A stretch of DNA of 64,000 nucleotides, from contig JAKFUG010000037.1 in the NCBI GenBank assembly GCA_021732785.1, positions 62,001 to 126,000 on the forward strand. The letters run 5' to 3'. Shown piece by piece: positions 1 through 64,000 of this stretch. The position numbers and the translations under genes are program-made. This DNA is from Planctomycetaceae bacterium (GTDB lineage Bacteria; Planctomycetota; Planctomycetia; Planctomycetales; Planctomycetaceae). The notes beneath the pieces are model-generated. The model had not been told where the DNA came from. It saw nothing but the letters and a program-made list of their open reading frames with translations, and ran no database searches. Position 1 is the stretch's first letter; each line of letters begins with the position of its first letter.

Positions 1-169
1 GGTAGCAACCGAGAAAGAGGATCGATGTCGCAAACGCGGATAACATCAGCGTCTGATGCACGCCGATTTGGCGACGCTTGATCGCCACATAACCGCTCAG
101 CAACAACAGCGTCGCCAGCCCGTTCAGCGACGCATTCACTGCCGGTAACCATTGCACCAACTCCGTCAT
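1..169 (-). CDS. DUF420-type membrane protein, N-terminal part (cut by window edge)
   Basis: The reverse strand reads MTELVQWLPAVNASLNGLAT and continues into a second hydrophobic stretch ending LSAFATSILFLGCY at the window edge, with no stop. The 'LPAVNASLNGLATLLLLSGY' opening followed by a basic loop and 'HQTLMLSAFATS' is typical of DUF420, small proteins with about four membrane helices often found beside cytochrome oxidase genes (the CtaM-like group). Only 56 codons are present. The ATG at 169 is the only sensible start because it begins immediately before the conserved N-terminus. The presumed respiratory partners lie outside the window. Confidence 0.72.
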   Translation of the reverse strand, partial: MTELVQWLPAVNASLNGLATLLLLSGYVAIKRRQIGVHQTLMLSAFATSILFLGCY

Positions 170-235
170 TCCATTTTCTTTCCTGGGCCGATCGCAGGCC
201 CCGTAGTATCGACAACCCAGACGAATCGATCATGA

Positions 236-1477
236 TTACGACGACTTCGCCCGCTTCTTTTTCTTCCTGGGCTTCGAATCGTTGGACATCTCGTCCGAAG
301 TTTCCGGCTCCGATTCCATCGCTTTGGATTCTTCGTCCATCACTGGTTCGGCCGGTTTTGCAGGCTTCGATTCGACCGGCGAAGATTCGCTGGGTACCGA
401 CCGATCCGGCTTCACGACGACGCGGAATTCCCCGGTGAACAACCCGCGACTGCCGTCGGGATGAAGCTTTCCCTGCAAGGTAAACGATTTCAGTTTCGCC
501 GGCAGCAGGAAATACAGACTGCCGTCCGCTTGTTCATACACGCAGGGATAGACCGTGCGACCGACAACCGCGGCGGTGTGAGCGCCCAGCCCGTGGACCA
601 GCGCGTTGAGGGCCAGCGTGTCGCGGTACGGGGTGATCTCGGAAGCGTCGGCTTCTTTCTTGCGGACCTTTTGATAGTCACGGATGAATGCCGGCGCGGC
701 TTGATCCAATTGTTTCACACGGGGGGCGTTGAGCGCCTTCTCATGCTCGGCGGCGAACTTGGCCAGACCGGGGTGACTCTTCGCATCGACCCGATACCAC
801 CGCGTGTGCGTTCCCGGTTCGATCGTGATGACCAAACCCTCTTTGCTGCCGCCGATGCGGATATCCATCAGTTCGCTGACCAGCGGGACCGGTTGCGCTT
901 CGAGGTCCGACAGCAACGGATCGAGCGCCGAGGAAATGAGTCCCAATGCGGCTCGCGGAACGGTGGCCGGGGGGAGGTGCGGGTCTTCGAGGGTCGTACC
1001 GATCAATTCGCCGTCGAGTCGTCCGCCGAGGACTTGTTGCCAGACGACATACCCCGCACCGATCGATAACCCGAATCCCAGCAGGCTCGCCACCAGCCAC
1101 ATCACCTGCGGGCGTTTGCGGCCCGTCTTTCGTTTCTTCACCACCCGCCGACCGAGCGGCGCAATCACCGGTACCAGGTTTGTCGGCAACGCCGTGGGGG
1201 CCGCTTCAAACGGAGCCGTCGGCGGATCATCAACCGATGCAAATTGCACATCGGGCACGTCGGCATCGTTCTCTTCCAGCAACACCGGTTCGTCATCGGG
1301 AACGGACGGAGCCGGAATGCCCGCGAAGTCGCCGGACAAGGTGGGGGGCAACGCCGCGGACGGCTGGGGCACGATCATTTTCGTATTGCACTTCGGGCAC
1401 TTCCCGACGCGGCCGGGTGCCGAATCCGCGACACGAATGGTCGCGGTGCAATACGGACAGCGAAACTCAATGGCCAT
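236..1477 (-). CDS. Zinc-ribbon membrane-anchored protein of unknown function (413 aa)
   Basis: The N-terminus carries two CxxC knuckles (CPYC at about residues 8-11, CPKC at 28-31), the MJ0042-like zinc ribbon common at the start of planctomycete membrane proteins. A linker of about 85 residues leads to a basic patch (RRVVKKRKTGRKR) and one membrane helix near residues 128-148. About 200 residues follow on the far side, probably outside the cytoplasm, without a motif I recognise. The C-terminus is low-complexity, rich in Pro, Glu and Ser, and ends in a Lys/Arg run (RKKKKRAKSS). The layout suggests a cytoplasmic metal-binding head coupled to an external domain; the function is unknown. Confidence 0.8.
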   Translation of the reverse strand: MAIEFRCPYCTATIRVADSAPGRVGKCPKCNTKMIVPQPSAALPPTLSGDFAGIPAPSVPDDEPVLLEENDADVPDVQFASVDDPPTAPFEAAPTALPTNLVPVIAPLGRRVVKKRKTGRKRPQVMWLVASLLGFGLSIGAGYVVWQQVLGGRLDGELIGTTLEDPHLPPATVPRAALGLISSALDPLLSDLEAQPVPLVSELMDIRIGGSKEGLVITIEPGTHTRWYRVDAKSHPGLAKFAAEHEKALNAPRVKQLDQAAPAFIRDYQKVRKKEADASEITPYRDTLALNALVHGLGAHTAAVVGRTVYPCVYEQADGSLYFLLPAKLKSFTLQGKLHPDGSRGLFTGEFRVVVKPDRSVPSESSPVESKPAKPAEPVMDEESKAMESEPETSDEMSNDSKPRKKKKRAKSS

Positions 1478-1827
1478 GGGGACGGTCGTTTGTCAGGCGG
1501 GAAAAAATACGGGGCGGGACGAATCCGGATGTGCTTTTATCATCGCGATCACAACCACGACGGACAAGGCAGCGCTCATTCCGAGACGCGGTCATTTCAT
1601 TTTTGAAGATTGTCATCGGGACCGCGAAGCCGGGCCGATCGCTTGCGACAGCATCCGAAGCCACAGCTTTTCCGCCGTGTGCCACTGGCTCTGCCAGTGT
1701 CTTCTCTTCGCAAATGATTGTGACAATTCACACTGGCAGAGCCAGTGGCATACAGGAAGGAACTCTTGCAATTGAACTGACGCACCCCAATGCAATACGT
1801 TGTCGCGCTTCGGGCTGGTGACGTGGG
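1478..1827. other. Intergenic region with one family-1 palindrome
   Basis: This gap lies between two minus-strand genes. It contains the palindromic repeat at 1677-1753 described separately. I see no convincing coding sequence or RNA gene in the remainder. Confidence 0.6.
1677..1753. repeat. Palindromic repeat family 1, copy 1
   Basis: Left arm GTGTGCCACTGGCTCTGCC continues to CAGTGT; the right arm near 1729-1753 is its reverse complement with one mismatch. Each arm is itself a small hairpin, CACTGGC-TCT-GCCAGTG. About 28 bp of unrelated sequence separate the arms. The copy lies about 75 bp beyond the stop of the minus-strand gene at 1828-2775. Confidence 0.9.
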
Positions 1828-2775
1828 TTAATCGATGACCCCCATGCGGCGGCCGAGTTCCTGCAGGATGTCGCGGTCGCTGTCGGGACGGCGGAAGCCT
1901 TGGGGATGCGGGGCGTCGCACGTCATCCATTCACGTAGTTTCAGGAACTGAGCCGCCGAGTGTTTGTACGCCGCGGACGGACTGCGGAAGGTGAGATAAC
2001 CGAGATATTGGAGTTGGTCGTTCAGCTCATAGAACCGCGGATCGCCGGCTTCCCAATACGTATCGCGCAGCGCGAACAGGTCGGGAGCGAAGGTGCTCAG
2101 GCCGAGGAGATAATCGCTGCCGTACATCACCATATCGATGGCAAAATCGTTGCCGGTGAAGAGACGGAAGTCCGGGCGTTCGGCATCGCGCAGCAACAGT
2201 CGTTGCCATTCCGGTTCGCGGTGAAACGACGAATGCTTCGCACCGACGCACTGCTTCACCAGCATCACGCCGCGGAATGTTTCCAGATCGTACACCCCGC
2301 CGAACGGTGCGAGGTCGCGCGTCAGTTCGAAGCCGAGGAAGCGATCGCAGCCGCGGCCGATGGCATCGTGACTGGCGACAATTTCCGGTCCCGGTTGATG
2401 CGTCAATCCGTACGACGGGAACAGAATCGGCAAGCCGCCGTGCGACTGAATCGCTTCGCACCGTCGGAGATACCCTTCGCGCGAAAACGGGGCACCGGGT
2501 TGATCGGCGACAAAGGCCCCGGCGACGAATTCGCCTCCCCCCAGCAGCGCCCGCGTCCGCCGCAGCACTTCATCCTGCAGCGCAACATCGATCAGGTTGA
2601 CATACCCGGTATCCATGTTGACGGCTGGTGTGAGACCGGCATTCGCCGTGCGCGTCACGTGCGCCTCGAAGGCCGGCCAATCGACATCACCGGCGTCATT
2701 CGCGAACGGCAACAGAATCGCCGAGATCCCCGTGATTCGCCGCCGCGGTTTCAACAGTGAAATCGGGTTGACCAT
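1828..2775 (-). CDS. Dihydrodipicolinate synthase-family (DapA-like) aldolase
   Basis: A 315-residue protein with the TIM-barrel start of the DHDPS/NAL family (RRRITGISAILLPF, then DVDWPAFEAHV with a following glycine-rich 'AGLTPAVNMDTGYVN' segment). The 'ILFPSYG' segment corresponds to the region of the conserved Tyr, and VGAKHSS holds the likely Schiff-base lysine. Length fits the family (about 290-320). Substrate cannot be inferred: planctomycetes carry many such paralogues, and no lysine-biosynthesis or sialic-acid gene is adjacent, so a 2-keto-acid aldolase or dehydratase role is as likely as DapA. The ATG at 2775 precedes the first strand directly. Confidence 0.85.
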   Translation of the reverse strand: MVNPISLLKPRRRITGISAILLPFANDAGDVDWPAFEAHVTRTANAGLTPAVNMDTGYVNLIDVALQDEVLRRTRALLGGGEFVAGAFVADQPGAPFSREGYLRRCEAIQSHGGLPILFPSYGLTHQPGPEIVASHDAIGRGCDRFLGFELTRDLAPFGGVYDLETFRGVMLVKQCVGAKHSSFHREPEWQRLLLRDAERPDFRLFTGNDFAIDMVMYGSDYLLGLSTFAPDLFALRDTYWEAGDPRFYELNDQLQYLGYLTFRSPSAAYKHSAAQFLKLREWMTCDAPHPQGFRRPDSDRDILQELGRRMGVID

Positions 2776-2968
2776 CTCATCATCTCGCCAGCCGCATTCT
2801 CAATCGGAGATCAAGCGATCCCGCTCGGATCGCCGCCGTCATCCAGCGAAGCATACCGCGATGCAGCACAGCGGACCAATCCCGGCGGACAGGTCTCGCG
2901 CAACATGGTAAACTCGTCGCGGAGACCTGGGCGCACCGCCGAGGCCCTTTCGATTGTGGAGCCGTCTC

Positions 2969-4243
2969 GTGCGTGACTGGTTGATCTGCGGCGTGCTCGC
3001 CGGTCTGAGCATCACCTTCGCGGGATGTGGAGAAAGAAATTCCCTTTCCCAACCGGCGGCATTGAAGCTCAATGACAATGAAGCGGAAGCGGATGCAGAT
3101 CGGGAAGCGCGGCGATCCGAACGGCTGGCCGCCACCGGGATCGGCACTGCCAGCGGCCCGTTTCAACCCGGTGCCGCCGGGGCCGTCGAAGTTGCCCTCG
3201 AAGGCTTTCGGACGGGTCACCTCGAACTCGTGTTCGATTTTCTGCCGGACTCCTATCAGCGGGACGTAAACGGTCTGGTCCACGCCTTCGCGGAGCAGAC
3301 CGACCCCGAATTGTGGGCGCGGATCATCCGCCTGCTCGACCGAGGCAATCAGGTGCTCCGGACAAAAAAGGATCTTCTGCTGCCGATGTTTCCACCCCCG
3401 TCGGATCCCGTTCAACTTTCCGAGTCGTGGGACGATTTTATTCGCGCCGTCGATGCAATGACCCACGGTCGACTCGGCAATATCGACGAGATGCGCTCCG
3501 CCGATGTCCGGGACTTGTTGCGAAACGATGTGGGGCGGACGGTTCGGCGTCTGATGATTCTGAGCCTCGTGGCCAATCCCGGGTCACCCAATCCGCTCAA
3601 CGATCTGAGCCAGGTCCAGGTGGATCTCGTGGAAGCGAGCGAAGTCGCCGCGCGCGTGCGGATCACGCCTCCGAACCAGACCGATGTCGAACCGACCGAC
3701 TTTGTCTTCGTGGAAGGGAAATGGATTCCCAAGTCTCTCGCCGAAGGATGGGATGCGACGTTGAACCATGCCCGACAAGGGATTGGCTTGTGGGCGCGCG
3801 ATGCGAACTCGGAGGAAAAGCAGCGCATGCTCGCGATCGTGACCGTGTGCGAGCGGGTTCTCGATCAGATGCTGGTCGCGGAAACGACGAGCCAACTGGC
3901 ATCCGCCGCGACGCCATTGTTTCTGCAGGCGACGCAGTTGTCGCAACGGATGGCTACGCCCGAGCCCCCCCTTCCCGCAGGCCCGGCCGAGGGGGTTTCC
4001 CTGCTGATTCAGCGCGAATTGACCGAGGACGAACTGACGCAACTGCTGAACATGATCGAACCGTTGACCGACGACCCGGAGCGGGAATTCCACCTCGCGA
4101 CAGCCAACGGCGGCAAAACGTTCGTCTCGATCAAACCCGTCCATGACATCACCGCGTTCGCCGCCCGGTTGACGTTCGGAAAAGACCCCGTGATCGACGA
4201 ATCCACCCGCACGATCACCCTCCGCGATGTGGAATGGAAGTAG
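2969..4243 (+). CDS. Lipoprotein of unknown function (424 aa)
   Basis: The product has a short hydrophobic leader ending in a lipobox, ITFAGC, so it should be processed by signal peptidase II and lipid-anchored. The start chosen is GTG at 2969: GGAG at 2958-2961 sits about seven bases before it, and the resulting leader (MRDWLICGVLAGLS...) has proper signal-peptide length. A TTG at 2954 is in frame but would place the Shine-Dalgarno inside the gene. The mature part is mostly hydrophilic and helix-rich, without a domain I recognise. It converges on the gene at 4263. Confidence 0.78.
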   Translation: MRDWLICGVLAGLSITFAGCGERNSLSQPAALKLNDNEAEADADREARRSERLAATGIGTASGPFQPGAAGAVEVALEGFRTGHLELVFDFLPDSYQRDVNGLVHAFAEQTDPELWARIIRLLDRGNQVLRTKKDLLLPMFPPPSDPVQLSESWDDFIRAVDAMTHGRLGNIDEMRSADVRDLLRNDVGRTVRRLMILSLVANPGSPNPLNDLSQVQVDLVEASEVAARVRITPPNQTDVEPTDFVFVEGKWIPKSLAEGWDATLNHARQGIGLWARDANSEEKQRMLAIVTVCERVLDQMLVAETTSQLASAATPLFLQATQLSQRMATPEPPLPAGPAEGVSLLIQRELTEDELTQLLNMIEPLTDDPEREFHLATANGGKTFVSIKPVHDITAFAARLTFGKDPVIDESTRTITLRDVEWK

Positions 4244-4262
4244 CCCACCGGATCGCTGTCCG

Positions 4263-4619
4263 TCATTCTGTTTTCGGTGGTGCCGGCATCGGGTCAGCCG
4301 CTTTTTCTTTCATCGGTACCGCGACCTCGACATCGATCTTGAACGCCTGATTCAGTGCGCGGGTGACACGTTCAATCCGATGATGCACGGCTTCGGTCTG
4401 AGTCACGATCAACGTGGCACCCACGCGGATGATAGAACCGTCCGGCCATTGCACACCGGGGGCGATGATCAATTCTGGCAACCGCTGTTGCAAATCGGTT
4501 GCGGCGGTCACATCCGAAAGCGCATAGACACTGCGTGTGCGCGCGGGCTCCGCCACTTTCCTGGGGACCGCTAACGGGGCTCGCAGAGTGTCCAGAATGG
4601 CGGGGATTTCTTCATGCAC
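4263..4619 (-). CDS. Displaced C-terminal part of the secretin-N-like protein encoded just upstream
   Basis: A 118-codon frame opening with GTG at 4619. It overlaps the end of 4612-5961 in another frame. Extended upstream it reads RQTEQVHEEIPAILDTL, which aligns with RQSPTVQREVLEVLSDL from the internal repeat of the neighbouring protein. This makes it most likely the original C-terminus of that gene, separated by a frameshift, rather than an independent gene. The remainder (SIIRVGATLIVTQTEAVHHR) repeats the same 'log-odds' secretin-N-like pattern and ends in a proline-rich tail. Confidence 0.6.
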   Translation of the reverse strand: MHEEIPAILDTLRAPLAVPRKVAEPARTRSVYALSDVTAATDLQQRLPELIIAPGVQWPDGSIIRVGATLIVTQTEAVHHRIERVTRALNQAFKIDVEVAVPMKEKAADPMPAPPKTE

Positions 4620-5961
4620 TTGTTCCGTTTGTCGAAACCATTAGTAACCCGCCGATTACCAGATCGTCGGCGCCCGTCAAATCGAGTGTGCCGCCGACGC
4701 CGTCGATTTCTTCCCATTGCCCGGACGTGTCGTCCATCAAGGCTCGTGCGAGCCATTCGCGGTCGCGGGCCTCGGGAATGTCGCTCACGTCGTAGAGAAA
4801 GATGGCTAATATCTCATCGGCCTTGGCCAGACAGACCACCTTGAAGACGTCGTCTTCGTAAAAAATCTGCAGCATATACGGGTGAAACGCTTCCTTGAGC
4901 AAGGTCCGCCGCGAAACTCCCGCAACGACCGTGATCTTCAAATCGTCCCAAACCAGACCCTCATCCTCGAACGCGGCTTGATCGACAACGAAGGGCAATC
5001 CGTGAGCCACAAAGTTGTCATCAATGAATTTTTTCAACGACATCGCGCCCGGTGGGGAATCCGTCGGAGCGTCGAGCAGGCGGTCGAACGCGGCCCGTTT
5101 TTGCCGGTCTTCGTCGCTATCGCGCAGCCGCAATCGTTTTGAAGGCGGAGGATTGCTCAGCATCATTTCAAGATCGGAGAGCACCTCCAACACTTCCCGC
5201 TGGACCGTGGGAGATTGTCGCACCACGAGACGTCCACTTGCAGGTGTCATCGTGCCGCCGACGCCGTCAATGTCTTCCCATTGCCCGCTGGTGGTAGCCT
5301 GGAGGTACGCCATGAGACACGCTTCCGCGGGAAAGCGGGGGTCCTGTTCCTCGATACGGACACGGCGGGTTGCCTTCTCGGCCGCGGTCTTGTCAGCCTT
5401 TTGTTTTGCTTCCGTGTCATGCAGACCTCCGCCAAAAGCACCGCCAAAAAATTGAGCCTGTCCGTTGGGCTCGCTGTTGGGATCTAATAATTTTTCGGTA
5501 AGCGGCGAACGATACAACACGAGTCGCGGCTCAATCAGCGAGACCAGCCGCGAGACATCGAAGTGCCGGATCTCCATCCATTCACAATGAGTCGCGCCGG
5601 CAAGCACATACAACCATTCCGGTTGCGGGAAATAGTCCAGCCCCAAAGGCTGAAGCACTTCTTCCAGCGTCCGCCCAATCGGTTGTTCATCGCGTTTCAG
5701 CGTCACGGGAACATTGAATTTGACTTCATTCTCGACCAGCGAAGCGTGATCGACAAAATAAGGCACGTTCGCCGCGGCGGCTAATTCTTTCAGGACATTG
5801 GACAGCGGTGTGTTCACGAAATTGACCGCGATCCTTTTTCTCAACGCCTGCGTGATCTTGTTCTCCAGCGGCGGGCGAACTTCCACTGCCGGGAGCGGGC
5901 CGGTCGCCCAACACAGAACGGTCATCCAGAACCAGGCGACGCTCAGGCGATGTGACTTCAT
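4612..5961 (-). pseudogene. Secreted secretin-N/STN-like protein, apparently frameshifted near its 3' end
   Basis: 449 codons with a signal peptide (MKSHRLSVAWFWMTVLCWAT...). The first STN-like unit, NFVNTPLSNVLKELAAAANV...FVDHASL, resembles the N-domain of the giant secretin at 17463-22274. A second unit follows (SLKKFIDDNFVAHGLPFVVD). Each is followed by a module ending in 'SGQWE-IDGVGGT'. In the first module this runs on as LVVRQSPTVQREVLEVL. In the second it breaks after LVI into 13 unrelated codons and a stop, while another frame continues RQTEQVHEEIPAIL. A 19-nt surplus at 4635-4653 explains the break; removing it gives one protein of about 560 residues. It may be a decayed gene or a recoding site. 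Confidence 0.65.
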
Positions 5962-6222
5962 GTGAATCCTTGCCGCTCAACCGTAGAAAACTCCCCGCGT
6001 TCGCAATCGTACAGAAACGTTTCTCGTGCGGCGAGAAAATTCTGCGACCTTCTCCAATCGATTCGTGTCCGGCAATCGTTGAAAGGTGATCCCGCAAGAG
6101 AGGAAAGTCACGGCGATGGTGATGAACCTATCGGCGCATTCTCTGATGGAACAGACACAACGTCTTGACGTGTCATGCTCAATACGGGAGAATCCATCAC
6201 CCTTTGATTGTGGAGCAACTTG

Positions 6223-7053
6223 ATGACGGGTTCGTGCTGTTTGTTCGTGGCGGTGGTGTTGGCTCAGCCGGCGAAAAGCGAGGGGGACACCGATCTGGTG
6301 AAGCGCTGGCTGGCGGTTTGTCAGTCGCAGGCGGAACAGTATGCCATCGGGCCGATGAACGCCGCGCGACCGCGATTTCAGCGGGTGAAAGAGCCGATCT
6401 TTCGCCATGCCACCCCGGCGCGGGGGAACGATATCGGCGCGGTTTACCTGTGGGTCGACGCGGAACAACGCCCGATGGTGGTGAGCGACATCTTCGCGTG
6501 GTCGTTCAACAATGAACCGCAGCGGCAGATCGTCCACGAATGCCATTCGCTGGCGTCCGAACCACTGGATGTGCTGCTGGACGGACAACACAAATGGAAG
6601 CCGAAGCGCGGGGGGTTGAAGTGGGAACCGGTTTCCGATGCCCCGACACCGCTGGCGAGCAAATCGCAACGAATCCGGCAGGCGCGTGAGCTGGCGCAGA
6701 AGTTCTCCGCCCATACCATCGACATGCAGGGCGGGCGCTGGGAACTGCGGGTCTTGCCGCAGCCGGTGTATCAATACGAAGTGATGAAGGACCAGTCCCG
6801 CGAAACGGGCGCGATGTTCGCCGTCTGTCAGGGGACCGATCCCGAATTATGGCTGCTGCTGGAAGCGCGCTCGATGAACGGCAAAGAAAGCTGGTTCTAT
6901 GCGTGCGCGTCCTTCACCGATTACGTGCTGAACGTGCAATGCGACGGCAAAGAGGTCTGGTCGTGCCCGAAGTATCAGCAGGGCGTGAACGATGAACCGC
7001 ACTGGTGCGAAGGGGTCATCAGCAACGTGATCGCCCCGGAGTTACCGAAATAA
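6223..7053 (+). CDS. Secreted protein of unknown function (276 aa)
   Basis: A short signal peptide (MTGSCCLFVAVVLAQPAKS) is followed by a soluble domain. Start ATG 6223 is preferred because GGAG at 6212-6215 lies seven bases upstream; the in-frame TTG at 6208 sits on top of that ribosome site. The body contains FPRF-like 'ARPRFQRVKEPIFRH', 'GAVYLWVD' and 'WKPKRGGLKWEPV' segments. Similar single-domain secreted proteins of unknown role are common in planctomycetes, but I cannot name a family. A short GGGAT-TCCG-ATCCC hairpin follows three bases after the stop region. Confidence 0.75.
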   Translation: MTGSCCLFVAVVLAQPAKSEGDTDLVKRWLAVCQSQAEQYAIGPMNAARPRFQRVKEPIFRHATPARGNDIGAVYLWVDAEQRPMVVSDIFAWSFNNEPQRQIVHECHSLASEPLDVLLDGQHKWKPKRGGLKWEPVSDAPTPLASKSQRIRQARELAQKFSAHTIDMQGGRWELRVLPQPVYQYEVMKDQSRETGAMFAVCQGTDPELWLLLEARSMNGKESWFYACASFTDYVLNVQCDGKEVWSCPKYQQGVNDEPHWCEGVISNVIAPELPK

Positions 7054-7055
7054 CG

Positions 7056-7080
7056 CCCTGGGATTCCGATCCCTGGGTTT
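7056..7080. terminator. Hairpin between convergent genes, possible terminator
   Basis: GGGAT-TCCG-ATCCC (7060-7073) forms a short stem and is followed on the plus strand by TGGGTTTCTTTC. A very similar element follows the stop of the citrate-synthase-like gene at 37844-37865, so this is also a two-copy repeat (CAGGGATTCCGATCCCTG type). It lies between the convergent genes ending at 7053 and 7084. Confidence 0.5.
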
Positions 7081-7083
7081 CTT

Positions 7084-7575
7084 TCACTTCAAAAACTCAA
7101 TCGTCAGCGGGTACTTCCACACTTTTCCGCGGGACGCTTCGATGCCGCCGATAATCGGGAAGATGATGCCCATGAAATACAGCGCCACTAACAGGATGAA
7201 ACCGATGCCGACAAAAATCGAGGCGACGCCGATAACCGCGTAAAGCAGGCTTGAGAGAATCCAGTTGGCCACGTTTTTGCCGTGGACGTCCAAGCCGGGA
7301 TACTGCTCTTTCATCAACAGCCAGATCACAATCGGGGCCGCCAATCCGACCACGGGCGCGGCGGTGAGCCCCAGCAACTGCGAGAGATGCAGAATCATCC
7401 CCCAGTTGTTTTCTTCCTTTTCACGGACGATCGGATCGGCCGAGGGCTGCGGCCAGATGCCGGACAAGGACGACCCGTTCAGCACCTTGGCTTTCGCCGT
7501 GGCGAGTTCCGCATCGGTCAACTGCCCCGCGGCGTGCAAATCGTGCAGTTTCTGAATTTCGTCAGCGACCGACAT
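7084..7575 (-). CDS. DUF4870 membrane protein with SHOCT-like N-terminus
   Basis: 163 residues from ATG 7575, which follows an AGAGGAG ribosome site by eight bases; the open frame extends much further upstream but that part has no support. The N-terminal 30 residues (EIQKLHDLHAAGQLTDAELA) form the two-helix SHOCT motif seen in many short membrane-associated proteins. Three to four hydrophobic segments follow with DUF4870 hallmarks: 'NWGMILHLSQLLG', 'HGKNVANWILS', and a C-terminal 'GKVWKYPLTIEFLK' tail. The role is unknown; the family is a small integral membrane protein. Confidence 0.85.
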   Translation of the reverse strand: MSVADEIQKLHDLHAAGQLTDAELATAKAKVLNGSSLSGIWPQPSADPIVREKEENNWGMILHLSQLLGLTAAPVVGLAAPIVIWLLMKEQYPGLDVHGKNVANWILSSLLYAVIGVASIFVGIGFILLVALYFMGIIFPIIGGIEASRGKVWKYPLTIEFLK

Positions 7576-7729
7576 CGTAATGCTCCTCTGGAGTTCGCCC
7601 GAGATGATTCTAATCGATTTGTGATCGAAACCGTGACCCCGCCCGCTAACAACGCAACCGGACGGTGTTCGGATCATGCGGTGACTTTGTCGGGTGGCGT
7701 TCGATGGAGCGGCACACAACAATGCGGCG

Positions 7730-9526
7730 ATGACTGTTGCGCCGACATCTCCTGATGATTCCCCTTGCCCCGATTCCCGATCGTCATGTCGGGTGGGGAA
7801 CCGGCTGCGCGCGCTGCTGACCGCGCTGGTTTTTGCCGCGTTTGCCGGGCAGATCACGTGGCCAATGCCGCGGGCGATCACGCGCGAGTTGCCGATGGGG
7901 ACCGAAGCCGTCGCCACGGTGCCATTGTTTAATTTGTGGACGGTGTGGTGGAACGCCGACCGGGCGGCGGCGGGGTTTCGCGGGTATTGGGACGCGCCGA
8001 TTTTCTATCCGACGACGAACACGTTCGCGTTCTCGGAAGCGCAGCCGACCACCGTCGCCGTCGCGCCGCTGGTGTGGTCTTCCGAGCGGCCGATTCTCGC
8101 CTACAACGTTTACCTGCTGGTGACGCTCTGGCTCAACGGCGTCTGCGGTTATCGGCTTTTGCGGCAACGCGGCTTCGACTGGTGGCCGGCGCTCTGCGGC
8201 GGCGTATTGATCGAAACGTTGCCGTTCGTGGCGTGGCAACTCGGCGTGCTGCAACTCACGGTGCTCTGGCCCGCGCTGTGGACGATTTCCGCCCTGTGGA
8301 AATGGAACACGCAGCCGCAATGGAAGCCCGCGATCGAATTGGGTATCGCTTTCGGGGTGACGTATCTCACGTGCAATTATTACGGTCTATTTTTAGGACT
8401 ATTATTGGGGCCGACGGCGACGGGGTTGTGTTATCGGCATGTCACTTCGGTGCGCGCGTGGGGACAGATCGCCACTGCGGGCTGTATCGTCGTGCTGCTG
8501 GTGGCCCCGCTGGTGATCGAACAGCAACGGGCGTCGCGCGAACATCAATGGAAGCGCGAGACGGCCATCGTCCTCGATCTCTCGGCTCATTTGCGGGACT
8601 ACACCAACACGCACTTCCCCCAATGGTGGGAACGATGGGAATCTCCAGAAAACGGTCGCAGCGGCTGGACGCTCGGCCCGGCGATCGGGCAATGGATCTT
8701 CGCCGCGATGGGATTGATCTGTGGCTTGCGGAACCGATTCCACCGCCGTTGGACAGGCTTTGCTGTAGGCATCGGCGGTGTGGCGCTGTTCCTGTCGTTC
8801 GGACCACGGATTGAAATGTGGGGCTTGTCGCCATACCGCGGATTGTGCGCCGTGGTCCCCGGCGTGGCACAGATTCGCAGCCCATTTCGGTTCGCGGCCT
8901 TTGTGCAGATCGCCACCACCTGGCTGGCGGTTTTGTTGCTGCAAGGACTCGTGCCGAAGCTCGACGGTGTAAAGCACATCACCACGTGGCGGCAACGTTT
9001 CGTATTAGCCGGAGCGTGGTTGCCGGCGATTCTTGCGGGCGTGGTGTTGATGGCCGAAACGCGACCGGTGAATCGCCAGAACTATCGCTGGCCGTCAGAC
9101 ACCTGGCCGCAGTGGGTCGAATATCTCCGCGATGAAACGCCGCCCGAGACGACCATCGTCTGCTTGCCCTTTGTCTCCGGCACCACCATTCACGAGTATG
9201 AAGAAGTCACGCAGTGGATGGCGTGGGGCATGGAACATCGGCGACGGATGGTCAACGGTTATTCCGGCTACTTTCCCGATCCGTATCTGTACTTCAAAGG
9301 AGCGCTCGCCCGCTTCCCCGGAACGGGAGCCGATATGCTGGTGGAGCGGAAGATCGATCTCGCGATCATCGACCGGAGGCACATCCCGCCCGAAGACATC
9401 TACCACACCGAGCCGACTTCGACGTGGGAATGGCTTTACAGCGATGACGTCGCGTGGATCGATATTTACCGTATCAAGCCTCCGCCGCCCCCGGAACCGA
9501 AGCGGGAAGGTCCTGATGATGAATGA
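7730..9526 (+). CDS. Large polytopic membrane protein, GT-C/YfhO-like
   Basis: 598 residues with about ten membrane segments starting near residue 30. The first extracytoplasmic loop carries ELPMGTEAVATVPLFNLWTV and ends in 'YWDAPIFYPTTNTFAFSE', an arrangement common in GT-C-fold polyprenyl-phosphate-sugar transferases. A C-terminal soluble part of about 130 residues (ETTIVCLPFVSGTT, AIIDRRHIPPEDIYHT) follows the last helix. A sugar or polymer transferase role is an inference; no metal-binding DD motif is certain. Start ATG 7730 is favoured over GTG 7694. It overlaps the next gene by 11 bases, so the two are probably co-translated. Confidence 0.75.
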   Translation: MTVAPTSPDDSPCPDSRSSCRVGNRLRALLTALVFAAFAGQITWPMPRAITRELPMGTEAVATVPLFNLWTVWWNADRAAAGFRGYWDAPIFYPTTNTFAFSEAQPTTVAVAPLVWSSERPILAYNVYLLVTLWLNGVCGYRLLRQRGFDWWPALCGGVLIETLPFVAWQLGVLQLTVLWPALWTISALWKWNTQPQWKPAIELGIAFGVTYLTCNYYGLFLGLLLGPTATGLCYRHVTSVRAWGQIATAGCIVVLLVAPLVIEQQRASREHQWKRETAIVLDLSAHLRDYTNTHFPQWWERWESPENGRSGWTLGPAIGQWIFAAMGLICGLRNRFHRRWTGFAVGIGGVALFLSFGPRIEMWGLSPYRGLCAVVPGVAQIRSPFRFAAFVQIATTWLAVLLLQGLVPKLDGVKHITTWRQRFVLAGAWLPAILAGVVLMAETRPVNRQNYRWPSDTWPQWVEYLRDETPPETTIVCLPFVSGTTIHEYEEVTQWMAWGMEHRRRMVNGYSGYFPDPYLYFKGALARFPGTGADMLVERKIDLAIIDRRHIPPEDIYHTEPTSTWEWLYSDDVAWIDIYRIKPPPPPEPKREGPDDE

Positions 9527-10337
9527 CCGATACCGCGCGCTGCCAGACGAAGACCATCGGTTCACGCTGGGAACCACGCGCGGGTCCGTCGCCGATTTCT
9601 TTGCTCCCACGGCGGACAACGCCGCAATCCTGCGCGAACGCCAACACGGGCTGGCGACTACTCCCGAGCGCTATGCCGGCTTGTTGCCCGTCGGTGAGCC
9701 GGTGGCCGATGAGTTTTGCCGCCTGGCGAAAGACTGGATCACCGACGGTGCGGACCTCGACCCGAATCGATCATCACTCGAACGATTGCGGGATGTCTCG
9801 TCGCGCCTGGAACCCGATATCGTGTTGATCCGTGCAGACGATCACCATCGGTTGATCACCGTGGGCGGGTGCGTCTGCTTTCCGTCGAAGTGGAGCCTGC
9901 CGGAAAAACTCGGGCTGACCGTCGCCGAAGTCCACGATGCGGTCCCCGGCATGAACGCGGTGCTGCGGGAACGGGTCGACAGGTTGCTGCATTCCCTGAA
10001 ACCGGGTGACGGTTGGATCCGGTCGAACTGGTCGTCTGAAGCCAGCCCGGATCGCAACCAGCATCCGCTGCAACCGACCCCGCAGTTCACCTCCCCATTG
10101 GAACCGAACGCCGTGTGGCTGCGGCGGGAGCATCAACTCCTGTTTCGCCTGCCCGAAACCGGCGGAATTGTGTTCGGCATCCGTCTGGAACTGACATCGC
10201 TGGCCGAGATAAAATCCGACCCGGAACTGACCCGCCGGTGGGCCCGCAGCCTGCGAACGATGCCGGACGCGCTGCTCGATTACAAACGGTTGTTGGGTGT
10301 GCGCGACGAACTGCTGGCGTTGCTGAGCGGTGATTGA
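9516..10337 (+). CDS. DUF3445 protein (heme-dependent oxidative N-demethylase-like)
   Basis: 273 residues starting at ATG 9516, six bases after GGAAGG (9505-9510) and inside the end of the previous gene. Family features are the 'HRLITVGGCVCFPSKWSL' block, followed by 'KLGLTVAEVHDAVPGMN' and 'RSNWSSEASPDRNQHP', and the late 'RREHQLLFRLPETGGIVFGIR' and 'SLRTMPDALLDYKRL' blocks. Members described elsewhere bind heme and act on alkylated amines with reductase partners; no such partner is adjacent here, so the substrate is open. Translational coupling with the upstream membrane protein is the only context clue. Confidence 0.85.
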   Translation: MMNDRYRALPDEDHRFTLGTTRGSVADFFAPTADNAAILRERQHGLATTPERYAGLLPVGEPVADEFCRLAKDWITDGADLDPNRSSLERLRDVSSRLEPDIVLIRADDHHRLITVGGCVCFPSKWSLPEKLGLTVAEVHDAVPGMNAVLRERVDRLLHSLKPGDGWIRSNWSSEASPDRNQHPLQPTPQFTSPLEPNAVWLRREHQLLFRLPETGGIVFGIRLELTSLAEIKSDPELTRRWARSLRTMPDALLDYKRLLGVRDELLALLSGD

Positions 10338-10387
10338 AGAGGCTCGCTGGGAATTTTTTGTGGCACAGTTGAAGGACGGAGCGCCCT

Positions 10388-10645
10388 TCAACCTCGCAAC
10401 GCACGGTCGTAGTCCGCGTGGCTGCCGATCCAGAACCAGACGAATCCTTCGGTGCGGTCGCGCGCGAGCACGCGATAATTGATACCGACACGAGCAGACC
10501 AGAATTGGCCTACTTTTTTGAACCTCAGCGAACGATGGCCCGGGTTATTACGTAACAACTCGAAATTTTTGTCGGCGTGATCACGCACTTCCTCGGGCAA
10601 CTGCCGGTAATAGAACCAGAATTCCGGCGTTGCAAAGTGATTCAT
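10388..10645 (-). CDS. RelE/HigB-type toxin of a type II toxin-antitoxin pair
   Basis: 85 residues. The start ATG 10645 overlaps the stop of the antitoxin gene in an ATGA arrangement. The pattern is that of RelE-fold RNase toxins: an N-terminal helix pair (FWFYYRQLPEEVRDHADKNF), then LRFKKVGQFWSARVGINYRV and a final strand with FVWFWIGSHADYDR. The basic and aromatic residues of the central sheet (R, W, R near 'WSARVGINYR') and C-terminal 'HADYD' are typical. The likely role is inhibition of translation by mRNA cleavage when the antitoxin is lost; activity is inferred from fold alone. Confidence 0.85.
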   Translation of the reverse strand: MNHFATPEFWFYYRQLPEEVRDHADKNFELLRNNPGHRSLRFKKVGQFWSARVGINYRVLARDRTEGFVWFWIGSHADYDRALRG

Positions 10646-10839
10646 AACGGCGAGCACTCACCGGCATCGAACGCGGCTTGCGCGCGGTCACCCAGGTGAT
10701 CGAGACGTCCGGCCGCGATGTCGGCTTCGATTTGCCGATCCCATTGATCCGCGAGATATTCCTCGAACCACTGCGCGAAAGATTTCAACTCGTTCTCCGG
10801 GAGTCGCTGAACAGCGGCTTCCAATTCGTCGATGGACAT
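10642..10839 (-). CDS. Antitoxin partner of the RelE-like toxin
   Basis: 65 residues, acidic and helix-rich (SIDELEAAVQRLPENELKSF, then WFEEYLADQWDRQIEADIAAG and GRLDHLGDRAQAAFDAGE). The 'ADIAAGRLDHLGDRA' ending is a common toxin-binding tail of antitoxins paired with RelE/HigB-type toxins in planctomycetes and cyanobacteria. There is no obvious ribbon-helix-helix DNA-binding part, so autoregulation may differ from RelB. It precedes the toxin gene and overlaps it by four bases. Confidence 0.82.
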   Translation of the reverse strand: MSIDELEAAVQRLPENELKSFAQWFEEYLADQWDRQIEADIAAGRLDHLGDRAQAAFDAGECSPL

Positions 10840-10888
10840 CGTTTCTTCCTCGATTCGCCGGGGTCAGATCGACCAGACCTGCAAGCAC

Positions 10889-12127
10889 TCAATTCGCGGT
10901 TTTCCTGCTGCCGGTTTTCGGTGTGGCTTCGGTTGCGGGCTTGATGGACGACAATCGCAGCACGCCGCGGAAGCTGACATCGGGCAGTAATGCGGACATG
11001 TCGGCGGGCGAGCGGTGCCAGACCGCCCAGTCGTCGCCCCCCCCTTTGACGACGCGCTGGCTGCCGGTCGTGGCGGTTTTCGGCCCGGTCCAGTTGCGGA
11101 GCGATTTCGTGGCGGCTTGATCCGCGGCTTCCGTGTGGGCGTTCGGTCGATAGAAATCGCCGGTCCATTCCCGGGCGTTTCCCGCGAGATCGTAGATGCC
11201 GAACGGGCTCTGGTCGCCGACATAGGCCCCCACCGTCACAATCGTTTTCGGTGTCCGCGGGGTGGCCCACACGGGGCGGCCGTTGCCCCACGGATAACGG
11301 AAGCCGTCGTGCCCGCGCGCCGCCCGTTCGAACTCGGCTTCGGTCGGCAGTTCCTTGCCGCACCAGCGCAGGAAATTGTGCGCATCGCCCCAAGTGACAC
11401 CGAGGGCCGGCCAGCCAATGCCGGAGTTGGCATTCACGGGCGGCGGCGGGACCCGCTTTTTGTCTTTGCGAAGTTCATCGCGGTAACTTTCGTACTGCGT
11501 CGCCGTGACTTCGGTCACGTCCATGTAGTAGGCGTCGATGAACACCAGAAACGACGGCTGCGATTCGGCGGGGCCGTTGTCGGAACCGATGATGGACGTG
11601 CCAGCAGGCACCAGCGCCATAGTCGAATCATCTTTCTCGCAACGGATTCGCAGCGGCGCACCGTCATCTCCCGCGCCGAATTCGGGGAGCGCCTGGAAGC
11701 CTTCGGGGAGCTTGAAGGGGGACGTGGTTGCCGGTGCTGTCGCGACGGTGTTCCCGCTGCCGACTGCGGTTAACCTAGTGGAATCGGACCCGACCAGACC
11801 GGCGGCCACGACGAAGGTTTCATCTTCGCGGAAACGAGGGCTGACATCGGTCGTCATCGGTTCGGCGGTGGAAGTCACCTGGAGAACGTTGCTGCGGCTC
11901 TCGTTGGGAAAGGGCAACGGCGCGGCGGGATTCCCCTTCGACTTTCCCGCGGCCTTCGTGTTGGCCGCGGGGTTACCGCCGGGAGCCGGAGCCGCCGCAA
12001 CGGGAACGGCAACGGGTTTGGGCGGTTCCGACGGCGGCGGTAAGGGAGCGCTGCCACAGCCCCACGCACTCACCACCATGACTCCCAGCATCGGCATCAG
12101 CCACGGGCGCAGGGGCAGGCCATTCAT
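10889..12127 (-). CDS. SUMF1/formylglycine-generating-enzyme-like lipoprotein
   Basis: 412 residues from ATG 12127 (GAGGAA ribosome site about ten bases upstream). A leader MNGLPLRPWLMPMLGVMVVS ends in a WGCGS lipobox. A Pro/Ala-rich linker leads at about residue 175 to an SUMF1 domain: MALVPAGTSIIGSDNGPAE, then FIDAYYMDVTEVTATQYESY, LPTEAEFERAARGHDG, YPWGN, GIYDLAGNAREWTGDFY and RVVKGGGDDW. FGE enzymes place two Cys near the C-terminal end of the fold; I see neither, so this is more likely a non-catalytic SUMF1-fold protein than the maturase of the sulfatase at 62008. Confidence 0.85.
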   Translation of the reverse strand: MNGLPLRPWLMPMLGVMVVSAWGCGSAPLPPPSEPPKPVAVPVAAAPAPGGNPAANTKAAGKSKGNPAAPLPFPNESRSNVLQVTSTAEPMTTDVSPRFREDETFVVAAGLVGSDSTRLTAVGSGNTVATAPATTSPFKLPEGFQALPEFGAGDDGAPLRIRCEKDDSTMALVPAGTSIIGSDNGPAESQPSFLVFIDAYYMDVTEVTATQYESYRDELRKDKKRVPPPPVNANSGIGWPALGVTWGDAHNFLRWCGKELPTEAEFERAARGHDGFRYPWGNGRPVWATPRTPKTIVTVGAYVGDQSPFGIYDLAGNAREWTGDFYRPNAHTEAADQAATKSLRNWTGPKTATTGSQRVVKGGGDDWAVWHRSPADMSALLPDVSFRGVLRLSSIKPATEATPKTGSRKTAN

Positions 12128-12770
12128 CGCAGAATTCCTCACCGGAAGTTCGTTTTTGATCAGACGTGAGCCGAACCCTAATTGTCGCCGGATCATAAAC
12201 AGAGAGCAACAGCGAATTGGCGGGGAATCGGGAATCGGGTGCATCCGGTATTTGGTGGGAAACATCCGTGAACAATTCCAGACTCCGGAGCCCCAACGGG
12301 GTGACATTCGATAGCCCAGCCCGAGGTCTTCCGAAGGGCTGGGTTCGTGATCGCACGGCACACGCAGCCCCACCGGGGCGCGACTCTTTCATGCGTTTGT
12401 TGCGCCCCGTGGGGGCTTGGCCATGTCCTCCGATCCGTTGACCCAGGGCTGCACGAAGACGCTGCGCCCTGGGCTGTCGAATCGCGCCTCCTTCGGGGCT
12501 GAAGGCCAACCTTTCCGCAACCACCAGTCACCCGATGTACCCCCCGGGAATCTTTCCTCGCAGGAAATGACGTGCAACATACGGAATGCTCACTGCGGTG
12601 CCGTCTCACTCGTGGTCCGAATTGCCGGAATTGACGCGGAACCAATTGACAGGGGCATCGGTAAGCCGCACGATATTCACGACGATTCGTATTGTGCGAA
12701 TCGGGTCGACTTTTCCGATGTTCGGCGGGCGGACCTATCCGACCGTTGCGACATCGCGGTGGATGACACG
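12128..12770. other. Intergenic region containing family-2 repeat
   Basis: Between divergent genes. 12271-12504 is the family-2 multi-hairpin repeat. From 12505 to the FHA gene I see nothing more than open frame without coding character. Confidence 0.55.
12271..12504. repeat. Multi-hairpin repeat family 2, copy A
   Basis: About 230 bp matching 32897-33132 in the same orientation. Order of landmarks in both: GACTCCGGAGCCCC or GATTCCGGAGCCCC, a GGGGTG/GGGGCG block, ATTCGATAGCCCAGCCCG, GGGCTGGGTT, the GCCCC/GGGGCG hairpin with CACGGGGCG-type arms, TTGCGCCCCGTGGGGGCTTG, CCCAGGGCTGC-CGAAGACGCT, CGCCCTGGGCT and CTTCGGGGCTGA. Each landmark pair forms an inverted repeat, so the RNA would fold into several consecutive stems. 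Confidence 0.85.
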
Positions 12771-13685
12771 GTGGCGAGCACGCGAAATGAACGACGTCGC
12801 CGCTGGTTTCTCCGCACGCTGATCGTCTCGGAATGGTTATCGCAGTGGCGAGCCTCCGTGTGGGCCGCGAACGCCGCCGCCCCGTTGTCCAGGGGAAGCG
12901 GTGGACCGCCCAGCGCTCAATTGTGGGCGAAATTTGCCGCCGACAGCCGTGTGCCGTCCGGTGTCATCCTGCAGGTTCGCCAGCGCGGAACCGGTGTCAC
13001 GATCTCCCTGCCGCTGACGGATCCCTATCTGCTCATCGGCAATCACCCGCGCTGCCAATTGCGATTGGACGGGGGGACTGGACGCGAGACGCAATACGCC
13101 CTGTTCTGGCTGCACGGTGAGCTTTATGGCGTCGACCTGCGCAGGAATTCGCCGCATCCGCCTTCCGACGAGCGCGTGGACGGCTGGTGGACCGACGGGC
13201 AAACCCTGCGCATCGGCGAGTATCAATTGCAGGTCCAAGGGTTGCCGGGCATTCCGTCTCGAATGATTCCCGTTGAAGATGACAGCACCGTGACGCTGCA
13301 CCTCGAATCGCCCCGGGGACGACAGGAACGGCATCTGACGCGCTGGCTCACGCTCATCGGTTGTGCCGCCGATAGCGGCGTGATTGTCCGCGAGGGAACG
13401 ATTGCGGCCCGGCAAGCCGCGCTCATTCGCACGCCGACATCGTTGTGGATCGTGAATCTAGCCGATGGACTTTCGCCCCGCATCGCGAACCGTCCCGTAG
13501 ATTGGACCGCACTCGACCCGATGGACGAATTCACATTCGGCGAGACGAAAGCCCACGTCGCCACCACATGGCCGGAACGCATGGTCGCCGCATCAGCCAC
13601 CATTGAATTCCCGAACACAGACACTCTCAATCGAGACGGTGTTGCTGTGGGAGACGGAGTTCGGGCGACGATTTCGTCTCCATGA
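12771..13685 (+). CDS. Protein with two tandem FHA-like domains
   Basis: About 304 residues; the start is uncertain. The open frame continues upstream through the family-2 repeat, which is unlikely to be coding, so GTG at 12771 (or 12759) is a plausible start. The first FHA-like domain is near 'LPLTDPYLLIGNHPRCQLRL', in which IG-NHP-C-L matches the phosphopeptide-binding loops. A second lies at 'RHLTRWLTLIGCAADSGVIV', with the VNLADGLSPRIANRPV strand and FTFGETKAHV end. FHA domains bind phosphothreonine, so a role in Ser/Thr kinase signalling is inferred. It converges on the PQQ gene, with a family-1 palindrome between. Confidence 0.72.
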   Translation: MASTRNERRRRWFLRTLIVSEWLSQWRASVWAANAAAPLSRGSGGPPSAQLWAKFAADSRVPSGVILQVRQRGTGVTISLPLTDPYLLIGNHPRCQLRLDGGTGRETQYALFWLHGELYGVDLRRNSPHPPSDERVDGWWTDGQTLRIGEYQLQVQGLPGIPSRMIPVEDDSTVTLHLESPRGRQERHLTRWLTLIGCAADSGVIVREGTIAARQAALIRTPTSLWIVNLADGLSPRIANRPVDWTALDPMDEFTFGETKAHVATTWPERMVAASATIEFPNTDTLNRDGVAVGDGVRATISSP

Positions 13686-13692
13686 AACGTTC

Positions 13693-13762
13693 GTGTGCCA
13701 CTGGCTCTGCCAGTGTTTTTCCGATGTAAGAAAAGGCAACACTGGCAGAGCCAGTGGCACAC
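13693..13762. repeat. Palindromic repeat family 1, copy 2
   Basis: Perfect 22-bp arms starting GTGTGCCACTGGCTCTGC and its reverse complement, around a spacer with TTTTTCCGATG. Begins seven bases after the FHA stop, between convergent genes. Confidence 0.95.
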
Positions 13763-13803
13763 AGATCCGTCATCAAGACTGTGGCGATCACGGGAAATGA
13801 ACT

Positions 13804-15024
13804 TTATTCCGCGGCGTTCGCAATCTTCCACAGGTGTTGATCGCTGCGGACATAAATCGCACCGTTGACGATGGCCGGGGTACACAGGATCGTTTCACCG
13901 AGATCGTTTTTGCCGACGATCTCGCCCTTCTCACCGCCGAGCTTGACCACCTGGCCGAGCCCCTTCTCATTGAAGGCGACGAGATGTCCCGCGGCGGCGA
14001 CCAGGCTCGAACTGAACGGGCCTTCGAGGCGTTGCTGCCACTTGATGTCGCCATTCTTCGGATCGGCACAGAACAGCACGCCGGCGTTATTCACGAAGTA
14101 AAGCGCGTCGTGATAAACGATCGGCGTGCCTGTGCCCGGATTGAGCCGTTCGCCGCGCCACAGAATTTCCGGGTTTGCGCTCCCCTCGGCGAATTGCAAC
14201 GCGGTGATGCCGCGCGAGGGGATAAAGACCGTGCGGCCTTGCACCGTCGAGGAAGGAATCGTGCTGGCCCCGTTGTCGTAGTTGAACACGACCACCCCGG
14301 TGCGCGGATTGACGGCGGTCATCCCCGCGGACGATTGCAGCAGGGCGAGATCGTCCGCGGGCTTGGCACCGCGCAAAACGACCGGCGACGTCCAGTTCGC
14401 GCGCTTGGGGCGTTCACTCGTCCAGCGCGATTCCCCGGTGGCGACATCGATCCCCACCGCCAGCGATTGGCTGTCATTTTCGATCTGCGTGACCAGCGTG
14501 TCCCCCACCACGATCGGCGACGACGACATGCCGAGGCTGTTGCTGGCGTTCGGGAAATCGACCGTCAATCCCCGGAACCATTCGAGGTTGCCGTCGAGAT
14601 CGAGGCAGACGAGATCGTTGCTGGAAAACAGGGCGAAAATGCGTTTGCCATCGCTCGCGGGAGTTGAGGACGCATTGCTCATTTTCGGGTGACTGCCAGT
14701 GCGTCCGGTCGCCCAGAACTGGCGTTCCCACACCGTTTTTCCGTCTTTTGCGGCGAAGCAGACCACATGCAACCGGTCCTGACGATAGCCGCTGCAACAG
14801 GTCACGAAGACGCGGTCGCCGATGATGATGGGGCACGACAATCCGCGACCCGCCAGCGGGACTTTCCACGCCACATTTTTGTCCGCCGCCCATTCGGTGG
14901 GTATCGGCGTTTCATCGCCCACCGCAGTGGTATCGTTCCCACGAAACTGTCGCCAATCGGTGGCGAACGTCGGCACGGGAGTCATCGCCACGATGAGGCC
15001 GAGTGTCCGGATGAAACTGCGCAT
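13804..15024 (-). CDS. Secreted PQQ-like beta-propeller protein
   Basis: 406 residues from ATG 15024, preceded by GAAGGAAGG. A signal peptide (MRSFIRTLGLIVAMTPVPTF) precedes WRQFRGNDTTAV, the opening common to planctomycete outer-membrane-assembly-like propellers ('RGPGGTG' type). At least seven blade-like repeats follow, each of the form 'DRVFVTCC-GYRQDRLHVV', 'DLVCLDLDGNLEW', 'AVGIDVATGESRW', 'GMTAVNPRTGVVV', 'GVLFCADPKNGDIKW'. The PQQ-dehydrogenase catalytic residues are not obvious, so it is probably a structural or binding propeller. The gene follows the HEAT-like gene with a gap of two bases, so both are in one operon. Confidence 0.85.
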   Translation of the reverse strand: MRSFIRTLGLIVAMTPVPTFATDWRQFRGNDTTAVGDETPIPTEWAADKNVAWKVPLAGRGLSCPIIIGDRVFVTCCSGYRQDRLHVVCFAAKDGKTVWERQFWATGRTGSHPKMSNASSTPASDGKRIFALFSSNDLVCLDLDGNLEWFRGLTVDFPNASNSLGMSSSPIVVGDTLVTQIENDSQSLAVGIDVATGESRWTSERPKRANWTSPVVLRGAKPADDLALLQSSAGMTAVNPRTGVVVFNYDNGASTIPSSTVQGRTVFIPSRGITALQFAEGSANPEILWRGERLNPGTGTPIVYHDALYFVNNAGVLFCADPKNGDIKWQQRLEGPFSSSLVAAAGHLVAFNEKGLGQVVKLGGEKGEIVGKNDLGETILCTPAIVNGAIYVRSDQHLWKIANAAE

Positions 15025-15026
15025 CG

Positions 15027-16208
15027 TTACCGACCTTCCTTCGCGACGCGCACGTCGCCGATTTCCCGTTGTGAAGTAGTGACACCCTTCGGCAACACGG
15101 CCGAGCCGGACTTCGTGCAAACGCGAAGCTGGTACTTCCAGTCCTGTGCCCAGTCTTCCGTCTGTTCGTTCTGGCAAACCTTGAGCAACAACACGTTTCG
15201 ACCGGCCTGCAGCTTCACAGGGACTTTGTATTGATCGAGCGAGGAACCGCGGTGGTACTCATCCCGCGCGAAAGCCAGTTCGCCGTTGACCCACAGCTTC
15301 CACGCGTTCGGTGTGCCGAGCCGAATCTCCACCGACTGTGCTGCCGGGCTTAGGAACTCGGTGGTGGCGTAGGTGATGGCACCCTTGTGCGGAGCAAGGG
15401 CTTTTGCGAGGTTTACGGTGCCGTATTCATCCTCGGTCGCGAATTCCGTCCACGCAACTTCCATATCCCCTTTGCCGGGATATTTCGCATCGAACTTCAA
15501 TTCCTTCTCCGGCGGATAGGCGACGTCGAATCCCTTTTTATCGGTGTTATCGAACGGCCCGATCAGCTTCCAGTTCGTCACGAAGCCAAAGTGCTTTTGC
15601 AGGTCGACCGTCTCGCCGAGGTCGCGCAAGGGTTTGACGATGGCTTTCACCTGATCGTCATCGACAGCCCCGAGCAGCGCCTGTTTCAGTGTTTTCGCCG
15701 CGTCGTCTTTGGCTCCGTCTTCGAGGGCTTTCGTCCCGGCAGTGAGCAGACGGGCGACGGCGTCGCGACGGAACTCGGCACTGGCATCCTGCAACATGCC
15801 GGGGATCAACCGATCGGCGGCGGTTGGGTCGACTTTGAGCAGCCATTCATACGCCAGTCGTCGCGCGGCGGCGTTGTTGCTGCGCTCGACGACGAACGCT
15901 TCCAGCGGGCGACCGTCGAGTTGTTTCTGCTGCAACGCCCGGTCGGCGATGGTCTCGAACACGCCACACAGCCAATTGGCCGCGAGCGGCGAAGCCGTGT
16001 CAAACGCCCGCAGGATCTCCGGGAGCGCGGCGACCGGGGCTTGCGACAATTCCTTCGCCGCGGCGATCGCGGGCGCGTGGCCCGTGCCTTCCATGCCGAC
16101 GGCTTGAATGCGGGCGATCAATTCCCTGGGCGTGGCTCCGACGACGGCGGACGTCGCCGAGAACACAAGTCCCATAGCCGCCAGGGCGGCACATACAAAA
16201 CGATTCAT
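15027..16208 (-). CDS. Secreted alpha-helical repeat plus beta-sandwich protein
   Basis: 393 residues from ATG 16208. A signal peptide (MNRFVCAALAAMGLVFSATS) is followed by about 200 residues of helical repeats (PAIAAAKELSQAPVAALPEI; AARRLAYEWLLKVDPTAADR; EFRRDAVARLLTAGTKALED), possibly HEAT-like. The C-terminal half starts NWKLIGPFDNTDKKGFDVAY and continues with SVEIRLGTPNAWKLWVNGEL and VKLQAGRNVLLLKVCQNEQ. This is the beta-sandwich that follows 'IGPFDN' in many planctomycete secreted proteins. The gene is transcribed first in a two-gene unit with the propeller gene. Confidence 0.8.
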   Translation of the reverse strand: MNRFVCAALAAMGLVFSATSAVVGATPRELIARIQAVGMEGTGHAPAIAAAKELSQAPVAALPEILRAFDTASPLAANWLCGVFETIADRALQQKQLDGRPLEAFVVERSNNAAARRLAYEWLLKVDPTAADRLIPGMLQDASAEFRRDAVARLLTAGTKALEDGAKDDAAKTLKQALLGAVDDDQVKAIVKPLRDLGETVDLQKHFGFVTNWKLIGPFDNTDKKGFDVAYPPEKELKFDAKYPGKGDMEVAWTEFATEDEYGTVNLAKALAPHKGAITYATTEFLSPAAQSVEIRLGTPNAWKLWVNGELAFARDEYHRGSSLDQYKVPVKLQAGRNVLLLKVCQNEQTEDWAQDWKYQLRVCTKSGSAVLPKGVTTSQREIGDVRVAKEGR

Positions 16209-16320
16209 CGAAGACAATCTCCCCTCACAAGTCGTGAACGGGTCCAGCGCGTAACGAATCAACATTCTAGCATTGGTCCCCGTCATAACGGAAACGTGCC
16301 TCGCTCCGTTTGCGGTTTGG

Positions 16321-16405
16321 TCGTGTCCTCATTTGATAGCCGACAGCGTGGAAAGCACCCCGGCTGCTTCGGAGCAGCCGGGGTGCTGGCTTTAACTTGG
16401 GACAC
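16321..16405. repeat. 85-bp element family 6, copy A (TIR-like ends)
   Basis: Starts TCGTGTCC and ends GGACAC, with a 15-bp stem AGCACCCCGGCTGCT / AGCAGCCGGGGTGCT in the middle. Copy B at 43656-43742 is about 90% identical by eye. Both copies are in divergent intergenic regions. Confidence 0.9.
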
Positions 16406-16409
16406 TATC

Positions 16410-16494
16410 TGCGGTTTCGCGCCCTGTGCATCGTGTTTGCCGGTGTTCACGATGACACGAGGAAGCGATCATTGCGGAGCGCGAAACCGCAAGC
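16410..16494. repeat. Inverted repeat family 7, copy A
   Basis: TGCGGTTTCGCGCCCTGTGC at the left is matched by the inverted GCGGAGCGCGAAACCGCA at the right. The reverse complement of the right half also matches 28899-28939, a partial copy next to the M24 peptidase gene. Confidence 0.75.
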
Positions 16495-16602
16495 GGGGGG
16501 AGGCGAACCGTCCGGAGTCGTGGTATAGTGTCGCACGCCGTCGCGGCGCTCATTCCGGACGACGGACCACCAACGATTCTTGCGGGATGCCTGGTTCGCG
16601 CG

Positions 16603-17274
16603 ATGCACAAATTCATCATCATGGGAGCACAGGGCTGCGGCAAAGGCACCCAGGCTAAGTTACTCAAGCAGGATTTCGATCTCGTCCACATCTCCGTGGG
16701 CGACATCTTCCGCTGGCATATCCAGTCCCACACCAAACTCGCGGCGCGCATCAAACGACTGATTGCCGCAGGCCACATGGTCGACGACGACGTTGTGGCC
16801 GACATCGTTCAACAGCGACTGGCGGAACACGACTGGAACTACGGCTTCATTCTCGACGGTTTTCCGCGGACCCGGACGCAGGCCGAGTTCTTCCTCGAGA
16901 GTTACGACATTGATGCGGTGATTTTCATCGATGTCGCCGACGAGATCGTCTTCGAGCGCGTGCTGGCCCGGCGGATGTGCGGACAGTGCGGGCTGGATTT
17001 CAACCTGATTCATCACCGCCCGGCAGAACCCGATAAGTGCGACGTCTGCGGCGGGACACTGGTGGCTCGCGACGACGATAATCCGGACGCCATTCGTGCC
17101 CGGCTCAGCGATTATCGCAACAAGACGGAGCCGATTCTCGAACTCTTCCGCCGCAAAGAGCTGGTCATTCAAACCGACGGCAGTCAATCCGCCGCAGTGA
17201 TTCAGGCGGATATCCGGCGGCAATTGAAGTTGCCGGTGGATACGGCGGCAGAACCGAAGCAGGTTGAGGGTTGA
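16603..17274 (+). CDS. adk: Adenylate kinase with zinc-binding lid
   Basis: 223 residues. The P-loop is GAQGCGKGT (residues 8-16), slightly unlike the usual GPPGAGKGT. LDGFPRT is at 84-90. The lid carries four cysteines, at 126, 129, 146 and 149 (CGQC and CDVC), so the long form with a structural Zn site is predicted, as in many Gram-positive and planctomycete enzymes. It interconverts ATP, AMP and ADP in the cytoplasm. The start ATG 16603 immediately precedes the first beta strand (HKFIIMGAQG); the upstream in-frame extension has no support. After residue 213 there is a short non-conserved tail. Confidence 0.95.
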   Translation: MHKFIIMGAQGCGKGTQAKLLKQDFDLVHISVGDIFRWHIQSHTKLAARIKRLIAAGHMVDDDVVADIVQQRLAEHDWNYGFILDGFPRTRTQAEFFLESYDIDAVIFIDVADEIVFERVLARRMCGQCGLDFNLIHHRPAEPDKCDVCGGTLVARDDDNPDAIRARLSDYRNKTEPILELFRRKELVIQTDGSQSAAVIQADIRRQLKLPVDTAAEPKQVEG

Positions 17275-17391
17275 GGGTCGGAGGTTGAGGGTCGGAGGAA
17301 TGCGTTGATAGCGGGGCGGTGGGATTCTGCAAAGCGGCAAGCGGGGAAGTCTTTTTCTGACCCTCAACCTTCGATCCTCAACCCTCAACCA
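17264..17391. repeat. Inverted repeat of GGTTGAGGGTCGGAGG units
   Basis: GGTTGAGGGTCGGAGG occurs twice in tandem from 17264, and the inverse (GACCCTCAACC, CCTCAACCCTCAACC) near 17357-17391. It overlaps the last codons of adk and separates adk from the secretin terminator. Confidence 0.75.
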
Positions 17392-17433
17392 TAAAAAGAA
17401 CCGCCGTGATCTTGCCCGAAAAGATCACGGCGG
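17389..17433 (-). terminator. Rho-independent terminator of the giant secretin gene
   Basis: A perfect 13-bp stem, CCGCCGTGATCTT / AAGATCACGGCGG (17401-17413 and 17421-17433), with a seven-base loop. In the minus-strand direction it is followed by TTCTTTTTAT. It lies 30 bases beyond the stop at 17463. Confidence 0.8.
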
Positions 17434-17462
17434 CCGAGGACTTGCGACTCAACCCTCGGTGA

Positions 17463-22274
<4,812 letters not shown>

Positions 22275-23049
22275 GGTAGGTCCCTCCTTCAGATCCGTGG
22301 GAATGCTGAATGTGTTCTCGACGCGACCGACCGTCGTGGTTTCTGTTGTGTACCGGTCGCGACTGAATTCATGACGGGCTGCCAAATTCTTCCGGACTGC
22401 ACGACGTGTGGCGTTTCCCCGACCCTGCCCGCTGGCCGAACCAACGGAGGCAGAACCGAGGAAACACCACACCAAACCGGCCGACAACGGATGCCGACCT
22501 TCCGGCGTTTTTGGAATCGACGGTGTGATATGTCAGGCGACTCGGACGGTCAAGACGATTCTGCCGTCGCGACGGCGCATCTCGTGCGGTTCACACGAGA
22601 TTCGTCCGAAATCGGCAAAAATTGCCATCCACGTCCAGATCGCCCGTTTTCACAAACCTTCACTGCGGGTGATCACGCCTTAAGTGTTGGCTGTAAAGTG
22701 ATTTATGAAGAACAGGCATCGTTGGTTAGCTTGCTGCGGCGGATCACGCCCCGCGGGAATCGGCGGCGTGAGAAAGATCGACCGGGCGATTGACGCCAAC
22801 TTTCCGCCCCCCGGCAACGTAGTCTCCCACAGCGACCGGCGCGATTTCCCCAAAATGGTTCGCGAAACGTTCCGGAACGGCCTTGACGGCGATTCCGAAC
22901 GAATCTTTCCGTAAGGAAATTCCCCGCCGAGTGCGGCCGTTCTCCGCGAAAGGGGCTGGACGAAGTCCCTATCACGGGGCACGATAGAATGACAGGTTGC
23001 GGCGACGGCGAAATGGACGATTTCGGCCGCGGCGCAGGAGTGTGCGATC
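22275..23049. other. 775-bp region without a recognisable gene
   Basis: It lies between the secretin gene start (minus) and the DUF3299 gene (plus), so it should hold both promoters. The AAGGAGGG ribosome site of the secretin is at its left end. I found no reading frame with coding character, no repeat family and no RNA structure I can defend. Confidence 0.6.
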
Positions 23050-23757
23050 ATGTCGGCGACGATGACCATGGTGGATTACGATCAACTGGAAGTCACCAAC
23101 GAATTCAATTACCGCCCGGTTCCCCCGCTGGTGCCCATCAGCGCGGCCTTCGTGCTGCTGTCGCCGCTCGCCTTCGTGTGGGACACCATGGCCATTCTCC
23201 CGCTGGTGGGGGCCATTCTGGCCATCATGGCGTGGCGACAGATCCGCCGCTCCAAAGGGGCTTATACCGGAACCACGATGGCCACCCTTTGTGCCATGCT
23301 CCTGATGACCACGACCGTGGGGGCCATGAGCTTCCATGCGTACAACTTCGCGACGGAACTTCCCGACGGCTTCCAGCGCGTCAGTTTCCCGATGGATATT
23401 TCCGCCAAAGGCTTCGTGAACGTGGATGGCGAAGTCAAAGTCCATCCGGATGTCGAGAAACTCGAAGGGCAACCGGTGTTCCTGAAAGGATTTATGTATC
23501 CCACGCGGCAGACCACCGGACTGACATCCTTTGTGCTTTGCAAGGACAGCGGCGACTGCTGCTTCGGCGGACAGCCCAAGCAGACCGATATGATCTTTGT
23601 GGAAATGGAAGAAGGTCAGACCGCGGAATACCATCAGGGACAGCTCGTATCCATCGCCGGGGAGTTTCACGCCCGGCCATCGATTGATGAAACGGGTTTG
23701 AATCCGGTGTACCGCATCGACGCGAAGCTCTTCGGACCGGCCAAGACGACGTATTGA
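23050..23757 (+). CDS. Membrane protein with C-terminal DUF3299-like domain
   Basis: 235 residues. Two to three membrane segments lie near residues 28-55 and 75-95 (DUF4190-like, with [13 protein letters not shown] between). The external domain has [20 protein letters not shown], then [19 protein letters not shown] and [14 protein letters not shown]. The block GFMYP-T-TG-FVL-D-CCFG-P is shared with the next gene and marks DUF3299. Members are usually periplasmic, and the CC pair may bind metal or form disulfides; no function is established here. CAGGAG lies nine bases before the ATG. The next gene begins 38 bases after this stop. Confidence 0.82.
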
Positions 23758-23795
23758 TGGGGCAAACCGCCCGCATTGCGAACGGAGATTCGAGG

Positions 23796-24620
23796 ATGAA
23801 TCGCTTCACGGGGGTGGTGCTGGGCAGCGTGTGTGTGGTGATCACCGCGGGGTGTTCGTCGAGCGTCGATTCCAGCCGGTTCAAGTCGTACAAAGAACTC
23901 GTCGAGCAGAATGCCAGCCCGACGGATAACAAGCCGCCAGCGGATGCGAAGACGGACACGCCGACCGGTTCCGATATGGCATCGGAGAATGTCGCGCTCG
24001 CGCCGAATCCGACCGAAGTCGCACCGGTTGTCTCGCCCGTCTCGGCGTTGGCACCGGCGAACGTCGTCGATGGCACGTCCACCGCCGCCGTCGTGAAAGC
24101 GTTCGGCGGAACCGCCGCGAATGCCTCCGTGACCGAGGCCACAACGTCGGCGAAGACGCCTGCGGAACCGAAGCCCGAAGGCATTCAACTCCTGGTGCCG
24201 CAGCGGGAGTTCAAAACCGAAGGCCCGCAGAACGCGCTGCGGGTTTCGTATGACGATCTCGACCTGCTCAAAGTCCTCAACATGGAGCCGGTTCCCGAAG
24301 ACGCGTTGAAGCACTTTCCGTCGTGGTTGAAGGCGCTCGATGGACAGCGTGTGCGGTTGCGGGGCTTCATGTATCCCACATTCCAGGCGACGGGGATCGA
24401 CCAGTTCGTCCTCGCGCGAGATAACCAAATTTGCTGTTTCGGCCGGAATCCCAAGGTCTATGACCTCGTGTCGGTCCAGATGCGTGACAATGTGACGACC
24501 GACTACATTCAGAACCGCCCGTTCGATGTCGTAGGCACCTTCCGCATCGATCTGCTCGCCGAGGGAGGCAAACCGATGGGGCTGTACTGGCTGGAAGACA
24601 GCGTGGTGATTAATAAGTGA
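23796..24620 (+). CDS. DUF3299 lipoprotein, tandem to the membrane DUF3299 protein
   Basis: 274 residues from ATG 23796 with a GAGG ribosome site. The leader [20 protein letters not shown] ends in a lipobox. A Thr/Ala-rich linker of about 100 residues is followed by the DUF3299 domain: [20 protein letters not shown], then [20 protein letters not shown] and a final [12 protein letters not shown]. The shared domain with the gene before it suggests a local duplication in which one copy became membrane-embedded and one lipid-anchored. The two are probably co-transcribed. Confidence 0.82.
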
Positions 24621-24636
24621 TGATGTTTCGACCCTG

Positions 24637-24849
24637 AATGGGGTCACAGACGGTAGCCGGTGGTTGAGCGCAGCGACACCACCGGTGATCTCGAATTGAA
24701 ACGTCGCATCCCGGAGGGATGCCAGAGTTGAGCGATTTCGGTGAATCGTTCTGGCATCCCTCCGGGATGCGATTTCGCGCGTTACGAACCCGTGGTCGCC
24801 ATCGGAATGGCGACCACCGGCTACCGTCTGCGATCCCTTCGGGATCCGA
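24637..24849. repeat. Nested inverted repeat family 3, copy A
   Basis: An outer pair, CAGACGGTAGCCGGTGGT at about 24647 and its inverse ACCACCGGCTACCGTCTG at about 24813, encloses an inner pair, GCATCCCGGAGGGATGCCAG / CTGGCATCCCTCCGGGATGC. The element ends CTTCGGGATC. Related to 55748-55882. Confidence 0.85.
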
Positions 24850-24964
24850 CTCACAATTACGAAAATGGCGACTTCCGCGTTCCCAAGTCAGGGCCACCGC
24901 GGATACCATAAGAAATGTTGATTCGACGCATTGGGCGATCGGAAGTATCTGGGGAGAGACGGGA

Positions 24965-26134
24965 ATGCGTTCACGCGGATTGTTGGGAATCGCCTGTGTG
25001 ACGGCCGGAGTGGCGGCGTCCGGGTGGACTTGGTCGACCGTTTTCGGCTGCCCGTTCTGTTCGGCTCCGTCGCTGACGATGACCGAACAGTTGGATCAGG
25101 CGAATGCCGCCCTGCTCGTGAAGTGGGTCGGTGGTCAACCGGCGAAAGATCAGGATGGCGGCTTCACGGAATATGAAGTCGTCGACATCGTGAGCCAACC
25201 CGCCGGCGGCAAACTCGCCAAAGGGACCAAGGTCAAGCTCGTCCGTTATCGCGCGGCGAAAGCGGGCGATCTCTATATGCTCCTTGGCACGACCGCCGGG
25301 GCCGTCATCGATTGGGGCAGCCCAATTGAAGTCACGGAAGATTCTTTCACCTACGTCAAGAATTCCCCGAAGCCGGACCTCGCGACGAAAGAACGCCTCA
25401 AATACTTTCTGAAGTTCCTCGAACATCCGAACCCGATGGTTTCGACCGATGCGTATGGGGAATTTGCGAATGCCCCGTATGCCGATATCGCAGCGATTGC
25501 CACCGAATACCCGCGGGAAAAGCTGCGCACGTGGCTCAGCGATACCCAAATCTCGCCGAGCCGTCTCGGGTTGTACGGACTGATGCTGGGCCTGTGCGGC
25601 AAAGATGAAGACGCCATCGTTCTCGAAAAGAAAATCTTTGAACCCACAAGCGAATTTCGTCTGGGCATCGACGGCATCATGGGGGGGTACCTGCTGCTCA
25701 CCGGTGAGAAAGGCCTCGCGCTGGTCGAAGAAAAGAAACTGGCCGACAAGCACGTCCCGTTCAGCGAAACCTACTCGGCGATGCAGGCCCTGCGATTCCT
25801 CTGGCAATACGGCGAAGGCAAATTTGAACCGGAACGCCTGCGGCAATCGATGCGGCTGTTGCTCGATCGGCCCGAACTCGCCGATCTGGTGATCGCCGAC
25901 CTCGCCCGCTGGAAAGACTGGTCTGTGCAGGAGCGGTTGATGTCGATTTACGGCAAGGATGAATACGACATCCCGTCGATCAAGCGGGCCGTGGTGCGGT
26001 ACATGCTCGCGTGCAGCAAAGACATGAAGGCCGCGGAACTGGACGTGACCAACGCCACGCTGCACCTCGCCGATCTCGAAGCCCGCGACCCGAAAACGGT
26101 GTCGGATGCCAAGCGGTTCTTCTTCATCAAGTAG
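24965..26134 (+). CDS. Secreted protein of unknown function, paralogue of the next gene
   Basis: 389 residues from ATG 24965 (GGGGAGAG upstream). A leader (MRSRGLLGIACVTAGVAASG) is followed by FGCPFCSAPSLTMTEQLDQA, a CPFC motif just after the cleavage region. The N-terminal beta-rich domain (NAALLVKWVGG to YMLLGTTAGAV) precedes a long helical part. That part has LKYFLKFLEHPNPMVSTDAY, LYGLMLGLCG, IDGIMGGYLLLTGEKG and LVIADLARWKDWSVQERLM. The same landmarks recur in the following gene. The family is not one I can name. The CPFC near the N-terminus could be redox- or metal-active, but this is conjecture. Confidence 0.8.
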   Translation: MRSRGLLGIACVTAGVAASGWTWSTVFGCPFCSAPSLTMTEQLDQANAALLVKWVGGQPAKDQDGGFTEYEVVDIVSQPAGGKLAKGTKVKLVRYRAAKAGDLYMLLGTTAGAVIDWGSPIEVTEDSFTYVKNSPKPDLATKERLKYFLKFLEHPNPMVSTDAYGEFANAPYADIAAIATEYPREKLRTWLSDTQISPSRLGLYGLMLGLCGKDEDAIVLEKKIFEPTSEFRLGIDGIMGGYLLLTGEKGLALVEEKKLADKHVPFSETYSAMQALRFLWQYGEGKFEPERLRQSMRLLLDRPELADLVIADLARWKDWSVQERLMSIYGKDEYDIPSIKRAVVRYMLACSKDMKAAELDVTNATLHLADLEARDPKTVSDAKRFFFIK

Positions 26135-26157
26135 CGGCGAGACGGTTTGTGCGCCGT

Positions 26158-26237
26158 GTGTGCCGCTGGCTTTGCCAGTGTCTTCGCGAGTCGGCAACTC
26201 AAATCATCAACACACACTGGCGGAGCCAGTGGCACAC
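26158..26237. repeat. Palindromic repeat family 1, copy 3
   Basis: The arms differ slightly from the consensus (GCCGCTGGCTTTGCCAGTG and CACTGGCGGAGCCAGTGGC), with about 30 bp between. It separates the two tandem paralogues, starting about 23 bases after the first stop. Confidence 0.9.
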
Positions 26238-26269
26238 CGAAGTTGTTTGCGTGCCGCACGGAGGGAATC

Positions 26270-27478
26270 GTGATCAGCGTTTGCCGGAATCTTTTCGCAC
26301 TCGGATTGCTTTGCTGGACCACGATCGCCGCGGCGTGCCCGTTCTGCCCGCCGTCGACACCGCCGCTGGCCGAACAACTCGCCGAGTCGGATTGTGCAGT
26401 CCGGGCAACGTGGGTCCGCCTCATTCCGGGCCCATCGGATGACGACGCCCCGCAGACGGAATTCAAGATCACCGACGTCGTCCTCGACCGGACGGGGAAG
26501 CTCAAAAAAGACGCGCTGCTCACCGTCAATTTTGAACGGCAGGGCAGCCCCGGCGACGTCTTCTTTCTGACGGGCAAAGTGAATCAGGAATTCACGCAAT
26601 GGGGCCAGCCGTTGCCGGTGACCGAAGAATCGTTCGCCTACATTCGGGCCTTGCCGTCACCCGAGAAGCCGTCTGGCGAACGGTTACGGTTCTTTCTCAG
26701 ATTTCTCGAGTTCCACGAGTTGTTGATTTCGAATGACGCCTTCGCGGAATTCGCACGGGCCAAGTACGAAGACGTCGTGGCACTCCAGACAGAACTGCCG
26801 CGCGACAAGCTGCGAAAGTGGTTGAATTCCGCTGAGACCGATCCGGTCCGCCGGGGATTTTATGGCATGTTGCTGGGGCTGTGCGGTGACAAGACGGACG
26901 CCGAGTGGTTGTGGGCCCGGTTTGCGGACCCGCCCGCACCCGGTAAAGACCGCATCAGTGTCGATGGCATGATGGGCGGTTACCTGCTGCTCACGCGCGA
27001 AGCCGGTTTTCAACGTTTGCTGCAGACGAAGTTGCTGCCGGCCAATGCGGCGGATAGCGACGTCTACGCTGTCGTGAACGCGTTGCGGTTTCTGTGGGAA
27101 TACGCACCCGATTGTGTGTCGCATGAGCATGTCGCCATCGCGATGCAGGTGGTGCTGCAACGGCCGCAATTCGCGGAGTTGGCCATCGTCGATCTCGCCC
27201 GCTGGAAGGCGTGGGATGCGACCGAAGACGTGCTGGCGTGGATGGGACGGACCCCGTTCGATGTTCCCGTGACGCAGTCCAAGCTGGTGCAATTCGCGCG
27301 GGAATGTATCAAAGATGCCAAAGCGTCCAAGAACGAAAACGCGGTTGCCGCCGGGTTGTCGCAATCGTTTCTCGATCGTCTGCAACGCGAACAACCCGAC
27401 ACCTGGCAGGCCATTGAACGGATCATCAATCCGCGCCAGCGCAAGGTGTCCGCGGACGTGTTTGATTCTCCAAAATGA
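26270..27478 (+). CDS. Secreted protein of unknown function, paralogue of the previous gene
   Basis: 402 residues starting at GTG 26270, with GGAGGG four to nine bases upstream; the frame runs further upstream through a family-1 repeat that should not be coding. A leader (MISVCRNLFALGLLCWTTIA) is followed by AACPFCPPSTPPLAEQLAES. Order of motifs matches the preceding gene: CPFC, then LRFFLRFLEFHELLISNDAF, FYGMLLGLCG, VDGMMGGYLLLTREAG and LAIVDLARWKAWDATEDVL. Tandem duplication with divergence is the simplest reading. A shared export route and a role at the cell surface or in the periplasm are inferred. Confidence 0.8.
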   Translation: MISVCRNLFALGLLCWTTIAAACPFCPPSTPPLAEQLAESDCAVRATWVRLIPGPSDDDAPQTEFKITDVVLDRTGKLKKDALLTVNFERQGSPGDVFFLTGKVNQEFTQWGQPLPVTEESFAYIRALPSPEKPSGERLRFFLRFLEFHELLISNDAFAEFARAKYEDVVALQTELPRDKLRKWLNSAETDPVRRGFYGMLLGLCGDKTDAEWLWARFADPPAPGKDRISVDGMMGGYLLLTREAGFQRLLQTKLLPANAADSDVYAVVNALRFLWEYAPDCVSHEHVAIAMQVVLQRPQFAELAIVDLARWKAWDATEDVLAWMGRTPFDVPVTQSKLVQFARECIKDAKASKNENAVAAGLSQSFLDRLQREQPDTWQAIERIINPRQRKVSADVFDSPK

Positions 27479-27533
27479 AATTCAGGGAACCACGGAAGAC
27501 ACGGACCACACGGAAAAAGAGGGTTCATATTCT

Positions 27534-27587
27534 CTCGTTCCCACGCTCCGCGTGGGAACGCATGGCCGTGACGCTCTGCGTCGCACT
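27534..27587. repeat. Repeat family 4, partial copy A
   Basis: CTCGTTCCCACGCTCCGCGT followed by GGGAACGCATGGCCGTGACG and CTCTGCGTCGC. It matches the left halves of copies at 49731-49862 and 53922-54050; the right half is missing. Confidence 0.85.
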
Positions 27588-27630
27588 CGGGCAAATGATA
27601 TGATTGCGGGCGTGGTGTACCAGCGGCTTT

Positions 27631-27649
27631 CCTGTCGCGGAGCGACAGG
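27631..27649. repeat. Short perfect hairpin before the M24 peptidase gene
   Basis: CCTGTCGC-GGA-GCGACAGG, a perfect 8-bp stem, ends 18 bases before the start codon at 27668. It could affect translation of that gene or be a fragment of another dispersed repeat. Confidence 0.6.
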
Positions 27650-27667
27650 GCTACAGAAGGCAGTGTG

Positions 27668-28846
27668 ATGTTCGATCTTCCCGCCGTTCAGGCAGCGATT
27701 CGTGACCAGGGCTGTGATGGCTGGCTGATGTACGACTTCCGCGGGAGCAACATTCTCGCGCGGCGAGTCCTCGGTTTTCCCGATGGTGTCGCCGGGTCCC
27801 GCCGCTGGATTTACTTCGTCCCCGCGACCGGTACGCCGACAAAGCTCGTGCATCGCATTGAAACCGGGGCGCTCGATCATCTTCCCGGCGAGAAAACCGT
27901 CTATCTCCGCTGGCAGGAGTTCGAAGCCGGTGTTGCGAAGCTGTTAACCGGGTCGAAGCGCGTCGCGATGGAATACGCCCCGCGCAATGGCATCCCGTAC
28001 CTCGGCCGCGTGGACGCCGGGACCGTGGAACTCGTCCGCAGCAACGGGGTCGATGTCGTCTCGTCCGGCGATCTCGTGCAGCTCTTCGAAGCCGTGTGGG
28101 ACGACGAGCAATGGGCCCTGCATCTCGAAGCCAGCGGACATACCGATGCCGCTTATGCCGTGGTGTGGAAGTTCATCGCCGATCAAATCCGCACGCGCGG
28201 CGAAACCACCGAAGATGCCGTCTCCGCCGTCATCATGAATCACTTCGCCGAGTTCGGTCTCACGACGTATCACCCGCCGATTGTCGGCGTGAATGCGCAC
28301 TCCGGCGATCCGCATTATGAGACCGGCAGTGAAGCGATTCGCACCGGTGATTTTGTGCTCGTCGACCTGTGGGCGAAGATGGACAAGCCGCGGGCCGTTT
28401 ACAGCGACCTGACGCGCGTCGGTTTCGTGGGGGACACCGTTCCTGACAAGTACCAAAAAATTCTCGACATCGTTGCCGCCGCGCGAGATGCCGCGATTGC
28501 GTGCGTGCGGTCCGCGTTCACCGAAGGCCGGCCGATACCCGGCTGGCAGGTCGACGATGCGTGCCGGGCGGTGATCGAGAAGGCCGGATATGGGGAGTAC
28601 TTCGTCCATCGCACCGGCCACAGCATCGGTCAGGAAACGCACGGCAACGGGGCGAACATCGACAATCTCGAAACCCGCGAAGACCGTCTGATTCTCCCCG
28701 GCTGCTGCTTCTCGGTCGAACCGGGCATCTATCTTCCCGAGTTCGGCGTCCGCAGCGAAGTCGATGTCTTCGTGGATAAAAACAAACAGGTCCACGTCAC
28801 CGCCGGTGAGTTGCAGTACAAAGTCGTGCCGATTATGGGTAGGTAG
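27668..28846 (+). CDS. M24-family metallopeptidase (Xaa-Pro aminopeptidase-like)
   Basis: 392 residues. The N-terminal creatinase-like domain (about 1-165) is followed by the pita-bread catalytic domain. Metal ligands read in order: Asp in VLVDLWAK, Asp in YSDLTR, His in HRTGHSIGQETHG, Glu in SVEPGIYLPEFG and Glu in VRSEVDVFV, all as in dinuclear M24 peptidases. The likely reaction is release of an N-terminal residue next to proline from peptides in the cytoplasm. ATG 27668 is preferred over the overlapping GTG 27665; no strong Shine-Dalgarno is seen. Confidence 0.9.
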   Translation: MFDLPAVQAAIRDQGCDGWLMYDFRGSNILARRVLGFPDGVAGSRRWIYFVPATGTPTKLVHRIETGALDHLPGEKTVYLRWQEFEAGVAKLLTGSKRVAMEYAPRNGIPYLGRVDAGTVELVRSNGVDVVSSGDLVQLFEAVWDDEQWALHLEASGHTDAAYAVVWKFIADQIRTRGETTEDAVSAVIMNHFAEFGLTTYHPPIVGVNAHSGDPHYETGSEAIRTGDFVLVDLWAKMDKPRAVYSDLTRVGFVGDTVPDKYQKILDIVAAARDAAIACVRSAFTEGRPIPGWQVDDACRAVIEKAGYGEYFVHRTGHSIGQETHGNGANIDNLETREDRLILPGCCFSVEPGIYLPEFGVRSEVDVFVDKNKQVHVTAGELQYKVVPIMGR

Positions 28847-28898
28847 TAGTTTTTTGTCAGTGGGAAGTGGGAAGTTTCACACCGGCCACCCACCCCGC

Positions 28899-28939
28899 TG
28901 TGCGGTTTCGCGCCCCGCGCAGATCGCTTCCTGATGCTC
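28899..28939. repeat. Inverted repeat family 7, partial copy B
   Basis: GTGCGGTTTCGCGCCCCGCG followed by CAGATCGCTTCCTGATGCTC, similar to the reverse complement of the right half of 16410-16494. It lies between convergent genes. Confidence 0.6.
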
Positions 28940-28946
28940 GCCGACT

Positions 28947-29687
28947 TCACACATGGAGTCCCAGCGCCATCTGTTGTGATTTGGACGATTCCAGATACCG
29001 CGCGAACGCCGGTTCATCCCGTTGTGCGCTCACCCCATAAAACACCACCGCGAAACTTCGCCGATGCCGCACGGTCGAGGTGTTCGCTTGCGCCCGATGA
29101 ATCGTGTTGCCGTGATGAATCAGGACATCATTCGGTTGCGCGGGCATGGCAACCTCCGCTGCCCGATCGGCGTCGCCGAAGTCCGCAATCCCTTGTGAAA
29201 AACCGAGTGTCTGCGTACGGCGATGCGGTCGGATTCCGCGCTGATGGGAACCCGGAATGTACCGCAGGCAACCGTTTTCTTCGTCGACCGGGTCGAGGGC
29301 CAGCCACATCGTCAGCACGCGAGGCGGCGTCATGCAGAAGTAGAAATTGTCCTGATGCGGCGGCGTGACGTGGTTCGTCCCCGGCGGCTTGTTGAACCAC
29401 TCGGCTCCCTGCGCTTTGGCCGGTTCACCCAGCAACGCTTCGGCGACCGTGGTCCATGCCGGGTGGGTCAGCGTCGCCGCGAAATACGGGTCCTGTTCGA
29501 TTCGCACCAATTGCTTCAATGTCCCGGGGCGCGTGCGATCCTCGAAGAACGCATCCGCATCCGGCAGCGTGGGCACGACATGGCGAATGTACCGATCGAG
29601 TTCGGCTTGCAGTTCGGTAAGCAACGCCGTCGGCAAGAAGTTGCGAATCACGACATAGCCATCCTGCTCGAACGAAGACGGATTCAT
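28947..29687 (-). CDS. Phytanoyl-CoA dioxygenase (PhyH)-family oxygenase
   Basis: 246 residues from ATG 29687 (GGGAG upstream). The N-terminus MNPSSFEQDGYVVIRNFLPT is the typical 'F-xxxGYvvi-nfl' opening. The Fe(II) facial triad reads as HQD in TPPHQDNFYF and a distal His in GNTIHRAQANTS; the Arg needed for 2-oxoglutarate binding is likely in RHRRSFAVVFYG. It probably hydroxylates a small molecule using 2-oxoglutarate and oxygen. The substrate is not indicated by neighbours. Confidence 0.88.
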   Translation of the reverse strand: MNPSSFEQDGYVVIRNFLPTALLTELQAELDRYIRHVVPTLPDADAFFEDRTRPGTLKQLVRIEQDPYFAATLTHPAWTTVAEALLGEPAKAQGAEWFNKPPGTNHVTPPHQDNFYFCMTPPRVLTMWLALDPVDEENGCLRYIPGSHQRGIRPHRRTQTLGFSQGIADFGDADRAAEVAMPAQPNDVLIHHGNTIHRAQANTSTVRHRRSFAVVFYGVSAQRDEPAFARYLESSKSQQMALGLHV

Positions 29688-29945
29688 TGACGTTCTCCCG
29701 CCGTACGCAAGCCGCGCCGGTTGTGCCCATCGCCCCGACGTGGCCCCGGAATCAAGGCCTTCCGTACGATGCCATCTCAGCGGTCGAGCCGCAAGACGGG
29801 CACCGCACAACCGTTGCGGCGGTTCACATCCGGAAATCCGTTGTATCCCGCAAATCCGGTGTTCACGGATGTTCGCAATTCATCGCCATCCCGGTGTGAT
29901 GGACGCGACGATACGTCAGCAACGGTCCCGGCGGAGTTCCTGTTG

Positions 29946-30191
29946 ATGTCCAGTTGTTGTGGCACTTCCAGTTCTGGTGCATCGGCGCTGCATGCCCTGC
30001 AGCAATTGGGAGCCCGGAAGTCGGCCCTGATCGACCGGGTCAGCAATCCCGATGCGGCCGGCGATTCCAGGAGCTTTGCCGAGACGCTGGTCGAAATGAG
30101 CGAAGTCCGCCTGCAGACTAAAGCGGCGGTGGCAGCGTTGCATACCACGAATTCGCTGACGGAAGAGCTGTTGTCGCTCCCCCGGCGCTGA
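29946..30191 (+). CDS. Small protein resembling the C-terminal motif of flagellar rod/hook proteins (81 aa)
   Basis: A short protein from ATG 29946. The N-terminus is Cys/Ser-rich (SSCCGTSSSG). The C-terminal half, SFAETLVEMSEVRLQTKAAV plus ALHTTNSLTEELLSLP, resembles the terminal helix of FlgC/FlgG ('LVEEMV-LI-A-xYxANVKVI-T-DEMLG-LLD'). Small non-flagellar proteins with this motif are known in several bacteria, so a flagellar role should not be assumed. The reading frame is short, and a family-1 palindrome begins five bases after its stop. Coding status is moderately likely. Confidence 0.5.
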   Translation: MSSCCGTSSSGASALHALQQLGARKSALIDRVSNPDAAGDSRSFAETLVEMSEVRLQTKAAVAALHTTNSLTEELLSLPRR

Positions 30192-30196
30192 TTCTT

Positions 30197-30260
30197 GTGT
30201 GCCACTGGCTCTGCCAGTGCTTCTTCGGTCGTAAAGACACTGGCAGAGCCAGTGGCACAC
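30197..30260. repeat. Palindromic repeat family 1, copy 4
   Basis: Perfect arms GTGTGCCACTGGCTCTGCC and inverse with only about 20 bp between them, the tightest copy. It lies between convergent genes. Confidence 0.95.
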
Positions 30261-30272
30261 AACGCTGATCGA

Positions 30273-31214
30273 TCATGAACGCTTCGGGTGTTTCTCGAAA
30301 AAGTCCCAGATGACCGCGGTGGCGTGAAAGTCGCGGCAGACGGGACCGATGATAAACTTGGGGAGAAACTGCAAACTCCCCGGCCAGGTGTGTCCGCCCC
30401 CTTCAATGGTGTAGAGCGTCACATCGGTGCCATTGCGGCCCCCGCGCCAGTTCTGCCAGCGCACGTGGCATTGATCGAACGGGGCGAGGTCCGGCAATTC
30501 CCCCGTTTCCGGCGGTGACTGGCAGCCATCATAATCCACCCACATTTTGACCAGCCGGTCGACACCAATGATCCGGCCTCGACGACCTTCATCGACACCG
30601 CCGCCGCGATACGGAACCTGCGGGTCGGCGGTCCCTTGAATCAGAAACATGGACACGGGCTGCGTCGGCAGGAACTGATCCAGCAGGGGTTCGGCGAGAG
30701 TTCCCGCAACGCTGGCCCCGGCGGCGATTTTGTCCGAGAGCTTCATCGCCACCAGGTGCGTCATCATCGCCCCATTGGAAATCCCGGTCACATAGATGCG
30801 GCTGGCATCGACCGGATGTTCTTTGCTGACCGCCGTCAGGATGTCATCCACGAACTGGACATCGTTGATGTTGAGTCGTTGAGCCGGAATGTGTTGCTGT
30901 TTGCGGCCATCATTCCAGTTCTTTTCGATCCCTTCCGGATAGACCACGAGGAATTTCTTAACGTCCGCGAGCAGGCTGAAGCCCGTGAGAATTTCCGTCT
31001 GTGCGGCGTTCGAATTACCGCCATGCAGCGCAAAGACCAGCGGGACCGGCTGATCGCGAGGCAACTGTGGAGGCACATGCAGCAGGTATTCCCGCTGGAG
31101 TGCCGACGATGTCAGCGGCTTGAGCGTGGTGTGCGGCAGCGGTTCCTGGGCAAACACCGAGCGACTGTGCTGCACGAACAGGACCGCAGTAAGAATCATC
31201 AGACGCCATCGCAC
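30273..31214 (-). CDS. Secreted PHB-depolymerase-type esterase (LpqC/COG3509-like)
   Basis: 313 residues. Start GTG 31214 is preferred: AAAGGAG lies about eight bases upstream, whereas the earlier GTG at 31223 overlaps it. A signal peptide precedes the alpha/beta-hydrolase fold. 'PLVFALHGGNSNAAQTE' is the oxyanion strand-turn. GISNGAMM holds the nucleophilic Ser. 'GTADPQVPYRGG' holds the likely acid residue, and EGGGHTWPG the catalytic His. Such esterases act on polyhydroxybutyrate or on feruloyl/acetyl esters of polysaccharide. The exported form and lack of polymer genes here leave the substrate open. Confidence 0.88.
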   Translation of the reverse strand: MRWRLMILTAVLFVQHSRSVFAQEPLPHTTLKPLTSSALQREYLLHVPPQLPRDQPVPLVFALHGGNSNAAQTEILTGFSLLADVKKFLVVYPEGIEKNWNDGRKQQHIPAQRLNINDVQFVDDILTAVSKEHPVDASRIYVTGISNGAMMTHLVAMKLSDKIAAGASVAGTLAEPLLDQFLPTQPVSMFLIQGTADPQVPYRGGGVDEGRRGRIIGVDRLVKMWVDYDGCQSPPETGELPDLAPFDQCHVRWQNWRGGRNGTDVTLYTIEGGGHTWPGSLQFLPKFIIGPVCRDFHATAVIWDFFEKHPKRS

Positions 31215-31249
31215 GCTGGGCACTCCTTTGTCGGTCGTAGGTCATCTTC

Positions 31250-31385
31250 AAAGACGTCGGAGCGGGGGCCCCGACCTAAAATTAGCGGTTGATTTTCCCA
31301 TCCATAAATTTGCAGTTGATTTTTCATCCATAATTAGCGGTTGATTTTCCCGTCCATAGGTCGGGGCCCCTGCCCCGACTCTTCA
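31250..31385. repeat. Inverted repeat family 5, copy A, enclosing three tandem 26-27-bp units
   Basis: The arms AGACGTCGGAGCGGGGGCCC and AGGTCGGGGCCCCTGCCCCG are near-inverse. Between them are three direct units at 31280-31306, 31307-31332 and 31333-31358, each like ATTAGCGGTTGATTTTCCC with a CATCCATA end. The same G+C core recurs at 46951-46983. It lies 3' of the STAS gene. Confidence 0.9.
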
Positions 31386-31457
31386 AACTGAGCCGCTCAC
31401 CTTTTGTGGTATCGAATCGCGATGCCGCTACGAAATTCCTTCCGTGGCGCGACGGCA

Positions 31458-31817
31458 TCATTTTAACCGCGCGAGGGCTTCTTCGCGGGTGTTGCAGATG
31501 GGCCAGAGTTGGTCGAACTTGGCGATTTGCACAATCTCCAGTCCCACCGGCGAGAGATTGCACAGGATCATGCGGCCTTCCTCGTCTTCGATTTTCGTCC
31601 AGATAATCCGCAAGGCTTCGAGCATGCTCGAACCGAAATAGCTCGTCTGCTGAAAGTCGACCACGACTTTGTGGGTCGACTGGCGGGCCGTCAGCGCGAT
31701 GATGTCGTCCAGTTCGCGCATCACGGCCTCTTCGGCCAGGCTCCCCACCGGGCGGAGAATTTCCACGACCAGAATCGGGCCGTCTGGCTGGCAGCGGAAG
31801 TAGCGGAGAAGGCTCAT
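31458..31817 (-). CDS. STAS-domain protein (anti-anti-sigma factor-like)
   Basis: 119 residues from ATG 31817 (AGGAGCC upstream). The domain begins after a short leader, LLRYFRCQPDGPILVVEILR, and has the central strand-helix VVVDFQQTSYFGSSMLEALR. In SpoIIAA-type antagonists the phosphorylated Ser follows 'D...'; here the loop reads FQQTSYFGSSM, with Ser or Thr available. The C-terminal LEIVQIAKFDQLWPICNTRE is typical of STAS. It is transcribed 13 bases after the receiver-HATPase gene, consistent with a partner-switching module in which the HATPase phosphorylates this protein. Confidence 0.88.
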   Translation of the reverse strand: MSLLRYFRCQPDGPILVVEILRPVGSLAEEAVMRELDDIIALTARQSTHKVVVDFQQTSYFGSSMLEALRIIWTKIEDEEGRMILCNLSPVGLEIVQIAKFDQLWPICNTREEALARLK

Positions 31818-31830
31818 CGCAGGCTCCTGA

Positions 31831-32727
31831 CTAACGGGGCGACGCACTTCGGCGTTTGACCAAAGTCACTTCATTGCCGCGTTCGTTGAAGCGGACTTCA
31901 TCCATGAAGGTTTGCATCAACAGCAGACCGCGGCCGGATGACTTTTCCAGATTCTGCGGAGCGCGCGGATCTGGCAACGAGTGGGGATCGAATCCGGGAC
32001 CTTCATCCCTGATGACAAACACCGCTTCCAGCGAAGAAATGCTGACCGAAACCGTAATCCGGCGATCGGAATACGGAAGCATCGCCGCCCGTTCCTTAGC
32101 CAGATCGTAATAGGCGCGATGATCCGCCTCACGCAACGACGAACTGACTTCCAGATTCCCATGAAAGCAGGCGTTGATGATCGCTTCCTGCAAGGCCACT
32201 CCCAACCGGACGCGATCGGCGTCATCGCACAGCGTCATCCCCCGGCAGGCATCTTGCAGGAACTGAACCAGCGACATGATCAGTTCGACATCGTTTTCCA
32301 GTTCGAATTCCACCTGCTGGCGCGTGAGCCGCCGCATCAGCCGCGCCCGACCGCGATCGGCATGAGCCACGGAAAGGACCTGCTCGATGGTGGTGAGCAA
32401 GTCATCGGCGAGACGGATTTTGGGGACGTAGCTCGCCGCCCCCGTTCGCAGGGCCTCTACGGCAATCGCGTCGCTGCCGTTCCCCGTCATGAGGATCACC
32501 GGCACCATCGGGTATTGCTCGCGGATAGCTTTGACGAGAGCGAGCCCATCCAGCATGGGCATGTTCAAATCGGTAACGACGAGATCGGGCAGATGGAGCT
32601 CGATCTGTTCGAGAGCATCGCGGCCATCGACGGCAAAATGGACGTCGAGTTCCCCCGCGCGGGCCACCAGCCCCCCCGCCAGGCGGCGATCCGTCAGGGA
32701 GTCATCCACAATCAGCACGCGCGTCAT
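31831..32727 (-). CDS. Response regulator fused to RsbW-like HATPase domain
   Basis: 298 residues from ATG 32727 with GGAG nine bases upstream. Residues 1-120 are a receiver: MTRVLIVDDSLTDRRLA, phospho-acceptor D53 in VVTDLNMPMLDG, TGNGSD and YVPKIRL. A linker leads to a GHKL ATPase of the anti-sigma-kinase type: LQEAIINACFHGN (N box), VIRDEGPGFDPHSLP (G1) and SSGRGLLLMQTF (G2). A phosphorylation-controlled Ser/Thr kinase acting on the adjacent STAS protein is the obvious model. The module is known in diverse bacteria; the target sigma factor or output is not present here. Confidence 0.9.
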   Translation of the reverse strand: MTRVLIVDDSLTDRRLAGGLVARAGELDVHFAVDGRDALEQIELHLPDLVVTDLNMPMLDGLALVKAIREQYPMVPVILMTGNGSDAIAVEALRTGAASYVPKIRLADDLLTTIEQVLSVAHADRGRARLMRRLTRQQVEFELENDVELIMSLVQFLQDACRGMTLCDDADRVRLGVALQEAIINACFHGNLEVSSSLREADHRAYYDLAKERAAMLPYSDRRITVSVSISSLEAVFVIRDEGPGFDPHSLPDPRAPQNLEKSSGRGLLLMQTFMDEVRFNERGNEVTLVKRRSASPR

Positions 32728-33180
32728 GATGTGATTCTCCGGGGTTGCGCCATCGGTTTCAGATGCAGCAGACGGCTTCTCGAAGACAGGCTGACCAGAT
32801 CCCGAAACAAACGTTATCGTCGTCTGTTCGTCAAGCAACTGCAAGGATCGTCGATGATAGGAAACAATGAGAGTGTTTCCCACGATTCGGTGAGAAACAG
32901 TTCCGGATTCCGGAGCCCCGATGGGGCGTGATTCGATAGCCCAGCCCGCAGGTCCCCCGGGCTGGGTTCATGAGTAGTGCCCAAAAATTGCAGAGCCCCC
33001 ACGGGGCGAAACTCTTTCAAGGCTAGTTCGTTGCGCCCCGTGGGGGCTTGGTGACACCGCCGCTGCACTACCCAGGGCTGCGCGAAGACGCTCCGCCCTG
33101 GGCTTTCGAATTACGCCCCTTCGGGGCTGAATTACGGTCGCTCTCGCAATCGCCAACCGGCGGAGGCAATCATCCAAACA
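32728..33180. other. Intergenic region containing family-2 repeat, copy B
   Basis: From 32728 to 32896 I see only the 5' region of the minus-strand gene; 32897-33132 is the repeat described separately; the rest precedes the hybrid-kinase stop at 33181. Confidence 0.6.
32897..33132. repeat. Multi-hairpin repeat family 2, copy B
   Basis: Same order of landmarks as 12271-12504: GATTCCGGAGCCCC, ATTCGATAGCCCAGCCCG, GGGCTGGGTTCATG, ACGGGGCGAAACTCTTTC, TTGCGCCCCGTGGGGGCTTG, CCCAGGGCTGCGCGAAGAC, CCGCCCTGGGCT and CTTCGGGGCTGA. It is 3' of the hybrid kinase. Confidence 0.85.
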
Positions 33181-36100
33181 TTACAGGCTGGAAAGGGACT
33201 CCGTGAGCTCGTGTTCGACACACTTCACCACGTGTTGAAGATCTTCCAGCGGCGCGGTGGATGTCGGCGGCTCCCCCGCGCGACAGCCCCGTTCGATGTC
33301 CGCGGCCTGCGCTTGCCCGGCAGCGACGCCGAACGTGGCAAACGCATTCTTCAACGTGTGCATGGTCCGTTGCAGCGATTTCCAGTCGTCGGCGTCGAAC
33401 TCGGAAAACGCGTGCTGCATCAGCACGGGGCCTTCTTCGAGAAAGGCCCGGCTGATGTCGTTCAACAATTCCCGATCTCCCGCCGTCGCGGCCAACGCTC
33501 GTTTCCAATTGACATGGCCCGCCTCTGCGGCAACAGGCGGGCCAGGAACCGGGGCCACGATCGGCGGCGGAGCGGGAACATCGACGACAACCGGGGCGGC
33601 TGCCGGGGCGGACTGTCCGATGTGCTCCAGCCGTTCGAACAACTGCTCGAAGCGAATCGGTTTGGTGAGATAATCGTCCATCCCCACGGCGAGACAACGT
33701 TCGCGATCGCCCTGCAGCGCGTGGGCCGTCATCGCGATGATCGGAATATGCGCTCCCGAAAGCGCTTCGTGTTGACGGATTTCCCGCGTGGCATCCAGAC
33801 CGTCCAATTCCGGCATCTGGATGTCCATCAGGATGACATCGAACGTTTCCCGCTGTGTACACGTGACGGCTTCGCGGCCATCGTTGGCGACGGTGATGCG
33901 ATGTCCCCAGCGTTCGAGTAACCCCACCGCGAGTTTCTGGTTGATGATGCTGTCTTCGGCCAGCAACACATTGAGCGGGCGGGCGGCTTCGCGGGCATTC
34001 GCCGCCGTCGCCGTCGCCCATTGTTCGTGGTGCGCTGCCCCCAGGGCTTGCAGAATGGCATTGAAGAGTTCGGATTGTTTGATCGGCTTGATGAGATACG
34101 TGGAAACGCCGAGATCGCGGCACATTTCCAGGTCTTCGGAACGGTCGCCGGAGGTAAGCATCACCACGACGCCTTTGGAATAGACTTCCGATTCCCGCGC
34201 CCGGCGGACCAGATCGAAGCCGCTTTGCCCCGGCATGTGGACGTCGGTGAGCACCAGGCCATATTCCTGACCGCTGCTGGGGTGTTGCAGTTCGGCCATG
34301 GCGGCATCGGCATCGCACACCAGCACGGGGACCATGCCCCAACTGGTCAGCATCTCCGCAAGAATCCGGCGATTGGTGCTGTTATCGTCGACAATCAACA
34401 CGCGCAAGCCTTGCAGCAGTTCAGGCGACGCCGGGGGTTGACGCACGCCGGCTTCGCACGCTTGAAACTGCATGGTGAAATGGAATGTGCTGCCGTGGCC
34501 GATTTCGCTTTCGACCCAGATGTGGCCTCCCATGAGGGCGACCAGCCGGGCACTGATCGCCAGCCCCAAACCGGTGCCGCCGAATTTCCGCGTGGTGGAA
34601 TGGTCGGCCTGCTCGAAGGCTTCGAAGATGCTGCTGAATTTTTCCGCGGGGATGCCGATGCCGGTATCGGTCACGCGGAAGTGGAGCATGATGTTGCCGT
34701 CGCCGTCGGGCTCGGGCGAAACGTGCAGCAGGATTTCACCTTCTTCGGTGAATTTGATGGCGTTCCCCACGAGATTGACCAGCACCTGCCGCAAACGGTG
34801 CGGGTCGCCGACGAGCATGGTGGGTACGGCGGAAGCAATCTCGGCGACGAGTTCCAATCCTTTGCGATGGGCACGCAGTCCCATCGATTTCAGCGTGTCG
34901 CCCAGGAACTCGCGAATTTCAAACGGCGTGCTCTCAATGCCCAGCTTGCCCGCTTCGATCTTCGAGAAATCGAGAATGTCGTTGATCACCGTGAGCAACG
35001 ATTCGCCCGATTCCTGCACCAGCTTGAGATAATCGCGCTGCACCGGGGTCAGCGGGGTATCGAGCACGAGTTCGGTCATGCCGAGCACGGCATTCAGCGG
35101 CGTGCGAATTTCGTGGCTCATGTTCGCCAGGAAATCGCTCTTGGCCCGATTCGCCGAATCCGCGGCATCGGCTGCGGTGGTGAGGGCTTCCTGTGCGAGC
35201 TTCAGCGCGGTGATGTCGCGCGAGACGCCGAACGTGCCGACGATGTTCCCCTGCCGATCGCGCAGCGGCATCTTCGTGGTCGACATCCACCGCACCTGGC
35301 CATCGGGATAGACGTTCCGTTCTTCTTTGCCGATGAGCGGTTCCCCGGTTTGCATCACATGCTGCTCGTCCGCCATCGCCGCGCGTTGATGATCGGGGCC
35401 GAAGAAATCGACGTCCGATTTCCCGATGGCGTCCGCGGGGCTGTGCAACCCGGAACTGATGGCTTTCGCCGGATTGATCCGCAGGTACCGACCGTCGGCT
35501 TCCTTGAAGTAGATATTGTCGGGACTTCCCTGCATCAGATTATCGAGCAGGTACCGCTCCTGTTCGAGCGCGTTCTCGATCCGCATCCGATCGGTGACGT
35601 CGGAAAAAACGCCCAGGATGCCGGTGATTTCCCCCGCAGCGTTGTACGAGGGAGTCTTCATCACGTGGGTGAACCGCCGCTCGCCGGACGGCGTCTGAAA
35701 TTCTTCGGTCGCTTCAAAGTCGGTCCGCGTTTCGATCACACGGCGGTCATCGGCGCGGTATTTTTCGGCCAGTTCTTCGGGGAAGAAATCGTAGTCGGTC
35801 TTGCCGATGACGTCGTCGACGGGCCGCCGGAGCGCTTCGGACATGAGTCGATTGGCAAAATCGACGCGTCCTTCCTTGTCCTTGCGGAACATAGCCAGCG
35901 GCAACGTTTCCACCAGCGATTGGTAGAACGCCTCCGATTGCATCAACGCTTCTTCCACGCGCCGGCGATGGGCCAGTTCCGCGTCGTACCGCTGCTTCAG
36001 TCGGGCGGCGTCATCGCACACCTGGGCGACGAGCGCCAATAACCGTTCGGTGGACACGCGCAGTTGGGAAGGGGGCCCGCCGAAATCAACGCAGATTTCG

Positions 36101-36480
36101 TCACCCCCCGGCGTGGGAGCGGGTTCGTGTTCCGGCGGGCGCTGCAACACGTGCTGGACGGTGGCCAGCAGTTCCCGTGCAGGACGATCGAACGAGACGA
36201 TCTCGTCCGCACCAAGACACAGGGCCGCCATCAGGCTGCGAAAGTCGCCCGGTGGAACCAGCACCACGAGCGCCGCGGGCGTGTCAATCAGCGCCTGCCG
36301 GATCGTTGGTGTATCGTCATGATTGCCCACGACGGCAATTTTCAGTGACGGGTCGCACAGCACACCGATGGCCGTCGGTAAATCGGCCGTGGCTTGAACC
36401 GGGAACCCGGCGTCCTCGAAGACATACGCCAGCGCTTCCCGTTGAGAACGGTCGCGTTCGAGGATCAACAACGGCCCCAT
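33181..36480 (-). CDS. Multidomain hybrid sensor histidine kinase with two receivers and HPt (1099 aa)
   Basis: Domain order: degenerate N-terminal receiver (1-115, no acceptor Asp); coiled-coil-like segment (140-180); PAS/PAC about 185-300; second PAS/PAC 305-430 (each with an '[14 protein letters not shown]'-type block); HisKA with H456 in [15 protein letters not shown]; HATPase with N box [20 protein letters not shown] at about 559-578 and G boxes DTGIGIP and GGTGLGL; receiver 1, D746 (VLTDVHMPG); receiver 2, D886 ([10 protein letters not shown]); Pro/Ala linker; HPt with H1041 in [12 protein letters not shown]. No membrane helix is seen, so it is cytoplasmic. All phosphorelay residues are present, so it could relay to the HATPase fusion protein at 31831, which is inference from adjacency. 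Confidence 0.92.
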
Positions 36481-36728
36481 AGAACGTTCACAATCACAGA
36501 AGAGTGACGAAAGACGATCGCCCGGCGATGGGATTCCCCAGTTATCCTACAGCGCACGCAACCGCGGACGACAGGGCACCGACCGCCGAATTCCGTCCCG
36601 GATTCCGGTTCGCCATTCCGGCTCATCAGGCATTCCGTCCGCCTCCCGTTCTGCTTAGAATCGGGGCGTCAATTTTCCGGCGGAGTTCTGGATGGAGTCG
36701 CCGCCCGGAAGACCCTGAGGAATGGATC

Positions 36729-37841
36729 GTGGTGACCAAGACCGAGAATGAAGCCGCCTTCGTCTGGGAGACGTCGATTGCGGCCTGGGATCCGCAACCG
36801 CTGTTCCGCGGCTACGCCGTGGACGAGCTGGCGTCGTCGTCGACGTTTCTGGAGACGGCGTTTCTGCTGATGACCGGTGAATTGCCGAACGATGAACAGT
36901 TCGCCGACTGGCAAGCCCTGCTGTTTGACGGCCTGACGCTCACGTCTTCAATGCGCGGGTGGCTGCAGCGCGTCCCCAAGCCCGCAGCGACGATCGACGT
37001 GCTGCAATCGGCGCTGGCGCGGTGCCGTCTCAGCGACAGTCTCGAACCGCCGCAGAATTCCCGCGCCGCGGCCGATGCGTTTCCGCGCTGGTTGGGATTT
37101 GTCGCCGCCGTCATTGGTCTCCGTTCGCGCTTGCAGAACGAAGAGGCGATTGTCGAACCGCGGGCCGATCTGGGTTTCGCGGCGCAGGTCTGGTGGTTGA
37201 TTCACGGCAAAGAACCGGCGGGATGGATTGAGCGGACGTTCGAACAATTGCTGATTGTCTGTGCCGAGCATGGTTTCACCGCGTCGACCTGGGCGGTCCG
37301 CGCGGCCGCCGCGGCGCAAGCCGATTTGTCGACCAGTCTGCAAGCCGGACTCGCGGTGGCTCAAGGAGCGCGGTCCAGCGGTGCGGCGACGGCGACGTTG
37401 AATGTGCTGTCCGCAGTGAAGACCCCGGAGCGTGCCGTCGCGTGGGTCGAACAGCAGACGGCCAGGAATAAGCCGATTCCGGGATTTCAGCATCGGCTCT
37501 ATCGCGTCGGTGATCCGCGCACCGATTGGGTGTCGCCCCTCTGTCGTGACGCCGCCGAGCGGATGGATAAAGTCGAGCGCGAAGAGTTGGCCACGGCGAT
37601 CGAACAAGCCGTGTGGGATCAGCGAAAAGTGCTCCCCGCGGTTGTCTGGCCGGCGGCACGGTTGCTGGATTATCTCGGCATCCACCACGATCTGTTCGGC
37701 CCGCTGTTCGTGCTCAGCCGCATGGCGGGTTGGGCGGCTCACGACGCCGAACAACGCCGCGTGGGGACCGCCCCGGTGATTCGCGCCCATTACCTCGGCC
37801 CCGCCCCGCGCCCGCTCCGCCCCATCCAGGAACCGACCTGA
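36729..37841 (+). CDS. Citrate synthase-like protein with degenerate active site
   Basis: About 370 residues from GTG 36729 (GAGGA seven bases upstream); the frame opens earlier but the family fold starts at [19 protein letters not shown]. '[20 protein letters not shown]' and '[17 protein letters not shown]' match the family, as does the C-terminal [20 protein letters not shown]. Of the catalytic triad, the first His remains ([10 protein letters not shown]). The HGG His is replaced ([16 protein letters not shown] aligns with the LKGPLHGGAN region). The NVDFYS Asp is replaced by Trp ([16 protein letters not shown]). Normal citrate synthesis is therefore unlikely. A hairpin follows directly after the stop. 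Confidence 0.8.
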
Positions 37842-37843
37842 AG

Positions 37844-37865
37844 CCCAGGGATTCCGATCCCCTGG
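37844..37865 (+). terminator. Hairpin after the citrate synthase-like gene
   Basis: CCCAGGGA-TTCCGA-TCCCCTGG lies three bases after the stop and resembles the hairpin at 7056-7080. There is no T-run, so termination is only possible. Confidence 0.45.
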
Positions 37866-37908
37866 TCTCTGTGAATTTCACACTCCCCCAGCAACGAACT
37901 CACACCCC

Positions 37909-39300
<1,392 letters not shown>

Positions 39301-39311
39301 GATACCGCAAA

Positions 39312-39403
39312 GTGTGCCACTGGCTCGGCCAGTGCTCCGGCTCGAATGGTAGACGAAGGCCGATTTATATTAGGAGAAGTCACTGGCAGAGCCAGTGGCA
39401 CAC
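39312..39403. repeat. Palindromic repeat family 1, copy 5
   Basis: Arms GTGTGCCACTGGCTCGGCC and inverse around about 45 bp of spacer; starts 11 bases after the thrC stop. A decayed third arm (CACTGCGCTACCGCCAGTG) follows at 39403-39421. Confidence 0.9.
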
Positions 39404-39441
39404 ACTGCGCTACCGCCAGTGTCTTCAGACCAACCGGCGGT

Positions 39442-39466
39442 GAGCGCCGTGCCGCTCAATTTTTTT
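39442..39466 (+). terminator. Stem plus T-tract after thrC
   Basis: GAGCG-CCGTGC-CGCTC followed by AATTTTTTT. About 140 bases after the thrC stop, beyond the palindromic repeat; a plausible rho-independent terminator with a short stem. Confidence 0.5.
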
Positions 39467-39553
39467 GAAATGCTGTCGATTCCGGTGCGGACCGCTCGAC
39501 TAACCTGCGTGGTTCACTTTTGAACCGAAGCATTCCTACAAGGAGTTACGCAA

Positions 39554-40090
39554 ATGTTACGACAGATGTGGATGGGTGGATTGGTTCTGGCCGCGTTGTG
39601 TCCGACGGCGTTCGGTGAAGGCAAGCATGACCATGCCGCCTCCGGGAAGAGCAATCCCGGCTTGGACAAGATGAAGACGCTGGTCGGCACCTGGGTCGCC
39701 GCCGACAAAGACGGCAAGCCAACGGATCAAGTGGTCTCGGTCATCAAGTTGACGGCGGGGGGGACGACGGTGCAGGAAACGCTCTTTCCGGGTCAGGATC
39801 ACGAGATGATTTCGATGTACACCGCCGACGGGGCCGACCTGCTGATGACGCACTACTGCATGCTCGGCAACCAGCCGCGGATGAAAGCCACGCCCAAGGC
39901 CGGGGCGAACAAGTTCAATTTCGAGTTCACCGGCGGCGGGAATCTCGACGTGAAAAAAGACAAGCACATGCACGCCGCCACGTTGACGATCGTCGACAAA
40001 GATCATCTGGAGATCGAAGGCATCGGCTGGGAAAACGGGGCCCCCGCCAAGGAAATGTGCAACGGCATGAAGCTGGTGCGCAAGCCATAA
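39554..40090 (+). CDS. Secreted protein of unknown function (178 aa)
   Basis: Strong AAGGAG six to seven bases before ATG 39554. A signal peptide (MLRQMWMGGLVLAALCPTAFG) is followed by a His-rich segment (EGKHDHAASG), then a compact domain with LVGTWVAADKDGKPTDQVVS, TVQETLFPGQDHEMISMYTA and LLMTHYCMLGNQPRMKA. The pattern 'LVG-W...T' with 'yct-d-Hmh' resembles lipocalin-like small-ligand-binding proteins (DUF1579/THAP4-like fold), which is tentative. Single secreted domain, probably periplasmic. Confidence 0.8.
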   Translation: MLRQMWMGGLVLAALCPTAFGEGKHDHAASGKSNPGLDKMKTLVGTWVAADKDGKPTDQVVSVIKLTAGGTTVQETLFPGQDHEMISMYTADGADLLMTHYCMLGNQPRMKATPKAGANKFNFEFTGGGNLDVKKDKHMHAATLTIVDKDHLEIEGIGWENGAPAKEMCNGMKLVRKP

Positions 40091-40122
40091 TGGGCCGGTC
40101 TCACAAACGCTGATGGAGAAGG

Positions 40123-40259
40123 TCCAAGCTCCAAATTCCAAGCTCCAAACAAGTTTCCATTTTCAAATTCCAAACGGGGAAGATGTGATCCGCGCGAGTT
40201 GCATTTCCTCTTCGTTTGGAATTTGGCGTTTGGAACTTGGAATTTGGAGCTTGGAATTT
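40123..40259. repeat. Inverted repeat made of CCAAATTCCAAGCTCC-type units
   Basis: Left AAGCTCCAAATTCCAAGCTC with following CCAAAC, right GTTTGGAACTTGGAATTTGG with following AGCTTGG. The right half lies within 20-65 bases of the dprA start. A short related stretch (GGAATTTGGAACTT) occurs at 57139-57152 before apgM. Confidence 0.85.
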
Positions 40260-40276
40260 CTATCGTAACAACACCT

Positions 40277-41407
40277 ATGAGTGATGATTCTGCCACCGAA
40301 CCGGCTCCGGACCTGCTCGCAGCGCTGCGCTTAACACTCGTGAACGGCATCGGTCCACGGACGTGGCAATCGCTGCTCGATGTTTTCGGAACGCCAGCCG
40401 AGGTGTTGGCCGCGACGTCCGATCAATTGCAGCAGGTGAACGGTGTCGGGCCGAAACTGGCGGCGGCGATTCGACTGAGCGATCCCGTCACCGCGATTGA
40501 TGAATGGCGAGCCTGCCAGCGCGACGGCGTGCAATTGTTCGTTCGCGGTCGGGATGATTATCCGGCAAGTCTCGCCCGCATTACCGATCCGCCGCCGGTG
40601 TTGTATTGCCGCGGCGATCTTCGCCCTGCCGATGAACTCGCGGTGGCAATTGTCGGTTCGCGGCACTGCACGGCTTACGGTCGGCAAACCGCGGAGAAAC
40701 TCGCCGGGGCACTCGCTCGCGCGGGCATCACGGTGGTAAGTGGGCTCGCGCGGGGCATTGATGCGTGTGCTCATCGCGGCGCGTTGCAGGCGGGGGGACG
40801 CACACTCGCAGTCTTTGCGACCGGCCTGCAAACGATCTACCCACCGGAACATCGCGATCTCGCGGACGAAGTCGCCGCCAGCGGGGCCTTGTTGACGGAA
40901 TCACCGCTCCGACAGCAACCGTTGCCGGGCTTGTTTCCGCAGCGGAATCGCATCATCGCGGGATTGTCGCTAGGCGTGATTGTGATCGAAGCCGGCCGCG
41001 CCAGCGGGGCCCTGCACACCGCCCGGCATGCGATGGAGCAAAACCGCGAAGTCTTCGCCGTGCCGGGGCGAATCGACAGCGAACACAGCTTCGGCTGTCT
41101 CGATCTGATCCGCGATGGGGCGACACTCATCCGCGATGTGGACGACGTTCTCCATGCGCTCGGCCCGCTGACGACGCCGGTCCCGAAAGCCGCCGCGCCG
41201 GAAGAAAACATCCATCACCCCGCGGAATTGCTGCTCAGCGATCAGGAGCGCGCGGTGTTGCAATGCGTGACGACCGATGCCCTGTCGGTGGATGAAGTCG
41301 TTCGCGCCGCCGGATTGGAAACCAGCCGCGTGTTAACCACGCTCACGGTTCTCGAAATGCGACAACTCGTGCGAAGATTGCCGGGTGGTTTCGTTGCGCG
41401 ACGATGA
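40277..41407 (+). CDS. dprA: DNA processing protein DprA (Smf)
   Basis: 376 residues. The N-terminal helical domain with a helix-hairpin-helix-like segment (QQVNGVGPKLAAAIRLSD) is followed by the Rossmann-like core: AVAIVGSRHCTAYGRQTAEK, VVSGLARGIDACAHRGAL, FATGLQTIYPPEHRDLADEV, FPQRNRIIAGLSLGVIVIEA, SGALHTARHAMEQNREVFAV. The C-terminal winged-helix (DML1-like) part is near SVDEVVRAAGLETSRVLTTL. DprA loads RecA on incoming single-stranded DNA in transformation; it is widespread and does not prove competence. Start ATG 40277 follows the inverted repeat at 40123-40259. Confidence 0.93.
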   Translation: MSDDSATEPAPDLLAALRLTLVNGIGPRTWQSLLDVFGTPAEVLAATSDQLQQVNGVGPKLAAAIRLSDPVTAIDEWRACQRDGVQLFVRGRDDYPASLARITDPPPVLYCRGDLRPADELAVAIVGSRHCTAYGRQTAEKLAGALARAGITVVSGLARGIDACAHRGALQAGGRTLAVFATGLQTIYPPEHRDLADEVAASGALLTESPLRQQPLPGLFPQRNRIIAGLSLGVIVIEAGRASGALHTARHAMEQNREVFAVPGRIDSEHSFGCLDLIRDGATLIRDVDDVLHALGPLTTPVPKAAAPEENIHHPAELLLSDQERAVLQCVTTDALSVDEVVRAAGLETSRVLTTLTVLEMRQLVRRLPGGFVARR

Positions 41408-41510
41408 GAATGGATTGACCCCTTCGGGATCAATACCAAACGGAATGGTTGTTTCAACAACCCGCGACCGGTAAAACGGGCAGACTCTGTTCCTTATCGA
41501 AAGTGCCTGT

Positions 41511-42161
41511 GTGACGAAATCGCCGAATCCGCGCCGTGGTCGTTCCCGTGATGAAGAGCCCAAACCCCGTAGCGGATACCGTGCCTACCCCGGCCCGGCA
41601 TGGGCGGGGCCGCCGTTTGATGGCCAGCGCAATGGCTGGGAAATCGTCATCGCCGGGGAACTCGCCGACAAGCCGGGTGATCTCCACGAGCATCTGTTGA
41701 ACTTGCCGCGCAATTCGACGGGCACGATTTTCTTCGATTCCTGTGGCGGCAGCGCGTACATCGGCCTCGCCTTGGCGAGTCTCATCCGGTTGCGCGGATT
41801 GAACGCTGTCGGCGTCGTCGCCGGGGAATGCAGTTCCGCGGCTCTCATGCCGCTCGCGGCCTGCGCGGAGCGGTTCGTCACACCGCATGCGACGTTGCTA
41901 TTCCACCCGATCCGCTGGCAAAGTGAAGAGCAAGTCCGCCTCGAAGAAGCCGCCGAGTGGGCCCGGCACTTCACCTTAATGGAAGCTGATCACGACATCC
42001 TGCTGGCGAAAATGTTCGGCTGCGAAGTCGAGCAGATCAAGCGGTGGTGTCATCCCGGCCGCTTTGTCTCGGGGCAGGAACTCGTCGATGCGGGGCTCGC
42101 GAAGATGGTGGATCTTTTCTCCGGCGACTTCTGGAAGCAGCGCGACGCCTCACGCAAATAG
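41511..42161 (+). CDS. ClpP/crotonase-like protease homologue, stand-alone
   Basis: 216 residues. The start GTG 41511 is uncertain; the conserved part begins at about residue 40. The ClpP-fold signatures are TIFFDSCGGSAYIGLALASL and VVAGECSSAALMPLAACAE (nucleophile probably the second Ser) followed by LLFHPIRW with the likely His. 'HPGRFVSGQELVDAGLAKMV' aligns with the usual RDxFMSAEEA-x-YGLID motif, but the catalytic Asp position appears as Gly. Activity may therefore be altered. No ClpA/C/X ATPase is nearby. Its 3' end overlaps the convergent DUF1501 gene by 12 bases. Confidence 0.72.
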   Translation: MTKSPNPRRGRSRDEEPKPRSGYRAYPGPAWAGPPFDGQRNGWEIVIAGELADKPGDLHEHLLNLPRNSTGTIFFDSCGGSAYIGLALASLIRLRGLNAVGVVAGECSSAALMPLAACAERFVTPHATLLFHPIRWQSEEQVRLEEAAEWARHFTLMEADHDILLAKMFGCEVEQIKRWCHPGRFVSGQELVDAGLAKMVDLFSGDFWKQRDASRK

Positions 42162-43559
42162 ATTCACCAGCGGATTGCCATCACACACGCGGTGCGGACG
42201 GTTGAGCGCGTCGTGCAGTTCCGCGTCGAGCGGAATTCCGAGCGCGTGATGAATCGTGGCGATGAAATCTTCCGGACTGACCGGGTTCTGCGTCGGATAC
42301 GCGGCTTGCCGATCGCTGGCTCCGTAGACCTGCCCCCCCTGGATGCCACCCCCGGCGAGAACCACCGATTGGCACGGCCCCCAGTGATCGCGCCCCGCTT
42401 GGGGGTTAATTTTCGGCGTGCGGCCAAACTCGCCCATCATCGCGACTAATGTGTCGTCCAATAACCCGCGTTGCGATAAATCTTCGATGAGCGCGGAATA
42501 CCCCTGATCGAGTGAAGGAAGACAATACGATTCCTTCAACATTTGATGTCCGCTAATACTATTCAGCGATGCCGTCCCACCGTGGTTATCCCACACGTTG
42601 AGAACGTTGCCGTCTTTAGGTGAAATGTAATACCACACCAGCGTGACCAGACGGACGCCGGATTCGACGAGCCGCCGGGCGAGCAGGAACGCTTCTCCAT
42701 ATTCATTGCGGCCGTAGCGCTCGCGCATGCGGTCCGATTCGCGGGCGACTTCAAACGCCCCTTTGGCTTCCGGGGCGAACAACATCCGATACGCTTGTTC
42801 CCGCGCGGACTCCAATCCCGCCAGCGAGCTCCGATCCCCCTGCGATTGCAGTTTCCGCTCGGTTTCTTCAAGAACTTTCAGCAACCCGACACGAGATTGC
42901 ACGCGAACGGCGTCCAAACCCGTCGGCAAATCGAGCGAGTGCGGCGCTGGCCCCGAAACTTCACCGGGGGCTTGCATTTCGAGCGGGTCAAACCGCGGCC
43001 CGAGGAACCCGGCGTGCGTGCCGGTGTAGATCACGCCGTCATGTCCGATGGGTCGCGGAATCGTCACCGCAGCGGGCATCGCACCCGGCGGACTGAAATA
43101 GGAGACCACCGACCCGAGCGTGGGGAAATCCGTTCGATTGCGCATATTGCGCGGCACGGCAAGACCGTCCTTGAATCGGCCGGTCAATGTATAATTGACG
43201 CCGATCTCATGGATATTACTTGGATGAGTGTAAGAACGGATGATCGCCAGTTTATCCGTCTGTTTGGCAATCTGTGGGAGTTGATCGCAGATCGAAATGC
43301 CGGGAACAACGGTGTGGGTGGCCCCGAACTGGCTGCGGATGCCGTCGGGGGCGTCGAGTTTGGGGTCGAACGTTTCCTGCTGCGGTGGTCCGCCCCACAG
43401 GTAAACGAGGATGCACGATTTCGCCGTGGCTTTCGGCGTCAGCTTGCCATTCGCCGCCAACCGGGCGCGCGATTGATCGGCGTGGAGGAGTTTCGGGAGC
43501 GTGAGCCCGCCGAGACCCACAGTTCCGAGTTGGAGCAAAGCATCGCGGCGGTGGAGCAT
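42150..43559 (-). CDS. DUF1501 protein with Tat-like signal (copy 1)
   Basis: 469 residues. The leader MLHRRDALLQLGTVGLGGLT has a twin arginine followed by a hydrophobic stretch, typical for DUF1501 export. The family blocks are CILVYLWGGPPQQETFDPKL, then GEFGRTPKINPQAGRDHWG and VYGASDRQAAYPTQNPVSPE. The fold is related to alkaline phosphatase/sulfatase. The family usually accompanies DUF1549/DUF1553 cytochromes; such a gene is at 58489 but not adjacent. The 3' end overlaps the ClpP-like gene. Confidence 0.9.
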   Translation of the reverse strand: MLHRRDALLQLGTVGLGGLTLPKLLHADQSRARLAANGKLTPKATAKSCILVYLWGGPPQQETFDPKLDAPDGIRSQFGATHTVVPGISICDQLPQIAKQTDKLAIIRSYTHPSNIHEIGVNYTLTGRFKDGLAVPRNMRNRTDFPTLGSVVSYFSPPGAMPAAVTIPRPIGHDGVIYTGTHAGFLGPRFDPLEMQAPGEVSGPAPHSLDLPTGLDAVRVQSRVGLLKVLEETERKLQSQGDRSSLAGLESAREQAYRMLFAPEAKGAFEVARESDRMRERYGRNEYGEAFLLARRLVESGVRLVTLVWYYISPKDGNVLNVWDNHGGTASLNSISGHQMLKESYCLPSLDQGYSALIEDLSQRGLLDDTLVAMMGEFGRTPKINPQAGRDHWGPCQSVVLAGGGIQGGQVYGASDRQAAYPTQNPVSPEDFIATIHHALGIPLDAELHDALNRPHRVCDGNPLVNLFA

Positions 43560-43655
43560 GGAAAATGTCCCGAGAAAACATCACACCAGCGCGAACGCAT
43601 CGTAATCGGTAGATGTAACATTCGTCAATTGGGTACCAGTTTGACGAAGAAAATG

Positions 43656-43742
43656 TCGTGTCCGAATTTGATGGCTGACAGCGCGGAAAGCACCCCGGCT
43701 GCTTCCGAGCAGCCGGGGTGCTGGCTTCAACTTGGGACACGA
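43656..43742. repeat. 85-bp element family 6, copy B (TIR-like ends)
   Basis: TCGTGTCC at the left and GGACACGA at the right are perfect inverted ends. The same AGCACCCCGGCTGCT / AGCAGCCGGGGTGCT stem is central. It lies between DUF1501 (minus) and tetR (plus), ending about 22 bp before the tetR -35 box. Confidence 0.9.
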
Positions 43743-43764
43743 CCAAAGAAAAGGAAAACTCGTC

Positions 43765-43792
43765 TTGTTTCCGACCGACTGGTCGGTATAAT
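43765..43792 (+). promoter_or_regulatory. tetR promoter with operator in the spacer
   Basis: -35 TTGTTT (43765-43770), 16-bp spacer CCGACCGACTGGTCGG (43771-43786), -10 TATAAT (43787-43792). The spacer is an inverted repeat, CCGACC-GACT-GGTCGG, of the ACCGACTGGTCGGT type bound by many TetR repressors, so autorepression is predicted. Confidence 0.75.
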
Positions 43793-43827
43793 TCTTGTGT
43801 GCGAAAGTTTTTCCTCCAAGGCGCGTC

Positions 43828-44430
43828 ATGGCCGTTTCCCGCGATCTGTTGATCAATGCTGCGTTGCAAGTCGTGATTCAGGATGGCTTTGGAGCCATGA
43901 CACTGGACGCCGTGGCCAAGGCAGCGGGAGTCAGCAAGGGGGGATTGATCCACTATTTCCCCTCGAAAGACGCGCTCGTCGCGGGGATGCTTGATGACTA
44001 TGGCATGCAACTGGAACGCGAACTCGATCGCCGGGCGGCGGTCGATCCGTTAATTACCGGTCGCCGTGTACGGGCAATGATGCAGTTCGCTTTTCCGTGG
44101 CTGGAACAGACGGAAGCGGGCGAGGTACATCATCCCGCCCAACAAAGCGACGGCGTCCGGATGTTATTGGCCATGATTACCGCCGCCGGGGTGAATCGCG
44201 AATTGCTGGCACCTTTGCGTGAGCGGGCCCGAAAAATGATGGACCGCATTCTCTCGCAAGATCCCGATGCCGATTGGCAGTTGCTGACGTGGCTCGCGGT
44301 GGATGGATTGATGTTGTGGCAATACCTCGGACTGTTGCCCCCGAGCGACCCGTTGCAGGAACAATTGATTCGTCGGCTCTACGCGCTGACGAAGCAACCG
44401 CCCCCTCGTCCGGCGGAGGTGGCAGCATGA
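43828..44430 (+). CDS. TetR-family transcriptional regulator
   Basis: 200 residues from ATG 43828. The N-terminal helix-turn-helix is ALQVVIQDGFGAMTLDAVAK followed by AAGVSKGGLIHYFPSKDAL, the classical TetR recognition region. The C-terminal domain (about 70-200) is the variable ligand pocket. Its ATGA overlap with the next gene couples translation with the membrane fusion protein, suggesting the regulator controls an efflux/secretion unit. The upstream promoter carries a palindrome that should be its operator. Confidence 0.93.
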   Translation: MAVSRDLLINAALQVVIQDGFGAMTLDAVAKAAGVSKGGLIHYFPSKDALVAGMLDDYGMQLERELDRRAAVDPLITGRRVRAMMQFAFPWLEQTEAGEVHHPAQQSDGVRMLLAMITAAGVNRELLAPLRERARKMMDRILSQDPDADWQLLTWLAVDGLMLWQYLGLLPPSDPLQEQLIRRLYALTKQPPPRPAEVAA

Positions 44431-45503
44431 GTGCGTCTCCCATTCCCATCCCGCGATGGGCACGCTGGCTGGTAGGGCTCACGGCGCTGATTATCGTGAT
44501 CAGTGCGGGTGGCTGGGCGGCGACCCAGTGGCAGCAGCCGTTGCCCCCCGCATTGCCCACAACGCCACCGGACGCGTTGGCACTGCCCGCCGTCGGAGCG
44601 TGGGGACGCATCGCGCCGCAAGGGGAAGTCATTGACCTGGGACCGCCGACCGGAATGGACGGCGTCCGGGTGGAAAAGCTCCTGGTTGACGAAGGGGACG
44701 CGGTCAAAGCCGGCGATGTGATTGCCGTTCTGGACACATTCCACCGCCGTGAAACCGCGCTGCAGGAAGCCGAGGCGTTGGAACAGGTCGCGGAGGCCAG
44801 GCTGGCTCAAGCCAAAGAAGGGGCCAAACCCGCGGAGATCGCCGCTCAGGAAGCGATGGTCACCCGCGCGCAGGCGGAGTTCGAGAATGCCCAAGTGGAG
44901 GTCGAACGCTGGCGTCCGCTCCGCGCTCAAAAAATCGTGGGTCCCGAGGACTTCGCCGCGAAAGAGTTGCAGCGTGACCGGTTTCGCGAAGCGGTGCGGC
45001 AAGCTCAGGCGCAACTCGAAGCGCTGCGAACCGTCCGGCCGGTTGACGTGGCGCTGGCCACGGCGGAAGTCCGGCGGGCCAACGCCGCCGTGGAACACGC
45101 CCGGGCGGAACTCATGGCGACGAAAATTTTAGCGCCGACCGATGGCCGCATCCTCCGCGTGCAGGCTCGGCCGGGACAGCGCATTGGCGAAAACGGCGTT
45201 GTCGAAATGGGCAACACGAACGTGATGTTCGCGATCGCCGAGGTTTACGAAGCGGATGTGGGCCGCGTGCGGGTCGGACAAGCGGCGCGATTGCGGGTCC
45301 CCTCCTTGCCGGAAGACCTGCACGGCAAGGTCGAGCGCCTCGGTTGGATGGTGGGACGAAAGGTGACGCTGAACAACGACCCGATCTCCGACACCGATGC
45401 GCGGGTGATCGAGGTCCGCATTCAAATCAACGCCGCCGATGCCCCGCGCGTCGCGCAGCTCTCGAATGCCCGCGTCGAGATTCGAATCGATGTCGGTCGG
45501 TAG
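44427..45503 (+). CDS. HlyD/DevB-like membrane fusion protein
   Basis: 358 residues, ATG 44427 overlapping the tetR stop (ATGA) with GGAGGTGG upstream. One N-terminal membrane helix (WLVGLTALIIVISAGGWAAT) is followed by a biotinyl-lipoyl-like half (GVRVEKLLVDEGDAVKAGDV), a long coiled coil (about 110-230, TALQEAEALEQVAEARLAQA and the parallel QAQLEALRTV arm), and the return lipoyl half (ATKILAPTDGRILRVQARPG). The beta-barrel/MP domain follows. Such proteins link an inner-membrane ABC transporter to the outer membrane. No permease or ATPase follows here, so the partner is encoded elsewhere. Confidence 0.9.
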   Translation: MSASPIPIPRWARWLVGLTALIIVISAGGWAATQWQQPLPPALPTTPPDALALPAVGAWGRIAPQGEVIDLGPPTGMDGVRVEKLLVDEGDAVKAGDVIAVLDTFHRRETALQEAEALEQVAEARLAQAKEGAKPAEIAAQEAMVTRAQAEFENAQVEVERWRPLRAQKIVGPEDFAAKELQRDRFREAVRQAQAQLEALRTVRPVDVALATAEVRRANAAVEHARAELMATKILAPTDGRILRVQARPGQRIGENGVVEMGNTNVMFAIAEVYEADVGRVRVGQAARLRVPSLPEDLHGKVERLGWMVGRKVTLNNDPISDTDARVIEVRIQINAADAPRVAQLSNARVEIRIDVGR

Positions 45504-45593
45504 CGGCTCATGCCCGTCCGCAGGATGTTTTTGCTGCGGCGATCCGTCGTGTGACGATCTCGCTCGATGACATCGATTTCTCTGCGTGAATTT

Positions 45594-45660
45594 GTGTGCC
45601 ACTGGCTCTGCCCGTGTCTTTTCGATTCAAAAAATAGCACTGGCAGAGCCAGTGGCACAC
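45594..45660. repeat. Palindromic repeat family 1, copy 6
   Basis: Arms GTGTGCCACTGGCTCTGCCC and inverse with about 22 bp between; one mismatch (GCCCGTG). About 90 bases after the membrane fusion gene stop. Confidence 0.92.
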
Positions 45661-45801
45661 CGAGGATGGAAATCGAGTTTCCCGGAATTTTCTTGACGGC
45701 CGAGACGGTGCGTCGCACACTGACCAGTGTTCAAAATTCACTTCTCGCTTTCCATCAAAAAAACTCCCTTCGTTCGCTCCACCATCTTCAGGGGTCAGAA
45801 G

Positions 45802-46185
45802 ATGAACTGGTTCGTCGAGACGAAGACGCATCGAACCGTGACCACGGCCGTGGTGAGCGGTCCGTTGGACGCCAACGCTTTCTTTCAGATGCGCGATCGG
45901 GTTCGTCAGCAGCAAGTGGCTCAAGGCGGGCAGAGTGTGCTGCTGGACCTGCGACAAACAATCTTGAAAATCACCACACTGGACGTCTTTGCGATCGCCT
46001 CATCGCACCGGGATGTCTTTCCGGTTGAGATCCCGTTTGCGGTGCTCATCCGGCCCGCGACGTTCATTCCCGGGGATGCCCGCTTCCTCGAAAATGTGCT
46101 GGTCAATCGCGGAACCGTGGCGAAAGTCTTTACCGACGAAGCCGCCGCGCGCACATGGATGACGGCGAGTGTTGAAGCCTCCTGA
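45802..46185 (+). CDS. SpoIIAA/STAS-fold-like protein of unknown function (127 aa)
   Basis: 127 residues from ATG 45802 (GGGGTCAGAAG upstream). It has alternating strands and helices: HRTVTTAVVSGPLDANAFFQ, SVLLDLRQTILKITTLDVFA, PFAVLIRPATFIPGDARFLE, VAKVFTDEAAARTWM. This beta-alpha pattern resembles the SpoIIAA-like/STAS fold (DUF3478-like group). No phosphorylation site is evident. It lies alone between a membrane fusion protein and a DNA glycosylase. Confidence 0.7.
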   Translation: MNWFVETKTHRTVTTAVVSGPLDANAFFQMRDRVRQQQVAQGGQSVLLDLRQTILKITTLDVFAIASSHRDVFPVEIPFAVLIRPATFIPGDARFLENVLVNRGTVAKVFTDEAAARTWMTASVEAS

Positions 46186-46263
46186 TGCTTGCTCCCGGAA
46201 CCTGTTAAACTCGGTGATCATTCGTGGCAGCGGACGAAGGGAACTCGTGTTGAAGGTCGGGGC

Positions 46264-46923
46264 ATGGCTTCGTTGTTGACTCGTCGGAACGAACACGTTT
46301 CTGCCGCCGTGGCGCATTTGCGGGATGCCGATCCGCGATTGAATTGGCTCATCGATCGCGCCGGGCCCTTCACGTTGAAAGTGGAACGCGATCGGTATGC
46401 GATGCTGGTGCGATCGATCCTTTCACAACAAATCTCGACGAAGGCCGCGCGTTCGATTCGGTTGAAACTGGAGGCGGTGGTCGGCGGACTCAGCCCCGCG
46501 GCGATTGCCGCCGCGCCGGAAGCCACGCTGCGTGGTGCCGGGCTGTCGAATCAGAAGGTGACCTATCTCCGCGACCTGACCGCGCACGTGATCGATGGTC
46601 GCCTCGAACTCAACCGGCTGCACCGCCTGGAAGACGAAGCCGTTATTGAGCAACTCATCGCGGTCAAGGGGATCGGTCGCTGGACGGCGCAGATGTTCCT
46701 GATGTTCAGTCTGGGTCGGCTCGACGTCTTTCCGCACGACGATCTGGGCATCCGTTCGTCGATGCGGGCGCTGTATCACCTCGAAGAGTTGCCCGGCAAA
46801 GCGCAATGCCTGGAACTCGCGGCACCGTGGAGACCCTACAGCACGATCGCCTCGTGGTATGTCTGGCGGCTGTCCGACTTGAAAGCGGACCCGACGATGG
46901 ACGCGAGTTGTTATCCGGTCTGA
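46264..46923 (+). CDS. DNA-3-methyladenine glycosylase II (AlkA-type, HhH-GPD)
   Basis: 219 residues from ATG 46264 (GAAGG upstream). The HhH-GPD core is SILSQQISTKAARSIRLKLE, the GVKGIG-type hairpin in QLIAVKGIGRWTAQMFLMFS, and the catalytic Asp in VFPHDDLGIRSS. The C-terminal 'APWRPYSTIASWYVWRL' is typical of the family. No four-Cys iron-sulfur cluster is present, as expected for AlkA rather than EndoIII. The enzyme removes alkylated bases. The N-terminal AlkA domain is absent, giving the short form common in many bacteria. Confidence 0.93.
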   Translation: MASLLTRRNEHVSAAVAHLRDADPRLNWLIDRAGPFTLKVERDRYAMLVRSILSQQISTKAARSIRLKLEAVVGGLSPAAIAAAPEATLRGAGLSNQKVTYLRDLTAHVIDGRLELNRLHRLEDEAVIEQLIAVKGIGRWTAQMFLMFSLGRLDVFPHDDLGIRSSMRALYHLEELPGKAQCLELAAPWRPYSTIASWYVWRLSDLKADPTMDASCYPV

Positions 46924-46950
46924 TTCGCGATCCGATCGTGGTTTCGTTTG

Positions 46951-46983
46951 AAGAGTCGGGGCCCCTGCCCCGACGTCTTTAAA
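46951..46983. repeat. Family 5, copy B, between convergent genes
   Basis: AAGAGTCGGGGCCCCTGCCC followed by CGACGTCTT: a near-perfect inverted repeat GTCGGGG-CCCCTGC-CCCGAC between the glycosylase stop and the methyltransferase stop. It could serve as a bidirectional terminator. Confidence 0.75.
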
Positions 46984-46995
46984 TCCGTTAGCGGG

Positions 46996-47952
46996 TTATT
47001 CCGGCTTCTGCAACACGAACACCATGTAGTTCGAGTTGTTGCGCACGTACTGGTGAGCCACGACGGATTCGGCGAGGGCTTTCCAATCCGTCGGGGAAAT
47101 CGAACGGTACAGCGGGTTCCGCCATTCCAGAAAGCGCCGTCCTAAACTGTTATTGCCGAGATCGGAAAGACAACGGAACACGGCTTGAATGGGTGTCGAA
47201 ACGCGCGACGTCCAATCGTGGGTGGACACGATCCTGAACCCGGCATCCACCGCGGCGTGTTCGTAGTCGGCAATCGAAAAGAAATCGTCCCACTGCCAGA
47301 CTTCACGGACGAGTCGCGTTTCCGGATCGTCCAGGGTGTCTCGATGGGCTTCGGTCTTCCAGGCGAAATCCACGACCACCGCCCGCCCGCCCGGTCGCAA
47401 GACGCGGTAGGCTTCGCGCAGGAATTGGGCCCGATCGGGAAAGTGGAACGCGGCTTCCAGACAGAGAATCCGGTCGACCGAACCATCGTCAAATTTGAGA
47501 TCGGTGACATCGCCCGCGGCATACGACAGACCGGGCAGATGGTCGAAGAGCGCGTTCGCAACGGCGATATTGCGGTTTAGTAAATCCAGGCCGACCACCG
47601 TCGCTCCGGGATACAGGCAATGAATGATGAAGGAACTTTTCCCGCGACCGCAGGCGAGATCGAGCACGTGATGTTCGGGTTTGATGTTGAGCAGATCGAC
47701 CGACTTCATCACCAGTTGGCGCTGCGCCCATTCGAGATTCACGAGGACGTTGAGCGTAGTGAAGGGCCAGCGAAAGGGGTAATACCCCAAGTTCATCAAC
47801 GCCGGGCCCCAGGTCTCCAGCCGCAACATGCGATACACGACGTTGGAGCCGTCGTACGACGTCTGCACGTCAATCGGCAATTCTTGCCCGTGGGGCACCG
47901 CGGCCGGAGACAGATCTTCCAGCGTGGCGGCGGCCGTCGGCAGGTTATTCAT
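46996..47952 (-). CDS. Class I SAM-dependent methyltransferase
   Basis: 318 residues. Motif I is HHVLDLACGRGKSS, with the acidic residue of motif II in TVVGLDLLNRNIAVAN. 'LSYAAGDVTDLKFDDGSVDR' is motif III, followed by the post-motif RVLRPGGRAVVVDFAW. The C-terminal part (about 200-318) is not conserved. The arrangement is that of the Methyltransf_11/UbiE-like group with an N-terminal extension of about 80 residues, as in small-molecule methyltransferases such as those acting on sterols or tocopherols; the substrate is unknown. The N-terminus lies against a 295-bp gap that holds no gene I can support. Confidence 0.88.
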   Translation of the reverse strand: MNNLPTAAATLEDLSPAAVPHGQELPIDVQTSYDGSNVVYRMLRLETWGPALMNLGYYPFRWPFTTLNVLVNLEWAQRQLVMKSVDLLNIKPEHHVLDLACGRGKSSFIIHCLYPGATVVGLDLLNRNIAVANALFDHLPGLSYAAGDVTDLKFDDGSVDRILCLEAAFHFPDRAQFLREAYRVLRPGGRAVVVDFAWKTEAHRDTLDDPETRLVREVWQWDDFFSIADYEHAAVDAGFRIVSTHDWTSRVSTPIQAVFRCLSDLGNNSLGRRFLEWRNPLYRSISPTDWKALAESVVAHQYVRNNSNYMVFVLQKPE

Positions 47953-48247
47953 ATGGATGGCATGACGAGGAGGAGGAAACGGTACAGCGAACCGACTTCG
48001 ACGTGGCCACAGCGCGGACGCTCCGCGCCGAGACGCAAACTTTCTCCTGTCGGCTTGCCGGGTGCCAGGAATTCACTTCGGTTGCCTCCAAAGCGGTAAA
48101 GCCAAACTTTATCCGCTGCCGCTCGGAAAACGACATCTTTGCGTCCCCTTCGAGAAAAGCAAATTGGCAGACTTTTCCGATTAAAGAGAGTATGCCGATT
48201 GTGTCGATGTTGACGACAAGGCGAATTGTTCGTCAAGGCGGGACGTC
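47953..48247. other. Intergenic region with no recognised feature
   Basis: 295 bp between divergent genes. I see no repeat family, RNA structure or coding frame here; it should hold the two promoters. Confidence 0.5.
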
Positions 48248-49312
48248 GTGCGCATTTCTGATTTGTTCACAATCTGCGTTGTTTGCGCAGCCGTTTCCGG
48301 CTGTGTAATGTTCGACGTCGGTGCGACCAATCCCGTCAACGGACTCACCACCGTCGCCGTCGCGCCGTTCTTCAATTTGAGCGAAGAACGCTCGGTCGAC
48401 GGGCGGCGATTTGCCCAGGCCTATTTTACGGAACTCCAGAAGACGCCCGGCTTTCAGGTGGTTCCCGTCGGCATCGTCGAACAGGCGATTCACGACAACA
48501 AGCTGGAGATGACCAGCCGCGATGATGCTCTGAAACTCGTCGAAATCCTGCACGTGGACGCGATTGTGGTCGGCGCGATTACGGATTACTCGCCGTATTA
48601 CCCGCCGCGGATCGGTTTGCAGGTGTCGTGGTATTCCCCGCAGGAATGGACGTTCGCGCCGGGCGTGCCGGTGTACGAAGACGGCCGGAAATGGGCGATC
48701 CCCAAACGGAATTGGTCGGTCTGGAAGAGCAAACACGAACCGGAAATGTGCGAGCCGGGGCAACCCGTGGTCCGGATGCAATCCCCCGATGAAGACACGC
48801 GCTCGTTCTGGAATCCGTGGGGAAGCTGGGGCCGCTATTTCCGCTGGAACAGCCCCGCCGCGAAAGAAACTCCGCCCAGACGGTTGATTGAAACCACGCC
48901 CGTGACCGATTCGGCAGAAATCGCCGCTGAACAACCGGTGGAAGTGCCGGAGGAAGAACTCCCGGTGTTGCCGCCTCCGCCGTTGACGCCGAGCATCGCC
49001 CCGCCCTTTCCGCCCGTTGCCTCCGCGACACCCGCGTTTCAAACGCAGATCGGCAATCCCACGTTCGATCCACGATTGCCGCTGATGGCGTACACGCGGA
49101 TGTTCGATGGTGCCGACCCGCAACTCACGGCGAAGCTGCGCGATTACGTCGAACTCAGCGGCGATTTGCGCAGCGGCGGCTGGCAGGGTTATCTCAGTCG
49201 TAGTGAAGATTTCATTCGGTTCACTTCCCACGTGATGGTGGTGGAAATGCTGCAACTGCACGGCGGTGAAGCGAAACGGCGGGTGGTGGTGAAAATGCGA
49301 CGGTATCGGTGA
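48248..49312 (+). CDS. Lipoprotein with LpoB/CsgG-like N-terminal domain
   Basis: 354 residues, GTG 48248 with AAGGCGGG upstream. The leader MRISDLFTICVVCAAVSGC ends in a lipobox (C19). The N-terminal domain VAVAPFFNLSEERSVDGRRF, followed by YFTELQKTPGFQVVPVGIVE and LVEILHVDAIVVGAITDYSP, fits the CsgG/LpoB-like fold ('VAVlpf.N.t')... The middle is Trp/Pro-rich (WNPWGSWGRYFRW) and the Pro-rich stretch PPLTPSIAPPFPPV links to a conserved C-terminal DYVELSGDLRSGGWQGYLSR. Envelope-associated; the function is unknown. Confidence 0.72.
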   Translation: MRISDLFTICVVCAAVSGCVMFDVGATNPVNGLTTVAVAPFFNLSEERSVDGRRFAQAYFTELQKTPGFQVVPVGIVEQAIHDNKLEMTSRDDALKLVEILHVDAIVVGAITDYSPYYPPRIGLQVSWYSPQEWTFAPGVPVYEDGRKWAIPKRNWSVWKSKHEPEMCEPGQPVVRMQSPDEDTRSFWNPWGSWGRYFRWNSPAAKETPPRRLIETTPVTDSAEIAAEQPVEVPEEELPVLPPPPLTPSIAPPFPPVASATPAFQTQIGNPTFDPRLPLMAYTRMFDGADPQLTAKLRDYVELSGDLRSGGWQGYLSRSEDFIRFTSHVMVVEMLQLHGGEAKRRVVVKMRRYR

Positions 49313-49476
49313 TGCAATCGGCAAAGAAGCCCACGGAATGCTTTCCGTGGGGTGTAAACGAGTTATCAAGGATCCCGGTTTTTCGCCGATACAGACATCA
49401 GCGAAGGACGCAGACAGAACGGTGCGCTACCGAAACTCACGGCAGCGCAAGCGTGTAAGACCAGGAAGGTTGTGCC

Positions 49477-49719
49477 ATGCAACGCGGCGTGAATGTGTTG
49501 GCGCTGATCAAAGGCGAAGAACGGTACGTCTTCCTCTACGATGACGAGAGCGCAGACCAACTGCTTCGCACGATGGGTCAGTATGCGGCCGATCCATCCC
49601 TCAGCTTCACCTGGTATGACGCCGCCGTCATGAGCCAGCGGATCGCCAAGCTGCGGTCCGAAGCCACCGACGAATCCCCGCGGCCGCAGTTCCGTCGGGA
49701 AAAAGCCACGGAACAGTAA
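49477..49719 (+). CDS. Small conserved-looking protein of unknown function (80 aa)
   Basis: ATG 49477 has GGAAGG seven bases upstream. The product (RGVNVLALIKGEERYVFLYD, then LLRTMGQYAADPSLSFTWYD) has two beta strands and a helix, about 52 folded residues and a charged tail. Similar small proteins sit immediately before xerC/D-type genes in other planctomycetes as far as I recall, so it may be a partner, but no function is known. A family-4 repeat follows its stop by 11 bases. Confidence 0.72.
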   Translation: MQRGVNVLALIKGEERYVFLYDDESADQLLRTMGQYAADPSLSFTWYDAAVMSQRIAKLRSEATDESPRPQFRREKATEQ

Positions 49720-49730
49720 ACATCGACGAA

Positions 49731-49862
49731 CTCGTTCCCACGCTCCGCGTGGGAATGCCTGGCCGAGACGCTCCGCGACGTCTTCGGCGACAGACTAATG
49801 CGGAGCAGGCGACGCAGAGCGTCGCGAACGTGCGTTCCCACGCAGAGCATGTGAGCGAGTTC
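49731..49862. repeat. Repeat family 4, copy B
   Basis: CTCGTTCCCACGCTCCGCGT at the left, inverted CGTTCCCACGC-containing right half ending GAGTTCC, with CGACGCAGAGCGTCG near the centre. It fills the gap between the 80-aa gene and xerC and ends about 20 bases before the xerC start. Confidence 0.85.
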
Positions 49863-49881
49863 CGCGATGAGGTGACCGCTC

Positions 49882-50805
49882 ATGCACGACGCGATCGACG
49901 GCTTTCTGCGCTATCTCAAGATCGAGCGGAATGCCTCCGAGTACACGCTCAAGTCGTACAGCGAAGACTTCCGCAGTCTCTTCGATTATCTGCAGGACCG
50001 CTGCGGCGGCGCGGACAGTGTGGCCCAGCTCGATATCGCCAACCTCCGCGGTTATGTGGCCTATCTGCACGAATGCCAATACGCCAAGGCGACCATCGCC
50101 CGGCGGTTAGCCTGCCTGCGGAGCTTCCTGCGTTATTGCCAGCGCGAAGGCTTCGTGGCTTCGAACCCGGCGAAAGCGCTGCGAACGCCACGGGCCGGTC
50201 GGAAACTGCCGCACTTTCTGACGACCGAACAGATCGCACAGCTATTGGAAGCCCCGCCGGCGAATGACGCCGAAGGCTTGCGCGACCGCGCCATGCTGGA
50301 AACGATGTACTCCGCCGGGCTGCGTGTTGCCGAACTCGTCGGTTTGAACATCGATCACTGGGACCGCGACGCCAACGTCATCCGCGTTTACGGTAAAGGG
50401 AAAAAGGAACGGATTGCCCCGATCGGGCGGTATGCCTCCAAGGCATTGCTCCGTTGGCTGGAAGCGCGTCGCCCCGCCGATAATGCCGGCCCGGATGATC
50501 GCGCCGCCGTCTTTCTCAACCGCTTCGGCACCCGGCTGACCACGCGCAGTGTTGGCCGGATGATCGAAAAATATCTGAAAGAGACCGGGCTCGATCGGCA
50601 AACGTCCCCGCACACCCTGCGGCATACCTTCGCCACGCACTTGCTCGACGGTGGTGCCGATCTGCGTGCCGTGCAGGAAATGCTCGGCCACAAAAGCCTG
50701 ACGACGACGCAAATCTACACGCACGTCAGCACACAACGGCTGCGCGACACCTACGAAAATGCCCATCCGCACGCCGCGAAGAATCGTAAGGTCGTCGAGG
50801 AATGA
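49882..50805 (+). CDS. xerC: XerC/XerD-type tyrosine recombinase
   Basis: 307 residues from ATG 49882 (GAGGTGACC upstream). The SAM-like core-binding N-terminus (about 1-95) is followed by the catalytic domain. Catalytic residues: R148 (SAGLRVAEL), K172 (YGKGKKERI), H244 and R247 ([11 protein letters not shown]), H270 (MLGHKSL) and nucleophile Y279 (TQIYTHVS). All six are present. Length and order match XerC/XerD, which resolve chromosome dimers at dif with FtsK; whether XerC or XerD cannot be decided from sequence by eye. Confidence 0.92.
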
Positions 50806-50862
50806 TGTCGTTCCCCGCTTGCCGCTTTGCCGAATCACGAGCGCACAACGGGAACCGATGCT

Positions 50863-52293
50863 TCACGCGATGATGTCGGTCACCACATGCCCGAAGACGT
50901 CGGTGAGGCGCATGTCGCGGCCGCCGAAGCGCACCGTCAGCCGCGTGTGTTCGATGCCGAGGAGTTGCAGCATGGTGGCGTGCATGTCGTGCATTTCGAG
51001 TTTCTTGTCGATCGCGTGGTAACCGTAATCGTCGGTCGCGCCGTAGGCTAACCCGCCCTTCACGCCGCCGCCCGCCATCCAGATGGAATAGCCGAACGGA
51101 TTGTGATCGCGACCGTCCGATCCTTGCGCCATGGGTGTGCGGCCGAATTCCCCGGCGAAAATGATCACCGTTTCGTCGAGTAACCCGCGGGCTTTGAGAT
51201 CACTGAGCAACCCGCCGATCGGTTGATCGACCGCGCGGCAATTGCGTTCATGACCTTCCTTTAACCCCTGATGCTGATCCCAGCGATCAACCCCCACGCC
51301 GGGACACGTCAGCTCGATGAACCGCACGCCGCGCTCGATCAACCGCCGGGCAATCAGGCAGTTCCGACCGTAGGTTCGCGTCTGCTCATAATCGGCGAAG
51401 AGCCCATACATTTCCTGCGTGGCTTTGGATTCGCTCGACACATCGGCGAGATCGGGAACCGCCGTCTGCATCCGGAACGCGAGTTCGTAATTGGCAATCG
51501 CGGATTCCAGTTCACCGGGACTGCCGAGTTGCGAGAGCACGTTGCGATCGAGCTGCCGCATCAAGCCGAGCTTGCGGGATTGTGCGGAGACCGTGGCTTC
51601 GGTGCGTTCCAGGTCGGCGACCAGCGATTGTCCCGGTTTGAAGATCGAGCCCTGATGCGTCGCCGGCAGAAAACCGTTGTGGAAGCAATCGAGCCCGCCG
51701 GGGGGAATCAAACCGCCGTTGAGGACGATGAAGCCCGGCAAATTGCGGCACTCGGTTCCCAGACCGTAAGAGATCCACGCTCCCATGCTCGGCCGGCCTT
51801 GCAACCCGTGTCCGGTGTGCAGGAAATAGTTCGCGTTCGTGTGTTCCGAGAATGCCGACGTCATCGACCGGATCACGCAAATATCATCCGCATGGCGACC
51901 GATGTGCGGAATGATCATGCTCATCGGCAGGCCCGATTCACCGTAGTTGGCGAACGGCCACGGCGACTTGAGCACGTTGCCAATGTTGTTGAACTGTGTC
52001 GGCTGCACCTTCACCTTGATCGGTTGCCCATGCTCGGCGTCCAACCGCGGCTTGGGATCGAATAGATCCATCTGCGACGGCCCGCCGTCCATGTACAGAA
52101 AGATGACGTTCTTCGCCGTCGCCGTCCGCATGGGCGTCCGCGGCAGCAACGACCCGGCATCAATCGCCGCGGCCCCATAAGCGGAATCGTGGGCGAGGGC
52201 GGTGAGCGCAATGCCGCCAAACCCGCACGCCGTCTGCGCGAGAAACTGCCGACGATTGTTCGGACGCGGAGCGAAATACTGGCAGTGGGACAT
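50863..52293 (-). CDS. DUF1501 protein with Tat signal (copy 2)
   Basis: 476 residues from ATG 52293, five bases after GAGG; two further start codons precede it in frame. The leader has NNRRQFLAQTACGFGGIALT, a clear twin-arginine signal. Family blocks: FLYMDGGPSQMDLFDPKPRL, then WISYGLGTECRNLPGFIVLN, FAGEFGRTPMAQGSDGRDHN and YGATDDYGYHAIDKKLEMHD. It is a larger subfamily than copy 1 and contains a different C-terminal third. It is not beside a DUF1549/1553 gene. Confidence 0.9.
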   Translation of the reverse strand: MSHCQYFAPRPNNRRQFLAQTACGFGGIALTALAHDSAYGAAAIDAGSLLPRTPMRTATAKNVIFLYMDGGPSQMDLFDPKPRLDAEHGQPIKVKVQPTQFNNIGNVLKSPWPFANYGESGLPMSMIIPHIGRHADDICVIRSMTSAFSEHTNANYFLHTGHGLQGRPSMGAWISYGLGTECRNLPGFIVLNGGLIPPGGLDCFHNGFLPATHQGSIFKPGQSLVADLERTEATVSAQSRKLGLMRQLDRNVLSQLGSPGELESAIANYELAFRMQTAVPDLADVSSESKATQEMYGLFADYEQTRTYGRNCLIARRLIERGVRFIELTCPGVGVDRWDQHQGLKEGHERNCRAVDQPIGGLLSDLKARGLLDETVIIFAGEFGRTPMAQGSDGRDHNPFGYSIWMAGGGVKGGLAYGATDDYGYHAIDKKLEMHDMHATMLQLLGIEHTRLTVRFGGRDMRLTDVFGHVVTDIIA

Positions 52294-52397
52294 CATCACC
52301 TCGAAAATCGATCACGCGGAACCATCACTCACCGTGGCATCAATCCCGCCCGACGATTTTTACTATGACGCGCTCAGGGTTGAGGAGTCCAGTCTGA

Positions 52398-52694
52398 TTA
52401 AACCCGTGATTGCCAATGAAGAGGACCGCGACTGCCGTGGAGAACCGCGACGATTTCGACACTGCGGGAAGTTGTACGGAAGTAAACGACATACGGAAAA
52501 CGTTTCATCCGAACACGGCGAACGTCTTTGTAACCGGCGGCGTACAATTTCGGGAACTCACGAATGTGGTCAAACACAACATCGACGGCGGCCAGAAATT
52601 CCGCGCCCAATCCCGCTTGTCGGCCTTCATACCAATCGCGTCCTTCGGCCAGGTCCGTTTCGGCTTCCGGACGGACGATGAGCGGAGATGTCAT
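52398..52694 (-). CDS. ParE/RelE-type toxin of second toxin-antitoxin pair
   Basis: 98 residues. It starts at ATG 52694 overlapping the antitoxin stop (ATGA). The fold pattern is ParE/RelE: VRPEAETDLAEGRDWYEGRQ (first helices), AEFLAAVDVVFDHIREFPKL, then VRRVRMKRFPYVVYFRTTSR and a final VEIVAVLHGSRGPLHW. The basic, Arg-rich central strand and 'vlHgsR-p-W' end are family hallmarks. ParE proteins poison gyrase and RelE cleaves mRNA; the family cannot be told apart by eye. Confidence 0.88.
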   Translation of the reverse strand: MTSPLIVRPEAETDLAEGRDWYEGRQAGLGAEFLAAVDVVFDHIREFPKLYAAGYKDVRRVRMKRFPYVVYFRTTSRSVEIVAVLHGSRGPLHWQSRV

Positions 52695-52909
52695 TGTTCC
52701 CCACGCAATCGGGCTCGGACTTCTTCCCAGGGACGGCCTGCGGACGGATTCGCATCGGCGGCGGCTAACCGACGATCGAGTTCCTCGCGATGGCTTTGCG
52801 GGATGGGCTCGCTTTCGGGTGCCAAACTGTCCCAGATTTCCCCGATCAGTTGGAGGCGGTCTTCCGCACTGAGCCGATCAATTCCGAGTTCGCGCATGGA
52901 TGCTGACAT
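52691..52909 (-). CDS. ParD-like antitoxin (addiction-module component)
   Basis: About 72 residues from ATG 52909; ATG 52897 is a possible alternative start. The sequence SASMRELGIDRLSAEDRLQL continues IGEIWDSLAPESEPIPQSHR and ends with REELDRRLAAADANPSAGRP WEEVRARLRG, the 'addiction module component' family paired with ParE-like toxins. The gene before it on the minus strand is DUF1559, 77 bases away. It is the template against which the small protein at 55076 is compared. Confidence 0.86.
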   Translation of the reverse strand: MSASMRELGIDRLSAEDRLQLIGEIWDSLAPESEPIPQSHREELDRRLAAADANPSAGRPWEEVRARLRGEQ

Positions 52910-52986
52910 CGATTCGTCTCGCAAGGGATGTAACCGTACCACCATTCTAATCGTGACGGACGGGAGGAGGAAACGGTGACGTGCAT

Positions 52987-53982
52987 TCAAAACTCATTCA
53001 CGACTTCGCCCCCTTTGATCGTGGCGAGCGCGCGGTACAACCCGAGGGCCATGTTTTCGCCGAGAAACTTGACGCTGCCGTCGGCCAGACAGAAATGAGC
53101 ACCGCCGATGTGCCGGCTGCGGAAGCCGTTCGTGCCTTGCCAATCGCCCGAGGCGTATGGCGTGCCATTGGGGCGGCGGGCGTTGATCGGGAAATTCGCG
53201 ATCGCACACGCTTCGACAGAATGGGCCCACGCGAAGCCGATGCCGTAGTGCATGTCGCCGGGGCCGTTGGGATCGTAGGTTTGTTCGCCGACCATCGTCG
53301 TGTTGCTGAGGCCGTCGGTGACATCGCGCAGACGGACGACGTGGGCCCAGTTCATCGGGTAGAGAATGCCGTCGCCATTTTCCCACGGTTCGCAGCCATG
53401 CCCGCCGGTGCCGGGGTTGGCCCAATCCCCCCAGCAGAAGTTCGCCCCTTGCACGCCCTTGTAGTTGGTCATGCCGACCAGCGGGTTCGTGCGGAGGTAA
53501 TGCGAACGTTCGTTACGCGGACCGCCGATGACATCGGACGGGCAGAGATAGCACGCCAACGATATTGGAAAAACTGGGCTGTCTTTCAATGCGGAGATCG
53601 GGATCTTTCCTGTGTGCCACAATGGAGAAGCATCAACATACGGCAAAATTGAGGCCAACCAACTCCACGACTGTGAATCTTCGTAGGCATAGTTCCAGAC
53701 CGCAGAGTACGCATAATCACCATAGCGGTTGATCGGGAAAACGCCGTCATTAGTGTCGGCGTAATTATGCACCGCCAGCCCGATCTGTTTCAGATTGTTG
53801 CGGCATTGCGTCCGCCGGGCGGCTTCGCGGGCCTGTTGCACGGCGGGTAACAGCAGCGCGATCAGGATGGCGATGATTGCAATCACCACCAGCAGTTCAA
53901 TCAGCGTGAACCCGCATGATCCTCGTTCCCATGCTCTGCGTGGGAACGCACGGTCGCGACGCTCTGCGTCGCCGGGTTGCAT
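52987..53982 (-). CDS. DUF1559 protein with prepilin-like leader; start lies in a family-4 repeat
   Basis: About 331 residues. The prepilin motif G-FTLIELLVVIAIIAIL (Gly24, Phe25, Glu29) and the following QQAREAARRTQCRNNLKQIG are diagnostic for DUF1559, a pseudopilin-like family very abundant in planctomycetes. The domain ends with GGAHFCLADGSVKFL and VNEF. In most members a short 'M..RRGFTLIEL' leader is used. Here the leader before Gly24 reads MQPGDAERRDRAFPRRAWER, which is translated from the family-4 repeat at 53922-54050, so that the original start was probably lost. No Shine-Dalgarno is visible upstream of 53982. Confidence 0.78.
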   Translation of the reverse strand: MQPGDAERRDRAFPRRAWERGSCGFTLIELLVVIAIIAILIALLLPAVQQAREAARRTQCRNNLKQIGLAVHNYADTNDGVFPINRYGDYAYSAVWNYAYEDSQSWSWLASILPYVDASPLWHTGKIPISALKDSPVFPISLACYLCPSDVIGGPRNERSHYLRTNPLVGMTNYKGVQGANFCWGDWANPGTGGHGCEPWENGDGILYPMNWAHVVRLRDVTDGLSNTTMVGEQTYDPNGPGDMHYGIGFAWAHSVEACAIANFPINARRPNGTPYASGDWQGTNGFRSRHIGGAHFCLADGSVKFLGENMALGLYRALATIKGGEVVNEF

Positions 53983-54050
53983 CGTGCGATGATCATTCGC
54001 CGACGCGGAGCGTCGCCGCCAGGCATTCCCACGCGGAGCGCGGGAACGAG
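53922..54050. repeat. Repeat family 4, copy C, overlapping the DUF1559 5' end
   Basis: CTCGTTCCCATGCTCTGCGT at the left and CACGCGGAGCGCGGGAACGA at the right, with GACGCTCTGCGTCG inside. It spans from 11 bases after the lipoprotein stop to the DUF1559 leader codons. Same family as 49731-49862. Confidence 0.85.
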
Positions 54051-54061
54051 TAGAAGGTCGA

Positions 54062-54484
54062 TTACTGTGGCACATGAGTGACCAACTCCCAATCGAACGG
54101 GGGCTTCCTGGCGGGATCGACCACGATCTCCAGCGGCGTCTGCTTTGGATCGCTGAAAATCGCGGGGACAATCGATTTCGGTAAGCCGGGATGAGCCGCG
54201 CCGCTGGCGTCTTTCGTCGCTGCCGTGGCGAAGATCACCACACGGTATTTCCCCGGCGGCGCTCCCGGCTTGCGTTGCGTATAGACGACATACTTACCGT
54301 CGGCGTCGATGCTGCCCGTGGGTTGCTCCCAGTTGGAATCCCCCGCCTCCGGCCGCAGCGTGACCGACCCGTTGGACAGCGGTTGACCGTCGAGCGTCAC
54401 CCGCCCCGCGACCGGAACGAGTTTCGGGCCGTCGTCGGCACAACCGGCCAACATCATGGAGACAACGAGCGTCCATGACGCCAT
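54062..54484 (-). CDS. Small lipoprotein, carboxypeptidase-regulatory-like fold
   Basis: 140 residues from ATG 54484; the ribosome site is weak, so the start is tentative. The leader MASWTLVVSMMLAGC ends in a lipobox. The mature part KLVPVAGRVTLDGQPLSNGS continues VTLRPEAGDSNWEQPTGSID, then GKYVVYTQRKPGAPPGKYRV, a carboxypeptidase-regulatory-like beta-sandwich ('vsGrVtldGkPl'). It lies directly upstream of DUF1559; such pairs are frequent in planctomycetes, but here the family-4 repeat separates them. Confidence 0.75.
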   Translation of the reverse strand: MASWTLVVSMMLAGCADDGPKLVPVAGRVTLDGQPLSNGSVTLRPEAGDSNWEQPTGSIDADGKYVVYTQRKPGAPPGKYRVVIFATAATKDASGAAHPGLPKSIVPAIFSDPKQTPLEIVVDPARKPPFDWELVTHVPQ

Positions 54485-54662
54485 CACAGCGGGGAAAATG
54501 CGGCGTGACAACCGAAAGGACGAAATCACGGAATGGTGGCCGCGAAAGGAGGACGAACGAGCGCTCGCTTCAACAGTGTATCGCCGATGTTCGTGCGGAC
54601 CAAATTTTTTCTGCCCATTCGGCGCAGGCGATCTCATTTTTAAACGTTGGGTGCTATCGGCT
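54485..54662. other. Intergenic, nothing seen
   Basis: 178 bp between the lipoprotein start and the protease-like gene stop, both on the minus strand. No repeat, RNA structure or coding frame was identified. Confidence 0.5.
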
Positions 54663-55079
54663 TCAGGGTTTCGGCCGGACATCAAACCAGCCTTGAGAAC
54701 GAAAGAAACAGACGTCGAATTCCATGAAGAAATTGACTTGTCCCAGGATGACGGAAACGGTGTCGGTCTGCGCCCAGGCCCATGCCAATCGAACCGGTGG
54801 AAAGCTTCCCACGACCGCGGATAACACAACGATCCGGGCGTCGACGGATGCCAGATTGCCCGACAATTGAACAGTCCGCGTTTCTTTGTTCCAATCGAAT
54901 CCCAGTTGGAGACCGAGCGAATAGGGCAGCACATTGATTGCCGCCCCGCTATCGACCAGCCCCGTCGTGGTGACCGGTTGACTGCCGATCAAATCCAGTG
55001 GCAGCATTGGAGCCAGGCTGGCTTGACCGAGAGACGGGTCACGCGCGACGTAAGAAAACCGCTGCGGTAAGAAACTCAT
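54663..55079 (-). CDS. Retropepsin-like (clan AA) aspartic protease, ATGA-coupled to a small upstream gene
   Basis: 138 residues from ATG 55079. The catalytic motif is TTTGLVDSGAAINVLPYSLG (DSG as in retropepsins), and VSVILGQVNFFMEFDV carries the second hydrophobic-hydrophobic-Gly element. One DSG per chain implies a homodimer, as in retroviral proteases. The gene overlaps the 69-aa gene by ATGA, so both are translated together. Bacterial relatives process proteins inside the cell or at the membrane; the substrate here is unknown. No signal peptide is visible. Confidence 0.8.
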   Translation of the reverse strand: MSFLPQRFSYVARDPSLGQASLAPMLPLDLIGSQPVTTTGLVDSGAAINVLPYSLGLQLGFDWNKETRTVQLSGNLASVDARIVVLSAVVGSFPPVRLAWAWAQTDTVSVILGQVNFFMEFDVCFFRSQGWFDVRPKP

Positions 55080-55285
55080 GCCGGGCCCTTGTCGTCCTCC
55101 AGCGCTTGCAACATCGCCGCGGCCGCAGTGAAGGCCCGGTCGGGGGACCAAATTGGATACGATTGACCCGGTTCAATGGGAGCAGCATCGGCTTGTTCCA
55201 GATCCTGAGCGAGGACCTGGATCAGCCGAATTTTGTCCAACCGGGAAAGTGATTGCACGTCCGGCCACACTTCGATGAGCGACAT
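55076..55285 (-). CDS. 69-aa protein upstream of the aspartic protease; antitoxin-like N-terminus
   Basis: ATG 55285 with AAGGAAC eight bases upstream. MSLIEVWPDVQSLSRLDKIR continues LIQVLAQDLEQADAAPIEPG. The segment LSRLDKIRLIQVLAQDLEQ aligns with LSAEDRLQLIGEIWDSLAP of the ParD-like antitoxin at 52691-52909 (L-S-D-K/R-L-I-L/I-D). The C-terminal half YPIWSPDRAFTAAAAMLQAL contains an acidic, flexible tail (EDDKG). The ATGA junction with the protease is the layout of a toxin-antitoxin operon. The role is not known; it could be an inhibitor, substrate or adaptor of the protease. Confidence 0.75.
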   Translation of the reverse strand: MSLIEVWPDVQSLSRLDKIRLIQVLAQDLEQADAAPIEPGQSYPIWSPDRAFTAAAAMLQALEDDKGPA

Positions 55286-55305
55286 CACCAAGTTCCTTTT
55301 CAAGT

Positions 55306-55641
55306 TCACGCCGGCTTGGCAGACGGATCGGGAATCTGCACCTGGATGGCGTCTCCTTCGACGCGGACGGGGTAGCAATCGGTGCGGATTTTCGATTTGG
55401 GATTGTCGAGCCACAGGCCGTCGCGGATGCAGAATTTCCACGCGTGCCAGGGACACATCACGGCGTCTCCTTCGACGTAGCCTTCGGCGAGCGACGCCCC
55501 CATGTGCGGGCAGGTGTCGTTGATCGCGAAGTATTCGCCGCCGCGCTGAAACACGGCGACAAGCCGTCCCTGCACGACGAATGCGCGGCCCTGTCCTTCG
55601 GGGATGTCGCCTACGATTGCCACGGTTTCAAAGTCGGTCAT
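55306..55641 (-). CDS. Rieske [2Fe-2S] protein, NirD-like
   Basis: 111 residues from ATG 55641. The cluster ligands are CPHMGASLAEG (Cys-x-His) and CPWHAWKF (Cys-x-x-His), the standard Rieske pair. The fold ends in 'YPVRVEGDAIQVQIPD'. It is close to the small subunit of nitrite reductase or to the ferredoxin-like Rieske protein of dioxygenases. No oxygenase or nitrite reductase large subunit is adjacent, so a general electron-transfer role is inferred. The gene ends 20 bases before the 69-aa gene and may be co-transcribed with it. Confidence 0.9.
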   Translation of the reverse strand: MTDFETVAIVGDIPEGQGRAFVVQGRLVAVFQRGGEYFAINDTCPHMGASLAEGYVEGDAVMCPWHAWKFCIRDGLWLDNPKSKIRTDCYPVRVEGDAIQVQIPDPSAKPA

Positions 55642-55925
55642 GCGTTGCCTGCGTCTGCCTGTTTTGCCAGAAATCGATTGCGGTCCATCGTAAACGATTG
55701 TGGAAATGGTGTCGCGGGCACCGGTCGTGGGTGGCCAGGAATGCTCTTGATCCCGGAGGGATCGCAGACGGTAGCCGGTGGTCGTAGCGGAGCGGAGACC
55801 ACCGGATTCATGGCCCTCAAGTGACGCATCCCGGAGGGATGCCAGCCGTGGTTGTTCGTCGTTCTGGCACCCCGCCGGGGTCGAAGCTGTTGATTGCCAA
55901 ACTTGTGATGTCTCCAAGCTGGGCT
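55642..55925. other. Intergenic region with family-3 repeat, copy B
   Basis: From 55642 to 55747 nothing is visible beyond the 5' region of the Rieske gene. The repeat at 55748-55882 follows, then the last 40 bases before the MenC-like stop. Confidence 0.6.
55748..55882. repeat. Repeat family 3, copy B
   Basis: GATCCCGGAGGGATCGCAGA, CGGTAGCCGGTGGT, the inverse GAGACCACCGGATTCATGG, then GACGCATCCCGGAGGGATGC and TTCTGGCACCCCGCCGGGGT. The last block differs from copy A but keeps the shape (stem-loop of CTGGCA-CC). Confidence 0.8.
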
Positions 55926-57035
55926 TCAGGACAGCGTCGCAGTTTGGCGCGAACAGCGGGTCAAGCGCGCGGGAACCGGTTCCGCAAGTTGTTTCGGGAC
56001 GGCGACGGCGGGGCAGCCTTCGGCGTCGGCGATCAGTTCCACCGGCGGGTCGGCGAGGTCTTCCGTGTAGAACCGCGCGCTCGGAAAGATGTCCGCGGGG
56101 TACGTGAAGTTCGGCAGCGATCCCAGCGCGATGCAGCTTTGGGCACCGACGGCACTTTCCAGCATCCCGCCCACCCAGCACGGAATCCCCGCGGCCTGGC
56201 AGGCATCGTGAATCTTCTTCGCCACCGTCAACCCGCCCACACGCCCCGGCTTGATGTTCACATACCGGCACGCTTTCAACGCCAGCGCCTGTTGCGTGTG
56301 CGGCAACCCGACAATGCTTTCATCGAGACACACCGGCGTCGCGATCGCGGCCTGCAACGCAGCATGATCCACGAGATCATCGTGCCGCAGCGGTTGTTCG
56401 ATCATCGCGAGATTCAACTCATCCACCTGTCGAAACAGCGGCAGATCATCGAGCCGGTAACCGCTGTTGCAATCGATGTGAACCGTGGCCGACGGAAAGG
56501 CTTCGCGCACGGCCCGCAGCATGGGCAGGTCCCAACCGGGACGGAACTTCAATTTGATACGGCGAAACTTTTTCGCGACGGCCCCTTCCACGGATTTCAA
56601 CAAATCGTCGATGGAATCCATCACACCGAAGTCCGCCCCGACGGCGAACCGATCTCGCGTGCCGCCGAGGAGTTGCGCGACGGTGCGTCCGGTCCGTTGC
56701 GATTCGAGATTCCACCACGCGGTGTCGAAGACGGCTTTCGCGAAGGGATTGCCTTTGAAGAGCGACAAGCACTGTTGCAAAGCGTCGCCGCTGGTGATGT
56801 CCTGATGCAGCAGCGCCGGACCGAACCAGTCGCGACAGATGGCGAACACGCCGCCGGCCCATTCGGGGCTGTAACACGGTGCCGCGAACGGGGCGGCTTC
56901 TCCCCATGCGGACAGCGACCCACTCGTCAATCGGCACAGCACGGCTTCAATCGCCGCATCTTCGCCGTACGCCGTCCGCCACGGATAAATGAGGGGCATC
57001 GCCACGTGAAACAGGTCGATCCGGTCGATACGCAT
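55926..57035 (-). CDS. menC: Enolase-superfamily protein, MenC/NAAAR-like
   Basis: 369 residues. The KxK motif is in RRIKLKFRPGWD, metal ligands in VHIDCNSGYRL (Asp), AMIEQPLRH (Glu) and VCLDESIVG (Asp), and the second catalytic Lys in YVNIKPGRVGG. These match o-succinylbenzoate synthase (menaquinone pathway) and the related N-acylamino acid racemases. Other men genes are absent from the window, so o-succinylbenzoate synthase versus racemase/dipeptide epimerase is not settled. The start ATG 57035 has a weak ribosome site. Confidence 0.85.
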   Translation of the reverse strand: MRIDRIDLFHVAMPLIYPWRTAYGEDAAIEAVLCRLTSGSLSAWGEAAPFAAPCYSPEWAGGVFAICRDWFGPALLHQDITSGDALQQCLSLFKGNPFAKAVFDTAWWNLESQRTGRTVAQLLGGTRDRFAVGADFGVMDSIDDLLKSVEGAVAKKFRRIKLKFRPGWDLPMLRAVREAFPSATVHIDCNSGYRLDDLPLFRQVDELNLAMIEQPLRHDDLVDHAALQAAIATPVCLDESIVGLPHTQQALALKACRYVNIKPGRVGGLTVAKKIHDACQAAGIPCWVGGMLESAVGAQSCIALGSLPNFTYPADIFPSARFYTEDLADPPVELIADAEGCPAVAVPKQLAEPVPARLTRCSRQTATLS

Positions 57036-57236
57036 TGGAGGCGAGTTCCCAAGGATGGAACCAACGATGAGGCCGTGTGATCATCGGATCGCGGTGTGGC
57101 GACGTCAATTGCAGGACTGCGGCGGCGGAACTTGGCGATTGGAATTTGGAACTTCGCCCCACACTCGCCCAATTGGCCTGTGCGCTGGCATAATCCGTTT
57201 TTCGATTCACAAACTCGATTTGCATTTGGTGATGGA

Positions 57237-58439
57237 ATGAAGTTCGCGCTGGTGATTCCGGATGGGTGTGCTGATGAACCGCAACCGTCGCTCGGCAAGT
57301 TGACGCCATTGCAGGCGGCGATGGTCCCGCACATGGATGAGGTCGCGAAAGCCGGGATCGTCGGCCGGGCCGATCATGTGCCCGCGTCCATGCCCTCCGG
57401 CAGCGATGTCGGCACGATGAGTCTCTTCGGTTACGACCCGCTGCAATTCCATACGGGTCGCGCCCCATTGGAAGCCGCCGCACAGGGGATTGAACTCGGT
57501 GCGGAGGATTGGGCCGTCCGTTGTAACTTCGTCACCGTGATTGATGAGGTGATGAAAAGCTTCACCGCGAGCCAGATTCCCAACGATGTCGGCCAGGCGC
57601 TGATCGAAGTCCTGCAGCGCGATCAATGCGGAGATCCGAACTGGAAATACTACGCCGGGGTGAGCTACCGCAATCTGTTGCTCTACCGGTCGCGCGACGG
57701 GAAAGCCCCGTTCACCACGAAAACGGACAGCACGCCGCCGCACGACATCACCGATCAGCCGATCGCCGCACATCTGCCGGCGGGACCGGGCAGCGAGGTG
57801 CTGCGTGAGTTGATGCAGCGCAGCCGGCAACTCTTTGGGGAGTGTGCGATCAACACGGCTCGGGGCGACAAAGCGGCGACGCAAACCTGGCTGTGGGGTC
57901 TCGGCAAACGTCCGGCGCTCACGCCGTTTCTGGAACGCTTCGGTAAACGCGGGGCCGTGATCACCGCGGTGGACTTGCTGCGCGGATTGGGCCGGTTGCT
58001 CGGTTGGCAGATCGTGGAAGTTCCCGGCGCGACGGGGTACCTCGACACCGACTATGCCGCCAAGGGACGGTATGCCATCGACACGCTGAAATCCGGCGTT
58101 GATTTCATCGTTGTGCATGTGGAAGCGACCGACGAAGCCTCACACGAAGGGCACGCGCTGGAGAAGGTGAAAGCCCTCGAAGAAATCGACCGCCACATCG
58201 TCGACCCGCTGCATGCCTATCTGAAATCACAAGGCGATTACCGCCTGCTGATCTGCCCGGATCACCCGACGTTTCTGCGCACGAAAACCCACAGCCACGG
58301 GTACGTCCCGTTCACGATGTGCGGCACCGGCATCACCCCGGACAATGCCAAAACCTACGACGAAATCGTCGCCGCCAAATCGGCAGTCACGCTGGATCGC
58401 GGGTGTGAATTGATGCCGCTGTTGTTCAAGGGAACGTGA
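57237..58439 (+). CDS. apgM: 2,3-bisphosphoglycerate-independent phosphoglycerate mutase, archaeal type
   Basis: 400 residues. The opening MKFALVIPDGCADEPQPSLG has the metal-binding Asp and typical short N-terminus, and VPASMPSGSDVGTMSLFGYD holds the nucleophilic Ser in the GSD-G context of ApgM. The alkaline-phosphatase-superfamily metal motifs are in VDFIVVHVEATDEASHEGHA and ICPDHPT followed by THSHGYVPF. It interconverts 3- and 2-phosphoglycerate without 2,3-BPG. The start ATG 57237 has a weak Shine-Dalgarno; the upstream in-frame extension contains the GGAATTTGG repeat and is not coding. Confidence 0.93.
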   Translation: MKFALVIPDGCADEPQPSLGKLTPLQAAMVPHMDEVAKAGIVGRADHVPASMPSGSDVGTMSLFGYDPLQFHTGRAPLEAAAQGIELGAEDWAVRCNFVTVIDEVMKSFTASQIPNDVGQALIEVLQRDQCGDPNWKYYAGVSYRNLLLYRSRDGKAPFTTKTDSTPPHDITDQPIAAHLPAGPGSEVLRELMQRSRQLFGECAINTARGDKAATQTWLWGLGKRPALTPFLERFGKRGAVITAVDLLRGLGRLLGWQIVEVPGATGYLDTDYAAKGRYAIDTLKSGVDFIVVHVEATDEASHEGHALEKVKALEEIDRHIVDPLHAYLKSQGDYRLLICPDHPTFLRTKTHSHGYVPFTMCGTGITPDNAKTYDEIVAAKSAVTLDRGCELMPLLFKGT

Positions 58440-58488
58440 TGACAAGACCAGCCCGTGGCACGCAGAACCGAATCCTTTCGCGGACCGG

Positions 58489-61386
58489 CTAATCGAGGTA
58501 AACGAATTCGTTGAGTCGCAGCAGGCCGCGGAGGTAGGCGCGCCACGTTTCCGTTTTGATCTGGTCGGCGGCGGTTTCATTCTCGCGCAGCAGCTTGTCG
58601 GCGTTCGTCAGGAAGTCTTGCGCCGCGTGGATTTCATCCGCTGTTGCCGGACGTGCGAACAACAACTCGCAGGCGAAATTGACGCGGACTTCCGCATCGG
58701 AGGATTGAGCCACAATCCGCGCCGCAATCCGTTGCGATTGTTCATGCACCAGCGGATCGTTCAACAGGAACAGCGCTTGTAACGGCGTCGTACTCGTCAT
58801 GCGCGCGGCCGTGCTGGTGGAGGGATCGGCTCCGTCGAAGATCGCCAGATACGGATGCCGCTGGATGCGTTGCGTCATCAGGTACACACTGCGGCGGCGG
58901 TTGTCATACACGGCTTTGAACGGCTTGTGCTGCGTGAAGTCCCACGTGTCTTGAGACGGAAACGGATGCGCTCCGGCGGGTGAAAAATCGAGGCTTTCCG
59001 CCAGAAACAGCAGGGTGTCACGGATCGCTTCGGCATCGAGCCGACGTCGCGGGAAACCGGACAACCAGTCGTGGGTCGGATCCTGTGCGATGGCTTGAGC
59101 ATCGCGGACACTCGATTGCCGATAGGTTCGCGACAACATCATCATCCGGTGCAGCGCTTTGAACGACCACCCGCCGGTCCGAAACTGCGTGGCGAGATGA
59201 TCGAGCAATTCCGGATGTGTCGGCGGTTTGCCCTGCTTGCCGAAATCATTCGGTGTCGGCACGAGGCCCCGGCCGAAGTGATGCTGCCAGACGCGGTTCG
59301 CCATCACCCGCGCGGGCAAAGGATTCTCCGGCGACACGATCCATTCGGCCAACTCACGGCGGCCACTGGACGGAATGCCGTCCGGCAACGGACCGCCCCC
59401 CAGTACCGCGGGAAAGTGTCGCGGCACCATGTCCCCGGTGCGCGCCGGATCGCCTTTGATCTGCACCGCGGCATCGTGTTGGGTTTTGGAATCGACGACG
59501 GCGTACACCGTCTCGAATAACGGCGGCTGACTGCGATGGTCCCTGGCACGGCGCTCAGCGTTTTTCAGTTCTTGCTCGACCGCGGGCTGGTCATCGGCCG
59601 TCGCTTTCTTGAGCCGCTCCTTGAGCTTCGTGACTTCGTCATCCAGCCTTGTCTGCTCCTTGGTCCGCGCGGCAAGCGCCTGCTCCATCTCGGCCCGTTT
59701 TTCCGGCGAAACCAGCGGCACGAAGTCGTGCTGCCGCTTGTCGAGTTCGATGCCCGGCCACGGATACCGCGTGCTTTGGAAGACGCCGTACAGACCGTAG
59801 TAATCGCGCGTGGTGATCGGATCGAACTTGTGATCATGGCAGCGGGCACAACTCACCGTCATGCCGAGGAATGCACGGCCGAGATTATCGATCGTGTCTT
59901 CAATCGTCAGATGTTGCGGGTAATCGTCCACGCGCGAACCGAACCGCCGCGAATTGGCAATGTAACCGGTGGCGATGAGCCGCTGGTCACGTTCGGTGTC
60001 CGAATTGCCGCCGCGGAGATCACCGGCGAGTTGATCGCGGACGAATTCGTCGTAGGGCAAATCGCGATTGAACGCCTCGATCACCCAATCCCGATAACGG
60101 TGCATCTGCGGAATCGGGTAGTCGGAATTATCCCCCGCGGTGTCGGCATAGCGGACCACATCCAGCCAGTGTCGCCCCCAGCGTTCTCCGTATCGGGGTG
60201 ATTCGAGCAATCGATCCACGACATGCGCGAACGCTTCGTTCGATTCGTCAGCGAGAAACGCGGCCACATCGGCGGGCGTCGGCGGCAAGCCGGTGAGATC
60301 GAATGTCGCCCGGCGAATCAGCGTCCGCTTGTCGGCATCGGGGGTGGGGTGCAGTCCTTGGGCTTCCATCTTTGCGAGAACGAAACGATCGATGTCGCCG
60401 CGCGGCCAGGCGATGTTCTTCACCGGGGGGACAGCCGGCGCGGTGATTGGTCGCAGCGACCAGAACTGACGCGCGGCGGCGATGTCGATCTGTTTGCCGA
60501 TGTGCTTCGTTGTCGCCGAACGCGGGTCCGGAGCACCAATCTTGACCCACCGCTCGAGGTCCGCAATTTCCGCGTCCGACAATTTCCCATCGGGCGGCAT
60601 CTGCATGTCGTCCTTCGTATACCGGACCGCCTGAATCAGCAGACTCTTTTCGAGATCCCCCGGCACCACCGCCGGTCCGTTCGTTCCCCCGCGGCGAATG
60701 GTGGCCCGCGAATCGACCAGCAAATCGCCCTGCAATTCCTTCGCTTCGGCACTGTGACACTCGTAACACTTCTGCACCAGCAGTGGACGAATGCGTTTCT
60801 CGAAGAAGGCAAGATCGTCTTCGCTGATCGGCGTGGTGACGCCATCGTATTGCCCGCGCCAGAGTTCAATGCCGGAGAAATTCGCGGCCCCGCCCTGGCT
60901 CGTCAGGACAATCTTTCCGTCTTTAGGAGACGTATACCACGGGCCGAGCTTTTCCCAATGTCCGCCGGTGCCGCTGTTGTAACGCGCCATCACCTGTTGC
61001 CCGTTCACCGCGATCGAAAACGTTTCGGGATCGTTGTCTTCCCAGACGTACAGAAAGACGGTGAAGGTGCCGGCGGGGATGTCGGTTAATTCAACACGAT
61101 TGCCACCCCAGCGGCTGCTGCGGATCATCTTCGCCCGGTCGGAATCGGTCGCCGGGACCAACGGCACATTCTGATTTTCGAAGGCCTTGTCCTTGCAGAT
61201 ATAGTGCGGAGAATCGCTTCCTTCCCATGGGTGACCATCAATCGTCGCCGCCGGGCCGTTCAGATTCAGTCCGCGAAAAAACGTGGGGGCCGACTCCGCG
61301 GTGAAAGCCGAAGTCGTCAGAAATACAACGAGGATCGCACCGCGCAGCGCGTGACCGGCGCGGCGACAGCAGCCGTTGCTTGCCAT
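58489..61386 (-). CDS. DUF1549/DUF1553 'planctomycete cytochrome' protein with malectin-like N-terminus
   Basis: 965 residues. The signal peptide is followed by a lectin/malectin-like domain (about 35-178, FFRGLNLNGPAATIDGHPWE, VELTDIPAGTFTVFLYVWED). The cytochrome-like domain PSCyt1 carries CYECH (207-211) with a Met in MQMPP (261-265) as possible axial ligand. DUF1549 follows from about residue 330 (GDIDRFVLAKMEAQGL) with a second heme motif, CARCH (513-517), in FLGMTVSCARCHDHKFDP. DUF1553 makes up the C-terminal 320 residues (RELAEWIVSPENPLPARVMA; TTPLQALFLLNDP). Periplasmic, probably electron-transfer or polysaccharide-related. Family partners DUF1501 are 5-15 kb away. Confidence 0.92.
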   Translation of the reverse strand: MASNGCCRRAGHALRGAILVVFLTTSAFTAESAPTFFRGLNLNGPAATIDGHPWEGSDSPHYICKDKAFENQNVPLVPATDSDRAKMIRSSRWGGNRVELTDIPAGTFTVFLYVWEDNDPETFSIAVNGQQVMARYNSGTGGHWEKLGPWYTSPKDGKIVLTSQGGAANFSGIELWRGQYDGVTTPISEDDLAFFEKRIRPLLVQKCYECHSAEAKELQGDLLVDSRATIRRGGTNGPAVVPGDLEKSLLIQAVRYTKDDMQMPPDGKLSDAEIADLERWVKIGAPDPRSATTKHIGKQIDIAAARQFWSLRPITAPAVPPVKNIAWPRGDIDRFVLAKMEAQGLHPTPDADKRTLIRRATFDLTGLPPTPADVAAFLADESNEAFAHVVDRLLESPRYGERWGRHWLDVVRYADTAGDNSDYPIPQMHRYRDWVIEAFNRDLPYDEFVRDQLAGDLRGGNSDTERDQRLIATGYIANSRRFGSRVDDYPQHLTIEDTIDNLGRAFLGMTVSCARCHDHKFDPITTRDYYGLYGVFQSTRYPWPGIELDKRQHDFVPLVSPEKRAEMEQALAARTKEQTRLDDEVTKLKERLKKATADDQPAVEQELKNAERRARDHRSQPPLFETVYAVVDSKTQHDAAVQIKGDPARTGDMVPRHFPAVLGGGPLPDGIPSSGRRELAEWIVSPENPLPARVMANRVWQHHFGRGLVPTPNDFGKQGKPPTHPELLDHLATQFRTGGWSFKALHRMMMLSRTYRQSSVRDAQAIAQDPTHDWLSGFPRRRLDAEAIRDTLLFLAESLDFSPAGAHPFPSQDTWDFTQHKPFKAVYDNRRRSVYLMTQRIQRHPYLAIFDGADPSTSTAARMTSTTPLQALFLLNDPLVHEQSQRIAARIVAQSSDAEVRVNFACELLFARPATADEIHAAQDFLTNADKLLRENETAADQIKTETWRAYLRGLLRLNEFVYLD

Positions 61387-61643
61387 AATTCAACTGTTCC
61401 TCCAATGCGGCGGCCATCGGGTCGGCGTTTCCTGTCAACACTCGCCAAAGATCGCCATCGGACGAGTCGATTTTACCGATGGATTGTATCTTACGGCCCA
61501 GTTTCCGCCGTTCCTGGCACTGTCAATTTGACACGCTCAAAAACGTGAACTAGGTTTCCTGTACGCTCTCCGCAGGCGGTTTGTAAAGCCTGACCGGAGT
61601 AATCATTCTCGACACCCAGCAGCGTCGTTTCGTGAGTCCGGCT

Positions 61644-61823
61644 ATGCAAATGATCCGCCGCTTTCTGAACGATGAACCCGGCACCACCGCCGTGGAATAT
61701 GCCATCATGCTGGCGTTAATCCTCATGGTCTGCATCGTGGGAGTCGCCGCGTTCGGCAATTCCCAGGATAGCTACTGGGGACGGATCAACGGCCAGATGA
61801 ACACCCACGGAATCGGTCCGTAA
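61644..61823 (+). CDS. Flp/Fap pilin component (59 aa)
   Basis: A small protein: MQMIRRFLNDEPGTTAVEYA continues into IMLALILMVCIVGVAAFGNS. This is the Flp type IVb pilin plan: a short basic leader, G-TTAVEYA cleavage context with Glu at position 5 and a single hydrophobic helix. Start ATG 61644 fits the family; GTG 61632 would add four residues. No tad/rcp genes are in the window, so it is a lone pilin gene. The intergenic regions on both sides show no repeat family. Confidence 0.9.
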   Translation: MQMIRRFLNDEPGTTAVEYAIMLALILMVCIVGVAAFGNSQDSYWGRINGQMNTHGIGP

Positions 61824-62007
61824 CCGTTGCCGGCTCGTCCCATTCGATCTTCCAGCAGCCTGGGGACTTCTCTCCCCGGGCTGATCGCATTTTCCGCCGG
61901 TCGCTCGGATCGAACGCGGCAATGATGTATCGTGGCGGTGATGGGACACAATGGGGGTCCAACACGGTTTGAAAGCTTCAGCGACACGACATCCGGAGCG
62001 CGGAACA

Positions 62008-63471
62008 ATGCGGCGATTCTACATCGGATGGTGGCTAATCTGCGCGTACGTTTCCGTAGCCTCGGCGGCGACAACACCACCAAATATCATCGTGGTGCTG
62101 ACCGATGACCAAGGCTACGGCGATCTCTCGTGCCATGGCAATCCGATCCTGAAGACGCCGCATCTCGACAAGCTGCATGCCGAGAGCGTCCGGTTCACCG
62201 ACTTCCATGTCAGCCCGACGTGTTCCCCCACGCGCTCGGCGTTGATGACCGGTCGCCACGAGTTCAAAAACGGCGTCACGCATACCATTCACGAGCGCGA
62301 GCGGTTGACTCTCAAAGCCACCACGCTCGCGCAAGTGCTGCAAACGGCCGGGTACCAGACGGGGATTTTCGGCAAGTGGCACCTTGGCGATGAAGACCCC
62401 TATCAACCCGAGAAACGGGGTTTCGATGAGGTCTTCATTCACGGCGGCGGAGGCATTGGCCAAACTTATCCCGGCAGTTGTGGCGATGCGCCGCAGAACA
62501 GTTATTTCGGCCCCGTCATCAAGCACAACGGCAAGTTCGAGAAGACGACCGGCTATTGCACCGACGAGTTCTTCCAGCATGCGATGGCCTGGATGGACAA
62601 AGCCCGCACGAGCGGCAAGCCCTTCCTGACGTGGATCGCGACGAATGCGCCGCATGGCCCGCTGGACATCACGCCGGAGTACGAAGCGATCTACAAAGGA
62701 AAAGTGCCGGCCAACGTGGCGAAATTCTTTGGAATGATCGCGAACATTGATGACAACGTCGGCAAGCTGCAGGCGTTTCTCACCGAAAAGCAACTCGACG
62801 AAAACACGCTGGTAATTTTCATGAACGACAACGGCGGCACATCGGGGGTGGCCACATTCAATGCGGGACTACGCGGAGCCAAAGCGACTCCGTGGGAAGG
62901 AGGCACGCGCGCGGCGTCATTCTGGCGATGGAAGAAAACGCTGGTGCCGGGCGATGTCTCCGCCTTGACGGCACATCTTGATGTCTTGCCGACGTTAGCC
63001 GAACTCGCCGGCGCGAAACTCTCTGATGCGGTTCAAAAGCAGGTGGAAGGTCGCAGCCTGGTCCCCTTGTTGAAGAACCCCCAAGCCGCGTGGAATGAAC
63101 GGTTCCTCTTCACGCAGGTCGGGCGTTGGGATCCGAAGACCGATGGCCGACAAGCCCGCCGCGAAAATGCCGCCGTCCGCTGGCAAACTTACACACTCGT
63201 CGCTACTCCGAAAGAGACCAAGGGCGAATGGGCGTTGTTCGATCTGGCGACCGATCCGGGACAAAAACAGGACATCACCACAGCCCATGCGGAGATCGTC
63301 CAGAAGATGTCCGCGGCCTACGACACTTGGTGGGACAGCTTGCCGCCGTACCTCGTCAACGAACAGCAGACCGGTCCGAAATGGAACCCGTTCCACGAAC
63401 AATACTGGAAGCAATACCGCGGCCCGGGCCCCAACAACGCCCCCGTCCCGGCCGACTTTGAATTGCCCTGA
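62008..63471 (+). CDS. Secreted arylsulfatase-family enzyme
   Basis: 487 residues from ATG 62008. A leader MRRFYIGWWLICAYVSVASA is followed by PPNIIVVLTDDQGYGDLSCH (metal-binding Asp pair at 33-34) and SPTCSPTRSALMTGRHEFKN with the formylglycine Cys at 72 in C-S-P-T-R. Further metal/substrate residues are in GIFGKWHLGDEDP and ATNAPHGPLD and FMNDNGGTSG. The enzyme hydrolyses sulfate esters, probably from sulfated polysaccharide, after Cys is converted to formylglycine by a maturase not identified here (the SUMF1 protein at 10889 seems non-catalytic). Confidence 0.93.
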   Translation: MRRFYIGWWLICAYVSVASAATTPPNIIVVLTDDQGYGDLSCHGNPILKTPHLDKLHAESVRFTDFHVSPTCSPTRSALMTGRHEFKNGVTHTIHERERLTLKATTLAQVLQTAGYQTGIFGKWHLGDEDPYQPEKRGFDEVFIHGGGGIGQTYPGSCGDAPQNSYFGPVIKHNGKFEKTTGYCTDEFFQHAMAWMDKARTSGKPFLTWIATNAPHGPLDITPEYEAIYKGKVPANVAKFFGMIANIDDNVGKLQAFLTEKQLDENTLVIFMNDNGGTSGVATFNAGLRGAKATPWEGGTRAASFWRWKKTLVPGDVSALTAHLDVLPTLAELAGAKLSDAVQKQVEGRSLVPLLKNPQAAWNERFLFTQVGRWDPKTDGRQARRENAAVRWQTYTLVATPKETKGEWALFDLATDPGQKQDITTAHAEIVQKMSAAYDTWWDSLPPYLVNEQQTGPKWNPFHEQYWKQYRGPGPNNAPVPADFELP

Positions 63472-63483
63472 ATCTCGAAGCAT

Positions 63484-64000
63484 ATGAACGACACAATGAT
63501 GGCAGACAGCGACCGATTTTCGACCGGCATTCCCGCACTGGACGACCTGCTCGGCGGCGGTCTCGTTCCCGGCACGCTCACCGTGGTGATGGGGGCCACC
63601 GGCATTGGCAAGACGCAACTCGGGCTGCAATTCGCCGACGCCGGGAGGAAACAGGAAGGGCAGCGCGGTTGCCTCTTCGATATGACGACCCGCGGCGACG
63701 CACAGAACCACGCTGCGTACGCCCAACGCTTGTGTGACTGGACGCTGCGCGAACGGCCGGTCGATCTCCCGTGGCAACCCGCGGAACTGTGGGACGCCGC
63801 GGCATCACGGTACGACTACTTCCACATCTTCGAGCGTTCCGGCCGGCGCGTGACGGTGCATGACATCGATCACGATCAATGGCAGGAATGGAAGGTCGAA
63901 CTGAATCACAAACTGGAACAGGCGATCGCGTACTTCTATGCCAACTTCGTCCACGGCGTGCGGCGCTGCGTGATCGACGGCGTCGAACCCGCGGACAAAG
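63484..64000 (+). CDS. RecA-superfamily (KaiC-like) ATPase, N-terminal part (runs off window)
   Basis: ATG 63484 starts a frame that continues without stop to the window end (172 codons). [20 protein letters not shown] continues [20 protein letters not shown] and the Walker A GATGIGKT, an N-terminus typical of KaiC/RadA-type RecA ATPases. After the P-loop it reads [20 protein letters not shown] and then a segment [20 protein letters not shown] that I do not recognise. A second region '[17 protein letters not shown]' may hold the Walker B Asp. It starts 12 bases after the sulfatase stop, so the two are in one transcript. The role is unknown. Confidence 0.75.

What the first reader, a model, noticed from the sequence alone, without database searches (positions are those of the whole stretch)
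54663..55641. Retropepsin-like protease in a toxin-antitoxin-like layout with an antitoxin-like small protein
A 69-residue protein overlaps by ATGA a 138-residue aspartic protease with a single DSG. Its LSRLDKIRLIQVL segment aligns with LSAEDRLQLIGEI of the ParD-like antitoxin located 2.2 kb away. The size, gene order and overlap are those of a type II toxin-antitoxin pair, but the second gene is a protease. A Rieske gene precedes it by 20 bases. I know of no described addiction system using a retropepsin, so this may be a new type: small protein as inhibitor or substrate, protease as effector.
Basis: partly seen in the sequence, partly recalled or inferred. Interest (0 to 1): 0.7.

Follow-up and report, generated by a model that had tools for sequence, protein, structure and literature searches.

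The report
Antitoxin-like protein paired with retropepsin-like protease
A small antitoxin-like protein and a retropepsin-type (HIV-protease-fold) protease are encoded as one inseparable two-gene unit found in many bacterial phyla; the unit is already listed as an untested candidate phage-defence system, and the sequence evidence gathered here indicates that it is built like a toxin-antitoxin pair whose effector is a protease.

Summary
On the minus strand a 69-residue protein (55285-55076) overlaps by ATGA a 138-residue protease (55079-54663); a Rieske gene ends 20 bases upstream but is not part of the unit.

The pair is a member of PADLOC's uncharacterised phage-defence candidate PDC-M52 (protease 1e-43, small protein 1.6e-5). 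It is a true unit: 78 of 80 fetched relatives and 63 of 65 full-length proteases in a sample of 244 cyanobacterial genomes have the small gene directly upstream. Small genes without the protease are common; unpaired proteases are mostly fragments or distant kin.

The protease has invariant D-[ST]-G, an [LIVF][LIF]-G motif, and a confident retropepsin fold (nearest: Rickettsia APRc). The small protein's N-terminal module also heads antitoxins of PIN, ParE, YoeB and MazF operons; its C-terminal YPxWSPYxAxEAA tail goes with the protease; swaps occur in both directions. That is antitoxin anatomy.

Best explanation: a type II-like toxin-antitoxin or abortive-defence module with a retropepsin effector. 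Toxicity, inhibition and antiphage action are inferred, not shown. An artificial single-chain model of the pair gave no confident docking.

The parts
55076..55285 (-). Small antitoxin-like protein (69 aa), PDC-M52A family: N-terminal helical module (residues 1-34) plus tail with YPIWSP..A..AA..ML..L
   Evidence: PADLOC PDC-M52A E 1.6e-5, 49 of 53 relatives match; N-terminal module profile-aligned with PF09720 antitoxins, 93%
54663..55079 (-). Retropepsin-like aspartic protease (138 aa), PDC-M52B family; DSG at residues 43-45, VILG at 110-113
   Evidence: PADLOC PDC-M52B E 1e-43; Pfam Asp_protease_2 2e-4, just under its cut-off; AlphaFold2 pLDDT 94; Foldseek best match Rickettsia APRc 5c9b, probability 1.0
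55076..55079 (-). ATGA overlap of the small gene's stop with the protease's start
   Evidence: sequence; overlaps of 1-14 nt in 57 of 78 relatives

Best explanation
A two-gene module of the PDC-M52 kind, built on the antitoxin-effector plan of type II toxin-antitoxin systems, with a retropepsin-fold aspartic protease as effector. Shown: the genes form one overlapping unit; the small protein has an N-terminal helical module shared with many type II antitoxins and a separate, conserved C-terminal tail that goes with the protease; the protease keeps all clan AA catalytic signatures and the fold; the unit is patchily distributed, often multicopy and often decays on the protease side. Inferred: the small protein, made first and coupled in translation, binds the protease through the YPxWSPYxAxEAA tail (flexible when free) and keeps it inactive, perhaps by blocking the active-site cleft or dimer formation; stress or infection removes the small protein, and the freed dimeric protease cleaves a cellular or phage target, causing growth arrest or abortive infection. 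My confidence is about 0.75 that it is an antitoxin-effector type module and about 0.45 that the role is antiphage defence.
For: Unit: 78 of 80 relatives have the small gene directly upstream, the other two being a contig edge and an N-terminally truncated protease; 63 of 65 full-length proteases in 244 cyanobacterial genomes; 10 of 10 planctomycete loci. Pairwise identities of the two proteins correlate, r = 0.89, 0 of 2000 permutations as high. Antitoxin homology: PF09720 profile match with clean controls; the N-terminal module precedes PIN (L199, L200, L204, L206, L220, L221, L229, L230, L231, L286, L296), ParE (L222, L285), YoeB/ParE (L186) and PemK/MazF (L291) toxins. Swaps both ways: L186 fuses the whole small protein to a Phd/YefM-like tail in front of YoeB; L031 has an RHH-like N-terminus with the protease-type tail in front of the protease. 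Asymmetry: 44 small-gene hits without a protease next to them against 2 unpaired full-length proteases, both lacking the N-terminus. Decay: 8 of 65 full-length proteases with in-frame stops, 14 fragments. Defence context in some loci: L071 inside a type I R-M locus, L075 between hsdM copies, L051 beside ZorB. PADLOC lists the pair as a defence candidate.
Against: No activity data. The single-chain model of the pair (two genes of L023 read through the stop) gave pTM 0.65 with the WSP motif disordered, so no confident docking. Enrichment of defence genes around the pair was looked at in only 143 neighbours and 81 control proteins and is not quantified; the window's own copy is not in a recognisable defence island. 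Rare on plasmids and absent from phage records. In-frame stops in draft or MAG genomes may partly be sequencing errors. The PIN-linked antitoxin set A4 was picked with the small-protein profile, so its 98% match is circular; the PF09720 match is not.
Confidence: 0.68

Rival explanations
1. Regulatory protease: the small protein is the functional or DNA-binding partner (or repressor) and the retropepsin is its dedicated processing enzyme, in the manner predicted for COG2856 Zn-protease/Xre pairs; the protease is not itself the toxin.
For: Same gene order and obligate link would follow; a protease that cleaves an Xre repressor is the published prediction for COG2856 (PMC2701414). Small genes without the protease are common.
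Against: The conserved C-terminal tail tracks the protease and is replaced by other tails in front of real toxins, as expected of an effector-binding antitoxin tail; no DNA-binding domain is recognisable in the small protein.
Confidence: 0.2
2. Housekeeping maturation or stress protease with a small chaperone, inhibitor or pro-piece, comparable to RoaP of Pseudomonas or APRc of Rickettsia, with no addiction or defence role.
For: Nearest solved fold is APRc; bacterial retropepsins with physiological roles exist (mBio 2025 e00872-25, PMC12239564).
Against: Absent from 60 of 61 genomes of the host family, present in 40 of 244 cyanobacteria in 1-4 copies with frequent decay: an accessory, not a housekeeping, pattern. 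No conserved neighbour.
Confidence: 0.1
3. Dead or neutral passenger: degenerate protease genes kept by chance next to an antitoxin-like gene.
For: Several copies carry in-frame stops.
Against: Catalytic D and G invariant in 54 sequences, C-terminal ILGQxNFFMEFDVCF nearly invariant, correlated divergence with the small protein.
Confidence: 0.02

Closest known systems
PDC-M52 (PADLOC-DB 2.0.0 phage defence candidate, two genes M52A and M52B)
   Same: Both genes match its models, in the same order; the same family.
   Different: Only a catalogue entry; no description, mechanism or test was found. The antitoxin-module relation described here was not found in the literature I could search.
Type II toxin-antitoxin systems (VapBC, ParDE, YefM-YoeB; PF09720 Unstab_antitox modules)
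   Same: Small gene first, overlap, antitoxin-type N-terminal module, tail specific for the partner, tail swapping, orphan antitoxins.
   Different: Effector is an aspartic protease, not an RNase, gyrase poison or kinase; toxicity and neutralisation not shown.
Rickettsia APRc and retropepsin-like bacterial proteases (clan AA)
   Same: Fold and catalytic motifs.
   Different: Soluble 138-aa protein paired with a small antitoxin-like protein; APRc and RoaP have no such partner (own knowledge).
COG2856 Zn-protease/Xre pairs (Makarova et al. 2009, PMC2701414)
   Same: Small protease paired with a short partner and linked to toxin-antitoxin genes.
   Different: Metalloprotease of another fold; partner is an Xre HTH protein.

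Membership tests
PDC-M52 | M52B-type protein | tested here: met
   E 1e-43, residues 6-137 of 138
PDC-M52 | M52A-type protein adjacent | tested here: met
   E 1.6e-5 over residues 1-29 only; 49 of 53 relatives match, best 7.3e-13
Type II toxin-antitoxin | two small adjacent or overlapping genes, antitoxin first | tested here: met
Type II toxin-antitoxin | antitoxin homologous to known antitoxins | tested here: met
   N-terminal module only: hhalign 93%, E 2.5e-7 to PF09720, controls negative; no Pfam hit of P0002 itself
Type II toxin-antitoxin | effector belongs to a known toxin family | tested here: not met
   aspartic protease fold
Type II toxin-antitoxin | effector toxic alone, neutralised by the small protein | not testable with these tools
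   needs expression assays
Type II toxin-antitoxin | direct protein-protein complex | tested here: inconclusive
   single-chain AlphaFold2 pTM 0.65, tail disordered
Type II toxin-antitoxin | autoregulation by the antitoxin | not tested
   no sigma-70-like promoter found near the pair; scan is not informative for this phylum
Retropepsin (clan AA) | D-[ST]-G and hydrophobic-hydrophobic-G motifs | tested here: met
   D43 and G45 invariant, DTGA or DSGA in 43 of 54; ILG or equivalent in all
Retropepsin (clan AA) | fold | tested here: met
   pLDDT 94, APRc and retroviral proteases at Foldseek probability 1.0
Retropepsin (clan AA) | homodimer and proteolytic activity | not testable with these tools
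   needs biochemistry
Antiphage defence system | location in defence islands | tested here: inconclusive
   clear examples L071, L075, L051; enrichment not quantified; the window's own copy shows none
Antiphage defence system | protects against phage | not testable with these tools
   needs plaque assays

The most novel reading that the evidence does not exclude
A new class of toxin-antitoxin or abortive-infection module in which a type II-style antitoxin, built by swapping the tail on a common antitoxin N-terminal module, holds in check an HIV-protease-fold aspartic protease that becomes the killing or arrest effector.
Probability: 0.45. Interest if true: 0.8.

Novelty: new variant of a known kind. 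Interest (0 to 1): 0.55.

Why it matters
It would add an effector chemistry, aspartic proteolysis, to toxin-antitoxin and abortive-defence systems and give bacterial retropepsins, whose roles are little known, a testable function. It also shows how antitoxins are re-aimed by exchanging a C-terminal tail, and offers a natural small-protein inhibitor candidate for a retropepsin fold.

Tried and rejected
BLASTP of the small protein against the neighbouring antitoxin: nothing; the profile comparison was needed. Sequence search of solved structures with the protease: nothing. Viral contigs and phage records: no relatives. Rieske gene as a third component: rejected, linkage not conserved. Empty-site comparison downstream of the Rieske gene: synteny too poor in relatives; only G003 (L243) keeps the MenC-like/Rieske neighbours without the pair. 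Restriction-modification genes near the pair were first sought among the wrong proteins and then found by motif. Papers: no hit for PDC-M52 or for retropepsin with antitoxin; Makarova 2009 lists no aspartic protease pair.

Full report
What is there. On the minus strand of the window a 69-aa ORF (55285-55076) overlaps by ATGA a 138-aa ORF (55079-54663); a Rieske ferredoxin gene (55641-55306) ends 20 nt upstream. Downstream lie a short lipoprotein-like gene and a DUF1559-type protein; 2.2 kb away a PF09720 antitoxin (52691-52909) overlaps by 4 nt a ParE-type toxin (52694-52398). The host is a planctomycete by its gene content and its nearest relatives.

Already catalogued. PADLOC-DB models PDC-M52B (E 1e-43) and PDC-M52A (E 1.6e-5) match the two proteins, and 49 of 53 small relatives match M52A. 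PDC entries are unpublished candidate defence systems; PMC12988326 attributes them to a guilt-by-embedding preprint (Payne et al., doi 10.1101/2024.01.29.577857), which I could not read. I have not verified how PDC-M52 itself entered the list. No held paper mentions PDC-M52, and none combines retropepsin with antitoxin.

The pair is a unit. A genome scan found 113 relatives of the protease, 80 kept, in Planctomycetota, Cyanobacteriota, Chloroflexota, Thermodesulfobacteriota, Myxococcota, Chlorobiota and Pseudomonadota. In 78 the small gene lies directly upstream, spacing -14 to +13 nt, overlapping in 57. In a sample of 244 cyanobacterial genomes not chosen for the pair, 40 carry 65 full-length proteases (1-4 per genome); 63 have the small gene. 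The two exceptions lack the N-terminus and follow other toxin-antitoxin genes or their remnants. Ten of ten planctomycete loci are paired. Within the window's own family only 1 of 61 genomes has it; in the class about 13 of 199. Pairwise identities of the two proteins correlate (r = 0.89), and the small protein evolves faster (mean identity 40% against 54%).

The protease. D43 and G45 are invariant, the motif being DTGA or DSGA in 43 of 54, with a hydrophobic pair and G (ILG in most) followed by a nearly invariant NFFMEFDVCFYRS. AlphaFold2 gives pLDDT 94, pTM 0.86; Foldseek places it with Rickettsia conorii APRc (E 4.5e-6) and retroviral proteases. Like those, it should act as a homodimer (inference).

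The small protein is antitoxin-like. It has two parts: an N-terminal helical module (predicted helices 4-11 and 15-36 in L023) and a tail, Y-P-x-W-S-P-Y-x-A-x-E-A-A, disordered in the model, then a short helix. The first part aligns with PF09720 antitoxins at 93% probability (E 2.5e-7); reversed and shuffled profiles give below 0.5%; the tail alone gives nothing. Ten of 53 members show weak PF09720 hits on their own, more than for any other Pfam family. In the same genomes the module occurs in proteins followed directly by toxins confirmed by Pfam: PIN (L199, L200, L204, L206, L220, L221, L229, L230, L231, L286, L296), ParE (L222, L285), ParE/YoeB (L186), PemK/MazF (L291). In these the tail differs. 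In L186 a complete small protein including the WSPY motif is fused to a Phd/YefM-like segment in front of a YoeB/ParE toxin; in L031 the N-terminal module is replaced by an RHH-like one (FitA-like, E 0.009, below cut-off) while the WSPY tail and the protease stay. So the N-terminal module is exchangeable and the tail goes with the effector: the known plan of type II antitoxins.

Asymmetry and decay. In the 244-genome sample 44 small-protein hits have no protease next to them, 30 of them near full length, against two unpaired full-length proteases; 14 further protease hits are fragments, 9 of them next to a small gene, and 8 of 65 full-length proteases contain in-frame stops. Five of the 80 loci likewise have a stop in the protease and an intact small gene. 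This is what is expected if the protease is costly and the small protein harmless. Draft-genome errors may contribute.

Context. In L071 the pair sits inside a type I R-M locus (HsdR, pair, an unknown gene, HsdS, HsdM), in L075 between a partial and a complete hsdM flanked by 92-94% direct repeats, in L051 near ZorB and a PtuA/AriA-like ATPase. Control regions of the same genomes gave fewer and mostly type II methyltransferase hits, but I did not turn this into a statistic. Three plasmid records and no phage record hold a relative.

Mechanism. Most likely the small protein binds and silences the protease through its tail and, being labile like other antitoxins, releases it under stress or infection. 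Steps shown: pairing, folds and motifs, module swapping, asymmetry. Steps inferred: binding, inhibition, toxicity, trigger, target. The one structural test of binding available here (single-chain AlphaFold2 of the L023 pair) did not dock the two parts confidently (pTM 0.65). Rivals are a dedicated processing protease for a regulator and an ordinary stress protease.

Verdict. Observation confirmed; interpretation partly supported and considerably strengthened, but the gene pair is already in a defence catalogue. What appears to be new is the antitoxin-module evidence tying a retropepsin to the type II toxin-antitoxin plan.

Noticed in passing
window 52398-52909 (-): PF09720/TIGR02574 antitoxin with a ParE-type toxin, 4-nt overlap; the host genome holds 12 PF09720 hits in all.
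   Followed up: partly
window 55926-57035 (-): Enolase-superfamily gene scoring above the cut-off of o-succinylbenzoate synthase TIGR01928 (255.5 against 200.65 bits), next to a lone Rieske ferredoxin gene; the same neighbours occur in L243.
   Followed up: no
window 53920-54050: Palindromic GC-rich repeats (gttcccatgctctgcgtgggaac and similar); a similar translated stretch near 49750 suggests an interspersed repeat family.
   Followed up: no
L186:2028-2650: PDC-M52A-like protein fused to a Phd/YefM-like segment in front of a YoeB/ParE-type toxin: a natural antitoxin chimera.
   Followed up: yes
L031:1587-2232: Small protein with an RHH-like N-terminus and the retropepsin-type tail, in front of the protease.
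   Followed up: yes
L075:966-8090: The M52 pair is flanked by 92-94% direct repeats of hsdM pieces, perhaps a trace of insertion by recombination.
   Followed up: partly
L285, L287, L292: An antitoxin type with the same N-terminal module and a tail ending ..SALETYLRT.SGVKHEQV, in front of a ParE-type toxin (toxin seen in L285 and L287).
   Followed up: partly
G359:C10, G353:C274, G382:C1:3411468 and others: Distant clan AA proteins of roughly 205-240 aa, without the small partner, recur in many cyanobacteria.
   Followed up: no
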